From Paenibacillus terricola (GTDB lineage: Bacteria > Bacillota > Bacilli > Paenibacillales > Paenibacillaceae), in contig NZ_JACXZA010000001.1 of NCBI RefSeq assembly GCF_014779765.1, positions 1,054,001 through 1,118,000 of the forward strand: a DNA stretch of 64,000 bases, written 5' to 3'. Below are positions 1 through 64,000 of this stretch, one piece after another. Positions within the stretch are counted from its first letter, which is position 1. Each line of letters begins with the position of its first letter. The notes beneath the pieces are model-generated. The model made no database searches and was not told where the DNA came from. It was given only the letters and a program-made list of their open reading frames with translations. A program made the translations under genes and the position numbers.

Positions 1-506
1 TCTATATGAATGCTGGAGCGCACGGCTCGGATGTGTCACGTATTTTCAAATCGGCAGTCATTGTTCGTGAGAACGGGGAATTGGCAACGTATGGTCTTGA
101 AGATATGGCGTTCTCGTATCGCCACTCTATCCTTCAAGAGCAGAAGGGAATCGTTGTTGAAGCTACCTTCCAGCTCGCGGAAGGCAAACGTGAGGAGATC
201 GAGGCTGTTTATGCCGCCAATAAAGGGCGAAGGTTGAGCACGCAGCCGCTGCAGCTTGCAAGCTGTGGCAGCGTATTCCGCAATCCGACAGGCGACTTTG
301 CAGCTAGACTCATTCAAGAAGCCGGACTCAAAGGGCTTCGCGTTGGCGCCGCCGAGGTATCGACACAACATGCCAATTTCATTATCAACACCGGGCAAGC
401 GAAAGCCGAAGACGTTCTCACCCTAATCGAACAGATCAAGCATACAGTCAAGGACCGTTACGGAGTTGACCTGGTGCCTGAGGTATTGGTAATGGGTGAG
501 CGGTAA
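1..506 (+). CDS. murB: UDP-N-acetylenolpyruvoylglucosamine reductase, 3' part
   Basis: This is the C-terminal part of MurB, which reduces UDP-GlcNAc-enolpyruvate to UDP-MurNAc with NADPH and FAD in the cytoplasm. The gene is cut by the window edge, and its start lies outside. The visible 167 codons begin in the FAD-domain motif YMNAGAHGSDV. They contain GSVFRNPTGDFAA, where the Ser is the proton donor of the family, and end with PEVLVMGE, where the Glu corresponds to the conserved C-terminal catalytic Glu. It sits 15 bp before murA, the preceding pathway step, as in many Firmicute dcw clusters. The identity is secure. Confidence 0.95.
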   Translation, partial: YMNAGAHGSDVSRIFKSAVIVRENGELATYGLEDMAFSYRHSILQEQKGIVVEATFQLAEGKREEIEAVYAANKGRRLSTQPLQLASCGSVFRNPTGDFAARLIQEAGLKGLRVGAAEVSTQHANFIINTGQAKAEDVLTLIEQIKHTVKDRYGVDLVPEVLVMGER

Positions 507-521
507 TTCGGAGGTGATACA

Positions 522-1808
522 TTGGATAAATTGGTGATTGAAGGCGGGAAACCTCTCTCAGGAACCATTGCGATCCAAGGAGCGAAAAACGCTGCTTTGC
601 CGATACTGGCTGCTAGCATGCTTGTTAGCGGTACAGTTACAATCGACCATGTGCCTAGGCTGCTCGATATTGATGTTATGCTTAGCATATTGCGAGATCT
701 CGGTTGCAAGGCGGAGCACACCCTGGATACAGTCGTGCTCGACACAACCACAGCTCATTCGCCGCACGTGCCCGAGACGCTGATGCGCCAGATGCGTTCC
801 TCGATTTTCTTAATGGGACCGCTGCTTGCTCGCTTCGGAGAAGTTCATATTTATCAGCCAGGCGGCTGTGCGATTGGTGAACGCAAGATCGATCTTCACT
901 TATCCGGTCTTCAGGCGCTCGGTGCAACGATTACGGAATCCGGCAATCGGATCATTTGTCAAGCTGATAAGCTGTACGGCACGGATATTCATCTGTCTTT
1001 CCCTAGCGTAGGCGCGACGGAGAACATTATGATGGCTGCAGTGCTAGCGGAAGGCCGGACAACGATCAACAACGCTGCGCGTGAGCCGGAGATCCAAGAT
1101 TTGCAGCGGTTCTTGAATGCGATGGGCGCTCGAATTATCGGCGCAGGCACTGACACGATTACAATTGAAGGGGTAGAGTCGCTAAGCCCTTGCCGCTACC
1201 AAGTCATCCCGGACCGTATCGTCACAGGCACGCTTATGGTTGCTGCCGCCGCTACGAAAGGTCAAGTTGTTCTGCAAAATACGAATCCGTCGCATGTCTC
1301 CTCTCTGATCCATGTACTTCGCAGGGCAGGTGTTCAGATTACGGCGGACGGTGATATAATCAAAGTAAATGCCGCTTCGCGCCCGAAGGCGATCGAGCGC
1401 ATTGTAACGAATCCGTATCCTGCATTTCCGACGGATATGCAATCGCTAGTTATGGTGCTGCTTACATTAGCAGACGGCGTAAGCGTTATGAAAGAAACGA
1501 TTTTTGAAGGTCGCTTCAAACATGTCGGGGAGTTGACCCGCATGGGGGCGGATATTCGAGTCGATATGAACGCGGCTATTATCCGTGGCGTCCCACGGCT
1601 GTATGGCGCGACAGTAGAAGCAACAGACTTGCGGGCAGGTGCAGCCCTGGTTGTAGCCGGGCTTGCTGCACAAGGACGTACAGTCGTTGAACAGGTGCAT
1701 CATATAGATCGCGGCTATGATCGAATTGAGCATATGCTGAGTCATCTCGGCTCCCGCATTAGCCGGTTATCGCCGGTACCAGACGATCGTGCGGTAACGA
1801 ATGGTTAA
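522..1808 (+). CDS. murA: UDP-N-acetylglucosamine 1-carboxyvinyltransferase
   Basis: MurA transfers enolpyruvate from PEP to UDP-GlcNAc, the first committed step of peptidoglycan synthesis. The 428-aa length is usual for the family. Lys22 in GAKNAAL and Cys116 in QPGGCAIGERKIDLH match the catalytic residues. A Cys at the fosfomycin-target position predicts a normally sensitive enzyme. The start is TTG at 522, behind GGAGGTGAT at 510-518. It lies directly after murB and is followed by a hairpin terminator, so it probably ends an upstream mur transcript. Whether a second MurA paralogue exists elsewhere cannot be seen here. Confidence 0.96.
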   Translation: MDKLVIEGGKPLSGTIAIQGAKNAALPILAASMLVSGTVTIDHVPRLLDIDVMLSILRDLGCKAEHTLDTVVLDTTTAHSPHVPETLMRQMRSSIFLMGPLLARFGEVHIYQPGGCAIGERKIDLHLSGLQALGATITESGNRIICQADKLYGTDIHLSFPSVGATENIMMAAVLAEGRTTINNAAREPEIQDLQRFLNAMGARIIGAGTDTITIEGVESLSPCRYQVIPDRIVTGTLMVAAAATKGQVVLQNTNPSHVSSLIHVLRRAGVQITADGDIIKVNAASRPKAIERIVTNPYPAFPTDMQSLVMVLLTLADGVSVMKETIFEGRFKHVGELTRMGADIRVDMNAAIIRGVPRLYGATVEATDLRAGAALVVAGLAAQGRTVVEQVHHIDRGYDRIEHMLSHLGSRISRLSPVPDDRAVTNG

Positions 1809-1820
1809 TCGTGTGAGCAC

Positions 1821-1862
1821 AGCCGGCGCCTGCAATTGTTGCGGGGGCCGGATGCTTTTTTG
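1821..1862 (+). terminator. Terminator after murA
   Basis: A GC-rich stem (1823-1835 with 1839-1851, one mismatch) is followed by ATGC and a run of six T. It separates murA from divIB, so divIB needs its own promoter or read-through. Confidence 0.7.
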
Positions 1863-1981
1863 TCATATAAGACTCTATAAGTTTATACCTTGCTTGCGAG
1901 CCTATATTTCGCCGGAATGAAACGCGCTGCGCCGCCGCTAGACGGCAACAGCCGTTTCGCCTTGAGAAAGGTGGGACAAGC

Positions 1982-2749
1982 GTGAAACAATCGATGCCCG
2001 TGCTTCGAGAGCCTGCTGTGAAGCGACGCGGCAATCGCAGGCTGAAGATGGTTTTGCTGCTCTTATTCATTGTTGTGTTATCCGTTTTATTCTTTAATTC
2101 ATCGATCAGCGAGGTATCGACGGTAACGGTAGCCGGGCAGCGTTTTGTAAATGAGGATTCGATCCGTAAGCTATCGGGTATTTCTATTGGAGATGCTTTC
2201 TTCGGCTTTACCGAGCGGTCGGTCGAACGAAAGCTTCGCACAAGCAAGTCGATTGAGCAGGCAACCGTGACGAAAGTTTTCCCCGGAGAAGTACGAATTC
2301 GCGTACAAGAATTTGCCGCTGTTGGCTATGAATTATCGCCTGAAGGAGAAATAATGGCGATTCTGTCGAATGGGACAAGCGTTCCTGCGACAAATGCTGA
2401 CTTTGTTGTCGATAAGCCGTTGTTGTCTGGCTGGAAAAAGGATGATCCTATCAAGACAGCGCTTTCGAAGCAACTCGCCTTAATTCCGGCTCAACAGTTA
2501 TCCGATTTATCAGAAATTCGCCCTGATCCATCGAATGCCTATCCGGATCGTATCCGCATTTATACACGTACGCGCTTCGAAGTTATTACGGCAGTATCGG
2601 TATTGGCAACTAAGTTGGACACTTTGAATGCCGTTACCGAGACACAGCAGCCTGGCAGAGTAACGATGCTGCTTGCTGATACGTATGAGCCATATTTGCC
2701 AGATTCAGCAGAAAATATGGAAACTCTTGAAAAAGAGTCTACTCAATAG
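1982..2749 (+). CDS. divIB: Cell division protein DivIB/FtsQ
   Basis: This is a bitopic division protein that joins the DivIB-FtsL-DivIC complex of the divisome. The 255-aa protein has a basic cytoplasmic N-terminus (about residues 1-23), one membrane span (about 24-41, VLLLLFIVVLSVLFF) and an extracellular POTRA domain (about 46-115, starting VSTVTVAGQRFVNEDSIRKL), then a beta domain and a short acidic tail. The GTG start at 1982 follows GAAAGGTGG. Its place between murA and ftsA is typical for the cluster. No transpeptidase or mur genes intervene. Confidence 0.9.
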   Translation: MKQSMPVLREPAVKRRGNRRLKMVLLLLFIVVLSVLFFNSSISEVSTVTVAGQRFVNEDSIRKLSGISIGDAFFGFTERSVERKLRTSKSIEQATVTKVFPGEVRIRVQEFAAVGYELSPEGEIMAILSNGTSVPATNADFVVDKPLLSGWKKDDPIKTALSKQLALIPAQQLSDLSEIRPDPSNAYPDRIRIYTRTRFEVITAVSVLATKLDTLNAVTETQQPGRVTMLLADTYEPYLPDSAENMETLEKESTQ

Positions 2750-2848
2750 TCTCAATCGATGGTAAAATTTTAGTTACGGATTTAGGTTTGTTTTCATTTC
2801 ACAGATGATGGTGATTGACGCCGCGGTTGCTGGAAATTGGAAGCTTTA

Positions 2849-2871
2849 TTTCTACGAAAATTTTGTAGAAA
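2849..2871. repeat. AT-rich palindrome upstream of ftsA
   Basis: TTTCTAC and GTAGAAA arms flank an AAAATTTT core, giving an almost perfect 23-bp palindrome just upstream of the sigma-H-like -35 element. It could be an operator. No T-run arrangement of a terminator is obvious, and the protein partner is unknown. Confidence 0.5.
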
Positions 2872-2873
2872 AA

Positions 2874-2902
2874 AGAGGAAAGCCGTCAATCATGTTGAAT
2901 AT
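2874..2902 (+). promoter_or_regulatory. Sigma-H-like promoter of ftsAZ
   Basis: AGAGGAAA (2874-2881) is followed, after a spacer of 11-12 bp, by GTTGAATAT (2894-2902). This fits the known sigma-H consensus RnAGGAwWW-N11/12-RnnGAATww with one deviation. In B. subtilis ftsAZ has a sigma-H promoter that raises FtsZ at the onset of sporulation, so the position agrees with known biology. Activity is inferred. Confidence 0.65.
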
Positions 2903-2961
2903 GTAGATTGTTAACAAGATGAATGTCCTATTTTCTTATGGGAATGGAGGTGCCGCGCGCG

Positions 2962-4215
2962 ATGAGCAGCAGCGAAATCATCGTCAGTTTGGACATCGGT
3001 ACATCCAAAGTTCGTGCTATTATTGGTGAAATTACGAATGGAGCCATTAATATTATTGGAGTTGGATCGGCCGACTCAGAAGGAATCCGCAAGGGTGCTA
3101 TTGTCGACATCGATCAGACCGTTAGATCGATCCGCAACGCGATCGATCATGCTGAGCGGATGGTCGGCATTCAAATAAGCGAGGTTTGTATTGGCATCCA
3201 AGGTAATCACATCGCATTGCAAACGAACCACGGAGTAGTCGCTGTATCGAATGAAGATCGTGAGATTGGCGAAGAAGATATCGAACGTGTGATGCAGGCG
3301 GCTAGAGTAGTAGCGCTTCCGCCAGAACGTGAGATCATCGGAGTTGTACCTAGACAGTTCTTAGTTGATGGTTTGGAGGGAATTTCTGATCCGCGAGGCA
3401 TGATTGGTGTACGTCTGGAAGTAGAGGCGACGATAATCACCGGGACTAAGACGTCCTTACATAATTTGATCCGCTGCGTAGAGAAAGCCGATCTGCATAT
3501 TTCTGATCGGGTTTTGATGTCTCTAGCATCCGGTTCGATGTCGCTAACGAAAGACGAGCGGACGATGGGAACGGTGCTGGTCGATATTGGCGCTGGATCA
3601 ACAACGGTCTCGGTATTCGAAGGCGGCGGACTCGTAGCAACATCTACTCTGCCAGTCGGCGGCGAACATGTTACGAACGATATTTCATATGGTTTGCGCA
3701 CGCATACGGAGCAAGCTGAGAAGTTTAAATTAAAGTACGGCTGCTCGCTTATTTCGGATGCAGCAGAAGATCAGAAGTTTAAAGTTATGCGTATGGGCAG
3801 CAACGTCGAGAAAGAATTTACTCAAGTGGATTTGGCTAATATTATTGAGCCGCGGATGCAAGAGATCTTCCACCTGGTAAGGCAGGAAGTTAGACGGCTT
3901 GGTTACGGTGACAAAGTGAACGGATATGTGCTGACAGGTGGAACGGTTTCGATGCCTGGGACGCTTAGTCTGGCGCAGCAGGAGCTCGAATCGTCTGTTC
4001 GGATCGCAGTGCCTGACTTTATTGGAGTGCGCGACCCTGCGTTTAACAATGGCGTCGGTATGCTCCATTACGTAGTCAAGAGCGCCCGTGCGAAGAGCAT
4101 GTCCGTATCCGTGAAGAAGCCGGCTGCTCGCAAGGTAGCCACAAGCAGCGTCTCTACATCGCCGAAACCCGGATTGTTCGAGCGACTCAAAAATTATTTT
4201 AGCGAATTCATTTGA
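2962..4215 (+). CDS. ftsA: Cell division protein FtsA
   Basis: FtsA is an actin-like ATPase that tethers FtsZ to the membrane. ATG 2962 is chosen because GGAGGTG lies at 2946-2952. An in-frame ATG at 2923 would add 13 residues without a ribosome site. The 417-aa protein opens with [16 protein letters not shown] (phosphate-1 loop) and contains [15 protein letters not shown] (phosphate-2) and [10 protein letters not shown] (adenosine motif). It ends with an amphipathic [13 protein letters not shown], the expected membrane-targeting helix. It is 16 bp from ftsZ and clearly co-transcribed with it. Confidence 0.96.
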
Positions 4216-4231
4216 TCGGGGGAAACGACAG

Positions 4232-5362
4232 ATGTTGGAGTTTGATATGGACATGGAACAACTGGCACAAATTAAAGTTATAGGTTGTGGCGGTGGCGGC
4301 AGCAATGCCGTTAACCGAATGATTGAGATCGGTGTTAAAGGCGTAGAATTTATTACGGTTAACACGGACGCGCAAGCGCTCCATTTGGCGCACTCTGAGC
4401 ATAAGCTGCAAATCGGCGACAAGCTGACGCGCGGACTTGGCGCAGGAGCGAACCCGGATGTAGGAAAGAAAGCTGCAGAAGAATCCCGTGAGCTCATCAG
4501 CAATACGCTGAAGGGTGCAGATATGGTATTCGTAACGGCTGGCATGGGCGGCGGTACCGGTACGGGTGCAGCACCAGTCATCGCTGAGATCGCGCGTGAG
4601 TGCGGTGCGCTGACGGTAGGTGTCGTTACACGTCCGTTCACGTTCGAAGGCCCTAAGCGTTCTAGACAAGCTGAGCACGGGATCGAAGCGCTGAAAGAAA
4701 AAGTAGATACGCTGATCGTTATTCCGAATGACCGTCTCCTCGAAATTGTCGATAAGAAGACGCCGATGCTCGAAGCATTCCGCGTAGCAGACACGGTTCT
4801 GCTTCAAGCCGTACAAGGCATCTCCGACCTGATCCAAGTACCGGGTCTGATCAACCTCGACTTCGCAGACGTGAAGACAATTATGACGGAACGCGGCTCG
4901 GCACTGATGGGCATTGGCATGGCGACGGGCGAGAACCGTGCATCGGAAGCTGCTCGCAAAGCAATCCAAAGCCCGCTGCTTGAGACGTCGATCGATGGCG
5001 CTCGCGGTGTTATTATGAACATTACGGGTGGCGCGAATCTGTCGCTCTATGAAGTGAACGAAGCAGCTGAGATCGTAATCGCAGCTTGTGATCCGGAAGT
5101 GAACATGATCTTCGGCGCGATTATCGACGATAGCCTGAAAGAAGAAATCAAAGTGACGGTTATTGCGACAGGCTTCGAGCACAGACCGATGCCTGAACCA
5201 GTACGCCGCCCTGGTCAGCCCGTTGAATCGACAGATTCACGTACAGCAACAGCTGGCACATCCAGCAATTCCGGCATGCGCACGTTCAGCAACACGCCGA
5301 CATCGAGTGACCAGCTCGACATTCCGGCATTCCTCCGCAACCGCCCACGCGGCGATCGCTAG
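4232..5362 (+). CDS. ftsZ: Cell division protein FtsZ
   Basis: FtsZ is the tubulin-like GTPase that forms the Z ring. The 376-aa protein has the GTP-binding [13 protein letters not shown] near the N-terminus, the tubulin signature [11 protein letters not shown] (about residues 106-116), and the catalytic T7 loop region [12 protein letters not shown] Ser/Thr-rich linker leads to a C-terminal peptide [14 protein letters not shown], which binds FtsA and SepF. ATG 4232 follows CGGGGGAA. SepF and DivIVA, which act on FtsZ placement, are encoded about 10 kb downstream. Confidence 0.98.
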
Positions 5363-5387
5363 GACAAGCTATTCCTTTTAACATCAA

Positions 5388-5430
5388 GTCCGTTTCGGCA
5401 GATTATCTGCCAGAAACGGGCTTTTTTTTA
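5388..5430 (+). terminator. Terminator of ftsAZ
   Basis: CCGTTTCGGCAGAT pairs with ATCTGCCAGAAACGG with a one-base bulge and is followed by GC and eight T. Confidence 0.85.
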
Positions 5431-5433
5431 TTT

Positions 5434-5503
5434 GGTACAGAAGTGCACCTTCGTGGCGTAGAGGGTATTGGGATACTGATTGCAGGTGCAGAAGTACACC
5501 TAC
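5434..5503. repeat. Two copies of the GAAA-loop hairpin repeat
   Basis: Copies at 5434-5451 and 5484-5501 follow the pattern AGGTGCA-GAAR-TRCACCT. They belong to the same family as three copies at 7811-7932. Each can form a 7-8-bp stem with a four-base, GAAA-like loop. Confidence 0.7.
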
Positions 5504-5554
5504 AAGGTACAGGGAGCGTTGAACTAACTTATCAATAAATGCGACACAATTGTT

Positions 5555-5709
5555 AGCACGAACAAAAGCTGTGCCCGCAAGGGCACGCGACCCCTAGCAC
5601 GCAGTTAATGACGCGCATTTCTGTCGAGCCATCAACCCATTCCGGGGTCCATAGGTTGGAAACCCAAGGGGTCCTCCCTTGCAGGGAGGATTTAGGTGAG
5701 TAGAACTCT
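5555..5709 (+). repeat. Modular intergenic repeat, copy 1
   Basis: The element begins GCACGAACAAAAGCTGTGCC with a GTGCCCGCAAGGGCAC hairpin. It continues through a diverged middle to ATTCCGGGGTCC, a CCTCCCTTGCAGGGAGG hairpin, and ends TTTAGGTGAGTAGAA. Further copies lie at 8010-8262, 20587-20921 and, inverted, 55908-56061. No coding capacity is evident. Together with the hairpins before it and the spoIIGA leader after it, it fills the ftsZ-spoIIGA gap. Confidence 0.8.
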
Positions 5710-5828
5710 TGATTTACGCGGGTAGAAATCGTTCAGTTAAGCAGGTAGAACACTTAATTTATGCGAGTAGAATTCAGTGTTTTGATGTTTAGATATGATG
5801 GTTTAGATAGATGTGAAATAGTGGGGTC

Positions 5829-5915
5829 AAAAGGGGCAGGGCCCCTTTTCCGACAAAAAAAGATCGTCCCCTGCGTCATGAATAGACAGACATCGAAATA
5901 CGATTACAATATACT
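5829..5915 (+). promoter_or_regulatory. Possible spoIIGA control region
   Basis: A perfect 9-bp stem (5829-5837 with 5841-5849, AAAAGGGGC/GCCCCTTTT) lies upstream of CAGACA (5887-5892), a 17-bp spacer and TATACT (5910-5915). The pair is a weak sigma-A-like promoter at a plausible distance from spoIIGA. In B. subtilis the spoIIG promoter is Spo0A-activated. I see no clean Spo0A box here, only partial matches near 5850 and 5890. Confidence 0.3.
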
Positions 5916-5988
5916 AGTCTCAATCGTTCCTGAAGGGCGATGCGAGGTAGGCGAGTCCGGCCAGGAACCGGCGGGCAGGTGATCATCA

Positions 5989-6921
5989 CTGGCGGTATAC
6001 GTTGACGTTTTGTTCATGAAAGAGATGTTGATCGATGGTTCGTTGCTGCTCGTTACGGCGTGGGTTCGGGGAATACGTACAGTATGGTATCGAATCGTCG
6101 GGGCGAGTGCTCTTGGTGCCTTGTATGTTGTCATGTTGTTCGTTCCGTCGTTGTCGTTTCTGTATACGTTTCTATTCAAATTCGGTATATCGCTAATTAT
6201 GCTGTGGATCGCATTCGGTTTCGGAGGTCTTCGTGCATACGGTCGAACGTTCGCAGCGTTTTATGCGGTTAATTTTATTGCTGCCGGTGCTATTCTCGGG
6301 TTCTATTATTTAATTATGCAGCAAGGTTCGCTGGCGTTATGGCGGGGGCTGCAATTCATCGAAGGCGGCATACGAACCGAATTTAAGGCGGGCTTCATCT
6401 TCATTGGGTCTGCCGGTTGTGTAGGGTTGTACATCGCACGCTCAGTTGTGGTTTCCCGTCGTGAGAAAGCGCTTATCAAAGCGCATGTTGCGAAACTGAA
6501 GGTGACGATTGGCGACCGTGAAATCGAGTGTGACGGACTCATCGATACGGGGAATCAACTTTATGATCCGCTGACGCGGACGCCGGTTACGATCATCGAG
6601 GCGTCGCTGCTTGAAGCGGATTTGCCGTCTACGTGGATGACACGCATCCGCCAGGCGGAAGTCGATAAGCTGGTAGCTCAGCAAGATGAGCAGCCGTTTA
6701 TTTGGCAGGACCGGCTTCGGCTGGTGCCTTACCGGGGCATAAACCGTGGAACGCAGTTTATGCTTGCGCTTAAGCCGGATGCCGTTACAGTGGAGTGCAA
6801 TGGAGACACGATCGTCACTCGCAGAGCGTTGATCGGACTGGACGGCGGTCAGTTGTCGTCAGACCGAACGTATCGAGCGGTCATTCATCCGTCGATGGCG
6901 GAGCAGAGTGGTGGGGCGTAA
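5989..6921 (+). CDS. spoIIGA: Sigma-E processing peptidase SpoIIGA
   Basis: SpoIIGA is a membrane-embedded aspartic protease that removes the pro-sequence of sigma-E during sporulation. About five membrane spans fill the N-terminal half. The soluble half carries the protease motif GLIDTGNQLYDPLTRTPV, with the catalytic Asp in DTGN, and LRLVPYRGINRGTQFML. I place the start at CTG 5989, behind GGTGAT, because the encoded MAVYVDVLF matches the family N-terminus in register (B. subtilis MKIYLDVIW). The next candidates, TTG 6010 and ATG 6016, lose this conserved segment and have no ribosome site. It is followed after 39 bp by its substrate gene sigE. Confidence 0.93.
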   Translation: MAVYVDVLFMKEMLIDGSLLLVTAWVRGIRTVWYRIVGASALGALYVVMLFVPSLSFLYTFLFKFGISLIMLWIAFGFGGLRAYGRTFAAFYAVNFIAAGAILGFYYLIMQQGSLALWRGLQFIEGGIRTEFKAGFIFIGSAGCVGLYIARSVVVSRREKALIKAHVAKLKVTIGDREIECDGLIDTGNQLYDPLTRTPVTIIEASLLEADLPSTWMTRIRQAEVDKLVAQQDEQPFIWQDRLRLVPYRGINRGTQFMLALKPDAVTVECNGDTIVTRRALIGLDGGQLSSDRTYRAVIHPSMAEQSGGA

Positions 6922-6960
6922 TGTAACGGCGTATATCACCTTGACGGGAGGCATAATGCC

Positions 6961-7683
6961 ATGATAACGAGATGGAAACTGGTTCTTCAGCTATATTATT
7001 ACCGCGTCCTGTTTTTATTCGGGCTGAAGAGTGAAGAAATTTACTACATTGGCGGTAGCGAGGCACTACCACCGCCGTTAACGCGTGAAGAAGAGGAATA
7101 TTTGCTGGAGAAGCTTCCTTCCGGCGATACCGCAATTCGCGCCATGCTCATTGAACGCAATCTGCGGCTTGTCGTGTATATCGCACGTAAGTTCGAGAAT
7201 ACAGGCATTCATATCGAGGATCTAGTATCAATCGGTGCGATCGGCTTAATTAAGGCTGTCAATACGTTCGACCCAGAGAAGAAAATCAAACTGGCGACGT
7301 ACGCATCCCGTTGTATCGAGAATGAGATACTGATGTATCTGCGCCGCAATAGCAAAACGCGCACAGAAGTGTCCTTCGATGAGCCGCTTAATATCGACTG
7401 GGACGGCAATGAACTGCTCCTATCGGACGTTCTTGGTACCGAGAACGATACGATTTATCGGAACATCGAAGAGCAGGTTGACCGCAAGCTGCTGCACAAG
7501 GCACTGGATAAGTTAACAGAGCGGGAGCGTATCATTATGGAACTTCGCTTCGGCCTCGCTGATGGAGAAGAGAAGACGCAGAAAGATGTCGCCGATCTTC
7601 TCGGTATCTCGCAATCCTATATCTCCCGCCTAGAGAAACGAATCATTAAGCGCCTTCGCAAAGAGTTCAATAAGATGGTGTAA
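6961..7683 (+). CDS. sigE: Sporulation sigma factor sigma-E (pro-form)
   Basis: This is the mother-cell sigma factor acting after septation. The 240-aa sequence carries an N-terminal pro-region of roughly 27-29 residues ending near [19 protein letters not shown], the region cleaved by SpoIIGA. Region 2 ([30 protein letters not shown]) and region 4 ([30 protein letters not shown]) follow. ATG 6961 is preceded by GGGAGG. It pairs with spoIIGA as in other endospore formers. Unlike B. subtilis, sigG is not the next gene. Confidence 0.97.
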
Positions 7684-7740
7684 GTTCGAATTGTACCTAA
7701 TGCGGCACAACAGAACCTACCAATCAACTATATAGCCCAA

Positions 7741-7781
7741 ACAGGAAAAAGCGCTGCCCAGCAGCGCTTTTTCCTGTTTTG
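7741..7781 (+). terminator. Terminator of spoIIGA-sigE
   Basis: A perfect 16-bp stem (7741-7756 ACAGGAAAAAGCGCTG with 7762-7777) has a five-base loop and a short T run after it. The A-rich left arm allows action on both strands. Confidence 0.85.
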
Positions 7782-7810
7782 TTACATAAGGCAATAAGTG
7801 ATGGTAGGTC

Positions 7811-7932
7811 TAGGTGCAGAATTACACCTACGAGAGGCAGCAAGCGGCGATGAGGTCATTGTAGGTGTAGAAATACACCTATATTGGGCTGAGAGCTGGG
7901 AAATGGTGTTTGTACGTGCAGAAATGCACCTA
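7811..7932. repeat. Three copies of the GAAA-loop hairpin repeat
   Basis: Copies lie at 7811-7830, 7862-7881 and 7914-7932. The middle copy is TAGGTGTA-GAAA-TACACCTA, a perfect 8-bp stem with a GAAA loop. The third has GTGCA-GAAA-TGCAC. The stems keep pairing while the bases differ, as they also do in the copies at 5434-5503. Confidence 0.75.
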
Positions 7933-8009
7933 CAATATGCAAGGTGGGTTTGAGACTAACTATGCATTAACGTGGTTCATCGCTGACCGAGTCAGAACGT
8001 ACTTTTAAG

Positions 8010-8262
8010 CTCGAACAAAAGCTGTGCCCCAAAGGGGCACGCGACTCCAAACGACGAAGTTTCATACACGCGCTAAAGTTCCGCCACCAGCCCCTTCCGG
8101 GGTCCAGGGGACGGGAGTCCCATGGGGCCCTCCCTTGCAGGGAGGGTTTGGGTGGGTAGAACTCTTGAGGTTTTGGGTAGGTAGAAGTCTTGGAATTTAT
8201 ACCGTGTCCAGGGGTGGAAACCCTGAGGGCCACCCTCAAGGGAGGATTTTGGTGGGAAAGAC
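8010..8262 (+). repeat. Modular intergenic repeat, copy 2 plus a 3' fragment
   Basis: A full copy runs from about 8010 (CTCGAACAAAAGCTGTGCCC) to about 8160 (GGTTTGGGTGGGTAGAA). A second, incomplete 3' half follows at about 8198-8262 (GTCCAGGGGT, ACCCTCAAGGGAGGATTTT, GGTGGGAAAG). It fills most of the gap between sigE and the GntR operon. Confidence 0.8.
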
Positions 8263-8322
8263 TTGACAATGAAGTGTACTAGGGTCATAATACAGTCATG
8301 GTGTATGAACTACATAGTACAC
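8263..8322 (+). promoter_or_regulatory. Promoter and probable GntR operator of the ABC operon
   Basis: TTGACA (8263-8268), a 17-bp spacer and CATAAT (8286-8291) form a strong sigma-A promoter. GTGTACTA at 8274-8281 (inside the spacer) and TAGTACAC at 8315-8322 form an inverted pair, and GTGTA at 8301 pairs with the same right half. GTGTA/TACAC half-sites are typical of YtrA-type GntR operators, so autorepression by the next gene is likely. Confidence 0.7.
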
Positions 8323-8380
8323 ACACTAGAAAATGGGTAATATAGCAAGCGATTAAGAAGTATGCAAAGGAGCTGCGCGG

Positions 8381-8791
8381 ATGGAACTGCTGTTTAACAA
8401 TCGGGACCCCGTCTATCTGCAGGTCGTGAGGCATTTTAAGGAGCGAATCGCAACCGGGAAGCTGCAGTCAGGGGATACGATTCCGTCTCGGCGCGAGCTG
8501 GCCAACCAGCTCGGCATTAATCCGAACACGGCTCAGAAGGCGTACAAGGAAATGGAGGAACAAGGCTTGATCGTAACCGAAGGAAACTCACCGAGTCGAA
8601 TTACGAGTGACACTATCATACTGGGCCGCATACGCGAAGAATTGCTGACGGAGGCAGTGGACACCTTCCTTGCTTCCGTTAACAACATTGAAGTACCTGC
8701 AGAGCAGTTGCTCTCGCTCATTCGGACACGGCTGGAGAAGAAACAAGCCTCGCAGTCGGAACAGGATCAGGGAGAGAAAGGAGTAACGTAA
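8381..8791 (+). CDS. GntR-family (YtrA-type) transcriptional regulator
   Basis: This short GntR regulator (136 aa) has an N-terminal winged helix (about residues 10-78, with IPSRRELANQLGINPNTAQK as recognition region) and only a brief helical tail. That layout is typical of YtrA-type repressors of ABC transporter operons. ATG 8381 follows AAAGGAG at 8367-8373. It is the first gene of a four-gene operon and directly abuts the ATPase gene. It likely binds the GTGTA/TACAC sites in its own promoter. YtrA relatives respond to cell-wall antibiotics, but the ligand here cannot be inferred. Confidence 0.88.
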   Translation: MELLFNNRDPVYLQVVRHFKERIATGKLQSGDTIPSRRELANQLGINPNTAQKAYKEMEEQGLIVTEGNSPSRITSDTIILGRIREELLTEAVDTFLASVNNIEVPAEQLLSLIRTRLEKKQASQSEQDQGEKGVT

Positions 8792-9481
8792 ATGATTGAG
8801 TTAATTGATGTAAAGAAACGGTTCGGCCTCAAGAAGGTGCTGCAAGGTGTTTCTTTCAACGCGCCACGCGGTGCCATCACATGTCTAACGGGACTTAACG
8901 GAGCAGGAAAGACGACCATTCTGAAGGCAATTATGGGCCTTACGCCGATCCAGTCCGGATCGATTCGAATTGATGGAAGCGCGCCTCATCAAGCGATGTA
9001 TGAGCGGATCGTTTATGTTTCGGATCAACTGACGATGCCGGGACGAATGCGGATCGCGGACTGCTTTGCTTTCATGCAAGACTATTATCGGAATTGGAAC
9101 AGCGAACGGGCAAACGAGCTGCTTGCGAGATTTCAATTGAATGCCGCCGACAAAGTAAACTCCTTGTCCAAGGGGATGGCGGCGAAGCTGAATCTGCTGA
9201 TGGGTCTTGCTATGGATGCAGACTATATGCTTCTCGATGAACCTTTCTCAGGCGTTGATATATTCAGCAGGGAAGAAATTGCAGCGGTATTCTCAAGTGA
9301 TATGGTAGAAGGCCGCGGCATCATCCTAACCACTCATGAAATAAAAGAGATCGAACATTTGCTTGATTATGTCGTTATGTTGGATCATGGGCTCATTACG
9401 AAGCAATTCGCAAGCGAGGATATGCGGATGGAGGAAGGCAAGTCGGTTGTTGATGTCATGCGGGAGGTGTATAAGCGATGA
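8792..9481 (+). CDS. ABC transporter ATP-binding protein
   Basis: This is the cytoplasmic ATPase of an ABC transporter, 229 aa. Walker A is GLNGAGKTT (about residues 34-42), and Walker B is MLLDEPFSGVD. The signature loop reads LSKGMAAKL instead of LSGGQ, as is common in YtrB/EcsA-like exporters. The switch His lies in ILTTHEIKE. The start follows the GntR stop without a gap, and the gene overlaps the permease by the four bases ATGA, so the products are probably made in fixed ratio. The substrate is unknown. Confidence 0.88.
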   Translation: MIELIDVKKRFGLKKVLQGVSFNAPRGAITCLTGLNGAGKTTILKAIMGLTPIQSGSIRIDGSAPHQAMYERIVYVSDQLTMPGRMRIADCFAFMQDYYRNWNSERANELLARFQLNAADKVNSLSKGMAAKLNLLMGLAMDADYMLLDEPFSGVDIFSREEIAAVFSSDMVEGRGIILTTHEIKEIEHLLDYVVMLDHGLITKQFASEDMRMEEGKSVVDVMREVYKR

Positions 9482-10314
9482 CCTACTGGAGGCTTCTAAA
9501 CTTTGAGCTCAAACGCTTGGCACTGCCGCTTGGGATTCTTGTCGTGATTACGACAATACTGCAGCTGTATAATGCATATTCCACAGCCAATAAGGAAATG
9601 GATTATGCGCATCGTTTGATGAAGGTAGAGCATCTATCTACGATGGAGCAATATGTGCAGGCGCATGGTTATTTCAGTTATTCGAGCTCATTCGATGAAC
9701 TTAGCTGGTTGATCTTATCGATCTTCATCTGTGCGGCTTTTATTGGCTTCTATTTCGTATTCATTTGGTACCGGGATAGTCTTGGTCGTCATCCATTCAT
9801 GACAAGACTGTTAATGCTCCCGGCATCGAGACGTAATCTATACTGGGCGAAGCTGACAGCGCCGTTGTTGGTCATGTTGTCGCTGCTCGCACTACAGCAA
9901 CTGCTGTTGCCGATTGGGGATTCAATCTATCAATCGATCGTACCAAGCGAAGCGAGAGAAGATGTTCCGTTACAGATGCTCATTCTGATTAATCCTGTGC
10001 TGAATATTCTTCTATCTCCAAATATCGTTGCGTTACTTCTGTACTATGGAACGGGAATTACAGCTGTAATCATTCTATATACTGGGATATTGTTAGAACG
10101 CAGCTATCGTTGGTCCGGCATTCTTGCCGGTCTGATCTATGCTGCTGCTGCAATCTTCGTGATCGTCATTCCGCTCATCATTCTTCAATCCAACTATAGA
10201 TATTTGATGATGGAAACGCAGTTGACAATATTCTATTTTGTTCTATTGGCAGCTGTGAGCAGTATTTCAGTATGGTTCAGTCAATATTTGCTAGCAAAGA
10301 AATTCACGATATAG
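9478..10314 (+). CDS. ABC transporter permease, six-span type
   Basis: This 278-aa membrane protein has one N-terminal span (about residues 15-32), a long extracellular stretch with YSSSFDELSW, and then about five further hydrophobic segments ending in a C-terminal LLAKKFTI. It has no recognised catalytic motif. Its role as permease rests on topology and on the four-base overlap with the ATPase gene. It most resembles the integral partners of YtrA-regulated exporters. No close family name can be assigned by eye. Confidence 0.75.
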   Translation: MTYWRLLNFELKRLALPLGILVVITTILQLYNAYSTANKEMDYAHRLMKVEHLSTMEQYVQAHGYFSYSSSFDELSWLILSIFICAAFIGFYFVFIWYRDSLGRHPFMTRLLMLPASRRNLYWAKLTAPLLVMLSLLALQQLLLPIGDSIYQSIVPSEAREDVPLQMLILINPVLNILLSPNIVALLLYYGTGITAVIILYTGILLERSYRWSGILAGLIYAAAAIFVIVIPLIILQSNYRYLMMETQLTIFYFVLLAAVSSISVWFSQYLLAKKFTI

Positions 10315-10354
10315 ACAACGGCATCTGCGGTGCGGTTTGAGAGGAGGCTTATCA

Positions 10355-11554
10355 TTGTTTAAAAAGTATGGCATGGCGTTTGCAGTCATAGTATTTGTCA
10401 TCGTGGGAGTCGGGATGTATGCGGCATCAGGCTGGAAAAATAACGGCAGACCCAATTTTAAGCTCGTTGCTGTTGAGGGTGATGCATCATTAGGGAACAA
10501 TCTTGCTGTCCAAGGATATTATAACTATACAGACTCGGGCTCAGTTTCTACGTCTATGAAGATTGGTCAACAGAAGACATCCTATAAAGACAGTCGGTAT
10601 CATTTTCAGTGGTTTGCAGGGGATGATGAGGTATACAAGAAGTTTGGTGACACAAAGCAAAAGCGCCGATTTATGAAAGGTAAATATCCTTTCGGATTAT
10701 TCGTTGATCAGCCGACTATGCTCGGTTATGCATACAGCAATCAGGTCGATGGACGTTGGGGGCTTGCGGTGGGGGCTCTTAATAAAGAAACGAATGAGGA
10801 CTTTTATTTCAAGCTGGAATTGCCACAACGCGATGGGACTGCTTATTGGAATACAATAATGATTCGTGGCGTGGATGCTTCGAGTATAAGTGTATATATG
10901 GCACGTTATGAAGACTTCAAGTTCGGGGACAAAAATCAAGTCAATCGGATTTCCAAGCTTATTCGCCTCGACATTGATTTGAAAGAGCAATCGATTACGA
11001 AGGAAACGGACATGACGGCAGATTTGCCTGGAAATGAACCCGATACTCTTCATAGCACCCAAATTGTTTCTTTCAATAACGAAATCGCAATCATTGAAGA
11101 TGATGTGCAAGATAAATCTGACTCAAATTCAATCCCAAATTACTATGTGTATAGCTTTGCAAATGATTCAATACGGCCAATTGCGCTTAAGAGTAATAGG
11201 GATTTTAGAACAGACAGCATGAATCTTGTTGGTACACAGATCGAACGATTCATGGTTAAAGACGGTGTCGTTTACTTCGAAGCTTATGATTTAAGTCAAG
11301 TTGGGGATCCATTAGTGAATTCTTGGAAAGTTAATTCGCGTGCATGGGGAGTTTTGGATGATACCGATGTTCGTCCTTATGATGATCATACCGCCCAAAT
11401 CCTGTACAGGCTTGATAAAGCAAATTCGTATATACGCGGCATCGCAATTGTTGATGTCGCAACGGGCAATCTCACTTATCGTGGCGAGGTTCAGACAGAT
11501 GGAAGCGAAGAGGATCAGCAAAAAAAGCTTCGCCATCTCTCACTAGGATTCTAA
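10355..11554 (+). CDS. Membrane-anchored protein of unknown function, ABC operon
   Basis: I do not recognise this protein. It begins at TTG 10355 behind GAGGAGGC (10341-10348). The 399-aa product has one N-terminal span (about residues 5-22, MAFAVIVFVIVGVGMYAA) and a large hydrophilic outer domain rich in Tyr, Asp and beta-type alternation, without Cys pairs or repeats that I can see. It ends the GntR-ABC operon and is followed by a terminator, so it may be an extracellular sensor or accessory subunit of the transporter. That role is inference from position. Confidence 0.72.
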   Translation: MFKKYGMAFAVIVFVIVGVGMYAASGWKNNGRPNFKLVAVEGDASLGNNLAVQGYYNYTDSGSVSTSMKIGQQKTSYKDSRYHFQWFAGDDEVYKKFGDTKQKRRFMKGKYPFGLFVDQPTMLGYAYSNQVDGRWGLAVGALNKETNEDFYFKLELPQRDGTAYWNTIMIRGVDASSISVYMARYEDFKFGDKNQVNRISKLIRLDIDLKEQSITKETDMTADLPGNEPDTLHSTQIVSFNNEIAIIEDDVQDKSDSNSIPNYYVYSFANDSIRPIALKSNRDFRTDSMNLVGTQIERFMVKDGVVYFEAYDLSQVGDPLVNSWKVNSRAWGVLDDTDVRPYDDHTAQILYRLDKANSYIRGIAIVDVATGNLTYRGEVQTDGSEEDQQKKLRHLSLGF

Positions 11555-11561
11555 TCCAAAA

Positions 11562-11603
11562 GCAAGCTCTCTGGTCATCTGGACCGAGAGCTTGTTTTCT
11601 TTT
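11562..11603 (+). terminator. Terminator of the GntR-ABC operon
   Basis: CAAGCTCTC (from 11562) pairs with GAGAGCTTG (to 11594) around an imperfect inner stem and is followed by TTTTCTTTTTTT. Confidence 0.85.
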
Positions 11604-11752
11604 TTTCTTGCAATGGTACAGCGCTTTCATCTCAACAGCCGCTTAGGCGACAACGTTTTCACAAGGCGTGTCGAACTGTGTCGGGGGCAGGAATATTTCG
11701 GGGGGGCGGGGAGATAATGAACATTAATGTTTCTCCTTGGGAGGTAATCACG

Positions 11753-12535
11753 TTGACCCGAAACAAAGTCGAGATCTGTGGTGTGGATACCAGTAAACTG
11801 CCTGTCCTGACGAATGTGGAAATGCGGGAGCTGTTTACAGCGCTGCAAACGCGTAACGAACGGGCAGCAAGAGAGAAATTGGTGAACGGCAATCTGAGGC
11901 TCGTCCTCAGCGTCATTCAGCGGTTTAATAACCGTGGCGAATATGTCGACGACCTGTTCCAGGTCGGCTGCATCGGCCTGATGAAGGCGATCGATAATTT
12001 CGACTTAAGCCAGAATGTCAAATTCAGTACTTATGCCGTACCGATGATCATCGGTGAAATTCGCCGTTACTTGCGTGACAACAATCCGATTCGCGTATCG
12101 CGCAGCCTTCGAGACATTGCTTATAAAGCGCTGCAAGTACGCGACAGCTTAACGAACCAGAATTCGCGAGAGCCAACGATCTTCGAAATTTCAGAAGTGC
12201 TCGGCGTGCCGAAGGAGGACGTCGTCTTTGCTCTTGACGCTATCCAAGATCCGGTCTCGCTATTCGAGCCGATCTATCATGATGGCGGCGATCCGATCTA
12301 CGTGATGGATCAGATTAGCGATGATAAGAACAAGGATATCTCATGGATTGAGGAAATTGCGCTCCGCGAAGCGATGCACAAGCTTAATGAGCGCGAGAAA
12401 ATGATATTGTCCATGCGCTTCTTTGAAGGCAAGACCCAGATGGAAGTGGCAGATGAGATCGGCATTTCTCAGGCGCAAGTATCCCGTCTGGAGAAGTCCG
12501 CCATTCAGCAGATGCAGAAGCATGTCAAAACCTGA
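11753..12535 (+). CDS. sigG: Forespore sigma factor sigma-G
   Basis: This is the late forespore sigma factor of the sigma-B/F/G family. TTG 11753 is chosen because GGGAGGTAA (11738-11746) precedes it and the product starts MTRNKVEICGVDTSKLPVL, matching the known N-terminus. Upstream in-frame codons at 11678 and 11717 lack support. The 260-aa protein has region 2 (NGNLRLVLSVIQRFNNRGEY, FQVGCIGLMKAIDNF), region 3 and region 4 (EKMILSMRFFEGKTQMEVA, SQAQVSRLEKSA). It is separated from sigE by a four-gene ABC operon. A sigma-F-type promoter was not convincingly found. Confidence 0.96.
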   Translation: MTRNKVEICGVDTSKLPVLTNVEMRELFTALQTRNERAAREKLVNGNLRLVLSVIQRFNNRGEYVDDLFQVGCIGLMKAIDNFDLSQNVKFSTYAVPMIIGEIRRYLRDNNPIRVSRSLRDIAYKALQVRDSLTNQNSREPTIFEISEVLGVPKEDVVFALDAIQDPVSLFEPIYHDGGDPIYVMDQISDDKNKDISWIEEIALREAMHKLNEREKMILSMRFFEGKTQMEVADEIGISQAQVSRLEKSAIQQMQKHVKT

Positions 12536-12564
12536 TTGATCCACGATCTCGTTCAAAGCTTACG

Positions 12565-12597
12565 AAACGGCGAAGCGCTGGCTGCGCCGTTTTTTTG
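12565..12597 (+). terminator. Terminator of sigG
   Basis: AAACGGCG and CGCCGTTT form an 8-bp stem around an AGCGC/GCTGCG loop and run into a stretch of seven T. Confidence 0.85.
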
Positions 12598-12692
12598 CGC
12601 AGGTAGGACATTTTAGACAGGATGGTCATATAGTAATAACAGGAGTTCATGGGCATTGGCCTACCATCTTGGCGCAGAAAGCGGTGAGCGGC

Positions 12693-12974
12693 TTGAAAAT
12701 TTCTGACTTTCAGACCAAGGATGTCATCAACATCGTGGACGGGAAGAAGCTGGGTCAAGTAAGCGATCTGGAGCTTGATCTTCGTCAGGGCCGCATCGAT
12801 TCGATCGTCGTGCCGACGTTCACCCGATTTTTCGGCATGTTCGGCGGCGGCACCGACATTATCATTCCGTGGCGGAACATCGTAAAGATTGGCGCTGATG
12901 TTGTGCTCGTTCGTCTTGATGAAGCGAAGGCTGCTTATAAGACGGAGGAGGAAGAAACACAGGTGCGAATGTAA
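12693..12974 (+). CDS. YlmC/YmxH-family sporulation protein (PRC-barrel)
   Basis: This is a small PRC-barrel protein of the YlmC/YmxH family, found beside sigG and the ylm genes in spore formers. Its exact role is unknown. The sequence MKISDFQTKDVINIVDGKKL starts at TTG 12693 with GGTGAG just upstream. GTG 12684 and TTG 12669 are alternatives adding 3 or 8 residues. The region TRFFGMFGGGTDIIIPWRNI is the most characteristic part. A terminator follows directly, so it is monocistronic. Confidence 0.85.
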   Translation: MKISDFQTKDVINIVDGKKLGQVSDLELDLRQGRIDSIVVPTFTRFFGMFGGGTDIIIPWRNIVKIGADVVLVRLDEAKAAYKTEEEETQVRM

Positions 12975-12975
12975 G

Positions 12976-13016
12976 GAGAGCCGGGGCGCTTGACGTGCGC
13001 CGGGCTCTCTTTTTTC
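12976..13016 (+). terminator. Terminator after the ylmC-like gene
   Basis: GAGAGCCGGGGCGC pairs with GCGCCGGGCTCTC and is followed by TTTTTT. Confidence 0.88.
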
Positions 13017-13075
13017 TGTTCCGTCGTACTGCCCTATGGTAAACTGAACTGAATAGACATAAAGAGGTGGTACGA

Positions 13076-13927
13076 ATGGAATCATTTGTATGGGATCAGG
13101 CTAAGCAGGCGGGTGCATCGCTCATGCGGCTTGAAGCTTGGGAGAATACAGATGCCGGTATTACGGCTGGCTTCACGACGAGAATTGGCGGCGTTAGCAC
13201 GGGCTGCTGGTCGTCGTTGAATATGGGGCTGCATGTCGGTGACCGCAATGAGGATGTTGTGAGAAACCGGCAGCTTCTGTCCGAAGCGATTGGCTGGCCA
13301 TTCGAGGCCTTTACATGTGCGGAACAGGTGCACAGCGACAACGTGCATATTGTAACAGTTGACGATATGGGCAAAGGCCGGGATTCGCGGCATTCGGCGC
13401 TGCAGGATACGGATGCGCTGATAACGAATGTTCGCGGCGTGCTCTTAGCATCCTTTTATGCAGATTGCGTACCCCTGTACTTCTACGATCCCGTTCATGA
13501 GGCCGTTGGACTGGCGCATGCCGGATGGAAAGGAACAGCTGCTGAGATCGCGTGTCGGACGGTAGAAGCGATGAAGAAGGCATTCGGGACCAACCCATCG
13601 CAGCTGCGAGGCGCGATCGGGCCTGCTATTGGCGGGTGTTGTTATGAGGTGGACGGTCCTGTCATCGGTCGGATGGAGGAGCTGTGCAGCAGTTTTGCGA
13701 ATTTAACGGCAGTTGATTCGATGATTCGCCGGACGCAAGACGGCAAGGCGATGCTCGACTTGAAAGAAATCAACCGACAGATTATGATAAAAGCAGGAAT
13801 TTTGCCGACTCATATCGAAATATCAACATGGTGTACCAGTTGTCGGACAGACCTGCTGTTCTCGCATCGAGCGGAGAAAGGTGCAACAGGCCGAATGGCA
13901 AGCTGGATTGGCATGGAGAAGAGGTGA
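13076..13927 (+). CDS. pgeF: Purine nucleoside phosphorylase YfiH/PgeF family (laccase domain)
   Basis: This is a YlmD/YfiH-family enzyme. Characterised members show purine nucleoside phosphorylase or adenosine deaminase activity, and E. coli PgeF also guards against wrong amino acids in peptidoglycan. The family zinc ligands are visible: His in EQVHSDNVH, Cys in YADCVPL and His in GLAHAGWKGTAAEI. ATG 13076 follows AGAGGTGG. The 283-aa length is usual. It starts the ylmD-ylmE-sepF-ylmG-ylmH-divIVA series known from B. subtilis, and the next gene follows within a few bases. Confidence 0.9.
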   Translation: MESFVWDQAKQAGASLMRLEAWENTDAGITAGFTTRIGGVSTGCWSSLNMGLHVGDRNEDVVRNRQLLSEAIGWPFEAFTCAEQVHSDNVHIVTVDDMGKGRDSRHSALQDTDALITNVRGVLLASFYADCVPLYFYDPVHEAVGLAHAGWKGTAAEIACRTVEAMKKAFGTNPSQLRGAIGPAIGGCCYEVDGPVIGRMEELCSSFANLTAVDSMIRRTQDGKAMLDLKEINRQIMIKAGILPTHIEISTWCTSCRTDLLFSHRAEKGATGRMASWIGMEKR

Positions 13928-13932
13928 ACCTC

Positions 13933-14640
13933 TTGTCGACGTTAACAGAACGGATACAAGATGTGGAACAATTAATTCAGGCAGCATGTGAGCGCAGTGG
14001 GCGCAGCCGTGATGAAGTGAACGTCGTCGCTGTAACAAAGTATGTATCGCTCGACAGCGTGCGTGACGTAGTCGCACATGGGGTTCGTCAGTTAGGGGAG
14101 AACCGCTGGCAGAACGCCAAGTCTAAGTGGGAAGCGCTGCAGGAACTGCCGCAGTCGGAAGCGCCGGTATGGCATTATATCGGTTCGCTTCAGACGAACA
14201 AAGTGAAGGACGTCATCGGCAAGTTTACATACATTCATTCACTGGACAGGCTGTCGCTGGCGCAAGCCATCGCAGATCGAGCAGACAAGCTTGGCATCAT
14301 CGTTCCTTGCTTCATTCAAGTCAACGTATCAGGAGAGGAAAGCAAGCAGGGATTGGAGCCGGACGAAGTACCGGCGTTTCTACGCGAGTTAAGCCAGCTT
14401 CGGTCCATTCGGCCGATTGGCCTGATGACTATGGCGCCTTTCGAGGCAGAAGCGGAAGAGACGAGACCTGTATTCCGAGCGCTGAGGCAGTTGCGCGATC
14501 AACTCAATGAACTTGGCATTGTGGAGCAGCCGTTGACCGAGCTCTCGATGGGCATGTCCAACGATTTTACAGTGGCAATTGAAGAAGGAGCAACCTGGGT
14601 ACGTCTTGGTACGATACTAGTGGGGAAAGAGGAGGCATAA
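13933..14640 (+). CDS. PLP homeostasis protein, YggS family
   Basis: This is a YggS/YlmE-family PLP carrier, a single TIM barrel without known enzyme activity that keeps vitamin B6 and amino-acid pools balanced. The PLP-binding Lys lies in VVAVTKYVS near the N-terminus. LGENRWQNAKSKWEAL, WHYIGSLQTNKV and the phosphate-binding LSMGMSNDFTVAIEEGATWV are family hallmarks. TTG 13933 after GAGGTGAACC gives a 235-aa product. GTG 13924 is a possible alternative. It lies between pgeF and sepF. Confidence 0.9.
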   Translation: MSTLTERIQDVEQLIQAACERSGRSRDEVNVVAVTKYVSLDSVRDVVAHGVRQLGENRWQNAKSKWEALQELPQSEAPVWHYIGSLQTNKVKDVIGKFTYIHSLDRLSLAQAIADRADKLGIIVPCFIQVNVSGEESKQGLEPDEVPAFLRELSQLRSIRPIGLMTMAPFEAEAEETRPVFRALRQLRDQLNELGIVEQPLTELSMGMSNDFTVAIEEGATWVRLGTILVGKEEA

Positions 14641-14643
14641 GTA

Positions 14644-15114
14644 ATGAGTGTAATGAATCGTTTCATGAATTTTTTCGGTCTGCAAGATGAGGAAGAAATC
14701 ATTGAACACGAGAAAGTAGCACAGCCGCAGCAACAGCATGCTGAGGAACACGAGAATGATTTTGAAACCTCGCCTTTCGAAGCACGTAAACAATCAAAGA
14801 ACTCCAATATTGTGAGCATCCACTCGCAGAAGAATGTTCGGGTTGTGTTGAACGAACCACGTTCATTCGAAGAAGCGCAGGAAATCGCCGATCATCTTCG
14901 TGCCCGCCGCGGCGTTGTTGTCAACCTGCAGCGTGTGCCAAGCGATGTTGCGAAACGGATTTTTGACTTCCTTCTTGGCACGCTTTATGCGGTCAGCGGA
15001 ACGATGAACCGTATCGGACCAGGCATTTTCTTCTGTGCGCCAGAGAACGTGGAAATTCAAGGTACCATCTCCGAGCTGCTAGTGGACGAACAGGATTACA
15101 AACGAATGAGGTGA
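14644..15114 (+). CDS. sepF: Cell division protein SepF
   Basis: SepF forms rings that bundle FtsZ and, with FtsA, anchor it to the membrane. The 156-aa protein starts with the amphipathic membrane helix MSVMNRFMNFFGLQDEEE. It then has an acidic, Gln/Glu-rich linker (about residues 15-60) and a folded SepF domain (about 62-150, including RSFEEAQEIADHLRARRGVV and DFLLGTLYAVSGTMNRIG). It is 3 bp after the yggS stop. The start and length match the family. Confidence 0.94.
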   Translation: MSVMNRFMNFFGLQDEEEIIEHEKVAQPQQQHAEEHENDFETSPFEARKQSKNSNIVSIHSQKNVRVVLNEPRSFEEAQEIADHLRARRGVVVNLQRVPSDVAKRIFDFLLGTLYAVSGTMNRIGPGIFFCAPENVEIQGTISELLVDEQDYKRMR

Positions 15115-15121
15115 CCTTGAT

Positions 15122-15391
15122 TTGCTAAGCACACTTAGTTGGTATGTGTTCAGACTTGAGGACATATATACATTTCTTATTATCGGCTACGTGTTGTTAT
15201 CGTGGCTTCCGAATGCACGTGACAGCTTCATCGGCCAGCTTCTTGGCAAAATTGTAGAGCCGTACTTGTCCGTCTTCCGCAGATTCATTCCACCAATCGG
15301 CGGCATGCTCGACATCTCTCCATTTATTGCGGTATTAGCGTTGAACTTCATCGCGTACGGAATTATTTTCGTACTAGATCTATTCCTTTAA
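15122..15391 (+). CDS. YggT family membrane protein (YlmG)
   Basis: This 89-aa protein has two membrane segments (about residues 12-30 and 65-87) and the family pattern YVLLSWLPNARDS and ISPFIAVLALNFI. YggT/YlmG proteins are of uncertain function and have been linked to cell shape, division and nucleoid distribution. TTG 15122 follows GAGGTGACC. The gene lies between sepF and ylmH as in other Firmicutes. Confidence 0.88.
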   Translation: MLSTLSWYVFRLEDIYTFLIIGYVLLSWLPNARDSFIGQLLGKIVEPYLSVFRRFIPPIGGMLDISPFIAVLALNFIAYGIIFVLDLFL

Positions 15392-15409
15392 GAAGCAGGT
15401 ATATGATCG

Positions 15410-16195
15410 ATGGCGAAGGGCAATATTTATGACCATTTCCACCCGGACGAGCGTTCATTCGTAGATCGGGTGGATGAGTGGATCGAGCGGGCCGCAGAGC
15501 GGCATGAGTGGAAACGAACTGATTTTCTAGACCCTAGGCAGATTGAGATCGTACGATCGCTTGCAAATCGCAATGGTCATGTCGAGGTTCGATTCGAAGG
15601 CGGCGATCCGCATGCCGAACGAATGCGGGCGATCATTGCGCCGGATTATGCCTATCTCGACGATGAGCCGATGGGTGTGCAGGCAATCGCAGTTACTGCC
15701 GATTCGCAAGGCCATTTGGAGCTGGACCACGGGGACTATCTCGGGGCGCTGCTCGGGCTTGGCGTGAAAAGAGATTTGATCGGCGACGTTCATGTGCACG
15801 AGGATGGCTGTCATTGTCTCGTCACGGAAGAGATTGCTGACTATGTCAATATTCATTTGCGTCAAGTCCACCGGGTTCATGTCCTGACAGAGCTGATACC
15901 TTTATCAGCGCTTCGCGTCGTTGTGCCGAAGCTGGAGGAAGTGAGCCTTTCGGTGGCTTCTCTGCGTCTTGATGGAATTAGCAGCGATGCATTCCGAATT
16001 AGTCGAGCACGAATAGTCGATCCTATACGAGCTGGCAGATGCCGCGTCAACTGGAAGGTCGTGGAAGACCCTTCTGCGGCGCTGAAGGCTGGCGACGTTA
16101 TTTCGATGAAGGGGCTTGGCCGCTTCAAAGTACTGGACATTGAAGGAATGACAAAAAAAGGCAGAGTTCGCGTGCTGATCGGGAAATATATTTGA
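15410..16195 (+). CDS. YlmH family RNA-binding protein (S4 domain)
   Basis: This is a YlmH-type protein with an N-terminal region of the family (about residues 1-170) and a C-terminal S4 RNA-binding domain (about 178-250; LRLDGISSDAFRISRARI, WKVVEDPSAALKAGDVISMK). YlmH binds 50S subunits carrying obstructed nascent chains and contributes to ribosome rescue in B. subtilis. That role is taken from the family. ATG 15410 follows GAAGCAGG. It is the last gene before divIVA, with an 86-bp gap. Confidence 0.9.
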   Translation: MAKGNIYDHFHPDERSFVDRVDEWIERAAERHEWKRTDFLDPRQIEIVRSLANRNGHVEVRFEGGDPHAERMRAIIAPDYAYLDDEPMGVQAIAVTADSQGHLELDHGDYLGALLGLGVKRDLIGDVHVHEDGCHCLVTEEIADYVNIHLRQVHRVHVLTELIPLSALRVVVPKLEEVSLSVASLRLDGISSDAFRISRARIVDPIRAGRCRVNWKVVEDPSAALKAGDVISMKGLGRFKVLDIEGMTKKGRVRVLIGKYI

Positions 16196-16281
16196 TCTGA
16201 TGCAGGATTTTGGACGGTGCTGTCGAACAAGATTGATTACGTTCAACACAGATTCCGTCATATCCATTAGGAGGTGCGCCA

Positions 16282-16770
16282 ATGCCGCTAACGCCATTGG
16301 ACATACATAATAAGGAGTTTGGAAGAAGACTTCGCGGTTACGATGAGGATGAAGTTAATGAATTCCTGGATCAGGTCATCAAAGATTATGAGTCGTTAAT
16401 TCGCGAGAACAAAGAAATGCAGAATCAGCTGCTTGGCCTGCAAGAGAAGCTGAATCACTTCACTAACATTGAAGAGACGCTCAGCAAGACGATTATTATC
16501 GCGCAGGAAGCTGCCGATGAAGTGAAGACGAATGCGAAGAAAGAAGCGCAGCTGATTGTGAAGGAATCAGAGAAGAACGCTGATCGGATCATCAACGAAG
16601 CGTTGTCCAAATCGCGTAAGGTAGCTCTTGAAGTCGAAGAGCTCAAGAAACAAGCTTCGATCTATCGTGCACGGTTCCGCACGCTCGTCGAAGCGCAGCT
16701 GGAGCTGCTCAGCCAAGACGGCTGGGAAGCGCTGGAGTCGAACGCTGCAGCAGCACAGGAGCGTCTGTAG
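16282..16770 (+). CDS. divIVA: Cell division initiation protein DivIVA
   Basis: DivIVA is a coiled-coil protein that marks negatively curved membrane at poles and septa. The 162-aa sequence starts MPLTPLDIHNKEFGRRLRGY, with the membrane-binding turn, then DEDEVNEFLDQVIKDYE and a long coiled coil (about residues 30-135). ATG 16282 follows TAGGAGGTG. There is no strong terminator, because the hairpin behind the gene lacks a T run. Confidence 0.95.
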   Translation: MPLTPLDIHNKEFGRRLRGYDEDEVNEFLDQVIKDYESLIRENKEMQNQLLGLQEKLNHFTNIEETLSKTIIIAQEAADEVKTNAKKEAQLIVKESEKNADRIINEALSKSRKVALEVEELKKQASIYRARFRTLVEAQLELLSQDGWEALESNAAAAQERL

Positions 16771-16797
16771 CCAGCTGTTGTCTAATAGGAACACTAT

Positions 16798-16840
16798 GCA
16801 GCGTGCCGAATTTGACAATTTCGGCACGCTGCGCTATAAC
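16798..16840 (+). promoter_or_regulatory. ileS promoter overlapping a hairpin
   Basis: TTGACA (16812-16817), 17 bp and TATAAC (16835-16840) form a near-consensus sigma-A promoter just before the T-box. The -35 box sits in the loop of a perfect 13-bp inverted repeat (16798-16810 with 16820-16832). The hairpin has no T run, so it may be an operator or a weak end signal for divIVA mRNA. Confidence 0.75.
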
Positions 16841-16865
16841 TAGTTATATTATGAATGAAAGTGAA

Positions 16866-17228
16866 CTTCGTTGACGAGAACAAGTACGCTGCGTTTCCGT
16901 TCCCCAGAGAGCCGGCAATTGCTGAAAGCCGGCGTTCGGTATGCATCGGAATATCCTCTCCGAGAAGCAGTGCAGAAATTGCACAGCCCGATTATCGCTT
17001 CATGCGATAACATCGGACTTGCAGCAGTAAGCGCTGACGGATGTCCTCCGTTACAGGGAACTCGGACGCAAGCTCCACTGAAGGAGCCCGTTCGTGACAG
17101 AGGTGCCATTCATGCCTCGCTGCAGCTATGCGCTGTAACGTTGGACCGCTCATGCGGAAGAATGAATGGAACGAGGGTGGTATCGCGAGCAATGACTCGT
17201 CCCTTATTGGGGCGGGTCTTTTTTGTTT
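16866..17228 (+). promoter_or_regulatory. T-box leader (tRNA-Ile sensing) of ileS
   Basis: The leader carries the T-box core ACGAGGGTGGTATCGCGAG (17171-17189) and then a terminator in which GACTCGTCCC (17194-17203) pairs fully with GGGGCGGGTC (17209-17218) ahead of a T run. Stem I contains CCGGCAATTGCTGAAAGCCGG. ATC at 16953-16955, in GGAATATCCTCTCC, is the likely Ile specifier. Uncharged tRNA-Ile would stabilise the antiterminator and let ileS be transcribed. This explains the gap between divIVA and ileS. Confidence 0.92.
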
Positions 17229-17358
17229 TTAATCGAATGTTAAGTTCACGCTTTCGATTGGCGGTAGAACCAACCTTTTAAACGAGGTCGCTCATTCTCG
17301 AGCAGCCTTGATATAATTTTTCTCATGATGTGTTCACAATGAAAGGGGACTGACAACG

Positions 17359-20300
17359 ATGCAACGCGTAGACGTCAAAGAACGCGCGCGGAGCCGCGAG
17401 CTTCGCGTTCTAGAACAGTGGAGAACAGAGGAAACATTCAAGAAATCGATTACGAACCGAGAGGGCAAACCGAACTTCGTATTCTATGAAGGACCTCCAA
17501 CAGCTAACGGCGCTCCGCATATCGGTCACGTGCTTGGCCGCGTAATCAAAGACTTTATTTGCCGCTACAAGACGATGTCGGGTTACCGTGTCGTTCGTAA
17601 AGCAGGCTGGGATACGCACGGTTTGCCAGTTGAGCTGGGCGTTGAGAAGCAGTTGGGCATTTCCGGCAAACAAGAGATCGAGAACTACGGTGTAGAAGCG
17701 TTCATCAAGAAATGTAAAGCGAGCGTCTTCGAATACGAGAAGCAATGGCGAGAACTGACGGAAGCTATCGCTTACTGGACGGACATGGATAATCCGTATA
17801 TTACGCTCGACAACAATTACATCGAGAGTGTATGGCATATCTTATCTACGATTCATAAGAAAGGGCTGTTGTACCGCGGTCACCGCGTAAGCCCATACTG
17901 TCCTTGCTGCCAGACGACGCTCAGCTCGCATGAGGTTGCTCAAGGCTATGAGGATGTTAAAGATCTGAGTGCTACTGTGAAGTTCAAGCTTGCAGACTCG
18001 AACGAGTTCGTGCTTGCATGGACGACGACGCCATGGACGCTCCCAGCGAACGTTGCGCTCGCTGTGAATCCTTCTCTCGATTATGCGAAAGTGAAACGCG
18101 GAGAAGAAACGTACGTTGTTGCACAAGCGCTTGTTGAATCCGTGTTTAAAGATAGCGAATACGAGATCGTTGGTTCGGTGAAAGGCGCAGACCTTGTTGG
18201 CAAGAGCTATGAACCTCCGTTCCGTTACGTTGCGATTGAGAAAGGCCATGTTGTTATCGGTGCAGACTTCGTCAGCGATTCGAGCGGTACGGGTATCGTT
18301 CACATCGCGCCAGCGCATGGTGATGATGACTATAAGGCAGCGCGTGCCAACGGCATCAGCATGCTGAGTGTTGTGAACAACGCAGGCCGCTATGTAGATG
18401 AAGTGACGGACCTTGCGGGCCGTTTCGTTAAAGATTGCGATATTGATATTGTCAAAATGCTCAGCGAACGCGGACTGTTGTTCAGCAAAGAGAAATACGA
18501 GCACAGCTATCCATTCTGCTGGCGCTGCAAATCGCCATTGCTCTACTATGCAACAGAGAGCTGGTTCATCGAGACGACAGCTGTCAAAGATCAGCTGATC
18601 GCGAACAACAGTGAAGTAGATTGGTATCCAGGTCACATTCGTGAAGGCCGCTTCGGTAAGTTCCTGGAGGACTTGGTCGACTGGAACATCAGCCGTAACC
18701 GTTATTGGGGCACGCCGCTTAACGTATGGGTGTGCGAAGCGACGGGCAAAGAATATGCACCGAGCAGCATCGCTGACCTGCGTGAGCGCGCGGTTGATTT
18801 TGTGCCGGAGGATATCGAGCTTCACAAGCCTTACGTGGATGAAATCAAGCTGAAATCGCCGTTTGCGGAAGGCGCCGTTATGACGCGTACGTCTGAAGTC
18901 ATCGACGTGTGGTTCGACAGCGGTTCGATGCCATTCGCGCAGCAGCACTATCCGTTCAGCGACGAATCGAAGTTTGCAGATCAATACCCAGCAGATATTA
19001 TCTGCGAAGGCATCGACCAAACACGCGGCTGGTTCTTCTCGCTGCTCGCAGTATCGACGCTGTTCAACGGCAAAGCGCCTTACAAAGCGGTAATCTCGAC
19101 AGGCCATATCCTCGACGAGAACGGCCAGAAGATGTCCAAGTCGAAGGGCAATGTTATCGATCCTTGGGAAATCATCAACGAGTTCGGCACGGACGCATTC
19201 CGTTGGGCATTGCTCGCAGATAGCGCACCATGGAACAGCAAACGTTTCTCGCGCGGCATCGTAGCCGAAGCGAAATCGAAAGTGATCGACACGATCGTTA
19301 ACACGCACGCATTCTTCGCGCTGTATGCTACGATCGATGGCTATAACCCAGCCGAGCATCCGTACAAACCGTCTGCGGCTAAGCTGGATCGGTGGATCGT
19401 TTCGCGTCTGAACAGTCTGATCACGCAAGTGGTGAAAGGTCTTGATGCGAATGACTTCCTTAATCCTGCCAAAGGAATCGAGGCATTCGTTGACGAGCTC
19501 AGCAACTGGTACATCCGTCGTTCGCGTGACCGTTTCTGGGGAAGCGGCCTGACGGAAGACAAACTGGCTGCATACGGTACATTGCGCCACGTTCTGATCA
19601 CGCTGTCGCGCCTGATCGCGCCGTACGCTCCGCTGCTTGCTGACGACGTATACGGCAACCTCGGAGGCGAAGGCAGCGTTCACCTGGGTGACTTCCCAAC
19701 GGCAGATGAGTCGGCTATCGATGAAGCGCTGGAGCGCGACATGGAGACGGCACGTCAAATCGTTGAGCTGGCACGCAACGTGCGTAACGAAACGGGCATC
19801 AAGACGCGTCAGCCGCTGTCCGAGTTGATCGTATCGCTTGACCGCGACTTCGATGTAGCGGCATATGAAGATATCATCAAAGATGAAATCAACGTGAAGA
19901 CGATCGTTATCGAGAACAGCGACAGCGGATTCGTTGATTTCACGCTTAAGCTGAACCTGAAAGTAGCAGGCAAGAAGTTCGGCAAGAACGTTGGTCCAAT
20001 CCAAGGTTATCTGAAGGAACTGGCAGCAGAGCAAACACGTGCGGCGGTTCAAAGCGGCGGTCTGACATTCACGACAGCAGAAGGCGAATCGATCGCTATC
20101 ACCGTTGATGAGCTGCTTGTCGAGAAGCAGGCGAAAGCTGGCTTCGCATCGGCATCGGGTTACTCGCTGACGGTTGCACTCAACACAGATATTACGCCTG
20201 AGCTTGAACAAGAGGGCTGGGTCCGCGAAGTCATTCGCGCTGTACAGGATACGCGTAAAAAGCTGGATCTGCCGATCGAGAAGCGTATCGATCTCGTACT

Positions 20301-20454
20301 CGAAGTCGATGCAGAGCTGCAAGCAGCGCTTCAAGCATTCGATAACGTCCTGCGCGAGAACGTACTCGTGAACACCGTATCGTTCGGTTCAGCCGAACAT
20401 ATGGAACGTGTCGAGCTCGGCGGCAAGACCGTTGGAATTCAAATCCTGAAATAA
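17359..20454 (+). CDS. ileS: Isoleucyl-tRNA synthetase, type 2-like
   Basis: IleS charges tRNA-Ile and edits valine. The HIGH motif is PHIGH (His54 first), and KMSKS lies at about residues 591-595. The editing domain lies between them. At 1031 aa it is about 110 residues longer than B. subtilis IleS. It lacks the C-terminal Cys4 zinc motif of that type and ends VELGGKTVGIQILK. These traits match the eukaryote-like IleS2 class, which is less sensitive to mupirocin. The HIGH box is canonical, not the swapped form reported in hyper-resistant enzymes. ATG 17359 follows GAAAGGGG. Control is by the T-box upstream. Confidence 0.95.
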   Translation: MQRVDVKERARSRELRVLEQWRTEETFKKSITNREGKPNFVFYEGPPTANGAPHIGHVLGRVIKDFICRYKTMSGYRVVRKAGWDTHGLPVELGVEKQLGISGKQEIENYGVEAFIKKCKASVFEYEKQWRELTEAIAYWTDMDNPYITLDNNYIESVWHILSTIHKKGLLYRGHRVSPYCPCCQTTLSSHEVAQGYEDVKDLSATVKFKLADSNEFVLAWTTTPWTLPANVALAVNPSLDYAKVKRGEETYVVAQALVESVFKDSEYEIVGSVKGADLVGKSYEPPFRYVAIEKGHVVIGADFVSDSSGTGIVHIAPAHGDDDYKAARANGISMLSVVNNAGRYVDEVTDLAGRFVKDCDIDIVKMLSERGLLFSKEKYEHSYPFCWRCKSPLLYYATESWFIETTAVKDQLIANNSEVDWYPGHIREGRFGKFLEDLVDWNISRNRYWGTPLNVWVCEATGKEYAPSSIADLRERAVDFVPEDIELHKPYVDEIKLKSPFAEGAVMTRTSEVIDVWFDSGSMPFAQQHYPFSDESKFADQYPADIICEGIDQTRGWFFSLLAVSTLFNGKAPYKAVISTGHILDENGQKMSKSKGNVIDPWEIINEFGTDAFRWALLADSAPWNSKRFSRGIVAEAKSKVIDTIVNTHAFFALYATIDGYNPAEHPYKPSAAKLDRWIVSRLNSLITQVVKGLDANDFLNPAKGIEAFVDELSNWYIRRSRDRFWGSGLTEDKLAAYGTLRHVLITLSRLIAPYAPLLADDVYGNLGGEGSVHLGDFPTADESAIDEALERDMETARQIVELARNVRNETGIKTRQPLSELIVSLDRDFDVAAYEDIIKDEINVKTIVIENSDSGFVDFTLKLNLKVAGKKFGKNVGPIQGYLKELAAEQTRAAVQSGGLTFTTAEGESIAITVDELLVEKQAKAGFASASGYSLTVALNTDITPELEQEGWVREVIRAVQDTRKKLDLPIEKRIDLVLEVDAELQAALQAFDNVLRENVLVNTVSFGSAEHMERVELGGKTVGIQILK

Positions 20455-20485
20455 GGACAATCTAAATAGCACCAAACCAAAAAAC

Positions 20486-20523
20486 GAGCGCAAACTTGAT
20501 GGTTACTCATCAAGCTTGCGCTC
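20486..20523. terminator. Hairpin after ileS
   Basis: GAGCGCAAACTTGATG (20486-20501) pairs almost fully with CATCAAGCTTGCGCTC (20508-20523). The T-rich flank is better on the minus strand (A run before the left arm). On the plus strand only GGTGTTGTTATT follows, so its plus-strand efficiency is uncertain. Confidence 0.6.
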
Positions 20524-20586
20524 GGTGTTGTTATTAGGAACTTATAAGTTTCCGGTTTCTAGGAGAACTTAATTATTTAGAGCATC

Positions 20587-20921
20587 GCACGAACAGAAGT
20601 TGTGCCCCACAGGGGTACACTACTCCACGCGCGCATTAACTGATCCACGCCTTGGTCAATCCCACATCCATTCCGGGGTCCAAAGCGCCTCCTTTGCGGG
20701 GAGAGGGTGTGGGTGGTTAGAGAGAGGCTCGAACAAAAGTTGTGCCCCACAGGGGTAAGGCTCTAATCAGCACGAACAAAAGTTGTGCCCACAGGGCACA
20801 CGACTCCACGCACGCAGTAACTTATCCACGCCCCTGTCCCGCCAACAGCAACTTCCGGGGTCCAGGGGACGGGAGTCCCATGGGGCCCTCCCTTGCAGGG
20901 AGGGTTTGGGTGGGTAGAAAG
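20587..20921 (+). repeat. Cluster of modular intergenic repeats (copies 3 and 4 plus a fragment)
   Basis: A diverged copy spans about 20587-20726. A 5' fragment (CTCGAACAAAAGTTGTGCCCC) lies at about 20731-20760. A full copy at about 20778-20921 is nearly identical to that at 8010 in its last 75 bp. A further perfect inverted repeat AGGGGCGC/GCGCCCCT sits at 20979-20995. No gene is seen between ileS and 21025. Confidence 0.8.
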
Positions 20922-21024
20922 CTTTCAGTAAAGTTTTTTCAACAAAGAATTTAAAGTAATTTTACGAAAAAGGGGTAAAGGGGCGCTGCGCCCCTATCTT
21001 TCACCGAGAGGATGGGCCGTCATT

Positions 21025-21366
21025 ATGGTATCCATAACAAAAGATGCCGATGAGAAAGAGATATCTGCTCTTCGGGCTTCATTGAATGCAGTAGACCGGC
21101 AGCTGCATCAGGTAGCCAAAGATATGGAGCGTGCCCAAATACGCGACTACATCGAGCTGCTAAATCGACCGTTTCGGCTCATCTGGCGCAATTTCTTGTC
21201 CGGGACAGCACGCGGCGTTGGCATCGCGCTTGGCTTTACCGTGTTCGCCGCGACCATCCTCTATGTGCTGCGGTTGCTTGGTGCATTAAACCTTCCGATT
21301 ATTGGCGATTTCGTAGCTGATTTGGTTAGAGTCGTTCAAGCACAGCTGGAAGGTAAAATGTATTAA
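21025..21366 (+). CDS. DUF5665 family membrane protein
   Basis: This 113-aa protein has a predicted coiled coil (about residues 10-38, RASLNAVDRQLHQVAKDMER), an amphipathic stretch YIELLNRPFRLIWRNF, and one or two membrane segments (about residues 62-100, GIALGFTVFAATILYVLRLL). The arrangement fits DUF5665, common in Firmicutes and of unknown function. It converges on the next gene: the two stop codons overlap on opposite strands at 21363-21366, so there is no room for a terminator between them. Confidence 0.8.
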   Translation: MVSITKDADEKEISALRASLNAVDRQLHQVAKDMERAQIRDYIELLNRPFRLIWRNFLSGTARGVGIALGFTVFAATILYVLRLLGALNLPIIGDFVADLVRVVQAQLEGKMY

Positions 21367-22115
21367 AAGGTGCTGCCGTCGTACGAACCTTCATCCTTAT
21401 CGTTAGAATTGAAAGACAGTTCATCGTCGCCCTCGCCATGCGACATATACTCATGGTATTGGCGGTTGCGGACGACGGAGACGACGCGTCCTGTAATATC
21501 GGTAGCCAAGAAGCTTTCGATTGTCTCGACGAACCCTTCGTTCTCGTCAGCTTCCGTATACATTTCGTTATAGGAGTCGACTTCACGGTTTTCGGACATG
21601 GCAGGCGAGTTCGAGTTGCCATAATGCTCGACGATCTGCCAAGCATCCTCGCCATCGAATTCGACATAGCCATCCTCCTCGCGGCGGCTTCGGCCGAAGG
21701 CAGGCTGCAGGAAGTCTTCTTCGGCTGGACGGCGATTGGACAACTCCTGTCGTGGCGCATGCTGAGTACAGTATAGCGAATCTGGGAGTGCCTCCAGCCG
21801 TTCAATCGGAATGGCTTGACCGCATGTTATGCACTTGCCGTATGTGCCATTGTCGATAGCAACGAGTGCAGCATCGATTCGTTCAAGATGAAAATCCAGC
21901 AGCTCATGGATCGCTAGATCCTTGCTTCGCTCAAACATTTCAGTTGCAACGTCGCCCGGATGGTTGTCGATCGGAGACAACTCGCCTGTCTCATCCTTCA
22001 GCGAGTTTGCCAAGCCACCTTCTTCGCTGTCATGCTGCGATTGCTTGATTGATCGACTCATTTCGATTAGTCGACTTCGAAACTGGGCGATTTGCTGCTC
22101 ATTCAGTGTCGTCAA
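21363..22115 (-). CDS. TraR/DksA-type zinc finger protein, YteA family
   Basis: This 250-aa protein has a helical N-terminal hairpin and a zinc finger with CITCGQAIPIERLEALPDS followed by YCTQH, that is, three Cys and a His. It continues into an acidic, low-complexity tail. The YteA family is linked to sporulation, and its partner is unknown; DksA relatives bind RNA polymerase. TTG 22115 is chosen because AAGGAAGGTG precedes it. GTG 22124 would overlap that site. Confidence 0.85.
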   Translation of the reverse strand: MTTLNEQQIAQFRSRLIEMSRSIKQSQHDSEEGGLANSLKDETGELSPIDNHPGDVATEMFERSKDLAIHELLDFHLERIDAALVAIDNGTYGKCITCGQAIPIERLEALPDSLYCTQHAPRQELSNRRPAEEDFLQPAFGRSRREEDGYVEFDGEDAWQIVEHYGNSNSPAMSENREVDSYNEMYTEADENEGFVETIESFLATDITGRVVSVVRNRQYHEYMSHGEGDDELSFNSNDKDEGSYDGSTF

Positions 22116-22134
22116 TGTCAGCACCTTCCTTATA

Positions 22135-22188
22135 GAGGTTGTTCAAGAAGTTGAAAACCGACTTTTTGAACAAGCGATTATGCTTTTC
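22135..22188. repeat. GAGGTTGTTC hairpin repeat, copy 1
   Basis: TTGTTCAAGAAGT (22139-22151) pairs with ACTTTTTGAACAA (22161-22173), preceded by GAGG and followed by GCGATTATG. A second copy at 54451-54505 shares both flanks and the hairpin design. This explains part of the 337-bp gap before lspA. Confidence 0.65.
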
Positions 22189-22346
22189 CACGCTTTTCGG
22201 ATGCGGCGGCAATACCTATAGGGTGAGCGGAGAAGCGACATTTTAGCAAGGATGGGGGGCGGGGGTTGAAGCCTGTTATGGATAGTTCTGCATGATCGCA
22301 GCAGGACCTTCGTCCTTGGAGGATATGGTCGCTTCTGCACGGTTTA

Positions 22347-22355
22347 TGCTACAAT
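22347..22355 (+). promoter_or_regulatory. Possible extended -10 promoter of lspA
   Basis: TGCTACAAT (22347-22355) fits an extended -10 element. There is no good -35 at 17 bp. The rest of the gap from 22189 holds nothing I recognise. Confidence 0.4.
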
Positions 22356-22452
22356 AGATTGGACTGTCATGCATATGCTTACGAAGCCAGCGATTTGCAA
22401 GCAGGAAGATGATTTCGGAAAGTAACGCAAATTGCTTTTTAGGAGGGAAACG

Positions 22453-22986
22453 ATGCTGCGTTTATTGTTTTATCTTGTAATTAGTGGTATTACGTTTGCG
22501 GTGGACTACATATCCAAGAAGGTTATCGTCAAGGAGCTAGATCTGTATGAGCAGGTACGGGTAATCGGAGATTTCTTCGTTATCACTTCGTTCCGGAATA
22601 CGGGTGCAGCGTTCAGTCTTCTTGAGAATCAGCGTGTATTCTTTCTCATTATTACGATCATCATCACGGTTGGAATTGTAGGATATATGAGCTTTCTAAC
22701 CCGTAGACAGGGCAGAGCGCTTCTGCTTACTGGACTGGCGCTTGTGCTTGGAGGCGCTCTTGGCAACTTCATCGATCGTGCAAAATCAGGCGAGGTAGTC
22801 GATTTCCTGCAATTTACGTTCGGAAGCTATACATTCGCGATTTTTAACCTGGCTGATACAGCAATCTGCATTGGTGTTGGTCTGATTGTTCTGGATTCGC
22901 TGCTTGCTTCAAGAGCGGAGAAACGAACTTATGTGGACAAGGCAATTGCAGCGTCGTATTCGGAACCGAAACAGCCGCAAGAATAG
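22453..22986 (+). CDS. lspA: Lipoprotein signal peptidase (signal peptidase II)
   Basis: LspA removes signal peptides from diacylglyceryl-modified prolipoproteins. ATG 22453 follows AGGAGGG at 22441-22447. The 177-aa protein has four membrane spans. VDYISKKVIV and NTGAAFSLLENQRVF match conserved boxes, and the two catalytic Asp lie in GNFIDRAKSGEVVDFLQF and FNLADTAI. Lipoproteins encoded at 37596 and 42470 are likely substrates. It is 24 bp from the rluD-like gene, an arrangement known from many Firmicutes. Confidence 0.96.
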   Translation: MLRLLFYLVISGITFAVDYISKKVIVKELDLYEQVRVIGDFFVITSFRNTGAAFSLLENQRVFFLIITIIITVGIVGYMSFLTRRQGRALLLTGLALVLGGALGNFIDRAKSGEVVDFLQFTFGSYTFAIFNLADTAICIGVGLIVLDSLLASRAEKRTYVDKAIAASYSEPKQPQE

Positions 22987-23010
22987 GTGTGGAAGGAAAG
23001 ATAGAGCATA

Positions 23011-24018
23011 ATGGAGCAAAATTGGAATAACGATCAAGAAGAGATCGAAATTGAATATGTATATGAATTAGATGACGAGGACGATGCTTCGGATGACGGC
23101 ACCTCTCTAGAGTGGGAAATCGACGAGACAGCTGTCGGCGAACGTCTGGACAAATTCGTAGCAGAAGCTATCGATGACGAAGCGGTGTCACGGACACAAA
23201 TTCAAGACTGGATTAAAGCTGGCGCTGTGCTAGTAAACGGTAAAGAAATGAAATCGAAACACCGTCTGGAGATCGGCGATGTTGTTACGGTTAACGTGCC
23301 TGAAGCGCAGCCGGCGGAGATTGTTGCAGAGCAGATTCCGCTGGAGGTCGTGTATGAGGATAGCGATGTTATCGTTATCAACAAGCCTCGTGGGCTCGTC
23401 GTTCATCCTGCGCCGGGGCACTCATCGGGTACGGTTGTTAACGCACTGCTGTACCATTGCAAAGATCTGTCGGGCATTAACGGTTCGATCCGTCCGGGCA
23501 TTGTGCATCGTATCGATAAAGATACGTCAGGTCTGTTGATGGCAGCCAAGAACGATACCGCGCATGCTTCGCTATCCGCACAGTTGAAAGATCACACGGT
23601 CACTCGCAAGTATATTGCACTCGTGCATGGCAAAGTGCCGCATGAACGAGGTACAATCGATGCGCCAATCGGCAGAGATGAGCGGGATCGTAAGATGTTT
23701 ACCGTTACGGAGAAGAATAGCCGGCATGCTGTAACGCATTTCAATGTGATCGAACGTTTGGGCGAGGATTACACTTTGCTTGAGCTGCAGCTCGAAACAG
23801 GTCGTACGCATCAAATTCGCGTGCACATGAAGTATATCGGACATCCGTTGGCAGGCGATCCAATGTACGGACGCAGCAAGACCGTAGATCTTAAGGGGCA
23901 AGCGCTTCATGCAGCGATTCTCGGCTTCGAACACCCGAGAACAGGCGAGTTCTTGCAGTTCGAAGCACCGATTCCAGATGATATGGCTCATGTGCTGCAC
24001 AGTTTACGTCAACGATAA
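23011..24018 (+). CDS. RluA-family pseudouridine synthase with S4 domain
   Basis: This enzyme converts uridine to pseudouridine in RNA, probably 23S rRNA as for RluD. It has an unusual acidic N-terminal extension (about residues 1-35, EEIEIEYVYELDDEDDASDD), an S4 RNA-binding domain (about 45-105) and the catalytic domain with HRIDKDTSGLLMAAK, in which the Asp near residue 169 is the nucleophile, followed by TGRTHQIRVH. It is the YlyB position downstream of lspA. Substrate positions cannot be told from sequence. Confidence 0.92.
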   Translation: MEQNWNNDQEEIEIEYVYELDDEDDASDDGTSLEWEIDETAVGERLDKFVAEAIDDEAVSRTQIQDWIKAGAVLVNGKEMKSKHRLEIGDVVTVNVPEAQPAEIVAEQIPLEVVYEDSDVIVINKPRGLVVHPAPGHSSGTVVNALLYHCKDLSGINGSIRPGIVHRIDKDTSGLLMAAKNDTAHASLSAQLKDHTVTRKYIALVHGKVPHERGTIDAPIGRDERDRKMFTVTEKNSRHAVTHFNVIERLGEDYTLLELQLETGRTHQIRVHMKYIGHPLAGDPMYGRSKTVDLKGQALHAAILGFEHPRTGEFLQFEAPIPDDMAHVLHSLRQR

Positions 24019-24152
24019 GCCGTGAAATAGTACAAATTTTTTGCGCATTCGTATATTTTAGTCGACGTATAGGATGAGCTATGCTGTTAACATGAATATA
24101 CGCGGTTCGGGAGCGCTGCTCCCGCGCCCTGTCACGGAAAGGTGATCGAGCA

Positions 24153-25388
24153 ATGACGCAGATGAATCAGCACTATTTGGAGCTTCAGGGCAGCTATTTG
24201 TTCTCTGAGGTAGCGAAACGCCGTACGAAATTTGTGCAAGAGAATCCGAACGCCGACATTATTAGCCTCGGTATTGGTGACGTAACGCGAGGACTTCCTG
24301 CTGCTGTCGTGCAAGCGATGCATGCAGCCGTCGATGAGATGGCGCAGCCGGGAACGTTCCGCGGCTATGGCCCGGAGCAAGGCTATGATTTTCTTACGCA
24401 AGCGATTATCGAGAATGACTATAAGTCGCGTGGTGTCGACATTCAGTTGAATGAAGTATTCCTGAGCGACGGATCGAAATGCGACGTCGGCAACATCCAA
24501 GAAATTTTCAGCCAAGATGCAATTGTCGCGGTTCAAGACCCGGTATATCCGGTTTATGTCGATACGAACGTAATGGCTGGCCGCTCCGGCAAGTTCAACC
24601 GTGAGACGAACCGTTATGACAATATCGAGTACTTGGAGTGCAATGCGGCCAACAACTTTAAGCCTGCGCTTCCTAAGCGTAAAGTTGACATCATCTATCT
24701 GTGCTATCCGAACAACCCAACAGGGATGACGCTGTCGAAGGAAGAGTTGAAGGTATGGGTCGACTATGCGAAAGCGAACAAATGCATCATCCTGTTTGAC
24801 TCCGCATATGAAGCATTCATCCAAGAGTCGGATGTGCCGCGCAGCATCTATGAAGTAGAAGGTGCTCGCGAAGTTGCGATCGAGTTCCGCAGCTTCTCGA
24901 AGACGGCTGGCTTTACGGGTATTCGTTGTGCATACACGGTCGTTCCTCGTGAGCTGAAAGGCTACGACAAAGACGGCAACGAGCTGCTTGTCAACGACCT
25001 GTGGAACCGCCGCCACACAACGAAGTTCAACGGTGTGTCGTACGTTACGCAGCGTGGCGCTGCAGCGATCTATACGCCAGAAGGCAAAGAACAAGTCAAA
25101 TCGATCATCGATTATTACATGACGAACGCAAGCATCATTCGTGAAGGCATGAAATCGATCGGTCTGGAAGTGTACGGCGGTGTGAACGCGCCATACATTT
25201 GGCTCCAGACGCCGAACGGCGTTGACTCGTGGTCGTTCTTCGATCGCTTGTTGTCCGAAGCGAACATTGTGGGCACGCCGGGCGTAGGCTTCGGCCAAAG
25301 CGGTCAAGGTTACCTGCGCCTCACGGCGTTCGGCAGCCGCGAGAATACGGAGCGCGCTGTAGAGCGCATCCAGAAGTTGAAACTGTAA
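24153..25388 (+). CDS. dapL: LL-diaminopimelate aminotransferase
   Basis: DapL is a fold-type I PLP enzyme that converts tetrahydrodipicolinate directly to LL-diaminopimelate with glutamate, bypassing the acyl pathways to lysine and cell-wall mDAP. The 411-aa length fits. [19 protein letters not shown] at the N-terminus and [14 protein letters not shown] are typical of the family, and the PLP Lys is about residue 250 in [13 protein letters not shown] 24153 follows GAAAGGTGAT. It is monocistronic, ending in a strong terminator. Confidence 0.94.
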
Positions 25389-25398
25389 TTGTTAGCGG

Positions 25399-25433
25399 AA
25401 CGCCACCATTCCTTGGGATGGTGGCGTTTTTTG
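25399..25433 (+). terminator. Terminator of dapL
   Basis: AACGCCACCAT and ATGGTGGCGTT form an 11-bp perfect stem, followed by TTTTTT. Confidence 0.92.
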
Positions 25434-25563
25434 ATGGCTCACAACATAATCAGCCAGCAACTCCAATAACCATCTCGGGGCAGTCTGAGTAATACCTGTT
25501 TGCAGCACCCATAATAATGACAACAAACCTGATAACAAAAGGGCGGAAAAGCTACTGAGAGCC

Positions 25564-25592
25564 TTGACAGTTGGTGTCGAATGTGGGATAAT
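25564..25592 (+). promoter_or_regulatory. pyr operon promoter
   Basis: TTGACA (25564-25569), 17 bp and GATAAT (25587-25592) form a strong sigma-A promoter upstream of the attenuator. Confidence 0.85.
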
Positions 25593-25599
25593 TTCTTTC

Positions 25600-26405
<806 letters not shown>

Positions 26406-26470
26406 CGAACAAGCACCAAGGGTCACGGGTCGTATGCGGCTAACAAATGGACTAGGGAGGCTTCGCCCAA

Positions 26471-27370
26471 ATGACGACAACGGCAATGAAACAACGCAGC
26501 TTACTTGGACTGAAAGATCTGGATGCAGCAGAGATCGAGTCGATACTCGATCGAGCAGCCTACTGGGAGCAGCAAGCGGTTAAGTTGAATCCGGTACTGC
26601 AAGGCAAATTCGTGGCGAACATGTTCTTCGAGAACAGTACACGGACGCGCTTCTCCTTCGAAATGGCGCAGAAGCGGCTCGGCGCAGAAGTGATGAACTT
26701 CGCAGCAGCAGCATCAAGCGTTGAGAAAGGCGAATCGATCTACGATACGGTCAAGACACTCGAATCGATGGGCATTGACGCCGGAGTCATCCGATTGAAG
26801 CCGATCGGTATGCTGGCTGAGATCGCTGAGAATGTCAAAGTGCCGCTCATCAATGCGGGCGATGGCAATAACGAGCATCCAACACAAGCACTTCTCGACC
26901 TGTACACGATGCGCAAGCAGTTCGGCAGCTTGAAAGGCTTGAACGTCTCGATTATCGGTGACATTCAGCACAGCCGAGTCGCTCGTTCGAATCTGTGGGC
27001 ACTCCGCAAGTTCGGGGCGAACGTAAACTTCTGCGCACCGGACAGCATGCGCGCTTCGGACCTTGACGCATCGTATATCTCGATGGACGAAGCAATCCGC
27101 GCAGACGTCGTCATGATGCTTCGCGTACAACTGGAACGTCATGCAGGCAGCGTAATGAATTCGGCAGAGGCATACCGCGAAGGCTACGGATTAACAATTG
27201 AACGCGCGAAGCAACTGGCATCGCATGCGATCATCATGCATCCGGCGCCAGTGAATCGCGACGTCGAGATCGACAGCGAGTTAGTCGAACATCCGCAATC
27301 CCGCATTTTCCCGCAAATGTCCAATGGCGTACCAATCCGAATGGCGGTTATGGAGCGGGCACTGAGCTAA
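26471..27370 (+). CDS. pyrB: Aspartate carbamoyltransferase catalytic subunit
   Basis: PyrB condenses carbamoyl phosphate with aspartate. The 299-aa protein has the carbamoyl-phosphate motif FFENSTRTRFSFEMA near residue 55, HPTQALLDLYTM, and MHPAPVNRDVEI. There is no regulatory PyrI gene nearby, as usual in Firmicutes. ATG 26471 follows GGGAGG. It lies second in the operon, 65 bp after pyrR, with no intervening attenuator that I can see. Confidence 0.96.
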   Translation: MTTTAMKQRSLLGLKDLDAAEIESILDRAAYWEQQAVKLNPVLQGKFVANMFFENSTRTRFSFEMAQKRLGAEVMNFAAAASSVEKGESIYDTVKTLESMGIDAGVIRLKPIGMLAEIAENVKVPLINAGDGNNEHPTQALLDLYTMRKQFGSLKGLNVSIIGDIQHSRVARSNLWALRKFGANVNFCAPDSMRASDLDASYISMDEAIRADVVMMLRVQLERHAGSVMNSAEAYREGYGLTIERAKQLASHAIIMHPAPVNRDVEIDSELVEHPQSRIFPQMSNGVPIRMAVMERALS

Positions 27371-27420
27371 AGCTAGTGTGAACATAGATGAACGGCAACG
27401 ATGAAGGGAGTTAGCGAAGA

Positions 27421-28710
27421 ATGACACTTTGGGTACTAAACGGACTGATTTGGAATGAAGCAGCAGGCACTGTAGAGAGCAAGCACGTTCGAGTAGAGGG
27501 CAATGCAATTGCAGAAATCGTGGACGGCGCAGCGACGCCGGATACGACTGGCGCAGAAGTAATTGACGCCGCAGGCAAGCTGATCAGCGCAGGTTTCATC
27601 GATATGCACGTGCATCTTCGCGATCCAGGCTTCGAGTACAAAGAAGACATAGCAACAGGGACGCGCTCGGCTGCTGCAGGCGGATTCACAACGATCGCTT
27701 GCATGCCGAACACGCGGCCGGTAACGGACACGGCTGAAACCGTGAAATACATTCTTGATAAAGCAGCTAAGGAAGGCGTAGTACGCGTCCTGCCTTACGC
27801 AGCAATCACGAAGAACGAGCTCGGACGCGAACTGACGGACTTCGCTGCATTGAAAGAGGCTGGCGCAATCGGCTTCACGGATGACGGCGTAGGCGTACAG
27901 AACGCGCAAATGATGAAGAACGCAATGACGCTCGCGAAGTCGCTCGACATGCCGGTTATCGCACACTGCGAAGACGACTCGCTCGTCGAAGGCGCTTGGG
28001 CGTCGGAAGGTAACTTCGCGAAGAAGCATGGCCTCAAGGGCATTCCGAATGAATCGGAAGCCATCCATGTTGGACGCGACGCACTGCTGTCCGAAGCAAC
28101 AGGCGTTCACTACCACGTCTGCCACGTCAGCACAGAGCAGTCGGTCCGTCTGATCCGTCTTGCGAAGTCGATTGGCGTGAATATCACTGCAGAGGTATGC
28201 CCGCATCACCTCGTGCTGTCGGACGAGGACATTCCAGGCGTAGATGACGCGAATTGGAAAATGAACCCGCCGCTCCGCACGCCGCGCGACGTGCAAGCAG
28301 TTATCGAAGGTCTCGAAGACGGGACGATCGACATCCTCGTAACCGACCATGCGCCGCACAGCGCAGAAGAGAAAGCACGCGGACCACTGCTTGCGCCATT
28401 CGGCATCGTAGGCTTCGAGACAGCATTCCCGCTGCTCTACACGAAGTTCGTACGTACGGGCAAATGGACGCTTGGCTTCCTGCTCCAGCGTATGACGTCG
28501 GATCCAGCACGCGTATTCAGACTGCCAACAGGCCGTCTGGAAGCTGGCGCACCAGCTGACCTGACGATCGTTGACCTCGAGAACGAGCGCGAAGTTCGCC
28601 CTGAGACGTTCTCGTCGAAGAGCAACAATACGCCATTCGGCGGCTGGAAGCTGTACGGCTGGCCAACGACGACGATCTACAACGGTCAAGTCGTATACAA
28701 CAAAGCGTAA
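27421..28710 (+). CDS. pyrC: Dihydroorotase
   Basis: This dihydroorotase (429 aa) cyclises carbamoyl aspartate. Zinc ligands are visible in DMHVHLRDPG, HCEDDSL and CPHHLVL, and the catalytic Asp is in ILVTDHAPHS. The form is the Firmicute class I type. It is 50 bp after pyrB. Codon choice is strongly biased toward NNG/NNC and GCA, which opens a long meaningless frame on the opposite strand. Confidence 0.96.
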   Translation: MTLWVLNGLIWNEAAGTVESKHVRVEGNAIAEIVDGAATPDTTGAEVIDAAGKLISAGFIDMHVHLRDPGFEYKEDIATGTRSAAAGGFTTIACMPNTRPVTDTAETVKYILDKAAKEGVVRVLPYAAITKNELGRELTDFAALKEAGAIGFTDDGVGVQNAQMMKNAMTLAKSLDMPVIAHCEDDSLVEGAWASEGNFAKKHGLKGIPNESEAIHVGRDALLSEATGVHYHVCHVSTEQSVRLIRLAKSIGVNITAEVCPHHLVLSDEDIPGVDDANWKMNPPLRTPRDVQAVIEGLEDGTIDILVTDHAPHSAEEKARGPLLAPFGIVGFETAFPLLYTKFVRTGKWTLGFLLQRMTSDPARVFRLPTGRLEAGAPADLTIVDLENEREVRPETFSSKSNNTPFGGWKLYGWPTTTIYNGQVVYNKA

Positions 28711-28751
28711 TTACGGCACTACAATATATAACTTCTGAGGAGTGAATTCGG

Positions 28752-29897
28752 ATGCAAGCAAGACTTTTGTTGGAAGACGGAACGCTGTTCACGGGCCTCG
28801 CGTTTGGCGCTGAGGGTCAATCGGCAGGCGAAGTCGTATTCAATACGGGCATTACAGGTTACCAAGAGGTGCTGTCCGACCCATCCTACTGCGGTCAGAT
28901 CGTAACGATGACGTACCCGCTCATCGGTAACTACGGCATTACACGCGACGACTTCGAGTCGGTTCGCCCTTACATCCATGGCTTCGTCGTACGCCGCCAC
29001 GAGCCAGTGCCATCCAACTGGCGCGGTGAGTATTCGCTGGATCGCCTGCTGAAGGAATACGGCATCACGGGTATCAGCGACATCGATACGCGTATGCTTA
29101 CTCGCAAACTGCGTAACTTCGGTACGATGAAAGGTCTTCTGACGACTGGCAACGAGCGCATCGAAGAACTGCAAGAGCGTCTGGGCGTAGCTCAATTGCT
29201 CCGCGATCAAGTAGCGCGCACGTCGACGAAACAGCTGTTCTCGGCACCAGGCAACAAAGAGCGCATCGTTCTCATCGACTTCGGAGCGAAGAGCGGTATC
29301 GTGAAAGAATTGTCCCAACGCGGTTGCGACGTTATCGTCGTACCACATAACACGACGGCAGATGAAATCCGCCGCCTGAATCCGGATGGCATTCAATTGT
29401 CCAACGGCCCTGGGGATCCGAAAGACGTTCCTTACGCAGTTGAGACGATCAAGCAGCTGATCGGCGAATTCCCGATCTTCGGTATCTGCCTTGGACACCA
29501 ACTGTTCGCACTCGCTTGCGGCGCAGATACGACGCGCCTGAAGTTCGGCCACCGCGGCGGTAACCACCCGGTTAAAGAACTCGCAACGAACCGCTGCTTC
29601 ATCACTTCGCAGAACCACGGGTACACGGTAATGGAAGATACGATTGCTGGTACGGATCTGGAAGTAACGCATATCAACAACAACGACAAATCGATTGAAG
29701 GTTTGAAACATAAGAAGCACCCTGTGTTCACGGTTCAATATCACCCGGAAGCGGCGCCTGGCCCGCATGACTCGAGCTACCTGTTCGATCAATTCCTTGA
29801 CATGATTCGTGATCATAAGAAAAACAATCCAGCTAAGCCGCTTCAAACACGGCTGCAGGAGACGCTGAAGGGAGAACTGCAGTATGCCCAAAAATAA
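28752..29897 (+). CDS. carA: Carbamoyl-phosphate synthase small subunit
   Basis: CarA is the glutaminase subunit that feeds ammonia to CarB. The 381-aa protein has an N-terminal CPSase domain ([20 protein letters not shown]) and a class I amidotransferase domain with Cys in [10 protein letters not shown] and His-Glu in [13 protein letters not shown]. Its 3' end overlaps carB by 14 bp, implying coupled translation. As the pyr-operon copy it is expected to serve pyrimidine synthesis. Confidence 0.96.
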
Positions 29898-32800
29898 TGA
29901 ACTCAAAAAAATTCTCGTCATCGGCTCCGGCCCAATCGTCATCGGACAAGCGGCTGAGTTCGACTACGCCGGCACGCAAGCTTGCCAAGCATTGATGGAA
30001 GAAGGCTACGAGGTTGTTCTGATTAACAGCAACCCAGCCACGATCATGACCGACACGAACATGGCTTCCAAAGTTTACATCGAGCCAATTACGCTCGACT
30101 TCGTATCCCAAATCATTCGCAAAGAGAAGCCGGACGGTCTGCTCCCAACGCTGGGCGGCCAGACGGGTCTCAACATGGCGGTCGAACTGGCGCGCGCAGG
30201 CGTGCTGGAACGCGAGAACGTGAAGCTGCTCGGTACGCAGCTGACGGCAATCGAGAAAGCCGAAGACCGCGACTTGTTCCGCGAACTGATGCGCGAACTG
30301 GAGCAGCCAGTTCCAGAATCCGTTATCGTAACGACGGTACAAGAAGCAGTCGACTTCGCTAACGAAATCGGCTATCCGATCATCGTTCGTCCAGCATATA
30401 CGCTGGGTGGTACGGGCGGCGGTATTTGCGCCAATGAAGAAGAACTGCTTGAGACGGTTGCATCGGGTATCCGTTACAGCCCGATCGGCCAGTGCTTGAT
30501 CGAGAAATCGATCGCAGGCATGAAGGAAGTTGAATATGAGGTTATGCGTGATGCGAACGATAACTGTATCGTTGTCTGCAACATGGAAAACTTCGACCCA
30601 GTAGGCGTTCACACGGGCGACTCGATCGTCGTAGCGCCAAGCCAGACGTTGTCCGACCGCGAGTATCAAATGCTACGTTCGGCATCGCTGAAGATCATCC
30701 GTGCGCTGAACATCGAAGGCGGCTGTAACGTACAGTTCGCGCTCGACCCGCACAGCTACCAATACTATGTCATCGAAGTTAACCCGCGCGTTAGCCGCTC
30801 GTCGGCGCTTGCTTCCAAAGCAACGGGCTACCCGATCGCTAAGATGGCGGCTAAGATTGCAATCGGCTACACACTGGACGAAATCGTGAACCCAGTTACG
30901 GGACAAACATATGCATGCTTCGAGCCTACGCTCGACTACATCGTATCGAAGATCCCACGCTGGCCGTTCGACAAGTTCACGTCGGCTAACCGCAAACTCG
31001 GCACGCAAATGAAAGCGACTGGCGAAGTCATGGCAATCGGCCGTACGTTCGAAGAGTCGATTCACAAAGCGGTTCGCTCGCTCGAGATCGGCGTACACCG
31101 TCTGAACCTGAAAGAAGCTTCGTCGCTTGACGACGAGACGCTCACAGCTCGCTTGGTCAAGCCAGACGACGAGCGCATGTTCCTGATCGCGGAAGCATTC
31201 CGCCGCGGCTGGGCACTGCTCGACATTCAAGATCTGACGAAGGTTGACTGGTGGTTCCTTGACAAAATCGAGAGCATCATCGCATTCGAAGACCGCATTC
31301 GCAAGGAAGCAACGCTGACGCGTGAAACGCTGTATGAAGCGAAGCGCAAAGGCTTCTCCGACCGTTCGATCGCTGAGCTCCGCCGCGAAGGCGCTGCGAA
31401 GTCGCATACGCACGAAGACGAGATCCGCGCACTTCGTATGGAGCAAGGACTGAAACCTGTATACAAAATGGTAGATACGTGCGCAGCTGAGTTCGAAGCA
31501 ACGACGCCGTACTACTACTCGACATATGAAGTAGAGAACGAAGTAACGGAATCGAGCAAACAGAAGGTACTCGTACTTGGTTCCGGACCGATCCGTATCG
31601 GTCAAGGTATCGAGTTCGACTACTCGACGGTACACGCTGTATGGGCAATCCAGAAAGCGGGCTACGAAGCGGTTATCATCAACAACAATCCAGAGACCGT
31701 ATCGACGGACTTCTCGACATCGGATCGCCTGTACTTCGAGCCACTCTTCTTCGAAGACGTAATGAACGTTATCGAACAAGAGAAGCCAATCGGCGTAATC
31801 GTACAGTTCGGCGGCCAGACGGCAATCAACCTGGCAGCTCCACTTGCCAAAGCCGGCGTACGCATTCTCGGTTCGAGCCTCGAGAGCATCGATGCAGCAG
31901 AAGACCGCAAGAAGTTCGAAGCTATGCTTAACAAGCTCGACATCGCGCAGCCGAAGGGCAGCACGGTAACGAATGTTGACGAAGCAGTCGCTGTCGCACA
32001 AAGCCTCGGTTATCCGGTGCTCGTACGTCCATCGTACGTGCTCGGCGGCCGCGCAATGGAAATCGTATACTCCGATTCGGAGCTGCTCGTATACATGAAA
32101 GAAGCAGTGAAGATCAACCCAGAGCATCCGGTCCTTATCGACCGTTACATGCTGGGTAAAGAAGCCGAAGTCGACGCTATCTGCGACGGCGAGACAGTTC
32201 TTATCCCGGGTATCATGGAGCATGTCGAGCGCGCAGGCGTTCACTCCGGTGACTCGATTGCCGTGTATCCGCCGCAATCGCTGTCCGATGAGATCAAGCA
32301 ATCGATCATCGACATTACGATTAAGATTGCGAAGGAACTGCAAGTAATCGGTCTGGTTAACATCCAGTTCGTTATCCATGAAGAGAAAGTGTACGTCATC
32401 GAGGTTAACCCTCGTTCGTCCCGTACGGTTCCATTCCTCTCCAAAGTAACGAATCTGCCGATGGCAAACCTGGCAACGCAAGCGATTCTCGGCACGAAGC
32501 TGAGCTCGTTCGGTTACACGGACGGCCTGTGGCCAGAAGACGAGTATGTATCGGTCAAAGTACCGGTGTTCTCGTTCGCGAAGCTCCGCCGGGTCGACCC
32601 TACGCTGACGCCAGAGATGAAATCGACAGGCGAAGTTATGGGCCGCGACGTACAGTACGAGAAAGCACTGTACAAAGGTCTGATCGGTGCAGGCATGAAA
32701 ATCCCTACGACGGGCGCAATCGTCGTAACGGTTGCAGATAAAGATAAACAAGACGCAGTTGAGCTGATGGAAGGTTTCGCAGCGCTCGGCTACAAGCTGA

Positions 32801-33096
32801 TCGCAACAGGCGGTACGGCTACGGCACTCGAAGATGCAGGTCTGCGCGTAACGCGTGTGAACAAACTCTCCGAAGGCACGCCGAACATCCTCGACCTGAT
32901 CCGTACGGGTCAAGCGAACTTCGTCGTCAACACGCTGACGAAGGGCAAAACGCCTGAGCGTGACGGATTCCGCATCCGCCGTGAAGCGGTAGAGAACGGC
33001 GCTGTCTGCTTGACGTCGCTCGATACGGTTCGCGCATTGCTCCGCATGCTCGAGACGCTTAACTTCTCGTCCCGTTCGATGCCAGTATTCAAATAA
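29884..33096 (+). CDS. carB: Carbamoyl-phosphate synthase large subunit
   Basis: CarB (1070 aa) makes carbamoyl phosphate from bicarbonate, ammonia and two ATP. Two homologous ATP-grasp halves are visible, each starting with a P-loop-like segment ([19 protein letters not shown] near residue 12; [18 protein letters not shown] near residue 563). A C-terminal allosteric MGS-like domain includes [13 protein letters not shown]. The two pseudo-repeats also give many shared 10-20-bp words. Pyrimidine genes flank it on both sides. Confidence 0.97.
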
Positions 33097-33184
33097 GACA
33101 GACGGTAAGCGGCCAACGACTGCTGTCCTTGATGATCCGAACAGGAGCTTCAGGACGGCGGCGGGTGGCCGCCTTCCATGTCTG
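33096..33184 (+). ncRNA. Nested stem structure in the carB-pyrF gap
   Basis: Three helices nest in order: CAGAC (33099-33103) with GTCTG (33180-33184); GCGGCCA (33109-33115) with TGGCCGC (33166-33172); GCTGTCCT (33122-33129) with AGGACGGC (33152-33159, one G-T pair). No T run follows, so it is not a plain terminator, and no PyrR-binding CCAGAGAGG is present. It occupies the place where pyrK and pyrD lie in B. subtilis. It could stabilise or process the mRNA; this is inference. Confidence 0.5.
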
Positions 33185-33228
33185 GCTTAACAAAATCAAT
33201 ACGGTAAAGACCGAAAGGGGATATCGCG

Positions 33229-33960
33229 ATGGGTTTGACGTATGAGCAAGCGGCAGGACGCATTATGGTTGCGCTTGATTATCCGGAAGCGGCGGGAGCA
33301 GAGAAGCTGCTCCGCGAATTGGAAGGCGTTCCTTGCTATATGAAGGTTGGCATGCAGCTCTATTATTCGGCTGGTCCGGCGTTCGTTACAGCGCTTAAAG
33401 AGCGTGGCTACAGCGTATTCCTTGACCTGAAGATGCATGATATTCCGAATACGGTTAAGGGCGGCGCTAACAGCATTACGAAGCTTGGCGTGGATGTGTT
33501 CAACGTGCATGCAGCTGGCGGCCGTGCGATGATGGAGGCTGCGCTCGAAGGTGTCGACGCTGCACTGACAGCGGGAGCGAAGCGTCCTTCTGTAATTGCA
33601 GTTACGCAGCTGACGAGTACCAGCCAAGCGGTATTGAACGACGAGATCGGCATTGCAGGTCCTGTCGATAAAGCCGTACTTCGCTATGCGCGCCTTGCGC
33701 TTGAAGCTGGTTTGAACGGTGTGGTTGCTTCTCCGCAAGAGGTTGTTGCGATCAAAGCAGCTTGCGGCAGCGCGTTCCAGACGATTACGCCAGGTATCCG
33801 TCCAGCCGGTGCGGACATCGGTGATCAATCGCGCATCATGACGCCGGCGCAAGCTATTGCAGCAGGCACGGATTATATGGTGATTGGCCGTCCAATTACA
33901 GCAGCGCCTAGCCCTCGCGAAGCGCTTGAATCGATTATTAAGGAGCTGATGGAAGTATGA
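33229..33960 (+). CDS. pyrF: Orotidine 5'-phosphate decarboxylase
   Basis: PyrF decarboxylates OMP to UMP, the last step. The 243-aa TIM barrel shows MVALDYPEAAGAEKLL at the N-terminus, the catalytic LDLKMHDIPNTV (Lys and Asp), and the phosphate-binding GTDYMVIGRPIT near the C-terminus. ATG 33229 follows GAAAGGGG. The gene overlaps pyrE by four bases (ATGA). Confidence 0.96.
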   Translation: MGLTYEQAAGRIMVALDYPEAAGAEKLLRELEGVPCYMKVGMQLYYSAGPAFVTALKERGYSVFLDLKMHDIPNTVKGGANSITKLGVDVFNVHAAGGRAMMEAALEGVDAALTAGAKRPSVIAVTQLTSTSQAVLNDEIGIAGPVDKAVLRYARLALEAGLNGVVASPQEVVAIKAACGSAFQTITPGIRPAGADIGDQSRIMTPAQAIAAGTDYMVIGRPITAAPSPREALESIIKELMEV

Positions 33961-34604
33961 CAACTGTATCTGTAGAACAACTTCCGCGTGAAATTGCGAA
34001 GAGTCTGCTTGAGATTGAAGCGGTGGCACTTCGTCCGAACGAGCCATTCACATGGACATCCGGTTTGAAATCCCCGATCTACTGCGACAACCGTCTGACG
34101 ATGACTTATCCTGCGATTCGCGATCTTATTGCTGAAGGGTTTGCAGCTGTTATCCGTGAGCGCTACCCGAATGCTGAAGTTATCGCAGGAACAGCAACAG
34201 CCGGTATTCCGCACGCTGCATGGGTTGCACAGAAGCTTGGTCTGCCAATGGCTTACATTCGCGATAAAGCGAAAGGCCACGGCAAACAGAACCAAATCGA
34301 AGGCCGCATCGAAGCTGGACAAAATGTTGTCGTCATCGAGGACCTGATCTCGACAGGCGGCAGCTCGCTCAAAGCGGCAATCGCTGTCCAAGAGGCTGGT
34401 GCAAACGTAAACGCAGTGCTGGCGATTTTCTCCTATCAGTTCGCAGCGGCATCGGATGCGTTCGCGAATGCAGGCATTCCGCTTGAGACGTTGTCGAACT
34501 ACTCGGCGCTCATCGAAGTGGCTGCCGAGATCGGCAAAGTGCAGTCGTCGGATATCGAAACGCTCAAATCGTGGCGAGAGAACCCTCAAGCTTTTGGACA
34601 ATAA
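33957..34604 (+). CDS. pyrE: Orotate phosphoribosyltransferase
   Basis: PyrE joins orotate to PRPP. The 215-aa protein has the PRPP-binding motif VVVIEDLISTGGSSLKA and the mobile-loop region IRDKAKGHGKQNQIEGR. It ends the pyr operon, which carries no dihydroorotate dehydrogenase gene, so its substrate orotate must come from an enzyme encoded elsewhere. A strong terminator follows. Confidence 0.96.
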   Translation: MTTVSVEQLPREIAKSLLEIEAVALRPNEPFTWTSGLKSPIYCDNRLTMTYPAIRDLIAEGFAAVIRERYPNAEVIAGTATAGIPHAAWVAQKLGLPMAYIRDKAKGHGKQNQIEGRIEAGQNVVVIEDLISTGGSSLKAAIAVQEAGANVNAVLAIFSYQFAAASDAFANAGIPLETLSNYSALIEVAAEIGKVQSSDIETLKSWRENPQAFGQ

Positions 34605-34635
34605 TTGAGTTGGAAGATCATTAATGGTATAAACA

Positions 34636-34688
34636 AAAAGCCGCTAAACTACGCGCTTTATGCGCAATTAGTTTAGTGGCTTTTATAA
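34636..34688 (+). terminator. Terminator of the pyr operon
   Basis: AAAAGCCGCTAAACT (34636-34650) and AGTTTAGTGGCTTTT (34670-34684) form a 15-bp stem with an inner GCGC hairpin. The A/T flanks allow function on both strands. Confidence 0.88.
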
Positions 34689-34734
34689 TTTTCTAAGCAT
34701 TTTTGCTCATTTTCGGCATTTATGCTTTTTCTTC

Positions 34735-34762
34735 TAATTATCCGAAATTGTTTCTCCGATAT
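34735..34762 (+). promoter_or_regulatory. Sigma-D-like promoter of the chemoreceptor gene
   Basis: TAAT (34735-34738), 16 bp and TCCGATAT (34755-34762) resemble the known sigma-D consensus TAAA-N15-GCCGATAA. Sigma-D controls motility and chemotaxis genes in Bacillus, and the site lies about 70 bp before the receptor start. Confidence 0.6.
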
Positions 34763-34833
34763 GATCAATAGCAGCCATGTGAATACGTGCTCTGACAACT
34801 AGAAGATGGGTTAAGAAGAGGGGAAGATGTGTT

Positions 34834-36555
34834 ATGAAATTAGGTTTTCGAACGAAAGTTATTGGTTTAATTTCGATTCCATTCTTACTGTATATCGGGA
34901 CGTCCATTTACTACCCGTTATACGTCAATTCAACGGTAGATAAGTTGAAACAGCAGCTCTACATCACGTCTTACTCAGCCAATAACCAAATCATGAACGC
35001 CGACCGCGATGTCTATCAAGCGTTATCCGCTTTTACATTTATCGATCTTGGCAATCCGAAAGGACCAGAACGCGACAATGCGATGAAGGATGTCAAAGAG
35101 AATATTCAACAGGCCAATGATCGTATGGCTTCTGCCCGCCAGTTGATGGAGAAAGCAGGCCTTATGAACATTACAGCACAAGGTCAGGATCGACCTGTAT
35201 CGGCATTGTTCAAAGATTTTGATTCCGGATTTAACGCTTGGGCATCGGCGGTTATTCAAACGCTCGAGAGCGGCAAGCATGGCGATGCTGAGCTGTATGC
35301 ATTATTCCAAACAGGCAGAAGCGGCATCGATGCGCTGGGTGACATTCTGGATCAATATGCGCTTGAAGCGCTTGAGAAGATTGATAACGATAATAAGGCT
35401 TCGCAGAAATCAGCGATTATTGCAGCAGCAATCATAGTCATTGTCATCGTACTGCTCATGTACTTCGTCATGCGTCTGCTTAGCAGATCCGTGCGCAGTG
35501 CAGCCTCCAAGACGTCCCGTATTATGCAGGGCGACTTGACGGTTGAATCAGAAGCTCGTTACAGCTCGGACGAGTTGGGTACGATCTTGAAGAGTACGGA
35601 TGCGATGATTGGCAACCTGAAATCGATGATCGGCGGCATTATCGACAACGCTAACAAGGTAGCGGAATCCTCTGTATCCCTACATACCGCATCTCGTGAG
35701 ACGGCAGCTTCTGCTAATCATATCGCGGAACATATCCAGGAAGTAACGAGCGGCACGGAAGTGCAAGCTAGAGGTGCCGAAGAAACAGCCCGTGCCATTG
35801 AAGAGATGGCAATCGGGATTGCCCGCATCGCTGATAATACTTCGGAGATGGCATCGCAGTCGACCGACACTTCGTCACATGCTGCAGAGGGACGGGAGTC
35901 TCTTGATCATATGATCGGGCAGATGAATGAGATGAAAGCGATTATGACAAGTCTAGCGAGTTCGATTCAGACGTTGGAGAATCACTCGGGCACGATCGGT
36001 AAGATTGCGGATGAAATTACGGCGTTTGCTTCACAGACGAACATTTTGTCGCTGAACGCTTCGATCGAAGCTGCACGTGCAGGGGAGCATGGCAAAGGCT
36101 TTGCGGTTGTTGCCGGCGAAATTCGGAAATTGGCGGAGCAGTCATTCCAATCCGCGGACAGCATCCGGGATCTTGTAACGGCTACGATGACGGATATATC
36201 GAGTGCATCCAGCTCCATGAACCAGACACTCGTTGAGGTAGATAAGAGCAGCAGCACGATCGAGGCGCTCGATGATCAATTCATGCGGATCGCGGATGCG
36301 ATTCAGCGGATGTCCGATCAACTGCAGGAGAACTCGGCGATTTCGGAGCAAATGTCGGCTAGCGCGGAACAGGTGAGCGCATCGATGGAGATGTCCTCGC
36401 AGGCAGCGGCTGATAATTTGGGCAAAATCCAATCGGTTGCAGCGGCAACCGAAGAACAGTTGGCGCTTATGGGCAGCATGTCGGAATCGGCGGCGCAGCT
36501 CAAAGAAATCGTGAGCGATTTGTCTAACGCCGTCTCGCACTTTAAAGTTCGATAA
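34834..36555 (+). CDS. Methyl-accepting chemotaxis protein
   Basis: This transmembrane chemoreceptor has 573 aa. It has a membrane span at about residues 9-30, an extracellular four-helix-type sensor (about 31-188), a second span (about 190-212, rich in Ile/Val), a HAMP domain (about 213-265), and a long signalling coiled coil whose tip carries [20 protein letters not shown] and [18 protein letters not shown]. There is no NWETF-type tail. It is monocistronic between two terminators. The ligand is unknown; the sensor is not a Cache domain that I can recognise. Confidence 0.94.
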
Positions 36556-36584
36556 ACACGAAGAGAACGTATGCACAATAAGCC

Positions 36585-36638
36585 ATCCCGGGCACCGAAA
36601 CACTCTTTGAGGGGTTGTTTTGGCCCGGGATTTTTTTG
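36585..36638 (+). terminator. Terminator of the chemoreceptor gene
   Basis: ATCCCGGGC (36585-36593) pairs with GCCCGGGAT (36623-36631), followed by TTTTTTTG. Confidence 0.85.
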
Positions 36639-36772
36639 ATTTTCGAAAATATGAGCGATTTTTAATTGTTTTAGGAAAATTATCGTAATTGGGCGTAACT
36701 TTTCTTCCAATGCTTCCGTCTATAGGATAAATGAGAAAAATGAAAAGGATAGGCGGAGGTGACAACCCCTCT

Positions 36773-37630
36773 ATGGGTTTATTGACCACATGGAAAACAA
36801 AATCGAAAACCAAAAAAGCTCAGCGTAACTCTACTTCATCCGGGGCATCCGATGGCGATTTTGCGCAGCATGAAATCGCCGTTTCCGCTGACAGCCTTGT
36901 GAAGCAGGATGCAGCAAGCGAACTCGCCGCCATTCCGAAGAACAACCGAATCGTGTCGAGTGAACCAGTCATGACCGTCAGCGGCGTTGAACGTACGTTC
37001 AGCGTAGGCGGTCAGCCGCTCCATGTCCTGAAGGGCATTACGATGCAGGTGCTTCCTAGTCAGCTTGTGATGCTTAGAGGCCGCTCTGGCTCTGGCAAAA
37101 CAACGCTGCTGAATATGCTGGGGGGATTAGACCAGCCGAGCAAAGGCGAGATCTGGTTTGATGGCAAGCCGTTCCATAAGCTTGGCGACAATGACAGGAC
37201 GAAGGTCAGACGGATGGAAATCGGTTTTATTTTCCAAGCCTATGCGCTGATGCCGCTTCTGTCTGCTTGGGAGAACGTAGAACTGTCGCTTCGTATGGCT
37301 GGTGTGCCGAAGAGAGAGTGGAAGGAACGCGTAGCCCATTGCCTGCGGCTTGTAGGCTTGGAGAAGCGGATGCATCACCGTCCGTTCGAGCTATCTGGCG
37401 GCGAACAACAGAGGGTAGCGATCGCGAAGGCGATTGCGCATCGTCCCAAGCTGCTGCTGGCGGATGAACCGACAGCCGAGCTGGATTCGCAGATGGCTGC
37501 GCAAATCATGGCAGTTTTCCAAACAATTATCGCAACAGAACAAGTGACTATATGCATGACAACGCATGATCCTACAATTTTGGAGGTTGCCGACCATGTT
37601 TACGAGATGGTGGATGGGAAGTTTATTTAA
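36773..37630 (+). CDS. ABC transporter ATP-binding protein (MacB/LolD type) with N-terminal extension
   Basis: This is the first ATPase of a five-gene operon. ATG 36773 follows GGAGGTGA (36755-36762). ATG 36731 lies in frame but is not preceded by a site. The 285-aa product has a basic, low-complexity N-terminal extension of about 60 residues (KTKSKTKKAQRNSTSSGAS) that MacB-type ATPases normally lack. Walker A is GRSGSGKTTLLN, the signature is LSGGEQQRVAIAKA, and Walker B is LLLADEPTAELD, with AEL where GAL is usual. Its 3' end overlaps the adaptor gene by 35 bp. Confidence 0.9.
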   Translation: MGLLTTWKTKSKTKKAQRNSTSSGASDGDFAQHEIAVSADSLVKQDAASELAAIPKNNRIVSSEPVMTVSGVERTFSVGGQPLHVLKGITMQVLPSQLVMLRGRSGSGKTTLLNMLGGLDQPSKGEIWFDGKPFHKLGDNDRTKVRRMEIGFIFQAYALMPLLSAWENVELSLRMAGVPKREWKERVAHCLRLVGLEKRMHHRPFELSGGEQQRVAIAKAIAHRPKLLLADEPTAELDSQMAAQIMAVFQTIIATEQVTICMTTHDPTILEVADHVYEMVDGKFI

Positions 37631-38666
37631 GCGGAGTGCAGCTGTGGTGCTCAGCTTATCATTATTAACGGCCGGAGGCTGCGGCTTGCTGCCGAAGGAG
37701 CAGGAGGAGGAGAAGCTTCCCGAGATTGCGCCTCCTACGATATCGAAGAAGCCGGAATACGATGTGACGACAGCTACGCTCGAGACGAAGGTATCGTCCG
37801 TTGGCAAGGTTATTTCGATGCAGGAGGAGACGTTGTTCTTCACGCTCGATGGCAAACGGCTGAAAGAGCTCTATGTTAAGAACGGTCAGGATGTAAAGGC
37901 CGGCGATCCGATCGGCGAGCTGGACGTGGACGATTTGCGCAAACAGCTGCGAACGAAAAATCTTGATTTCCGTCGTAAAGAAACAAGTATGAAGGAAACG
38001 TTGAAGAAGAAGGACGAAATGGATCCTGTTGATTTCGAGAGTGCAGTTATCGATTTCGAGGAAAGCCGTCAGGAGCTGACCGATCTGCAAGAAGAGATTG
38101 ATAAGTCGGTGTTGACATCTCCTTTCTCGGGCACGATCGTTGCGCTTAACGTGCAGAAGGGCGACGAGATCAAAACCTATCAGCCGATCTGTATCGTTGC
38201 GGATACGTCCCAATTGACAGCTGCAGCGAAGCTGACGAAGGATCAGCTGGCGAAAGTGTCGCTGGGTATGGAGGTCGTTGCCGACATTAACGGCATCGGT
38301 CAAGTGAAAGGCGTCGTTAAGCAGCTTCCGCTCCCGACGTCGACGGATAATAACAACGGTCAGAACGGCGGCGGTCAGCAGAAGCCGGAGCGTCCGGAGG
38401 ACTATTTGCTCGTTAAGCTCTCGAAGATGCCAGAAGGGCTTCTAAGGGGAACGCCGCTCTCGCTCAACATTATCGTGAATCGCAAGGAGAATGCGGTTGT
38501 TATACCGCTGTCCGCATTGCGCAGCGTTGGCGCCCGCCAATATGTGCAGGTTATCGAGGCGGATGGTACGAAACGCGAGGTTGACGTCGAGGTCGGCCAA
38601 CAAACTTCTACCGAAGCGGAAATCCTGAAAGGATTGACACCGGGACAGAAAGTCGTAGGTCGATAA
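37596..38666 (+). CDS. Lipoprotein membrane-fusion adaptor (HlyD/MacA-like)
   Basis: This is a membrane-attached adaptor for an FtsX-type ABC transporter. ATG 37596 has GGAGG at 37582-37586. The N-terminus is a lipoprotein signal with lipobox LTAGGC, so the mature protein starts at Cys. Then come a lipoyl/biotinyl-like half (YVKNGQDVKAGDPIGELDVD), a helical hairpin (RRKETSMKETLKKKDEMD), the second lipoyl half (SPFSGTIVALNVQKGDEI) and a beta-barrel with a short Asn/Gly-rich insert (DNNNGQNGGGQQKP). In a monoderm it probably reaches from the membrane into the wall. Confidence 0.9.
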   Translation: MFTRWWMGSLFKRSAAVVLSLSLLTAGGCGLLPKEQEEEKLPEIAPPTISKKPEYDVTTATLETKVSSVGKVISMQEETLFFTLDGKRLKELYVKNGQDVKAGDPIGELDVDDLRKQLRTKNLDFRRKETSMKETLKKKDEMDPVDFESAVIDFEESRQELTDLQEEIDKSVLTSPFSGTIVALNVQKGDEIKTYQPICIVADTSQLTAAAKLTKDQLAKVSLGMEVVADINGIGQVKGVVKQLPLPTSTDNNNGQNGGGQQKPERPEDYLLVKLSKMPEGLLRGTPLSLNIIVNRKENAVVIPLSALRSVGARQYVQVIEADGTKREVDVEVGQQTSTEAEILKGLTPGQKVVGR

Positions 38667-38669
38667 GCT

Positions 38670-41585
38670 ATGGGGATCCCGTTGTTTCGATTTCTGTATC
38701 GCAAAATGTGGAACACCCGCTGGCTGACGTTCAGCACGTTCGCCGGGCTGGTACTTGCAGTTGCGTTCACGACTAGTATTCCGATGTACGCCGATGGAGC
38801 GCTGAAGCGCGTTGTCGCGCAGTCGCTGCAGGAGAAAAGCGCTGGTCTGCCAGCAGGCTCATTGCTCATTCGTAATCAGGCGGCAGCCGGGTCGCAGACT
38901 GATCTTACAGCGCTTAAGGACGTAGACCAATATATACACACGGATGTACCGAAGCAAGTCGGTTTCCCGATATCAACAGATGTACGCACTTATTCCATTC
39001 GTAGTTCTGAGATTGTACCGGTTGATATTACGAAGGTGGATCCTAGCCGTGTGCGCCAGATGTCGCTCATGACGATGTCTGGTCTGGAAGATAAGGTCGA
39101 TCTGTCGCAAGGCCGTTGGTTCGTTGATTCAGCAAGCAGCAGCGGTGACGGCGTTATCGAGGCAGTCATGCTGGAAGAGGCGATGTTCCGCAACGATATT
39201 CATATCGATGATGAATTCGAATATCCCGTATATGGCGGACTTGATCTGACGCTGAAAGTAAAGATCGTTGGCGCGTTCAAGCCGAAGTTGGATACCGATC
39301 CCTATTGGTATCAAGGCATCGAAGGACTGATGGGCGGTCTGCTTATTGGCGACAAAACGATGGTAGATGGTCTGATGGGTCAGCAGCATATCCCGATGCA
39401 TACGGCGAACTGGTATTATGCTTTTGATTTAAGAGAGATTACAACGAGCCAGCTGTCACCGCTTAGCCGGACGCTGGAGCGCATGAATATCGACTTGTAT
39501 CAGCATATGAAAGATACGAAAGTCGAGATTTCATTCGCGTCGACGCTCTCGGAATTCCGTAAGCAGAGCATCCAGCTGCAGACGCTGCTGTTCACGCTGG
39601 CGGCGCCAATGATTGCGATGGTGTTCTTCTTCATCGCGATGAATGCGCGGCAATCGCTCGACAAGCAGCGCTCCGATATCGCTGTATTGCGAAGCCGCGG
39701 TGCACGGACGAAGCAAATCATTCTGATCTACCTGATAGAAGGTTTGCTGCTAGGTGTCTTGGCTCTTGCAATTGGACCGCTTCTAGGCTGGTTCATGGCG
39801 AAGAGTATCGGATCCGCGAACGGCTTCCTTACATTCGTCGATCGCAAATCGATTCCGGTCGGTTTCACGATGGATGCGATTATCGCTGGAGTTGCGGCAG
39901 TTGTGCTAGCCATTCTTGCGACTGTCATTCCAGCTATCAGCTATGCGCGCATGTCGATCGTCGTCTACAAGCAGCAGATGGCGCGTTCCGATCGCAGGCC
40001 GGTATGGCAGCGCTGGTTCTTGGATGTTGCGCTGCTTGGCGTTGCCGGATACGGATGGTATTTGTTCAATGAGCGGCAAATGATTTCATTCAAGACCGGC
40101 ATGACAACGGACCAGTTGAACGTACAGCCATTCCTGTTCTTCGTGCCTGCCATTGCAATATTCGCATTGGGACTATTCTTCCTGCGCATATTCCCATGGT
40201 TGCTGAAGCTATTCAACTGGCTGGGACGCAAGCTGCTTCCGGTGCCGCTTTATCTGACATTGGTTCAGCTGTCACGTTCGTCGAAAGGCTATTATCCGTT
40301 AATGACTTTGCTCATTCTGACGCTTGGTCTTGGCGTGTACAACGCATCTGCAGCGCGTACCATTGACCTGAACTCGACAGAACGGACGCAGTACAAATAC
40401 GGTACGGACGTTATTATGCAGACGGTTTGGGAAGGCACGGCTGAAGTCAGCATTTCGGACAATAGCAATAACGGCGGCGGCGGTCAAGGTGGCGGCCAAG
40501 GTGAAGGTTCGGGCGGCGGCGGTAACGGTGGTGGCGGTGGTCAAGGTGGCGGAGGCCAATCGGGCGGAGGCAACGCACCGACACGGATCAACTACTCTGA
40601 ACCGCCATTCCAGCTATTCAAGGAGATGGATGGCGTTGAAGCCGCAGCGCGTGTTCTGCAGACCAAAGGCAGCGTAAGGGTTGCTGACCGTTCGATAGGT
40701 CAAGGAACGCTGATGGGTATCGATAACGTCGATTTCTCGAAAGTCGCATGGTTTGGCAATGATCTATTCCCGGTCCATCCGTACTATTATTTGAGGAATC
40801 TAGGTTTGTTCGAGCAAGCGGCAATTATACCATCGTCGGTTGCTGACAAATATCAGCTTAAGCTTGGCGATACGATTTCCGTTGGTTTAACGGACGGCGT
40901 CATCGAGTTTGCGGTCGCAGGTATCGTGCCTTATTGGCCGACGCAGTATCCAGATAAGTCGCCTTTCATTATTGCAAACCTGGATTACATCTACGATCAA
41001 GTGCCGATTATTCCTTATGATGTATGGCTGAAGATGAAGCCGGGCGCTCTGGTTGGTCCGGTCATGACAGAGCTGCAGAAGCAGGGCGTAGAGCTTGCAT
41101 CAGTAACCGATGCGAGAACGGAGCTGCTGACGCAATCGAAGCATCCGACGCGCGGCGGCGTATTCGGTATTCTGAGCCTTGGTTTCCTCGTATCGATTAT
41201 CGTGTCGTTGACGGGCTACGTATTGTATTGGTTCTTCAACTTGTCTGGTCGCGTCGTTCAGTTCGGCGTGCTTCGAGCTATGGGGCTGTCGAGAAGACAG
41301 CTGACCGGTATGCTGCTGCTGGAGCAGTTGTTCACGGCAGGCTTATCGATAGGGCTCGGTATCTTAATTGGCAAAATTGCGAGCTTGCTGTTCCTGCCAT
41401 TCCTGCAGACGACGGACAACGTCGAGAATTCGGTTCCGCCGTTCCGCGTTGTATTCGATTCGCAGGATACGAACCAGCTGTACTTGGTTGTTTCAGTCAT
41501 GATGGTGCTTGGCGCTATGCTGCTGCTGCTTCATATCCGCAGGCTGCGCGTTCATCAGGCAGTCAAGATGGGAGAGGAGCGGTAG
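38670..41585 (+). CDS. Large FtsX-type ABC permease with Gly-rich insert
   Basis: This is a 971-aa permease of the FtsX/MacB superfamily with two FtsX-like halves. It has an N-terminal span, a first extracellular domain, a three-span block (about residues 305-440), further spans (about 450-575), a second extracellular domain and a last three-span block (about 830-960). Residues about 600-637 are nearly pure Gly/Gln/Asn, a flexible tether inside the second outer domain. It starts 3 bp after the adaptor gene. The substrate is unknown. Confidence 0.9.
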   Translation: MGIPLFRFLYRKMWNTRWLTFSTFAGLVLAVAFTTSIPMYADGALKRVVAQSLQEKSAGLPAGSLLIRNQAAAGSQTDLTALKDVDQYIHTDVPKQVGFPISTDVRTYSIRSSEIVPVDITKVDPSRVRQMSLMTMSGLEDKVDLSQGRWFVDSASSSGDGVIEAVMLEEAMFRNDIHIDDEFEYPVYGGLDLTLKVKIVGAFKPKLDTDPYWYQGIEGLMGGLLIGDKTMVDGLMGQQHIPMHTANWYYAFDLREITTSQLSPLSRTLERMNIDLYQHMKDTKVEISFASTLSEFRKQSIQLQTLLFTLAAPMIAMVFFFIAMNARQSLDKQRSDIAVLRSRGARTKQIILIYLIEGLLLGVLALAIGPLLGWFMAKSIGSANGFLTFVDRKSIPVGFTMDAIIAGVAAVVLAILATVIPAISYARMSIVVYKQQMARSDRRPVWQRWFLDVALLGVAGYGWYLFNERQMISFKTGMTTDQLNVQPFLFFVPAIAIFALGLFFLRIFPWLLKLFNWLGRKLLPVPLYLTLVQLSRSSKGYYPLMTLLILTLGLGVYNASAARTIDLNSTERTQYKYGTDVIMQTVWEGTAEVSISDNSNNGGGGQGGGQGEGSGGGGNGGGGGQGGGGQSGGGNAPTRINYSEPPFQLFKEMDGVEAAARVLQTKGSVRVADRSIGQGTLMGIDNVDFSKVAWFGNDLFPVHPYYYLRNLGLFEQAAIIPSSVADKYQLKLGDTISVGLTDGVIEFAVAGIVPYWPTQYPDKSPFIIANLDYIYDQVPIIPYDVWLKMKPGALVGPVMTELQKQGVELASVTDARTELLTQSKHPTRGGVFGILSLGFLVSIIVSLTGYVLYWFFNLSGRVVQFGVLRAMGLSRRQLTGMLLLEQLFTAGLSIGLGILIGKIASLLFLPFLQTTDNVENSVPPFRVVFDSQDTNQLYLVVSVMMVLGAMLLLLHIRRLRVHQAVKMGEER

Positions 41586-41588
41586 ACG

Positions 41589-42464
41589 ATGATAGATTGC
41601 GAAGGTTTAGTCAAAATTTACAAAACAGATGATCTCGAGGTTGTCGCCCTCCAAGGTTTGAACCTGCGGGTTGAAGATGGCGAGATGATGGCCATCATCG
41701 GCAACAGCGGCAGCGGTAAGTCAACGCTTCTGAACATTCTCGGCGGACTGGACCGGCCATCGGCCGGTTCCGTCAGAGTCGGGCCATGGGATCTGCTCAA
41801 GATTACGGAAGAGCAGATCGTTGAATACAAGCGTGATACCGTCGGATTCATCTGGCAGAACAACGCGCGCAACCTGCTGCCGTACTTGTCGGCACTCGAG
41901 AATGTCGAGATGCCGATGATGCTTGCCGGCCGCACGGATCGCGCTTATGCGAAGCAGCTGCTGGAATGGGTTGGCTTGAAGGAGCGCATGTACAATAAGC
42001 TCCATCAGTTGTCGGGCGGTGAGCAGCAGCGCGTTGCGCTTGCAATCGCGCTGTCCAACCGACCGAAGATGCTGCTCGCGGATGAACCGACAGGATCGGT
42101 CGACACGCGTACGAGCGATATGATCATGGATATTTTTCGCCGAATGAATCGTGAACTTGGGGTTACGATCGTTATCGTTACGCATGACTTGTCGCTTGCA
42201 AGCAAGGTTGACCGTGTTGTCGCAATCCGTGACGGCATGACGAGTACTGAGTTCATTAAGCGAAATCATCATCTGGATGAAGAGATCGCGGCAGGGGCCA
42301 GCGGGCTGAAGCAGGTTCACGAGGAATACGTGGTCATTGACCGCGTCGGCCGGATGCAAATTCCGAAGGAATATTTGTCCGCGCTGAACATTAAGGATAA
42401 GGCATCGATCGAGTTTGATGGCGAACGCATCGTCATCACGCCGCCTAGAACATTGGAGGGGTAG
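41589..42464 (+). CDS. ABC transporter ATP-binding protein with C-terminal AbrB-like domain
   Basis: This is the second ATPase of the operon, 291 aa. Walker A is GNSGSGKSTLLN, the signature is LSGGEQQRVALAIA, and Walker B is LLADEPTGSVD. After the ATPase core, residues about 245-291 read EEYVVIDRVGRMQIPKEY and continue NIKDKASIEFDGERIVI, the pattern of the swapped-hairpin AbrB/SpoVT/MazE DNA-binding fold. ATG 41589 follows GAGAGGAGCGG. One ATPase may serve the permease while the other, or the tail, links it to gene control; this is inference. Confidence 0.9.
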   Translation: MIDCEGLVKIYKTDDLEVVALQGLNLRVEDGEMMAIIGNSGSGKSTLLNILGGLDRPSAGSVRVGPWDLLKITEEQIVEYKRDTVGFIWQNNARNLLPYLSALENVEMPMMLAGRTDRAYAKQLLEWVGLKERMYNKLHQLSGGEQQRVALAIALSNRPKMLLADEPTGSVDTRTSDMIMDIFRRMNRELGVTIVIVTHDLSLASKVDRVVAIRDGMTSTEFIKRNHHLDEEIAAGASGLKQVHEEYVVIDRVGRMQIPKEYLSALNIKDKASIEFDGERIVITPPRTLEG

Positions 42465-42469
42465 ATAAC

Positions 42470-44068
42470 ATGGAGAAGAGAGTTTGGATGAAACGTGCTG
42501 CAGCGACGACGGTCGCTCTGACAATGCTTGTGCCGTTGATGGCGGCATGCAGCAAGGGAGAGAAAGATAGTTCAACGGAGAAGCGGGTGCTGCGTATCGG
42601 CACGCTGTATGGCGGCAAGGACAATGAACCTTGGTTCCGCCAACAATATACGGATACGTTCGAATTCACGCATCCGAATATCGAGCTTGAGATCGTTGGC
42701 GCGATCAACAATGATGATTCGCGATTCCAGACGTACGATCCGAACAACCAGCAGAAGCAGCCTGACGTTTATGAAGAATTGAAGAAGATGTTGACCGGTC
42801 AGAATCCAGTAGACGTTGTAGTGGTTGACTATACGCAGCTGAAACGTTTGGTCCAAGACAATCTGCTTCAACAGCTGGATCCATTGATCGCACAAGATAA
42901 ATTCGATTTGACGGACTATGTACCAACCGTATTGGATGGCATCAAGCAAGTGGGAGACAACAACCTGTACGCACTGACACCGACGTTCAGCGCTTCCGCA
43001 TTGTTCTATAATAAGAAGTTGTTCCAAGACGCAGGCGTCAGCGTTCCGACGGACGGCATGTTCTGGCCAGACATCGTGGACTTGGCACGTCGCGTCTCCA
43101 AGGGCGAGGGCAAGGACCGCAAATACGGTCTCTCGTTCAACCGCTGGCCGGGCAGCAACGGCATCTATGACGTTCAGAATTATGCAAGCACGCTGCAGCT
43201 CAAGACGTGGGACGACAAAGGCGAGAAGATGCTCGTGAATACGCAGGGCTGGGCAGACGCGCTGACGGTCGTTGCAGGCCTATATAAAGATGATATTATT
43301 CCGGACTCCGATGACGTTCAGAAGATGAATGAAAACAAAGAGGGCGGCGATGCCGGCATCTACAATCCAGTAGATAACGACTGGTTCCTGAGCGGCCGTG
43401 TTGCAATGACAATCTCCGACTTCAGCTATGTGAATGAGCTGACGCTGGCGAAAGACAATGCATCGAAGATCAAAAACTTTACTCCAGTCGATTGGGACGT
43501 AGTCACCGTTCCTCAGCATCAACAGGCAGCAGGCATCGGCGGCAACATCTATTACAGCCAGTTGATGAGCATTAATGCTAAAGCGCAGAACCCGGATGAC
43601 GCTTGGGAGTTCATCAAGTTCACGAACAGCCCTGAGCTCGCGAAGCTGAAGTCGAGAAGCCAATACGAGCTATCGTCCCGCAAATCGTTCATTAAGGCGT
43701 CTGAAAGTGCTACGCCGTTCAACATTGCAGCGTTCTATTCGCTGAAGCCAATCCCGCCTTCAGCGACGGATATGGATAAACTGTACCGCGAGAAGCCAGG
43801 CATCTGGGAAGCGACCAACGCCGGCAATGATGCATTCAACGACGTCGTCAAAGGCAACAAGACGGCGAAGGAGGCGCTTGCAGATTGGGAGACGAAAGGT
43901 AACGCCGTTCTCGAGAAGCTCAAGGCGAACCCGAACGGCGGCGATGGCGGCGGTACTATTGATGTGAAGCCGCTCGCAGAAGCTTCTGGTGAAGCAACGT
44001 CGACGGATTCGGCTGAAGCGACAGAGTCGACTGAAGCAACATCAACGGATGCTGCTGTTGCACGATAA
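42470..44068 (+). CDS. Extracellular solute-binding lipoprotein (family 1-like)
   Basis: This is a 532-aa binding protein. Its signal peptide ends in the lipobox VPLMAAC, placing Cys at about residue 25. The body has the fold pattern of sugar-type (MalE-like) binding proteins: VLRIGTLYGG, NPVDVVVVDYTQLKRL, ALFYNKKLFQDAGVSVPTD, and SGRVAMTISDFS. It ends in a low-complexity Ser/Thr/Glu/Ala tail (TSTDSAEATESTEATSTDAA). It closes an operon that otherwise encodes an FtsX-type, export-like transporter, an unusual partnership. No importer-type permeases follow. Confidence 0.88.
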   Translation: MEKRVWMKRAAATTVALTMLVPLMAACSKGEKDSSTEKRVLRIGTLYGGKDNEPWFRQQYTDTFEFTHPNIELEIVGAINNDDSRFQTYDPNNQQKQPDVYEELKKMLTGQNPVDVVVVDYTQLKRLVQDNLLQQLDPLIAQDKFDLTDYVPTVLDGIKQVGDNNLYALTPTFSASALFYNKKLFQDAGVSVPTDGMFWPDIVDLARRVSKGEGKDRKYGLSFNRWPGSNGIYDVQNYASTLQLKTWDDKGEKMLVNTQGWADALTVVAGLYKDDIIPDSDDVQKMNENKEGGDAGIYNPVDNDWFLSGRVAMTISDFSYVNELTLAKDNASKIKNFTPVDWDVVTVPQHQQAAGIGGNIYYSQLMSINAKAQNPDDAWEFIKFTNSPELAKLKSRSQYELSSRKSFIKASESATPFNIAAFYSLKPIPPSATDMDKLYREKPGIWEATNAGNDAFNDVVKGNKTAKEALADWETKGNAVLEKLKANPNGGDGGGTIDVKPLAEASGEATSTDSAEATESTEATSTDAAVAR

Positions 44069-44086
44069 GGAAAACCCGCAATCGCT

Positions 44087-44126
44087 AACCCGCAATCGCA
44101 AATACGATTGCGGGTTATTTTTTTGG
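44087..44126 (+). terminator. Terminator of the five-gene transporter operon
   Basis: AACCCGCAATCG (44087-44098) pairs with CGATTGCGGGTT (44105-44116), followed by ATTTTTTT. An extra copy of the left arm (44073-44084) stands in tandem just before it and could compete for pairing. Confidence 0.88.
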
Positions 44127-44175
44127 GTACATTAAGAACAACTTCTTAGTCACACAGAATGTGGAGGCGATACAC

Positions 44176-44340
44176 ATGAAATGGATTTATTGGGGCCGGC
44201 TCTACGAGACGAAATTCCAAGCTGGCTGCCTGGTACGGCGTATGGAGAACGATTGGTGGATTTATGGATATGACAGCCCATCGGAGGTTGAAGTGTTCCG
44301 ATCGCGCAAAGGCAGGTACGGCGTGCGGTATTTACCATGA
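44176..44340 (+). CDS. Small protein of unknown function (54 aa)
   Basis: ATG 44176 is preceded by GTGGAGGCGAT (44161-44171) and opens 54 codons to TGA 44338-44340. The product is rich in Trp, Tyr and Arg (MKWIYWGRLYETKFQAGCLV at the start, YGVRYLP at the end) and has no membrane span. I do not recognise it. The good ribosome site and balanced codons support a real gene. It lies between a terminator and the tRNA promoter. Confidence 0.6.
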   Translation: MKWIYWGRLYETKFQAGCLVRRMENDWWIYGYDSPSEVEVFRSRKGRYGVRYLP

Positions 44341-44366
44341 TTAATCGCAAATATTTCAAAAAACTG

Positions 44367-44396
44367 TTGACTTAGAGCGGCAAAATATAGTATATT
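44367..44396 (+). promoter_or_regulatory. Promoter of the tRNA pair
   Basis: TTGACT (44367-44372), 18 bp and TATATT (44391-44396) lie about 70 bp before the first tRNA. The tRNA-Val promoter on the minus strand has the same spacing and -10 box. Confidence 0.7.
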
Positions 44397-44465
44397 AATT
44401 TTTGTCTTCGTTTGAGAAATTAGTCGCTGATAGCTTTACAGCAGCAGCGATGGTGGATGTTATCA

Positions 44466-44542
44466 GGGCCTTTAGCTCAGTTGGTTAGAGCGGTCGGCTC
44501 ATAACCGATTGGTCACAGGTTCGAGTCCTGTAGGGCCCACCA
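44466..44542 (+). tRNA. tRNA with CAT anticodon (Ile2 more likely than Met)
   Basis: This 77-nt cloverleaf has acceptor GGGCCTT/AGGGCCC, D arm GCTCAGTTGGTTAGAGC, anticodon loop CTCATAA with CAT, T arm GGTTCGAGTCC and an encoded CCA. The acceptor pairs C4-G69 and C5-G68 are those used by the lysidine synthetase TilS in E. coli tRNA-Ile2, and the body resembles Bacillus tRNA-Ile2 more than elongator tRNA-Met. Assignment to Ile (reading ATA after lysidine) is inference. Confidence 0.9.
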
Positions 44543-44559
44543 GAGTTTCATCATATTGT

Positions 44560-44645
44560 GCCGGGGTGGCGGAATTGGCAGACGCACAGGACTTAAAATC
44601 CTGCGATGGGTGACCATCGTACGGGTTCGACCCCCGTCCTCGGCA
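44560..44645 (+). tRNA. tRNA-Leu (TAA)
   Basis: This long-variable-arm tRNA has acceptor GCCGGGG/CCTCGGC, anticodon loop ACTTAAAA with TAA, and variable arm CGATGGGTGACCATCG. The discriminator A is followed by TACCA, not CCA, so the 3' CCA is not encoded in register and must be added after processing. It is 17 nt from the preceding tRNA. Confidence 0.95.
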
Positions 44646-44651
44646 TACCAG

Positions 44652-44688
44652 AAAAAACCTTGAGAAATCAAGGTTTTTTCTTTTTTTT
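44652..44688 (+). terminator. Terminator of the tRNA pair
   Basis: AAAAAACCTTGA (44652-44663) and TCAAGGTTTTTT (44668-44679) are followed by CTTTTTTTT. Confidence 0.92.
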
Positions 44689-44819
44689 GCGAACCTGTAT
44701 ATTCATGAGCCCAGAGTGTTGAATCTAGGTACATAGGATTTATAGAAGTTCATAAAAAGCTGATAATACCTCCTTTGCAGGATCTGACAAGTTCAGATGC
44801 ATGTTAAGAGGGTTTCCTG

Positions 44820-44963
44820 ATGCAACACATTCTTATGACCATCTTGAAAATTCCATTTATGAGCACATGGGACAAGTCAACTGGTGACCACTGGCCTTTC
44901 AGGAAGGTCCGAGTACCAGGAAGACGAGATTACTATGTGTCTCGTGTCTTTGAAGTAGGTTAA
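44820..44963 (+). CDS. Possible small ORF (47 aa)
   Basis: ATG 44820 has AAGAGGG at 44806-44812 and opens 47 codons. The product begins MQHILMTILKIPFMSTWDKS and ends RRDYYVSRVFEVG, with a strongly basic middle. I do not recognise it. It lies in an AT-richer patch after the tRNA genes that also holds gene debris, so it could be a fragment of a longer lost gene. Confidence 0.3.
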   Translation: MQHILMTILKIPFMSTWDKSTGDHWPFRKVRVPGRRDYYVSRVFEVG

Positions 44964-44983
44964 TGTTGACTCGTAATAAGTGT

Positions 44984-45115
44984 CTAACTTCTGGTAACGG
45001 TTAGTTTGCCGCAGTTATTGAAGGCATTCCAAATCGCCATCTCGAAATAGTTAGCGGATTCTTCCACTCTCGTGACAAGTTCGTTTCTGACACAACGATT
45101 GTTCTGAGAGAGGTT
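44984..45115 (-). pseudogene. Possible C-terminal gene remnant
   Basis: A start-less minus-strand frame of 43 residues has a protein-like composition (RVEESANYFEMAIWNAFNN, ending KLTVTRS). It is closed upstream by a stop. It looks like the eroded end of a gene, but the family is not recognisable. The rest of 44690-45290 shows nothing definite except a TATAAT at 45238-45243 in front of the next gene. Confidence 0.25.
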
Positions 45116-45294
45116 TTAGCCGTAGCAGTTCTTTATGTTTGTTGAAGTGAAAAGTCCAATGAAAATCTTTATATTTCCTTTTATAAATCGCAATTGTAAA
45201 TTATTAAATTTTTATGGAATAAGTTGGTTGTTTGTGATATAATATACCTTGATTAGCTGGCCGGCTGACCACTACTATATGGGAGGGAATTTAA

Positions 45295-45732
45295 TTGTTA
45301 TTTAATAAAATTGGTAGGAAGCTAGTTCTTGTTTTAGTAATTGTTTTTGCTATTTTCGGAACTTCTACTAGTGCGTTTGCTTATGAACAACCTTTTTATA
45401 TTAATATAACGCTTCCTGAGACAAACAATTCAACACCTGTTATTTGTAACCATTGTGATGGCACTATGTTAGTTACATTTAATATGTCCACCTCTAGACC
45501 CGTAATGTTATATGCGGGTTATGATTATAGAGTTTGGAGTATCGACCAACAGAAATTTCTTTATACTTCAGGATGGTATCAACTAAGTGATGATAACCCT
45601 GAACATACTATAGTAATTAGAGATTTACCTGTTAATGAACGATTGCAAATTATTTTAGGGGTAACTGGTTATGATGGAAACCAAATCCATTATATTCAGC
45701 AGGCAAGTGGTTCTTTTATTTCAACACCGTAA
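45295..45732 (+). CDS. Secreted protein of unknown function, AT-rich
   Basis: TTG 45295 follows GGGAGGGA (45281-45288). The 145-aa product has a clear signal peptide (about residues 1-29, ending STSAFAYEQ). The mature part is about 115 residues, probably all-beta, with CNHCDG as its only Cys pair and YAGYDYRVWSIDQQKF. I do not recognise a family. Codons are much richer in A/T than in the neighbours, and the gene stands next to tRNA genes and debris, which suggests recent arrival. TATAAT at 45238 may be its -10. Confidence 0.7.
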   Translation: MLFNKIGRKLVLVLVIVFAIFGTSTSAFAYEQPFYINITLPETNNSTPVICNHCDGTMLVTFNMSTSRPVMLYAGYDYRVWSIDQQKFLYTSGWYQLSDDNPEHTIVIRDLPVNERLQIILGVTGYDGNQIHYIQQASGSFISTP

Positions 45733-45767
45733 AAGCCACTAAGAAAAGTAGAGCTTGTTAACGTATA

Positions 45768-45815
45768 AGAAGTGCCATATGAGAAGAAAGTTTCTCTATG
45801 GCGCTTCTTTTTCTT
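45768..45815 (+). terminator. Terminator of the AT-rich secreted-protein gene
   Basis: AGAAGTGCCATA (45768-45779) pairs with TATGGCGCTTCT (45797-45808), followed by TTTTTCTTTTT. Confidence 0.85.
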
Positions 45816-45938
45816 TTTAGATAAATTCTTATAAACCGCTTTAAACCCCGAGTATTGGACACTGCACCTATTTTTTTATTACTTGTATAGAATGCTTGAA
45901 TTTCTTCGGTTTTTGCCAATAGTTCAGATATTACAAAC

Positions 45939-45973
45939 AAACCTCCACAACCGCTCGGCGGCTGTGGAGGTTT
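45939..45973 (-). terminator. Terminator of the alarmone synthetase gene
   Basis: AAACCTCCACA and TGTGGAGGTTT form an 11-bp stem around a GC-rich loop. On the minus strand GTTTGT follows. The T run is short. Confidence 0.6.
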
Positions 45974-45990
45974 CTCATTCACTCTACAAT

Positions 45991-46740
45991 CTATTCTTTC
46001 GTTTCTTCCACGATCAAATCGAGCAGCGAGCTTGGCAACGAGAACTGTTGATTGCTTATCGTAATCCGCTTGATGAGCTCATTCTCATCGGCGGCGTTGG
46101 CTTCCTTGATCTCGGAAATTTCACGGTGCAGCCGCTCCATTTGCTTGTCAAGCGCGTTCGCAGAGTCCGCAGCAGCCTTCAATTCTTGCAGCAGATGCTG
46201 AGGGACGGCTTCGTTGTATTTGTAGAAAATTTTGTGTTCCAGGCTCGCCCAGAAATCCATCGCGATCGTACGAATTTGTATCTCGACACATACACTCTCC
46301 ATCCCGTCAGACATGTAAACAGGGACCTCGACGAGCAGGTGCAGACTCTGATAGCCATTCGCTTTTGGATGTTTGATGTAGTCCTTCGTTTCAATAATGC
46401 GCAGGTCATGCTGGCGGCGCAGCATGTCGCTGATCTGATAGATATCCGATATGAATGAGCACGTAATGCGTAATCCGGCGATATCTTTAATGTTGCGCTT
46501 CATGCTCTCGAGCGATAGCTCGCAGCCTTTGCGGAACAGCTTGTTCATCATGCTTTCCGGCGATTTCAACCGAGACTTCGTATGTTCAATCGGGTTGTAA
46601 TCGTGCAAAAGATGAAACTCTTCTTTCAAGATTTCGATCTTCGTCTCCATCTCGTCCAAGGCGAACTTGTACACCATTAGGAAACGGGTAATTTTATTTT
46701 TAAAAAGTTTAAGCTGCTCAATCTGATCATGCGAATTCAT
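45991..46740 (-). CDS. Small alarmone synthetase (RelA/SpoT synthetase domain)
   Basis: This is a stand-alone (p)ppGpp synthetase of the RelP/RelQ (YwaC/YjbM) type with no hydrolase or TGS/ACT domains. ATG 46740 is preceded by GAGAGGAGCG. An in-frame start at 46770 would add ten residues. Synthetase motifs are DIAGLRITCSF, KANGYQSLHLLVEV and EIQIRTIAMDFWASLEHKI. The 249 aa include a coiled C-terminal helix (LKAAADSANALDKQMERLH), expected to form tetramers. It is monocistronic. Which paralogue it is cannot be said safely. Confidence 0.9.
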   Translation of the reverse strand: MNSHDQIEQLKLFKNKITRFLMVYKFALDEMETKIEILKEEFHLLHDYNPIEHTKSRLKSPESMMNKLFRKGCELSLESMKRNIKDIAGLRITCSFISDIYQISDMLRRQHDLRIIETKDYIKHPKANGYQSLHLLVEVPVYMSDGMESVCVEIQIRTIAMDFWASLEHKIFYKYNEAVPQHLLQELKAAADSANALDKQMERLHREISEIKEANAADENELIKRITISNQQFSLPSSLLDLIVEETKE

Positions 46741-46876
46741 GGAATCGCTCCTCTCTCTCCCTAAGAGCATATTACACTTGGATATGGGAAATCAAATCAT
46801 CTTCGAATTCATTGTCACTGTGCGTTCATGTCCGATATACTTAGAGGAATAGCAAGTGATGAGGTGGGACGAATCG

Positions 46877-47566
46877 ATGGTTATGATCATGCAGCAAGAT
46901 TGGAAAGACAAGCTGAAGAATGAGCTGACACAGCCCTATTATGAGCAGCTTATGACGATGTTGGACGAGCAGTATGAAGGGGAGTCCATATACCCGGCGA
47001 GAGAGCAACTGTTTCAAGCTTTGGAGTATACGCCGTTCGAGCAGACGCGAGTCGTTATTCTCGGGCAAGATCCTTATCATGGACCCGGCCAAGCGAATGG
47101 ACTCAGCTTCTCGGTGCCAATAGGGATTCCGATTCCGCCTTCGCTGCGGAACATATATAAGGAGCTTCAAGCCGACGTTGGCTGTGAAGTGCCGGATCAT
47201 GGCTCGCTGGACGCATGGGCGAAGCAAGGTGTATTGCTGCTCAACAGCGTGTTATCGGTGCGGGATGGTAAGCCGAATTCGCACAAAGGGCTGGGGTGGG
47301 AGCGGTTCACTGACGCTGTCATTGCTGCGCTTAATGAACGTGAGACGCCGGTTGTATTCATTCTGTGGGGCAGCTATGCGCAGCAGAAAGCCGCTTTCAT
47401 TAATACGTACAAACATGGCGTCATCGCATCCGTTCATCCCAGTCCGTTAGCCGCACATCGCGGTTTCTTCGGCAGCAAGCCGTTCTCGAAGACGAACGAG
47501 ATGCTTACAAGCTGGGGGCAGCCACCAATCGATTGGCGTATTCCATCCTCTACGGAACTGAACTAG
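46877..47566 (+). CDS. ung: Uracil-DNA glycosylase
   Basis: Ung removes uracil from DNA. ATG 46877 follows GAGGTGGGA (46861-46869). An in-frame ATG at 46856 would place the start upstream of that site. The 229-aa protein has the water-activating motif GQDPYHGPGQANGL with Asp65, VLLLNSVLSV, and HPSPLAAHRGFFGSKPFS with the catalytic His. It is a single-gene unit with its own terminator shared with the convergent SLH gene. Confidence 0.96.
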   Translation: MVMIMQQDWKDKLKNELTQPYYEQLMTMLDEQYEGESIYPAREQLFQALEYTPFEQTRVVILGQDPYHGPGQANGLSFSVPIGIPIPPSLRNIYKELQADVGCEVPDHGSLDAWAKQGVLLLNSVLSVRDGKPNSHKGLGWERFTDAVIAALNERETPVVFILWGSYAQQKAAFINTYKHGVIASVHPSPLAAHRGFFGSKPFSKTNEMLTSWGQPPIDWRIPSSTELN

Positions 47567-47578
47567 TATTAATTTGAA

Positions 47579-47638
47579 AAAAGAGCGCATCGTCTGCGTC
47601 TCCCTCGATAAGGGGGATGCAGCACGATGCGCTCTTTT
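47579..47638. terminator. Bidirectional terminator between ung and the SLH gene
   Basis: AAAAGAGCGCATCGT (47579-47593) and ACGATGCGCTCTTTT (47624-47638) form a 15-bp perfect stem with A/T tracts at both ends. The loop holds a second hairpin (CTCCCTCGATAAGGGGGAT). Confidence 0.9.
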
Positions 47639-47660
47639 GTGTTATTACCTAACTGTTCGG

Positions 47661-48683
47661 TTAAGCTCCGGCAGCAGCTTTGACTGGAGGCTCTGAGCTT
47701 ACAGCAGTGTCTGGCGAATCAACGATACTCGTCGATCCGTTCGATCCACTGCCGCTATTACTGACTGCGCTCGCAATGACGATTTCCGGCGTATAAGAGG
47801 AGGATACATAAGTAACGGCCTTCAGATCCGTGATGACCTGCGCATACATACGGTCAGGATCAGGCTGGACGATCTCGACATTGATGAGCGCTTTGCTGCC
47901 TTCGAATTTGATCGATGCAATGCGAAGGCCGTAGCCAGGGTGAGGAACAGTTGCGGTTACGGTAACTTCGTTGACCGATTTGTTAACTGGAGTAACGGAC
48001 AGCTGCGTGTTATACACATCCGTTAAACCGTCGCCGCCGCTATTATCCGTGTCGTGAGCTTTCGCGAACTCGATGCCGTCATACAGCCAACCGGCAGCCT
48101 CGCTGCGGATAATCTTCTGCTTCGGATAGAAGTTTTGCTTATCATCGAGTTTTACGATTTGGGAGATGATCAGCTTTTGCACACTATCCATGTAGGTGGT
48201 GTTAATGGCATCGCCGTCGTTAATGAGTATGAACAGCTCGATGAAGGCGATGTCGCGGTCGTGGATGATCGACTGGAATAGGTAATGCGCGAACTGTTCA
48301 CGTGTCAATGCCGCCGCTGGATTTACGTCCTTCGGGACATCAAGACCAACTGCATGCGCAATAACAAAGGACTCGGCGTACCAAGCATTGTTAGGAATTC
48401 GTGTGTAGTAGTCACTCGCTTCGGGCTTCTTAATGTACACATTCGTATCTTTCAGTTCAAAACCTTTCACCAGCAGGCTGATGCCCTCCGCGTACGTTAG
48501 CTTGTCGTTCGGTCGGAATTTGCCTCCGCTTCCGGACAGGATGCCCTGCTTCTGCAGGCTGGTGATTTTGTCTGCGTTGACGTCGCTCTGCGTATCGGAG
48601 AATGCGAAGACGGATTGTCCGATGAGGAATAGGAGACTTGTCATTAAAGCGATCAGAAGGGGGAGTTTCAAGGTCTTCTTCAT
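47661..48683 (-). CDS. S-layer homology domain protein
   Basis: This is an exported protein of 340 aa with a signal peptide (about residues 1-27, ending SVFAFSD). S-layer-homology repeats fill residues about 28-210: KITSLQKQGILSGSGGKFRP, LTREQFAHYLFQ and IIRSEAAGWLYDGI. These bind pyruvylated wall polymers. A beta-rich domain of unknown type (about 225-315) and a Ser/Asn-rich tail follow. ATG 48683 follows AAAGGAG. The first SLH repeat is the best preserved, and the others are degenerate. Confidence 0.85.
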   Translation of the reverse strand: MKKTLKLPLLIALMTSLLFLIGQSVFAFSDTQSDVNADKITSLQKQGILSGSGGKFRPNDKLTYAEGISLLVKGFELKDTNVYIKKPEASDYYTRIPNNAWYAESFVIAHAVGLDVPKDVNPAAALTREQFAHYLFQSIIHDRDIAFIELFILINDGDAINTTYMDSVQKLIISQIVKLDDKQNFYPKQKIIRSEAAGWLYDGIEFAKAHDTDNSGGDGLTDVYNTQLSVTPVNKSVNEVTVTATVPHPGYGLRIASIKFEGSKALINVEIVQPDPDRMYAQVITDLKAVTYVSSSYTPEIVIASAVSNSGSGSNGSTSIVDSPDTAVSSEPPVKAAAGA

Positions 48684-48838
48684 GGGTATGGCTCCTTTCG
48701 ATGATCGTATTTGACATTAGTAACGTTGAGTATGTAGGAAATGTTGCACAAGTTATTTAGATGATTGTCCCCGTGTCATGTAATAATCGCAACCCAGACA
48801 AAGCGGCGAGGCACTTCTGTCTGGATCGCGTGCTTCAA

Positions 48839-49177
48839 TCAAGGACGAATCGTCACTCGTGTGCCGATCGGAACGAGCGTGGACAGCTCGATAACGTCCT
48901 GATTGTACATCCGAATGCAGCCGTGCGACACCATATGACCGACGGAAGATGGATCGTTCGTTCCGTGGATGCCATAATGCGGCTTCGACAAGCCCATCCA
49001 GAAGGCGCCGAAGGGGCCGCCTGGGTTCGGCTGCTTGTTGACGATCCGGTACTCTCCAGTAGGCGTCAACGTCAGCATTTTGCCAATGCCAACAGGAAAA
49101 GCGCGTGTCACAACATCTCCATCAAGCAAATAGAGTCTACGATCGGACAGATCGACGATGATCCGATAATTAGGCAT
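48839..49177 (-). CDS. L,D-transpeptidase (YkuD domain)
   Basis: This protein is a bare YkuD domain of 112 aa. The catalytic motif is [20 protein letters not shown], with His71, His85 and Cys87. Such enzymes form 3-3 peptidoglycan cross-links or attach proteins. ATG 49177 follows GGAGGG (seven-base spacing). Neither a signal peptide nor a LysM wall-binding domain is present, unlike most exported family members, so its export route or site of action is open. The upstream 49196-49358 gap shows nothing. Confidence 0.9.
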
Positions 49178-49358
49178 ATAAAATCCCTCCGCCATATCCT
49201 ATGCGAAATGGGGAGGGAGCGAGCGGATCTATTTTAGTAATTGAAGTAATGGCTGACTTGTAAAACATGACCTTTATGTCTTTATTAACTGTGTAGGAAC
49301 CGTCTAGGCTTTCGTAGAACTCCAACGAGCCAGTGGTAACACGGCATCGAGGCTTTTA

Positions 49359-49841
49359 CTAGGATGATGCCTTGCTAATCGCCCTTATTTTCCTGAAAAA
49401 CCAAAGATAATACCAGTAGGAGATTAACAATGTAATCAATATCGTGATAAAACTCCAGTACCACGACCATCTGATGTAAGTAATTATATCCGTATTTTTC
49501 TCAAGCAGAACCTCCACAATCGTCATAGCTGCCGGGAAAGACAACGTATACACCGTTTTGATGAACCAACTCTTATGGGTCGGAAAGTATACATTGAATA
49601 TTGCGCTTATGGATGGGAACACGAAGAATTCGAACGTAAAGCTAGCTTTATAAACATTGTTAAGAAAACCAATCGGATATTCGATTAGTTTGCCTTCAGC
49701 GACCAGCGTGCCGAATAACCAGCAAGGTATTTGCATGAACATGAAACTCAGCTGGGCGTTTATGAAGTTGTCACGCTTGATAAATACAAGCAGAAGAATT
49801 GCTGTAAGAATCCATACGGACCAAAGTATTATTTTATCCAT
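49359..49841 (-). CDS. CBO0543-like membrane protein
   Basis: This 160-aa membrane protein has about five spans (residues about 3-20, 30-48, 70-85, 95-112 and 127-150) and conserved-looking polar islands IEYPIGFLNN and YFPTHKSWFIK. The pattern resembles the CBO0543 family of Firmicutes, whose function is unknown. It is rich in Trp, Phe and Ile and its codons are AT-richer than the average here. No operon partner is visible. Confidence 0.65.
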   Translation of the reverse strand: MDKIILWSVWILTAILLLVFIKRDNFINAQLSFMFMQIPCWLFGTLVAEGKLIEYPIGFLNNVYKASFTFEFFVFPSISAIFNVYFPTHKSWFIKTVYTLSFPAAMTIVEVLLEKNTDIITYIRWSWYWSFITILITLLISYWYYLWFFRKIRAISKASS

Positions 49842-50002
49842 GATTCAGATTATTGGCATGTATGAAGAAACTTAATCAGGGGAAGGGGGCTCAAGAATAA
49901 AGTTCCGTATTTCACCAAATGGCTACTAGCATACATCTCCCGACAGGACGCACGATAAGTCGAGAAGTTGTCTCTATTTAGATACCTAAACGGAGGTGTG
50001 CG

Positions 50003-50062
50003 ATGATGCAGAGGTTCAAAATGATTGTCTCTTCTGATGGCAAGATCGTTACAATTTTCTGA
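50003..50062 (+). CDS. Possible mini-ORF (19 aa)
   Basis: ATG 50003 is preceded by an excellent CGGAGGTGTG and opens only 19 codons (MMQRFKMIVSSDGKIVTIF). It may be a real micropeptide, a leader, or the truncated head of a lost gene. It lies in the otherwise empty stretch 49842-50137. Confidence 0.25.
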   Translation: MMQRFKMIVSSDGKIVTIF

Positions 50063-50100
50063 AATCATCGGTGGCTAATGATCAACAAAGTGTACACAGG

Positions 50101-50128
50101 AGAGTCTTGGGATTTCTCCCAGGACTCT
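50101..50128. terminator. Hairpin at the end of the PaaX-like gene
   Basis: AGAGTCTTGGGA and TCCCAGGACTCT form a 12-bp stem with a TTTC loop (one G-T pair). No T run follows on either strand, so it is at best a weak terminator. Confidence 0.4.
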
Positions 50129-50137
50129 TAATGTCAA

Positions 50138-50947
50138 CTATTTGACAAACCTTGCATAATCAGATTCAGAAGGAATGGCATCGATAATTGTGGTCAAGAC
50201 AACTGACAGCTGTTGAAGAATATCACGGCATCTCCAGTTATCAGGAAGCAACTGCGGCGGAAGCATGGGATCGATGAGATAAAGTTCATTGATGGCTTCT
50301 CCCAATGTAAGGAATAGGACAAACATCTCTAAGGCATACACCTCTAAAGATACGGATGAACGATTGTCCAAAGTATCTTGCAAGAGCGGTTCAAAATGCT
50401 CCTCGTACCAATGCAGTTTTTGCTCGTAGACTCTCGTAACCTCTTTTAGTGACCAAATTTCCTCTGCCTCTTGAGAGGTGATTTCTCCGTGATCCAACTT
50501 CCCAGTAAATACAGTTACATTTTGCCCGGCATTATGCTTGTGAAATAATTCTGACAGCTCTTCCTCGTATGGCCATGGCGAAACATACACTCCGCTATAC
50601 AACAGCCCTAGTCCAGTTTGGAGCAAATCGGCGCGTAATTGATCTCGGCGTTTGCGTTCCGATTCCGGGAAAGAAATAAGAACCAGATGCCAGGTTCCCT
50701 CCCAATAAGTGGAATAAAGCGTTGGTTTACGATTGATGGAGCGAATATACGTCCGTCCAGATTCCGTAATGCTGTAGGTGGAACGAGTAGGGCTATCGAC
50801 ATACTGCTCTTTCTTCAGCTTAGATAGTCCATTACGTATATAAGGAGCAGAGTACCCTCGCTTCTCATAGATCCGGATGAGATCTTGAGATTGCAATTGA
50901 TCTGTTTTGGACAATAAGAAAAGCATTTGTTTCTCCACGGATAGCAT
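50138..50947 (-). CDS. PaaX-like transcriptional regulator
   Basis: This looks like a PaaX-family regulator. It has an N-terminal winged helix (about residues 1-75, LIRIYEKRGYSAPYIRNGLS as recognition part), a central domain with GTWHLVLISFPESERKRRD and LGLLYSGVYVSPWPYEEEL, and a helical C-terminal half. PaaX represses phenylacetate catabolism in E. coli, but no such genes are nearby. ATG 50947 has GAGGTG 12 bases upstream. A GTG at 50962 is possible. It diverges from the PEBP gene at 51079, which it may control. Confidence 0.8.
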   Translation of the reverse strand: MLSVEKQMLFLLSKTDQLQSQDLIRIYEKRGYSAPYIRNGLSKLKKEQYVDSPTRSTYSITESGRTYIRSINRKPTLYSTYWEGTWHLVLISFPESERKRRDQLRADLLQTGLGLLYSGVYVSPWPYEEELSELFHKHNAGQNVTVFTGKLDHGEITSQEAEEIWSLKEVTRVYEQKLHWYEEHFEPLLQDTLDNRSSVSLEVYALEMFVLFLTLGEAINELYLIDPMLPPQLLPDNWRCRDILQQLSVVLTTIIDAIPSESDYARFVK

Positions 50948-51078
50948 TTTTCTTTTCTTCACCTCGTATTGACAAATTCTCATAAACGAATATAACATAA
51001 AAAGCGTCGACAACACAAATCAATGTTACAAAGTGGCGCTGCTTCGTAAACACAAATCGAAGGAGATTTGATTTCAGT

Positions 51079-52047
51079 ATGAAAAAAACGACCTTGAAGG
51101 CTGGCAAAATCGCATTGAGTCTCGGGCTTATGTTGACCTTGTCCATACCGCAAGTTTATGCAACTGAAGATGTTACCAACGCTGTGTCAACTATTCACAA
51201 AGATGTCGCTAGCAATGTAGCAAGCTATCTCCAGTGGAATACGGAATTTGACCTGACGGTGAACGGCAAGAAGATCGGAACGAAAGGCGAGATGGTGAAT
51301 ACGCGAATGCTTATCCCTCTACGTGCTGTATTCGAAGCAGCTGGAGCGGTTGTGAAGTGGCATAGCGATATGCAGTCGTGGTCAGCTAAAGGTGAAGGAT
51401 TCACAGCCACGCAGAAGCTCGGGGAATCTAAAGTTAACGTTAATGGGGTTGTATATGAGCTGGATCATGAGGCTGTCCTCGATCACGGCAATATGATGGT
51501 ATCTTCCAGAATTATTGAGGCTGCCTTAGGCCTGGAGCTGCGCTGGGATTCGGCAAACCGCATGTTGTTGGCTTCAAAGGTAACTTCAACATCGGGCTTT
51601 AAGGCTTGGTCAGATGCATTCACGGCCTACAATAACATCCCTGACAAATATTCGCATGGCTACGGGCAAAATATTAGCTTGCCTGTCAGTTGGAAAGACG
51701 CGCCAGAAGGGACTAAATCAATTGCTGTGGTGATGTATGATATTCACCCGATTGCTGACAACTTTATTCATTGGAGCGTTCTTAATATACCGGTATCAGA
51801 CGGGGGAATCGCAGAAGGTGCATCAGGCAAATTCTCGGATGGTGCAGTAGAGTTAAACGAGTATTACGGTGCCGAACCTCCTCGTTATTCGGGTGATCAT
51901 CTCTATCGTCTGGCCGTATACGCTCTTGACACCGATAAGCTCGACCTGCCAGCTACAGCACCTGTATTCTTCGAACAGTTAGAACCGCTGCTTATGGCGC
52001 ATTCGCTGGGCTATTCCAAACAGGACGGATTCGTTCATCAGAATTAG
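51079..52047 (+). CDS. Exported fusion: copper-amine-oxidase-like domain plus PEBP (YbhB/YbcL) domain
   Basis: This 322-aa secreted protein has a signal peptide (about residues 1-29, ending QVYATED). A copper-amine-oxidase N-terminal-like stalk (about 55-165) carries MLIPLRAVFEAAGAVVKW and VSSRIIEAALGLELRWDS. A C-terminal PEBP/Raf-kinase-inhibitor-like domain (about 185-315) carries DIHPIADNFIHWSVLNIP and YSGDHLYRLAVYALD. PEBP domains bind phospholipid or small anions, and the stalk domain is common in Paenibacillus surface proteins. The fusion is unusual. ATG 51079 has GAAGGAGA upstream. Confidence 0.85.
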   Translation: MKKTTLKAGKIALSLGLMLTLSIPQVYATEDVTNAVSTIHKDVASNVASYLQWNTEFDLTVNGKKIGTKGEMVNTRMLIPLRAVFEAAGAVVKWHSDMQSWSAKGEGFTATQKLGESKVNVNGVVYELDHEAVLDHGNMMVSSRIIEAALGLELRWDSANRMLLASKVTSTSGFKAWSDAFTAYNNIPDKYSHGYGQNISLPVSWKDAPEGTKSIAVVMYDIHPIADNFIHWSVLNIPVSDGGIAEGASGKFSDGAVELNEYYGAEPPRYSGDHLYRLAVYALDTDKLDLPATAPVFFEQLEPLLMAHSLGYSKQDGFVHQN

Positions 52048-52137
52048 TATTGTGTACGGGTAGCAAGGACATGAACAATTATATTCTTATTTATTGGGCA
52101 GGCTGATTCTAAGAGACGGCTTAGTTAGTAAGTAAAA

Positions 52138-52173
52138 AGATGAAGCTGTCGATAGGATCGGCAGCTTCATCTA
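52138..52173 (+). terminator. Terminator of the PEBP fusion gene
   Basis: AGATGAAGCTG and CAGCTTCATCT form an 11-bp stem around an inner CGAT/ATCG pairing. Only a weak T-rich tail follows. Confidence 0.6.
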
Positions 52174-52237
52174 TTAATACTAATCTCTTAAGCCCGTTTC
52201 AACTGTTTATTGGTAAGGAATAGGGGAGGAGAGCGCA

Positions 52238-52267
52238 CAAAAAAACTCCCTGACGAAAGTCGGGAGT
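52238..52267 (-). terminator. Terminator of the tRNA-Val pair
   Basis: On the minus strand ACTCCCGAC pairs with GTCAGGGAGT around TTTC and is followed by TTTTTTT. Confidence 0.85.
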
Positions 52268-52279
52268 GAAATTGCAATT

Positions 52280-52355
52280 TGGTGATCTGTAGTGGGCTCG
52301 AACCACTGACCCCTACCCTGTCAAGATAGTGCTCTCCCAGCTGAGCTAACAGATC
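52280..52355 (-). tRNA. tRNA-Val (GAC), copy 2
   Basis: This 76-nt cloverleaf on the minus strand has acceptor GATCTGT/ACAGATC, D arm GCTCAGCTGGGAGAGC, anticodon loop TTGACAG with GAC, T arm GTGGTTCGAGCCCAC and an encoded ACCA. It is identical to the copy at 52388-52463, 32 bp away, pointing to tandem duplication. Confidence 0.95.
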
Positions 52356-52387
52356 ATAATGGGTATTTAATTAACGGTTTAAAGATA

Positions 52388-52463
52388 TGGTGATCTGTAG
52401 TGGGCTCGAACCACTGACCCCTACCCTGTCAAGATAGTGCTCTCCCAGCTGAGCTAACAGATC
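52388..52463 (-). tRNA. tRNA-Val (GAC), copy 1
   Basis: This gene has the same sequence as the copy at 52280-52355 and lies nearer the promoter. Both probably come from one transcript. Confidence 0.95.
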
Positions 52464-52490
52464 ACGTGACTTATTGAAGCGACATGGAAT

Positions 52491-52520
52491 AATATATCAC
52501 GCTGCCGATACGTTTGTCTA
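52491..52520 (-). promoter_or_regulatory. Promoter of the tRNA-Val pair
   Basis: Read on the minus strand, TAGACA (52520-52515), 18 bp and TATATT (52496-52491) lie about 28 bp before the tRNA start. Confidence 0.65.
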
Positions 52521-52585
52521 CTCTTTTCTTAACAAATTGAGCCGAAATAATACATAACGACATGAATCGTTTAAGTCATAAAAAA

Positions 52586-52614
52586 GTTAAAGCCGCCCAA
52601 TGAGCGGCTTTAAC
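52586..52614 (-). terminator. Terminator of the small minus-strand gene
   Basis: GTTAAAGCCGC and GCGGCTTTAAC form an 11-bp perfect stem. On the minus strand TTTTTT follows. Confidence 0.85.
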
Positions 52615-52638
52615 CATATACGAAAACATCAACCTGCA

Positions 52639-52830
52639 TTAAGACTGCTCATGCGGAATATCGCATTTGTTGCGGATGAACCGGATTTGATTCTCAAGCC
52701 GATTCACTTCTTGCTGTTGATCATCGGACAGTGGGTGCTGCGCTTGCAGATGCTGCAGCTCGCTTATGAGCTCAGGCAGATCTGCGGATGCGCTTGAGCA
52801 GTCGTAATTCGATTCCAGGTTGTGAGTCAA
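52639..52830 (-). CDS. Small helical protein of unknown function (63 aa)
   Basis: TTG 52830 has AAAGGAG eleven bases upstream. A GTG at 52842 would overlap that site. The product is mostly one charged helix (LPELISELQHLQAQ, DDQQQEVNRLENQIRFIRNK), probably a short coiled coil, with two Cys. The adjacent terminator in the right direction supports a genuine transcript. It lacks the SQELD-type signature of Spo0E phosphatases, so I leave it unnamed. Confidence 0.6.
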   Translation of the reverse strand: MTHNLESNYDCSSASADLPELISELQHLQAQHPLSDDQQQEVNRLENQIRFIRNKCDIPHEQS

Positions 52831-52987
52831 GACGGAAGGCACTCCTTTCGAGTCGTTAATGGAAGTTGGTTGGAACAGCCATTAGTATGACTCGAAGTGA
52901 TGACGCTATTCGCACCAAGCGCCATATTGTCGTTCTATAGACATACCTCATATGCATAACTTTATAGAAAGCGCATAGGAGGCGGAA

Positions 52988-53158
52988 GTGTCGATGGCGG
53001 AGGAATACGCCCATTTGATCGTCTGGTTAATCGGTTTGTTTGGGATTGTTGGCGTAGTCATTGCGAATGTTGCACGGTTTGTGATCAAAGATTCATTAGC
53101 TTATGATGAGACATTCGTCTGGCGAAGAAAGCTTCCCAAAGACAATAGACGAGATTGA
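52988..53158 (+). CDS. Small single-span membrane protein (56 aa)
   Basis: GTG 52988 follows AGGAGG (52977-52982) with five bases between. ATG 52994 in the same frame is an alternative giving 54 aa. The product has one membrane helix (LIVWLIGLFGIVGVVIANVA) between a short acidic head and a polar, basic tail ending KLPKDNRRD. No family is recognised. It lies about 60 bp before another small membrane protein, and the two may be transcribed together. Confidence 0.6.
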   Translation: MSMAEEYAHLIVWLIGLFGIVGVVIANVARFVIKDSLAYDETFVWRRKLPKDNRRD

Positions 53159-53219
53159 GGAAGCTCTTAACAGGATATACTAGCGAACATCACGAGCGAC
53201 ATCAATTGGAGGAATGACG

Positions 53220-53534
53220 TTGAGATTTATTCAATCGGCATGGATCGGCGCAGCCCTTGGAATTGCGGCTGCGCTGCTTTTGTGTGTAATGGGAACTAGA
53301 GCTGCACACCAGTATGGATGGTTTGAGGCTCGCCAAGCAAGTGCGACACAGCATGTACAGACTGTGAGAGAAGATGTATATGGCAGTCGAGTCCGTAAGG
53401 ATGTATATGGTGAGCCTAAGATTGAGCATGGCGGCATTAACGCACCGTCCAATAGAGTGGACAAGCTGTACTCGCCAACGCTTACGGACGAAGAGTCGGG
53501 TTGGGATCGGAAGATGCCAAGCGTCGCTGAATGA
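53220..53534 (+). CDS. Small membrane-anchored protein with DVYG duplication
   Basis: TTG 53220 has GGAGGA (53208-53213) six bases upstream. ATG 53214 would directly abut that site. The 104-aa product has one N-terminal span (about residues 7-26, AWIGAALGIAAALLLCVMG) and a polar outside or inside part in which EDVYGSR and KDVYGEP repeat, encoded by repeated GATGTATATGG. I do not recognise a family. Its stop lies 2 bp from the end of the convergent MBL gene. Confidence 0.6.
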   Translation: MRFIQSAWIGAALGIAAALLLCVMGTRAAHQYGWFEARQASATQHVQTVREDVYGSRVRKDVYGEPKIEHGGINAPSNRVDKLYSPTLTDEESGWDRKMPSVAE

Positions 53535-53536
53535 CA

Positions 53537-54271
53537 TTAAATATCGTATGATTTACCCTGCTCCACGAAACTCATAAGACCAGTACGTCCGATAAACTGC
53601 TGCATCGTATCCCCGTAATGCATCAACCGCGTGATCGTCTGGATGGATTCCGGCAGTGTCAGCAATTCATCCAGACAGGCATGAACCGTACCCGGGGCAG
53701 TAAGCTGGCAATCGTGAAAAATAGAGCGAACGCCGCGTTCATCCACCAACTGCTGCAGAAGCTCACGGTCAAAAATCATATCTGCGCTATAGAAGAACCG
53801 CTCGTTGATAAGGAATGAGTAACTGAGCCGGCCCTCGATGTGCTCGGTCCGGATCGGTTCAATCACCAGACCGGGCGCAAGCTCGGTTGGTTCACCGACC
53901 GTAAGCTCACGGACTTCGAAGAAGTCCTCTAATGTTTGCAACGACCCTTGGACGAGCCCGCCCTTGAGGGTATGCTCCCACAGCGGTTCACGCAGTGGAG
54001 AGGGGATATATAGAACCGGCTTGCGCTGATGAACGAACAGCATTTGGAACGCAAATTCCTCAAGTCCTCCAACATGATCAGCATGGGTATGGCTAATGAG
54101 AACGGCATCTAAGTCGCCGAACGAGACGCCTAACTTATGTAGTGCGGCTGGTGCGGTAATCCCGCAATCGATGAGCAGCCGAAACCCGTCCGCGTCAATG
54201 ATTGCATTGTTGTTATCGTATACTTTGGCAAACGCACTGCCCGTCCCAATCATCGTAATTGCAGCTGTCAC
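53537..54271 (-). CDS. MBL-fold metallo-hydrolase
   Basis: This metallo-beta-lactamase-fold protein of 244 aa is of the RNase Z/AhpA-like branch. GTG 54271 is chosen because GAGGAGGAATT precedes it and the product starts MTAAITMIGTGSAFAK. Metal ligands appear in LISHTHADHVGGLEE and the later DMIFDREL, with a His in IFHDCQL. The short helical insert and the missing exosite argue against RNase Z itself. The substrate is unknown. Confidence 0.82.
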   Translation of the reverse strand: MTAAITMIGTGSAFAKVYDNNNAIIDADGFRLLIDCGITAPAALHKLGVSFGDLDAVLISHTHADHVGGLEEFAFQMLFVHQRKPVLYIPSPLREPLWEHTLKGGLVQGSLQTLEDFFEVRELTVGEPTELAPGLVIEPIRTEHIEGRLSYSFLINERFFYSADMIFDRELLQQLVDERGVRSIFHDCQLTAPGTVHACLDELLTLPESIQTITRLMHYGDTMQQFIGRTGLMSFVEQGKSYDI

Positions 54272-54450
54272 TTTTAATTCCTCCTCATCTAACGAAGCGC
54301 CAATACCTACCTTTATCCTACCATGTACGGTTTCCACGATGTATTCTATACGATTGCCTAAAGGATATCAGCCTATTAACAGCTAAGCCCATTCTGGGTA
54401 CGCGTCCGCACCTACCTTCATATGATGGTGATAGATCCGCCATGACTAAG

Positions 54451-54505
54451 AGGTTGTTCTCAAAGCTCGCTGCGAACCGAACTTTGAGAACACGCATTAT
54501 GAAGA
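54451..54505. repeat. GAGGTTGTTC hairpin repeat, copy 2
   Basis: TGTTCTCAAAG (54455-54465) pairs perfectly with CTTTGAGAACA (54482-54492), preceded by AGAGGT and followed by CGCATTATG. It shares flanks and design with 22135-22188. Confidence 0.65.
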
Positions 54506-54524
54506 ACGAAGGTGTTGGACATCT

Positions 54525-54731
54525 ATGAGCAAGGGTAAAGCGAAAGCATCGAAGAAGAAGAAAAAGTCAGCATCGGACCGCAAACAAGCCTTTATGAAGC
54601 TGGTCCTGTCAGACACCTGTGCCGTATGCAAGACGCCTTGCGCACGCGGTACGCAGTATTGGGAGCGGATGCAGGAGCCAGGCGCGATCGGCAAGGGCAT
54701 TCCATGTCCGCTAACCAAAACTTATCATTAA
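54525..54731 (+). CDS. Small Lys-rich protein with Cys motif (68 aa)
   Basis: The protein has a very basic N-terminus (GKAKASKKKKKSASDRKQ) and then a compact part with CAVCKTPCARGTQYW and a last Cys in IPCPLTK. The four Cys could bind zinc. The basic stretch suggests nucleic-acid or ribosome contact. I do not recognise the family. ATG 54525 has AGGTGTTGG upstream. It is monocistronic and stands just after a GAGGTTGTTC repeat. Confidence 0.6.
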   Translation: MSKGKAKASKKKKKSASDRKQAFMKLVLSDTCAVCKTPCARGTQYWERMQEPGAIGKGIPCPLTKTYH

Positions 54732-54756
54732 CAACGGGTAATTAACGGTGGGTTCA

Positions 54757-54848
54757 TTTCCCGGGGAAGCGCGAGTTTCTACAGGTTACGACAGCTTTAT
54801 GAAATTTTATTCATAATCTGTTTTTACAGGCGCAACTTTACCGGGAAA
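54757..54848 (+). ncRNA. Candidate structured RNA leader
   Basis: Nested helices are TTTCCCGG (54757-54764) with CCGGGAAA (54841-54848), GCGC (54769-54772) with GCGC (54830-54833), and CAG-TTATGAA with TTCATAA-CTG inside (about 54791-54820). The joining segment contains GAGTTTCTACAGGTTACGAC. The element ends about 46 bp before the start of the stalk-protein gene. I could not match it to a known riboswitch class, and a purine-type GTTTCTAC match alone is not enough. Confidence 0.4.
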
Positions 54849-54894
54849 GGAGAGTATAACCTTTCATCAGACAGGCGATGGAGGGTATACATCT

Positions 54895-55467
54895 ATGAGG
54901 TTGAGAAAGGTGCTCATTGCACTTATGCTGCTGTCCGTGTGGGGAGGAAGCATGATATTCGCTGATGCTGCCGTACAGAAGGTACGCGTCATTGTGAATG
55001 GCAGTGAACTAGACGATACCGGAGTGCTGGAAGACAACAAGACATACTTGCCGCTTCGTCAAATTGCAAATACGCTGCAGGCGCTCATCGCTTGGGATGA
55101 GAATACGAAGAAAGTAACGGTCTATAAACCGAATGTGCATATGTTCTTGTTTAAGGCGTCCGATAAAGAAGTTACGTTCGGCAACGTGGACAAAAATAAC
55201 CGCGTGTCGTTCATGGTGTTCGCTCAGATCGATAACTTGTTGACCAGCGTTTCTGCGGTTAAAGTCTCGATCTTTGATCCTTACGGCAGCGAGAAGGTCA
55301 TCCAGCAGCAATCGGTTAATGTGACGAAGGATAATTTCTGGTTCCGTACAAGCGATTTCAAATATTTCTTCGACTCCGCAGGCAAATATTCGGTTCGCTT
55401 CTATATGAAGGTTAACGATAACGATGAGTGGCGGCAAGTTTCGGAGAAAATGATTACGGCGCAATAA
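54895..55467 (+). CDS. Copper-amine-oxidase-like stalk domain protein
   Basis: This is a secreted protein of 190 aa with a signal peptide (about residues 1-24, ending MIFADAAV). One copper-amine-oxidase N-terminal-like domain (about 27-80) shows VRVIVNGSELDDTGVL and YLPLRQIANTLQALIAWDE. A beta-rich C-terminal half (about 85-190, VSFMVFAQIDNLLTSVSAV) resembles an Ig-like fold. Its length suggests a small surface or wall protein. ATG 54895 has GGAGGG upstream. A possible structured RNA leader precedes it. Confidence 0.82.
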   Translation: MRLRKVLIALMLLSVWGGSMIFADAAVQKVRVIVNGSELDDTGVLEDNKTYLPLRQIANTLQALIAWDENTKKVTVYKPNVHMFLFKASDKEVTFGNVDKNNRVSFMVFAQIDNLLTSVSAVKVSIFDPYGSEKVIQQQSVNVTKDNFWFRTSDFKYFFDSAGKYSVRFYMKVNDNDEWRQVSEKMITAQ

Positions 55468-55477
55468 GAAAAGGTGA

Positions 55478-55508
55478 CACCGGCTGAGATTATTCGGCCG
55501 GTGTTTTG
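55478..55508 (+). terminator. Terminator of the stalk-protein gene
   Basis: ACACCGGC (55478-55485) and GCCGGTGT (55497-55504) are followed by TTTTG. Confidence 0.75.
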
Positions 55509-55511
55509 CGT

Positions 55512-55568
55512 TTGACCACATGGGTCGAACATGATACGATACGAGGGTATATGCGCCTATAGGCGTAT
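55512..55568 (+). promoter_or_regulatory. Promoter and palindrome before the DUF1292 gene
   Basis: TTGACC (55512-55517), 17 bp and TACGAT (55535-55540) form a fair sigma-A promoter. Downstream lies TATGCGCCTATAGGCGTAT (55550-55568), a 19-bp palindrome with one asymmetric pair, placed in the 5' untranslated region about 25 bp before the start. Confidence 0.6.
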
Positions 55569-55593
55569 TAATGAGCGAAATGGGGTAAAACAT

Positions 55594-55905
55594 ATGAGCG
55601 AACATGAACATGTACATGGCGATGATTGCGGCTGCGGCCACGATCATGAACATGAAGAGCATGTATTTGTAATGACGGATGAAGACGGTACAGAGCGTGA
55701 GATGGTAATGGTCTACACGTTTGAATCCGAAGAGCAAGTATACGCTGTTCTGATCGACCGCAACAATCCAGAAGAAGACGGTCTCATCTTCCGTATCGAA
55801 GAAGAGAACGAAGAAGCGTTCCTCGTAGGCATCGAAGATGATGCTGAATGGGATCGCGTTACGAAAGTATACGAAGAAATTGCTGCTGCAGAGAACAGCA
55901 AGTAA
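55594..55905 (+). CDS. DUF1292 family protein with His-rich head
   Basis: This 103-aa acidic protein belongs to the DUF1292 (YrzB) family of Firmicutes, function unknown. Family features are FVMTDEDGTEREMVMVYTFE and EDGLIFRIEEENEEAFLVGI. The N-terminus MSEHEHVHGDDCGCGHDHEH is rich in His and Cys and could bind metal, an extension I do not expect in the short family core. ATG 55594 is preceded by a weak TGGGGT site. An inverted modular repeat begins right after the stop. Confidence 0.85.
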   Translation: MSEHEHVHGDDCGCGHDHEHEEHVFVMTDEDGTEREMVMVYTFESEEQVYAVLIDRNNPEEDGLIFRIEEENEEAFLVGIEDDAEWDRVTKVYEEIAAAENSK

Positions 55906-55907
55906 GA

Positions 55908-56061
55908 TTTCTACCCGCCTAAATCCTCCCTGCAAGGGAGGACCCCATGGGACTACCGTCCCCTGGACCCCGGAAAGGGCTGGTGGCAAGACGATTGCGT
56001 AGTCTAGTTACTGCGTGATGAGAGACGCGTGCCCCTTGTGTGGCACAACTTTCGTTCGAGC
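55908..56061 (-). repeat. Modular intergenic repeat, copy 5 (inverted)
   Basis: Read on the minus strand it starts GCTCGAACGAAAGTTGTGCC, has a GGGGTCCAGGGGACGG segment and the CCTCCCTTGCAGGGAGG hairpin, and ends TTAGGCGGGTAGAAATC. It abuts the DUF1292 stop codon and lies before the terminator at 56077. Confidence 0.8.
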
Positions 56062-56076
56062 TTTCTAGTAAGAAGA

Positions 56077-56109
56077 CATGCCTGCAGCTTATGCTGCAGG
56101 CATTTTTTG
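56077..56109 (+). terminator. Terminator beyond the inverted repeat
   Basis: ATGCCTGCAGC and GCTGCAGGCAT form an 11-bp stem with a TTAT loop, then TTTTTTG. It probably ends DUF1292 transcription after the repeat. Confidence 0.85.
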
Positions 56110-56174
56110 TCCATATAAGAAATTTGATTGGAATTAAGAAAGATGGATTGTATAAACGCTGTCTGCGAAATCCC

Positions 56175-56609
56175 TCATTTACGAGGATTGAAATACATAA
56201 CCCGTCCGTTGAACAGCGTAAGTTCGGCTTTCAACCGCTGTGCGATGAACCGGCACAATTCAGTCGCTTTGCCCTTATCGCCATGGGTAGCGCCATCGGG
56301 GAGGACGATTTGCACGGTTGGACAACTCTCTTCGGCTTGCTCATTCGCTGCCGTTGCGCTTAATGCGATGTGTCGATAACGGGAAGCATTGCCTCGTAGG
56401 TACAGCCATGCCGGTTCACTGCCTGACGGTTTAACAACCTTCTCAACCGTGTAAGGAAATGCTGCCTCTTCATATTCCCAATTCAACTGATGACCGGTTC
56501 GTTTCAGCGCATCCTGATACAGCTCAAGCGACTGCTCCAGCTCTTCCAATGTGATGCCCGACGGAGCGGCTGAGCCTTGAACTAACCGAATGTAAGCGTG
56601 ATTTCCCAT
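56175..56609 (-). CDS. DUF1885 family protein
   Basis: This 144-aa protein starts MGNHAYIRLVQGSAAPSGIT, typical of the DUF1885 family of spore formers, function unknown. ATG 56609 has AGGAGGTG upstream. Frames further up run through the terminator of the next gene and are not used. The middle part carries WEYEEAAFPYTVEKV and the end FIAQRLKAELTLFNGRVMYF. It lies downstream of speA with a terminator between them. Confidence 0.78.
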   Translation of the reverse strand: MGNHAYIRLVQGSAAPSGITLEELEQSLELYQDALKRTGHQLNWEYEEAAFPYTVEKVVKPSGSEPAWLYLRGNASRYRHIALSATAANEQAEESCPTVQIVLPDGATHGDKGKATELCRFIAQRLKAELTLFNGRVMYFNPRK

Positions 56610-56678
56610 CTGCGCACACCTCCTATACGCATCATAGCATGGCCAGGGAAAAGCTGACAATGACTGCGATGCGTCATG

Positions 56679-56730
56679 CAAAAAAGCCGTCCGACATAGC
56701 GCGCTGAACGCGGCTAATGCAGAACGGCTT
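56679..56730 (-). terminator. Terminator of the arginine decarboxylase gene
   Basis: On the minus strand AAGCCGT (56730-56724) pairs with ACGGCTT (56690-56684) around a GC-rich middle, followed by TTTTGC. Confidence 0.75.
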
Positions 56731-56754
56731 ATCATCAATAAACCTCAATTTAAC

Positions 56755-58224
56755 TTAGAAAATCGCCTCTTCGTCAGCGATTACTTTCACGAATTGAATC
56801 GTACGGTCTTCCGGACCTTTGACCGGCAGTCCGACTTCCACGTGATCAACGATATAATCGATGTTCTCCTGCGAGATGACTTCACCCGGCAGAAGGATCG
56901 GAATGCCTGGCGGATAAACATAAATAAATTCTGCAATGATGCGTCCTGCCGATTCCTTGAACGGAATAACTTCCGTATCCTCGTAGAACGCGTCGCGCGG
57001 CGTGAGAGCCAGATGCGGAATCTCCGGGATTTTGACCACAAGTTCCTTCACTTCGCCCTTCGAATGGAATTCGTCGGACATCGTGCGCAGCGCATGAATC
57101 AGCTTTTCTGCCGTTTCTTGGGTATCTCCAGTCGTAATCAGGCACAAAATGTTATACATATCGCTCATCTCGACTTCGAGATTGTAGCGGTCGCGCAGCC
57201 AGTTCTCTGCTTCGTAGCCCGTAATGCCGAGATGGCGGACATGGATCGTTACTTTGGTCGGATCATAGTCATACGTCGCTTCTCCGCCCAAGATGTCCTC
57301 GCCGAAGGAGTACAGGTCTTTAATCGTATTAACTTCTGCCCGAACATATTGGGCAAGCTCAATCGCGCGTTCGGCCATTTCATGTCCGTTGAGAGCCAGA
57401 TGACGGCGAGACGTATCAAGCGATGCGAGCAAAATATACGACGTTGACGTCGTCGTCAGCATACTGATAATCGTCTGAATGCGAGTTGGATTGACGCGCC
57501 CGGCACGAACGTTAAGGACAGAGCTCTGCGTCATCGAACCGCCCAGCTTGTGAACGCTTGTTGCCGCCATATCGGCGCCAGCCTGCATCGCGGACATAGG
57601 CAGCTTCTCGTGGAAGTGGATGAGCACGCCATGCGCTTCGTCTACGAGTACGGGTACATCATAACTGTGAACCAGCTCGACGATTTCTTTCAGGTTGGCA
57701 CAGATGCCGTAGTAAGTCGGGTTAATGACGAGCACGGCTTTGGCATCCGGATGTTTGTCCAGCGCGCGGCGGACGGAGCGGGTCGTAATGCCGTGGTCGA
57801 TCCCGAGATTGCCGTCACGGGCAGGCGATATGAATACAGGGCGAGCGCCGGACAAGATGATCGCAGCCATAACCGATTTATGTACGTTGCGCGGAACGAT
57901 AATTTTCTCGCCGGGGCCGCACACCGACATAATCATGGTCATAATGGCATTGCTTGTACCTTGGACGGAAAAAAAGGTATAATCGGCTCCGAAGGCATCT
58001 GCTGCCAATTTTTGCGATTGTTCGATAACGCCTGTCGGTTGATGCAAATCGTCCAGTGGTGCGATATTGATTAAGTCGATTGATAGCGCATTATCACCGA
58101 TAAATTCCCGGAACTCAGGGTCGCTGCCCATGCCTTTCTTGTGTCCGGGGATATGGAATTGTAAAGGATTTTGCTCCGCATGGCGGCGAAGCGCACTGAA
58201 GAGCGGAGTCTTGTTATGATCCAT
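56755..58224 (-). CDS. speA: Arginine decarboxylase (Orn/Lys/Arg decarboxylase class I)
   Basis: SpeA makes agmatine, the first step of spermidine synthesis in Bacillus. The 489-aa protein starts MDHNKTPLFSALRRHAEQNP, in register with the B. subtilis enzyme. ATG 58245, seven codons upstream, is possible. The PLP region shows VLVDEAHGVLIHFHEKLP and the Lys in TSVHKLGGSMTQSS, then MLTTTSTSYILLASLD. The C-terminal domain carries TPRDAFYEDTEVIPFKES. A related protein in this family (YaaO) acts on other substrates, so arginine is the likely but unproven one. Confidence 0.88.
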   Translation of the reverse strand: MDHNKTPLFSALRRHAEQNPLQFHIPGHKKGMGSDPEFREFIGDNALSIDLINIAPLDDLHQPTGVIEQSQKLAADAFGADYTFFSVQGTSNAIMTMIMSVCGPGEKIIVPRNVHKSVMAAIILSGARPVFISPARDGNLGIDHGITTRSVRRALDKHPDAKAVLVINPTYYGICANLKEIVELVHSYDVPVLVDEAHGVLIHFHEKLPMSAMQAGADMAATSVHKLGGSMTQSSVLNVRAGRVNPTRIQTIISMLTTTSTSYILLASLDTSRRHLALNGHEMAERAIELAQYVRAEVNTIKDLYSFGEDILGGEATYDYDPTKVTIHVRHLGITGYEAENWLRDRYNLEVEMSDMYNILCLITTGDTQETAEKLIHALRTMSDEFHSKGEVKELVVKIPEIPHLALTPRDAFYEDTEVIPFKESAGRIIAEFIYVYPPGIPILLPGEVISQENIDYIVDHVEVGLPVKGPEDRTIQFVKVIADEEAIF

Positions 58225-58372
58225 CGCTTCATCCCAGCCTTTCATCTAGCCTCGTAGTTACAAACAAAGTTGAGTATAGCAAAAACAGGGGGGAATGCAA
58301 GCAAGTTTTTGGCCGAAGGCCATCCGTTGTCTGCCTTGCATCTTGAACTGCGAATTAGGAAAGGAGCAGCAC

Positions 58373-59632
58373 ATGTCAACAATTAGTACCGCTATTGCAG
58401 GAAGAAGAGTACTCACTTCCCCATTTGTCATCCAATTGCTTATTATTATGTTCTTTGTTGAGTTTGTAAAAGGCGCGCTAATGGTTTCCATTCTGCCGGT
58501 CTACATGGGCACGGTACTTGGATTATCTGCTTATGCCGTCGGATGGGCGCTAGCCCTTCAATATATAGGAGATAATGCGTTCCGCAGTCCGCTTGGCTGG
58601 ATTATCGATCGCGTTGGCTATCGAGCCGTCATGCTGACAGGCGTACTGTTAACATTCGCCGCTGTCGTCATCGTTGCCGTCACCGATGATATGCCATGGA
58701 TCATTTGCGCTTGTCTGTTGATTGGCGTCGGTACTTCTCCGTTATGGCCTTGTGTCATTACAGGAACGACGGCGGTTGCAGGCACGGAGGCTAGCGGCAC
58801 GATCATGAGTGTCGTCTATATGGCTTGGCTTATTGGCGTTGGAGCGGGGCCTATCGTCATTAATTTCTTCATTTCTCACTCCTATGAATTGTCGTTCAAA
58901 ATATTAATCGCGCTAATGGTTATCGCAACGCTGGTGACGATATTCCTGCCGGGTCGGAAGCAATCTAGGGCGATCGAAGGTCGGGAAGAGTCAGCTGCCG
59001 TAGAGCATGATCATAAGAGTCGGCCTATGATGGAACGTATCCGTACGTATTTGGCTAAGGTCAGCAGCTCTATGCATGCAAGCAAACTGCTGTATCCGGC
59101 AATGTTCATGCAGAATTTCGCGCTGGGTCTTCTTGTGCCGGTATTGACTCTTTATGCGCGGACGGTACTTCACTTGGAGCCAGAACAGTACAGTATGTAC
59201 ATGCTGGCTGGTGGAGCTTTTACCGTAATCGGATTGATTCCGGTCGGTAAAGCAGTCGATAAATACGGGACGCGGTGGTTTCTGCACCTCGGCTTCCCGG
59301 CTGCTGCTATTTCGCTTACGCTGCTTGGTTATACGCGTGACCTATTGCTCGTACTGCCGATCGTCGCACTCGTTGGCTTAAGCTATGCGTTCATTATACC
59401 GTCCTGGAATGCCTTAATTGCTGAAGCGATTCCGAAGGAAGAACGGGGTGCCGTGTGGGGCTTCTTCTTAACGATTGAAGGAGCAGGCATGGTGTTCGGT
59501 TCGATCTTATCGGGCAAAATGTGGGATACATACGGTCCGCATTCGCCGTTTCTTGTTAGCGGCGTCGTGCTGATCTCGCTGTTCGTTCTTCATTTGTTCA
59601 TCACACGCAAGTCAGCGGTTATGGTACGATAG
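58373..59632 (+). CDS. MFS transporter
   Basis: This major-facilitator protein has 419 aa and about 12 spans. ATG 58373 follows AAAGGAG. Upstream in-frame codons would cover the speA-side leader. The loop 2-3 motif reads GWIIDRVGYRAVM, a form of the GxLxDRxGRR signature, and the second half repeats it as GKAVDKYGTRWFL. A hydrophilic central loop holds REESAAVEHDHKSR. The substrate is unknown. It precedes a second MFS gene by 21 bp, so the two are probably co-transcribed. Confidence 0.85.
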   Translation: MSTISTAIAGRRVLTSPFVIQLLIIMFFVEFVKGALMVSILPVYMGTVLGLSAYAVGWALALQYIGDNAFRSPLGWIIDRVGYRAVMLTGVLLTFAAVVIVAVTDDMPWIICACLLIGVGTSPLWPCVITGTTAVAGTEASGTIMSVVYMAWLIGVGAGPIVINFFISHSYELSFKILIALMVIATLVTIFLPGRKQSRAIEGREESAAVEHDHKSRPMMERIRTYLAKVSSSMHASKLLYPAMFMQNFALGLLVPVLTLYARTVLHLEPEQYSMYMLAGGAFTVIGLIPVGKAVDKYGTRWFLHLGFPAAAISLTLLGYTRDLLLVLPIVALVGLSYAFIIPSWNALIAEAIPKEERGAVWGFFLTIEGAGMVFGSILSGKMWDTYGPHSPFLVSGVVLISLFVLHLFITRKSAVMVR

Positions 59633-59653
59633 GCAGATGGAGGGATTAACCAA

Positions 59654-60844
59654 ATGAAAGACAAACGTCTGCTAATCGTTATGGCAACACTTATGATTAC
59701 GTTCGTCGGCTTCGGCATCATTATACCGGTAATGCCGGAGCTCATTCTGGCGACCAACACAGGCTCTGCCGAATTGCATACCGGTCTGATGCTTGCCATC
59801 TATTCCGCTGTCTCGTTCGTGTTGTCTCCAATGTGGGGCGGCTTGTCCGATCGTATCGGACGGCGACCGGTTATTCTAACAGGCGTGCTCGGCTTTGCAG
59901 CCAGCTTCCTATTGTTTGGTCTTGCGGCAGGCAACTTGCCGCTTATGTATGCGTCACGCGTCCTTGGCGGCTTGTTCTCGGGTGCGGTTACATCTGTTAT
60001 CGTCGCTTATGTGGCGGACATCACACCCCCTGAACAACGGACCAAAGGGATGGGACTTGTCGGCATGTCGATCGGTCTTGGTTTTACAATTGGTCCTGGT
60101 TTCGGCGGATTGCTCAGCCAAGTGTCGCTGGAGACACCATTCTATGTCGCTGCCGGTCTATCGACCGTAACTTTCCTGCTCGCATGGGCGAAGCTCGGCG
60201 AATCGCTTGCGCCGGAGCGCCGCCGCTCATCGAGTGAGCGCAACCCATCCCGATGGACGGCATTTACGGGACCGCTCAAATATTTGTACATACTCGCGTA
60301 CGTCGTTTCGTTCTCCCTTGCAGGCATGGAAGCAACGCTGCAGTTTTTCGGAATCGAACGGTTTGATGTAACGCCAGGACAGGTCGGCTTCATGTTCTTC
60401 GTGTGCGGAATCGTCGGAGCGCTCATTCAAGGCGGCGTTGTTCGCAGAAGAATCAAGAAAGGCGAGGAACCGAAGTATATTATGCTGGGCCTTATCATCT
60501 CAGCAATCGGTTTCTTCCTGCTCATGTTCTCGCATTCTCTTGTATGGGCAACGGTAGCGCTGGCCGTATTCGGCGTAGGCAATGCGCTCATTCGCCCTTG
60601 CGTCACCTCGCTTATTACACAGAAGACGACGGTTGGACAAGGTGTTGCCTCGGGGCTTAGCTCGTCTATGGACAGCTTGGGACGTATTACTGGCCCGCTG
60701 CTTGGCGCTTTCTTGTTCGGCTTGAATCTGCAGCTGCCATACGTCGTTGGCGGTGTTCTATCGCTGGCAGCGCTCTTGCTGCTTGCACAGTTCAGACGCA
60801 TGGATCGTCAGCCTGCGCATGACCCGCATACGAAGACGGCATAA
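59654..60844 (+). CDS. MFS transporter, TetA/multidrug-like
   Basis: This 396-aa MFS protein with 12 predicted spans begins MKDKRLLIVMATLMITFVGF. The signature GGLSDRIGRRPVILTGV is near perfect between spans 2 and 3. GMGLVGMSIGLGFTIGPGFG resembles motif C of drug/H+ antiporters in span 5. This places it nearer to TetA/NorA-type exporters than its neighbour, though no substrate can be given. ATG 59654 follows GGAGGGATT. A terminator ends the pair. Confidence 0.86.
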   Translation: MKDKRLLIVMATLMITFVGFGIIIPVMPELILATNTGSAELHTGLMLAIYSAVSFVLSPMWGGLSDRIGRRPVILTGVLGFAASFLLFGLAAGNLPLMYASRVLGGLFSGAVTSVIVAYVADITPPEQRTKGMGLVGMSIGLGFTIGPGFGGLLSQVSLETPFYVAAGLSTVTFLLAWAKLGESLAPERRRSSSERNPSRWTAFTGPLKYLYILAYVVSFSLAGMEATLQFFGIERFDVTPGQVGFMFFVCGIVGALIQGGVVRRRIKKGEEPKYIMLGLIISAIGFFLLMFSHSLVWATVALAVFGVGNALIRPCVTSLITQKTTVGQGVASGLSSSMDSLGRITGPLLGAFLFGLNLQLPYVVGGVLSLAALLLLAQFRRMDRQPAHDPHTKTA

Positions 60845-60892
60845 CGGCAGCTTAGGATTACAACATCAAGGTCGAAGCTAGGCTTACCAGAA

Positions 60893-60938
60893 GCCGGCCC
60901 GAAATGTCCCTGCAGCGGACGTTCGGGTCGGTTTTTTG
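60893..60938 (+). terminator. Terminator of the MFS gene pair
   Basis: GCCGGCCCGAA (60893-60903) pairs with TTCGGGTCGGT (60922-60932) around an inner GTCC/GGAC stem, then TTTTTTG. Confidence 0.88.
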
Positions 60939-60971
60939 CATAGGAAAAGTCATACGGGGGAGAGAGTCGCT

Positions 60972-61679
60972 GTGGGGGTAACGATTGTATGGGTAGAGGA
61001 TGAGCAAGCGCTTCTTGAAGAAGGGATTCGATATTTGCAGATGGAGGGCTTCGAAGTCCATGGTGCGGCTAGCTTTGATGAGGCTGTTCAGCACATCGAG
61101 TCGCATCGTCCAAGCCTGCTGCTTGTAGATTGGATGCTGCCAGGTGGCGCAAGCGGCATCGATCTATGTAAGCGTAATGCGAATGAATGGCGTCTTCCTG
61201 TCATTATGCTGACCGCTAAGGGGGACGAGTTCGATAAAGTTCTGGCACTTGAATTAGGAGCCGATGATTACATGGCAAAGCCGTTTAGCCTACGGGAGCT
61301 TACAGCTCGGATTAAGGCTGTCCTTCGCCGAGCGGAGCGCGGTGCTGGGCAAGTGTCCGGCCCCGAAACAAGCAGCGAATCTGCGATTGTTCGTCGGGGT
61401 GAGCTGACGATTGATCCTGATCGTTACGTTGTAGAGAAGAATGGTGTTCCGGTCGATCTGACACGTACGGAATTCATGCTAATCTGGCAGCTTGCGCAGC
61501 ATCCCGGACGCGTATATACAAGAGCTCATCTAATGGAAGCTGCACTTGGTGATGACTATCTGGGCTTCGAACGCACGATCGATTCTCATATTCGCAATGT
61601 TAGACGTAAGTTGGAGGACAATGCAGCAGAGCCGAAATATGTGCTTACGGTCTATGGTGTCGGTTACAAGTTTGGTTAG
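60972..61679 (+). CDS. Response regulator, OmpR family
   Basis: This two-component response regulator has 235 aa. GTG 60972 follows GGGGGAGAG. The receiver domain (about residues 1-115) shows the acid pocket VWVEDEQ, phosphoacceptor Asp53 in LLLVDWMLPGG, and the Lys in YMAKPFSLREL. The winged-helix effector (about 135-230) shows LTRTEFMLIWQLAQHPGRVY and RTIDSHIRNVRRKLE. It lies 28 bp before its kinase gene. The ABC genes after the kinase are probable targets. Confidence 0.92.
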   Translation: MGVTIVWVEDEQALLEEGIRYLQMEGFEVHGAASFDEAVQHIESHRPSLLLVDWMLPGGASGIDLCKRNANEWRLPVIMLTAKGDEFDKVLALELGADDYMAKPFSLRELTARIKAVLRRAERGAGQVSGPETSSESAIVRRGELTIDPDRYVVEKNGVPVDLTRTEFMLIWQLAQHPGRVYTRAHLMEAALGDDYLGFERTIDSHIRNVRRKLEDNAAEPKYVLTVYGVGYKFG

Positions 61680-61707
61680 ACGTCCAGGAGGTGCCCTTAT
61701 TCCTTTG

Positions 61708-63054
61708 ATGAAGAAGAACGATTCGAATGGGTCCCGGTCCACTTGGGTGACAGCGGCAAACATTGGTGGAATAGCAGCGTTGTTCGCTTCTGTATTGCTG
61801 CTAGGGAGTGGCTGGTTCGTTCAACGGCAAGCGTTGAAGGATCGAAATGAAGAGCAGGCGATTTATTGGAATCGATATGCAGCGAACTATTATGAAACTC
61901 AAGGTGGATGGCAAGGACTGGAGGAGAGGTTGTCCGCAGATGTGCGGGATTATCCGCTCCATGCTTTAAACGTACTTGTATTCGATGTTAATGGCAAGCG
62001 AGTGGCACAAGGCGGCGCGGCAGTTGAACGGTCCAGCGATAATCGCAAACCGATTGTTGAAGATGGCGCCATTATTGGCTATACCCAGACTGCGATTAGT
62101 CGCGGAGCGAGTATTCCAGGTGCAGCTTGGATTGGATCGATTATCGCCTTTATAACTTGCTATGCGCTCTGGTTGTTGTTGATTAAACGTTGGCGTTCCG
62201 AATCATCGCGTATGATGAATCGTGTTCAGGAGCGTATAGCGGGGATCGTACCTTCTCGAAGCAGTGGCGACATCTATCCCCCTATAAGCCCGGTCGCTGA
62301 TCCGTACGAACAATTCGCTGCGACTGATAACCGGTTGGAGCACGATTTAGCGCATATCGATGCTTATGTGCGCAAGCTGGAGACTGTTCGGCGGTCGATG
62401 GTTGCAGATATTGCGCATGAGCTGCGTACACCGCTTGCCATTATGCGTTCTCAGCTTGAGAATGCATTAATTGCCGAGACGCCGCTGCCACTCGAGAAGA
62501 CGGCTTTTATGCATGATGAACTGCTCTATTTGACGAAGCTCGTTCATGATTTGCAGGAGCTCGCATTGGCAGAAGCGGGCAAGCTGCCGCTAGAGAAGAG
62601 TTGGTTCTCGCTCCGAGAAGCTAGCGAGGCTGTTATTGAGGCGTTGCAAGGCGAGGCTGAGGAAGAGACCTTATCGATACAATTGGACGGGCCAACCGAT
62701 GTGATGGTTTATGCGGATCGGGTTCGTGTCCGCCAGTTGATCGTCAACTTGATCGGGAATGCGATTCAGCATGCTCGAACAGAGGTTGTCATATCGGTGC
62801 ATCAGCAGGAAGGGAGCGTAACATGGTCGGTAAAGGATGATGGATTCGGTATCGAGAAGGAGCAGCTCGCCCATCTATTTGAACGATTTTACCGAAGTGC
62901 CTCACATACCAACGATAATAAACGCCGTGGGCTTGGGCTGGGCCTATCAATAGTTAAGCAGTATGCAGAGGCGCATGGCGGGACGATTGAGGTGAACAGC
63001 GTATGGGGAGAAGGGACGACCTTCCGCTTGCAGCTTCCGGTTATTACGGTTTAG
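61708..63054 (+). CDS. Sensor histidine kinase
   Basis: This membrane kinase of about 448 aa partners the preceding regulator. AGGAGG lies at 61686-61691. ATG 61708 is the first ATG, though TTG 61705 sits slightly closer to that site. Spans are at about residues 20-38 and 137-155, bracketing a sensor of about 98 residues. A HAMP-like linker leads to His237 in DIAHELRTPLAIMRSQLEN and the ATPase boxes LIVNLIGNAIQHA, VKDDGFGIEKEQL and RRGLGLGLSIVKQY. The sensed signal is unknown. Confidence 0.9.
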   Translation: MKKNDSNGSRSTWVTAANIGGIAALFASVLLLGSGWFVQRQALKDRNEEQAIYWNRYAANYYETQGGWQGLEERLSADVRDYPLHALNVLVFDVNGKRVAQGGAAVERSSDNRKPIVEDGAIIGYTQTAISRGASIPGAAWIGSIIAFITCYALWLLLIKRWRSESSRMMNRVQERIAGIVPSRSSGDIYPPISPVADPYEQFAATDNRLEHDLAHIDAYVRKLETVRRSMVADIAHELRTPLAIMRSQLENALIAETPLPLEKTAFMHDELLYLTKLVHDLQELALAEAGKLPLEKSWFSLREASEAVIEALQGEAEEETLSIQLDGPTDVMVYADRVRVRQLIVNLIGNAIQHARTEVVISVHQQEGSVTWSVKDDGFGIEKEQLAHLFERFYRSASHTNDNKRRGLGLGLSIVKQYAEAHGGTIEVNSVWGEGTTFRLQLPVITV

Positions 63055-63157
63055 CGATCTGCACAAGTTCTGCACATTTGCTCGATAATGGCTGCACATG
63101 AGTCTGATACCTTATCCGTAGCAGTAATTCATTAGGATATGGGGAGGAAGACGAATC

Positions 63158-63841
63158 GTGATTCGAGTCGAACATTTGACGAAGACGTACGGGCAAGGCA
63201 ATGCAGCAGCATATGCGCTGCGAGATATTAGTCTTGAGATCGCTGAAGGGGAGTCTGTCGCTGTAACGGGGCCGTCTGGCTGTGGCAAAACGACACTGCT
63301 GCATGTGCTGGCAGGCATTGAAACTTTGGACGAGGGCAAAGTGTGGATCGGAAATGTCGCGCTTCATGAGCTGAAGGAGCAGGAGCTGGCACAGCTGCGT
63401 CTGGAACGAATGGGATTCGTATTCCAAGCGTATCATCTCGTTCCGGTATTGACAGCTTGGGAGAACGTTTCCCTTCCGCTTACGGCTAGGGGATTCAAGG
63501 CATCTGATGCGAAGAAGCAGGCGATGGAGGCGCTCCATCGTGTTGGGCTCTCAGACAAGGCGCGTCGTTATCCATCCGAACTGTCCGGCGGGCAGAATCA
63601 GCGTGTAGCCATTGCGCGGGCCATCGTGGGACGACCGGCCATCATTTGGGCGGACGAGCCAACAGGCGCTCTGGACTCCGAGTCGGCGGAGCAAGTCATT
63701 GGACTGCTCGACATGCTGCACAAACATGATGGAACGACAGTTGTAACGGTCACGCATGATAGCAGCATTGCACAGAAAGCGAATCGGATCATACGGATGC
63801 ATAACGGACGTGTGCTGGATCATGGGTTGGTGGTGCAATGA
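63158..63841 (+). CDS. ABC transporter ATP-binding protein (LolD/MacB/BceA type)
   Basis: This 227-aa ATPase starts at GTG 63158 behind GGGGAGGAAG. Walker A is GPSGCGKTTLLHVLAG, the signature is LSGGQNQRVAIARAI, and Walker B is IIWADEPTGALD. It overlaps the permease start by four bases (ATGA). Together with the two-component genes just before it, this fits the BceRS-BceAB layout for defence against peptide antibiotics, although the kinase here has a larger sensor than BceS. The overlap and order are seen; the role is inference. Confidence 0.92.
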   Translation: MIRVEHLTKTYGQGNAAAYALRDISLEIAEGESVAVTGPSGCGKTTLLHVLAGIETLDEGKVWIGNVALHELKEQELAQLRLERMGFVFQAYHLVPVLTAWENVSLPLTARGFKASDAKKQAMEALHRVGLSDKARRYPSELSGGQNQRVAIARAIVGRPAIIWADEPTGALDSESAEQVIGLLDMLHKHDGTTVVTVTHDSSIAQKANRIIRMHNGRVLDHGLVVQ

Positions 63842-64000
63842 TTAGGCAGCGAATCGTATGGAAGATGGCGCTCGCTAACGCGAAGCTCAGCTGGAAGCAG
63901 ACGGTGCTGACGATCGTTGCAGGTGCAATCGGCACGATGCTTATCGTCATGGCATATGTCCAATATCATTCTGTGGGCAGAAGCGCCGATGATTGGATCA
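63838..64000 (+). CDS. FtsX-like ABC permease, 5' part
   Basis: ATG 63838 overlaps the ATPase stop and opens a frame that runs off the window. The visible 54 codons encode a basic head (MIRQRIVWKMALANAKLSWK) and a first membrane span (TVLTIVAGAIGTMLIVMAYV), as in FtsX/MacB permeases. The full length and any extracellular domain are outside the window. Confidence 0.8.
   Translation, partial: MIRQRIVWKMALANAKLSWKQTVLTIVAGAIGTMLIVMAYVQYHSVGRSADDWI

What the first reader, a model, noticed from the sequence alone, without database searches (positions are those of the whole stretch)
36773..44068. Five-gene operon joining an FtsX-type exporter to a sugar-binding-type lipoprotein
Seen: ATPase, lipoprotein adaptor, 971-aa permease, second ATPase and a family-1-like solute-binding lipoprotein, with junctions of 35-bp overlap, 3, 3 and 5 bp, ending in one terminator. 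Known: MacAB-type systems use one ATPase, an adaptor and a permease, and do not use MalE-like binding proteins; importers with such proteins use different permeases. Inference: this is a composite machine in which the binding protein may deliver a wall or surface ligand to the mechanotransmitting permease, or sense it. Two different ATPases could form a heterodimer.
Basis: partly seen in the sequence, partly recalled or inferred. Interest (0 to 1): 0.8.

Follow-up and report, generated by a model that had tools for sequence, protein, structure and literature searches.

The report
Sugar-binding protein joined to FtsX-type machine
Paenibacillus-family bacteria carry a conserved five-gene operon that ties a MacAB/YbbP-like envelope machine with two different motors to a lipid-anchored sugar-binding protein of the kind normally used for food uptake; how the pair works is untested.

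Summary
It is not local chance. In the 126 Paenibacillaceae genomes whose permease and binding-protein positions were both listed, a binding protein lies just past A2 in all. Of 66 named loci with an ortholog permease, 64 keep all five genes. The permease is YbbP-like (10 predicted TM helices, two MacB-like outer domains). An ECF-sigma-type promoter motif precedes A1 in 72 of 85 ortholog upstreams. Against a fixed partnership: some genomes of two related genera keep the binding protein alone after pyrE, at least two genomes keep the machine without it, and 14 named clusters with 31-34%-identical permeases show none. The four-gene core occurs elsewhere beside other extracytoplasmic proteins. 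Most likely this is a type VII ABC mechanotransmission machine whose saccharide-recognising partner is the binding protein. Direction, ligand and physical contact are inferred. New variant of a known kind; the paper searches made found no description.

The parts
36695..36720 (+). ECF-sigma-type promoter candidate, GTAACTTTT-N13-CGTC (followed by TATA)
   Evidence: Strict pattern occurs once in the 64-kb window on either strand and in 72 of 85 ortholog upstreams; dinucleotide shuffles mean 0.23, maximum 2 of 85; reverse strand 0 (pattern drawn up after seeing the sequences). CGTC is the sigma-M -10 consensus in B. subtilis (PMC6827917, passage).
36773..37630 (+). A1: ABC ATPase, 285 aa, best NCBIfam relatives LolD, FtsE, DevA, MacB
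   Evidence: ABC_tran 1.7e-34; the NCBIfam hits shown are all below their curated cut-offs; Walker A, Walker B and H-loop in 21 of 21 orthologs; signature [LM]SGGEQQR and Q-loop in 21 of 21.
37596..38666 (+). MacA-like membrane-fusion (adaptor) lipoprotein, 356 aa
   Evidence: HlyD_D23 3.3e-11; RND_mfp above curated cut-off; best PDB relative putative MacA 4dk1, 2.1e-15; 35-bp overlap with A1.
38670..41585 (+). YbbP-like permease, 971 aa, ten predicted long membrane helices and two MacB-like outer domains
40455..40574 (+). Gly-rich disordered loop (residues 596-635) near the start of the second outer domain
   Evidence: pLDDT under 50; aligned stretch 23-57 residues, 25-61% Gly in 21 of 21 orthologs.
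41589..42464 (+). A2: second ABC ATPase, 291 aa, best NCBIfam relative LolD, with C-terminal tail
   Evidence: ABC_tran 4.8e-32; Walker A, Q-loop, signature, Walker B, H-loop in 21 of 21.
42333..42449 (+). AbrB/MazE-like tail of A2 (about residues 249-287)
   Evidence: PF04014 0.0026, below its cut-off; best PDB hit Abh 2fy9, E 0.024; motif in 21 of 21 orthologs and in distant loci such as L079, L080, L157.
42470..44068 (+). SBP: family-1 solute-binding lipoprotein, 532 aa
44086..44117 (+). Intrinsic terminator-like hairpin closing the operon
   Evidence: 13 pairs, then TTTTTTT.

Best explanation
A type VII (FtsX/MacB-superfamily) ABC machine of the YbbP kind. One permease carries both 4-TM halves and two outer domains, is powered by two different ATPases (most simply one A1 and one A2 per permease), and works with a MacA-like lipid-anchored adaptor. 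ATP-driven closing of the cassettes moves the outer domains and so acts on something in the outer leaflet or wall zone. The sugar-binding lipoprotein is the partner that recognises the saccharide part of that substrate or signal (a glycolipid, wall-polymer fragment or glycosylated toxin). It either takes the substrate from the machine or gates the machine when loaded. The operon is switched on from an ECF-sigma-type, envelope-stress-like promoter. Shown: gene content, conserved operon, fold classes, conserved promoter-like motif. Inferred: outward or mechanical action rather than import, saccharide ligand, SBP-permease contact, the sigma factor involved.
For: An SBP one gene downstream of the permease in 126 of 126 genomes listed in both searches, one of them with a second SBP in tandem. 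All five genes in 64 of 66 named loci with a permease over 50% identical and in 20 of 20 selected loci from 16 genera. Permease closest to YbbAP and BceAB. Both ATPases motif-complete. The SBP has a standard oligosaccharide-receptor fold and an invariant lipobox Cys. Where the machine is absent the SBP diverges more: 32-41% identity to the window SBP in four lone-SBP loci (carB 83-84%), against 45-54% in machine-bearing G005, G006, G008, G012, G016 and G018 (carB 83-86%). In two distant Bacillota loci the same core sits beside TolC-like OEP genes (L084, L079), which hints at outward action. ECF-type motif in 72 of 85.
Against: The SBP survives without the machine in g7 and g13 genomes, and the machine without the SBP in G017 and G185. 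None of 14 named clusters with a 31-34%-identical permease shows a window-type SBP within 5 kb. The divergence contrast is clear for g7 (32%) but modest for g13 (40-41%) beside G005 (45%), and G010, with machine, has SBPs at 46 and 42% (carB 80%). In L079 another MacB-like permease and an ATPase gene lie just before the OEP genes, which may belong to that pump; L065, L085 and L104 show no OEP. The ECF motif is nearly unique in its genome: 5 matches against 4 in the reversed control, so no regulon was found. No ligand, contact or direction was tested. The permease model is only moderate (pTM 0.64).
Confidence: 0.42

Rival explanations
1. Sensor reading: the SBP is a ligand-occupancy sensor and the machine is a signalling or wall-remodelling device (FtsEX- or BceAB-like) that moves no solute. 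Loaded SBP changes ATPase turnover or a hydrolase outside.
For: Type VII systems include mechanotransmitters with an outside partner, such as FtsEX-EnvC (PMC12646458 section 16). Related clusters L119, L132, L143 and L157 have kinase and response-regulator homologs beside them (blastp only). ECF-type motif.
Against: No wall hydrolase or kinase is among the five genes. The MacA-like adaptor and the OEP genes beside the core in L084 fit a conduit better.
Confidence: 0.25
2. Co-transcription only: the SBP is an independent sugar receptor or scavenger that shares the stress promoter but not the machine; it feeds another importer or senses sugar alone.
For: Lone SBP after pyrE in g13 (L170, L171) and g7 (L172, L173), and machine without SBP in G017 and G185.
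Against: A2-SBP spacing of -4 to 8 bp in 17 of 20 selected loci (starts chosen by script); pairing in 126 of 126; greater divergence where the machine is absent; the two g13 copies appear by eye to lack a lipobox.
Confidence: 0.22
3. Importer: the SBP delivers a sugar to the FtsX-type permease for uptake, a new import route.
For: SBP_bac_1 proteins normally serve importers; the predicted fold is that of oligosaccharide receptors.
Against: No BPD_transp_1 match in the five operon proteins; the ATPases score best with LolD, not sugar-importer families. The permease's nearest structures (YbbAP, BceAB, MacB, LolCDE) are not known as solute importers (recalled).
Confidence: 0.06

Closest known systems
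E. coli YbbAP-TesA (type VII ABC with a periplasmic partner)
   Different: YbbAP uses two copies of one ATPase and a hydrolase partner; here there are two different ATPases, a MacA-like adaptor and a sugar-binding lipoprotein.
MacAB-TolC and Gram-positive MacAB-like pumps (YknXYZ, Spr0693-0695)
   Same: MacA-like adaptor, MacB-like outer domains.
   Different: There, one ATPase type and half-size permeases that dimerise (recalled, and PMC5985334 passages). The word 'solute-binding' does not occur in that review's main text.
BceAB(S)
   Different: BceB lacks the first outer domain and partners BceS (PMC12646458 section 16); here there are two outer domains, no kinase seen beside the operon, and an adaptor and SBP.
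YtrBCDEF of B. subtilis
   Different: Two further membrane proteins (YtrC, YtrD); its 'binding protein' is the MacB-domain protein itself, and no MalE-type receptor or MacA-like adaptor is named in the passages read.
CUT1-type sugar importers (MalE-FGK, YesO)
   Same: The binding protein belongs to SBP_bac_1 and folds like MalE-type receptors.
   Different: No BPD_transp_1 match in the operon proteins; ATPases score best with LolD.

Membership tests
Type VII ABC (FtsX/MacB superfamily) | FtsX-fold permease with large outer domain(s) | tested here: met
   FtsX x2 and MacB_PCD; model and structure matches.
Type VII ABC (FtsX/MacB superfamily) | Mechanotransmission without solute passing through the membrane domain | not testable with these tools
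   Needs biochemistry or structures in several states.
MacAB-TolC | MacA-type adaptor in the operon | tested here: met
MacAB-TolC | Half-size MacB with fused ATPase, one ATPase type | tested here: not met
   Separate ATPases A1 and A2, fused double permease.
YbbAP-TesA | 10-TM duplicated permease with two outer domains | tested here: met
   against PMC12646458 section 10.
YbbAP-TesA | Two copies of one ATPase, TesA-type hydrolase partner | tested here: not met
   Two different ATPase genes; no hydrolase gene among the five.
BceAB | Only the second outer domain present; sensor kinase beside it | tested here: not met
   First outer domain modelled at residues 64-287; no kinase seen by eye among ORFs of 100 aa or more between pyrE and the tRNAs.
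CUT1 sugar importer | SBP_bac_1 receptor | tested here: met
CUT1 sugar importer | BPD_transp_1 permeases in the same operon | tested here: not met
   No match in any of the five proteins at E up to 1.
SpoVT/AbrB (swapped-hairpin) domain, A2 tail | Profile match above curated cut-off | tested here: inconclusive
   PF04014 18.1 bits against 24.7; 9 of 23 members at E up to 0.1; Abh 2fy9 E 0.024.
ECF-sigma promoter | AAC-type -35 and CGTC-type -10 at near-fixed spacing, conserved upstream | tested here: met
   72 of 85; AAC-type -35 recalled; transcription from it not tested.

The most novel reading that the evidence does not exclude
A four-gene type VII ABC core (A1, adaptor, YbbP-like permease, AbrB-tailed A2) is a reusable envelope motor whose outside partner is swapped between lineages: TolC-like channels in some Bacillota, family-5 binding proteins or a GH43-CBM6 protein in others. 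In Paenibacillaceae it has taken on a MalE-type sugar receptor as its substrate-recognition partner, so a receptor class built for import now serves an outward-acting, stress-induced machine.
Probability: 0.42. Interest if true: 0.78.

Novelty: new variant of a known kind. Interest (0 to 1): 0.6.

Why it matters
Solute-binding proteins are treated as a mark of ABC import, and type VII systems as motors whose outside partners are channels, chaperones or hydrolases. A sugar receptor locked into such a motor across a bacterial family would break that rule of thumb for annotation. It would give a direct handle on what these Gram-positive MacAB/YbbP-like machines act on, since the receptor's ligand can be identified with purified protein. 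The natural experiments found here (receptor alone, machine alone, both, neither) are ready-made comparisons.

Tried and rejected
Ordinary local adjacency: rejected. Importer reading: kept only as a weak rival. Strict dependence of SBP on the machine: rejected. ECF regulon in the own genome: the exact-pattern search gave 5 sites against 4 in the reversed control; of the other four sites, the two looked at (L223, L224) gave no clear theme. A first, tighter promoter pattern matched 41 of 85 upstreams; the pattern behind 72 of 85 was drawn up after seeing those sequences. First carB tree was spoiled by unoriented loci and was redone; it places g7 and g13 with full-set g6 at 85/91, below the starred level, so loss of the machine there is favoured over late insertion but not proved. 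First count of named loci (59 of 80) mis-set the permease end in some loci and was replaced. Two scripts stopped part-way (which left six of its 21 gene maps unprinted, after printing the coordinates I used). Literature: searches listed no paper that I recognised, from titles and abstract starts, as dealing with an FtsX/MacB operon with a solute-binding protein in Paenibacillus or an AbrB-tailed ABC ATPase. Text was seen in PMC12646458 (abstract, sections 10 and 16) and, as passages only, in PMC5985334, PMC8060467, PMC6827917 and PMC6767563. The ~710-aa exported protein beside class-II clusters had no PDB relative. Not done: mapping of SBP ligand-site residues, SBP-permease coevolution, genome-wide searches for A1, adaptor or A2 in the lone-SBP genomes.
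Full report
WHAT IS THERE. A1 starts at 36773 behind GGAGGTGA; the adaptor ATG at 37596 gives the 35-bp overlap; gaps of 3, 3 and 5 bp follow; a hairpin plus T-run ends the unit at 44086-44117. Upstream are carB, pyrF, pyrE (named by eye) and a chemotaxis receptor gene; downstream are tRNA-Met and tRNA-Leu. A1 and A2 score best with LolD, FtsE, DevA, YbbA and MacB models, all below curated cut-offs, and lower with sugar-importer ATPases. Both keep their catalytic motifs in 21 of 21 orthologs. The adaptor is MacA-like.

CONSERVATION. Of 295 family genomes, 257 have an SBP match at E up to 1e-30 and 229 a permease match at E up to 1e-120. One of the 229 (G117) is a paralog cluster, leaving 228. 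Counting the two tables by hand, 225 of these 228 have an SBP at E up to 1e-100, G215 has one at 8e-93 (two SBP frames after the permease in L210), and G017 and G185 have only distant hits. Positions are listed for 149 and 150 genomes. In the 126 present in both position lists, an SBP is on the same strand one ATPase gene downstream in 125 (888-988 bp); in the 126th (G116) the listed SBP is farther off because a tandem SBP lies in between. Twenty loci chosen from the hits to represent 16 genera all hold A1, adaptor, permease, A2, SBP in order; the A1/adaptor overlap is 29-41 bp in all 20.

SEPARABILITY. In one search no g7 genome and only G117 of g13 has a permease match. still lists an SBP homolog at E 1e-69 or better in 24 of their genomes (10 of g7, 14 of g13). 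In the four inspected (L170-L173) it is the next gene on the same strand after pyrE, about 0.2-1 kb away (a 116-aa ORF of doubtful standing lies between in L170), and no A1, adaptor, permease or A2 homolog was found in the 17-19 kb around it (pyrE recognised by eye there and). A profile search found no permease elsewhere in these four genomes. Identity to the window SBP is 41 and 40% (g13), 32 and 32% (g7), with carB at 83-84%. Machine-bearing genomes at similar carB identity (83-86%) have SBPs at 45% (G005), 47% (G012), 49% (G008, G018), 50% (G006) and 54% (G016); G010, at 80% carB, has 46 and 42%. So divergence is clearly greater in g7 and modestly so in g13. The two g13 copies appear by eye to lack a lipobox. 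G007, G042 and G117 have neither at the pyrE site, and G017 and G185 have the machine without the SBP. In a carB tree of 30 rows, g7 and g13 group with full-set g6 (85/91), and G017 with G185 (100/100) nest inside full-set genomes. The SBP therefore has some use without the machine and the machine without it, but the usual state over the family is the pair.

PROMOTER. A motif GTAACTTTT-N13-CGTC-TATA lies at 36695-36720. A first pattern found it in 41 of 85 ortholog upstreams. A pattern refined on those sequences (G[AT]AACTT, 13-15 bases, CGT[CT]) is in 19 of 21 and 53 of 64, 72 of 85 together, two genomes being counted twice; 100 rounds of dinucleotide shuffles average 0.23 with a maximum of 2; the reverse strand has 0; the 64-kb window has exactly one. 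In a fixed-pattern scan it occurs once in each of 34 of 224 loci and never twice. The CGTC -10 is the sigma-M consensus in B. subtilis (PMC6827917 passage); the TGTAAC-type -35 is recalled. Transcription is untested. The exact motif is not enriched in the genome (5 sites against 4 in the reversed control), and the strict form was not found at the four lone-SBP loci.

A2 TAIL. After the ATPase domain, A2 ends in a short segment whose core motif (hydrophobic-hydrophobic-D-x-x-GR-[LMV]-Q-x-P) is in 21 of 21 orthologs and in distant relatives such as L079, L080 and L157; the window reads VIDRVGRMQIPKEYLSALNIKDKASIEFDGERIVITPP. It resembles AbrB/Abh (2fy9, E 0.024) and Pfam MazE below cut-off. The Arg-Arg pair of Abh, recalled as part of the AbrB DNA contact, aligns with Leu and a variable residue here. 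This suggests a pairing rather than a DNA-binding role (inference). AbrB domains form swapped dimers (recalled), so the tail could join two A2 subunits. The A1:A2 heterodimer, natural for one pseudo-symmetric permease, is therefore likely but not settled.

OTHER PARTNERS. The four-gene core is wider than the pairing. A profile search found the permease in 13 of 398 phylum genomes, 9 of them outside the family. In related clusters the extracytoplasmic neighbour differs: two OEP (TolC-like) genes after A2 in L084 and before A1 in L079, where another MacB-like permease and an ATPase gene lie just before the OEP genes and may own them; two SBP_bac_5 genes before A1 in L078; a GH43-CBM6 protein before A1 in L008 and a GH43-like protein just after A2 in L176; an SBP_bac_1-like lipoprotein after A2 in L157 (25.6 bits against a cut-off of 26); a ~710-aa exported protein in L119, L132, L141 and L143. 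L065, L085 (a short contig) and L104 show the core with no obvious partner. These are single loci, not counted surveys. None of the 14 named clusters with a 31-34%-identical permease has a window-type SBP within 5 kb (L085 has only 1.8 kb to its end).

READING. The best-supported account is a type VII ABC machine of YbbP architecture with a MacA-like adaptor and two motors. Its Paenibacillaceae version has a sugar receptor as the outside partner and is probably induced by an ECF sigma factor under envelope stress. Type VII machines typically pair with an outside partner protein (PMC12646458 Discussion), which is the slot the SBP would fill. Contact, ligand and direction are inference. No description of this combination came up in the paper searches, which cover open-licence PMC papers only.

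Noticed in passing
G000 C11, locus L009 3239-14057: A paralogous FtsX permease (30% identical) lies directly after two other SBP_bac_1 lipoprotein genes, near an AraC-type two-component system, without A1, adaptor or A2 of this kind in the locus.
   Followed up: partly
L008 12077-14083 and L176 10207-13392: GH43 proteins (CBM6-bearing in L008) sit beside paralogous four-gene cores, suggesting a carbohydrate theme for the wider family.
   Followed up: partly
L010 4181-16994: Another paralogous core is followed by an ECF sigma factor and a DUF4179 protein and preceded by what look by eye like a LacI-type regulator and a sugar importer operon with an SBP_bac_1 gene.
   Followed up: no
L044 11412-13192: A 135-aa ORF matching only the A2 tail region precedes a second SBP copy, as if the tail and SBP had been duplicated together.
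   Followed up: no
L175 7336-15947: Three distant SBP homologs in G051 with no importer permease recognised beside them, near what looks by eye like a sensor kinase and a regulator.
   Followed up: no
L119, L132, L141, L143 about 12800-14960: A ~710-aa exported protein follows A2 almost flush in these clusters; no PDB relative, at most a sub-threshold DUF4352 match in the two scanned.
   Followed up: partly
window 34834-36555: A chemotaxis receptor gene lies between pyrE and the operon here, with a homolog at the same spot in L041 and L050; in L208, L209 and L214 pyrE is followed directly by A1.
   Followed up: no
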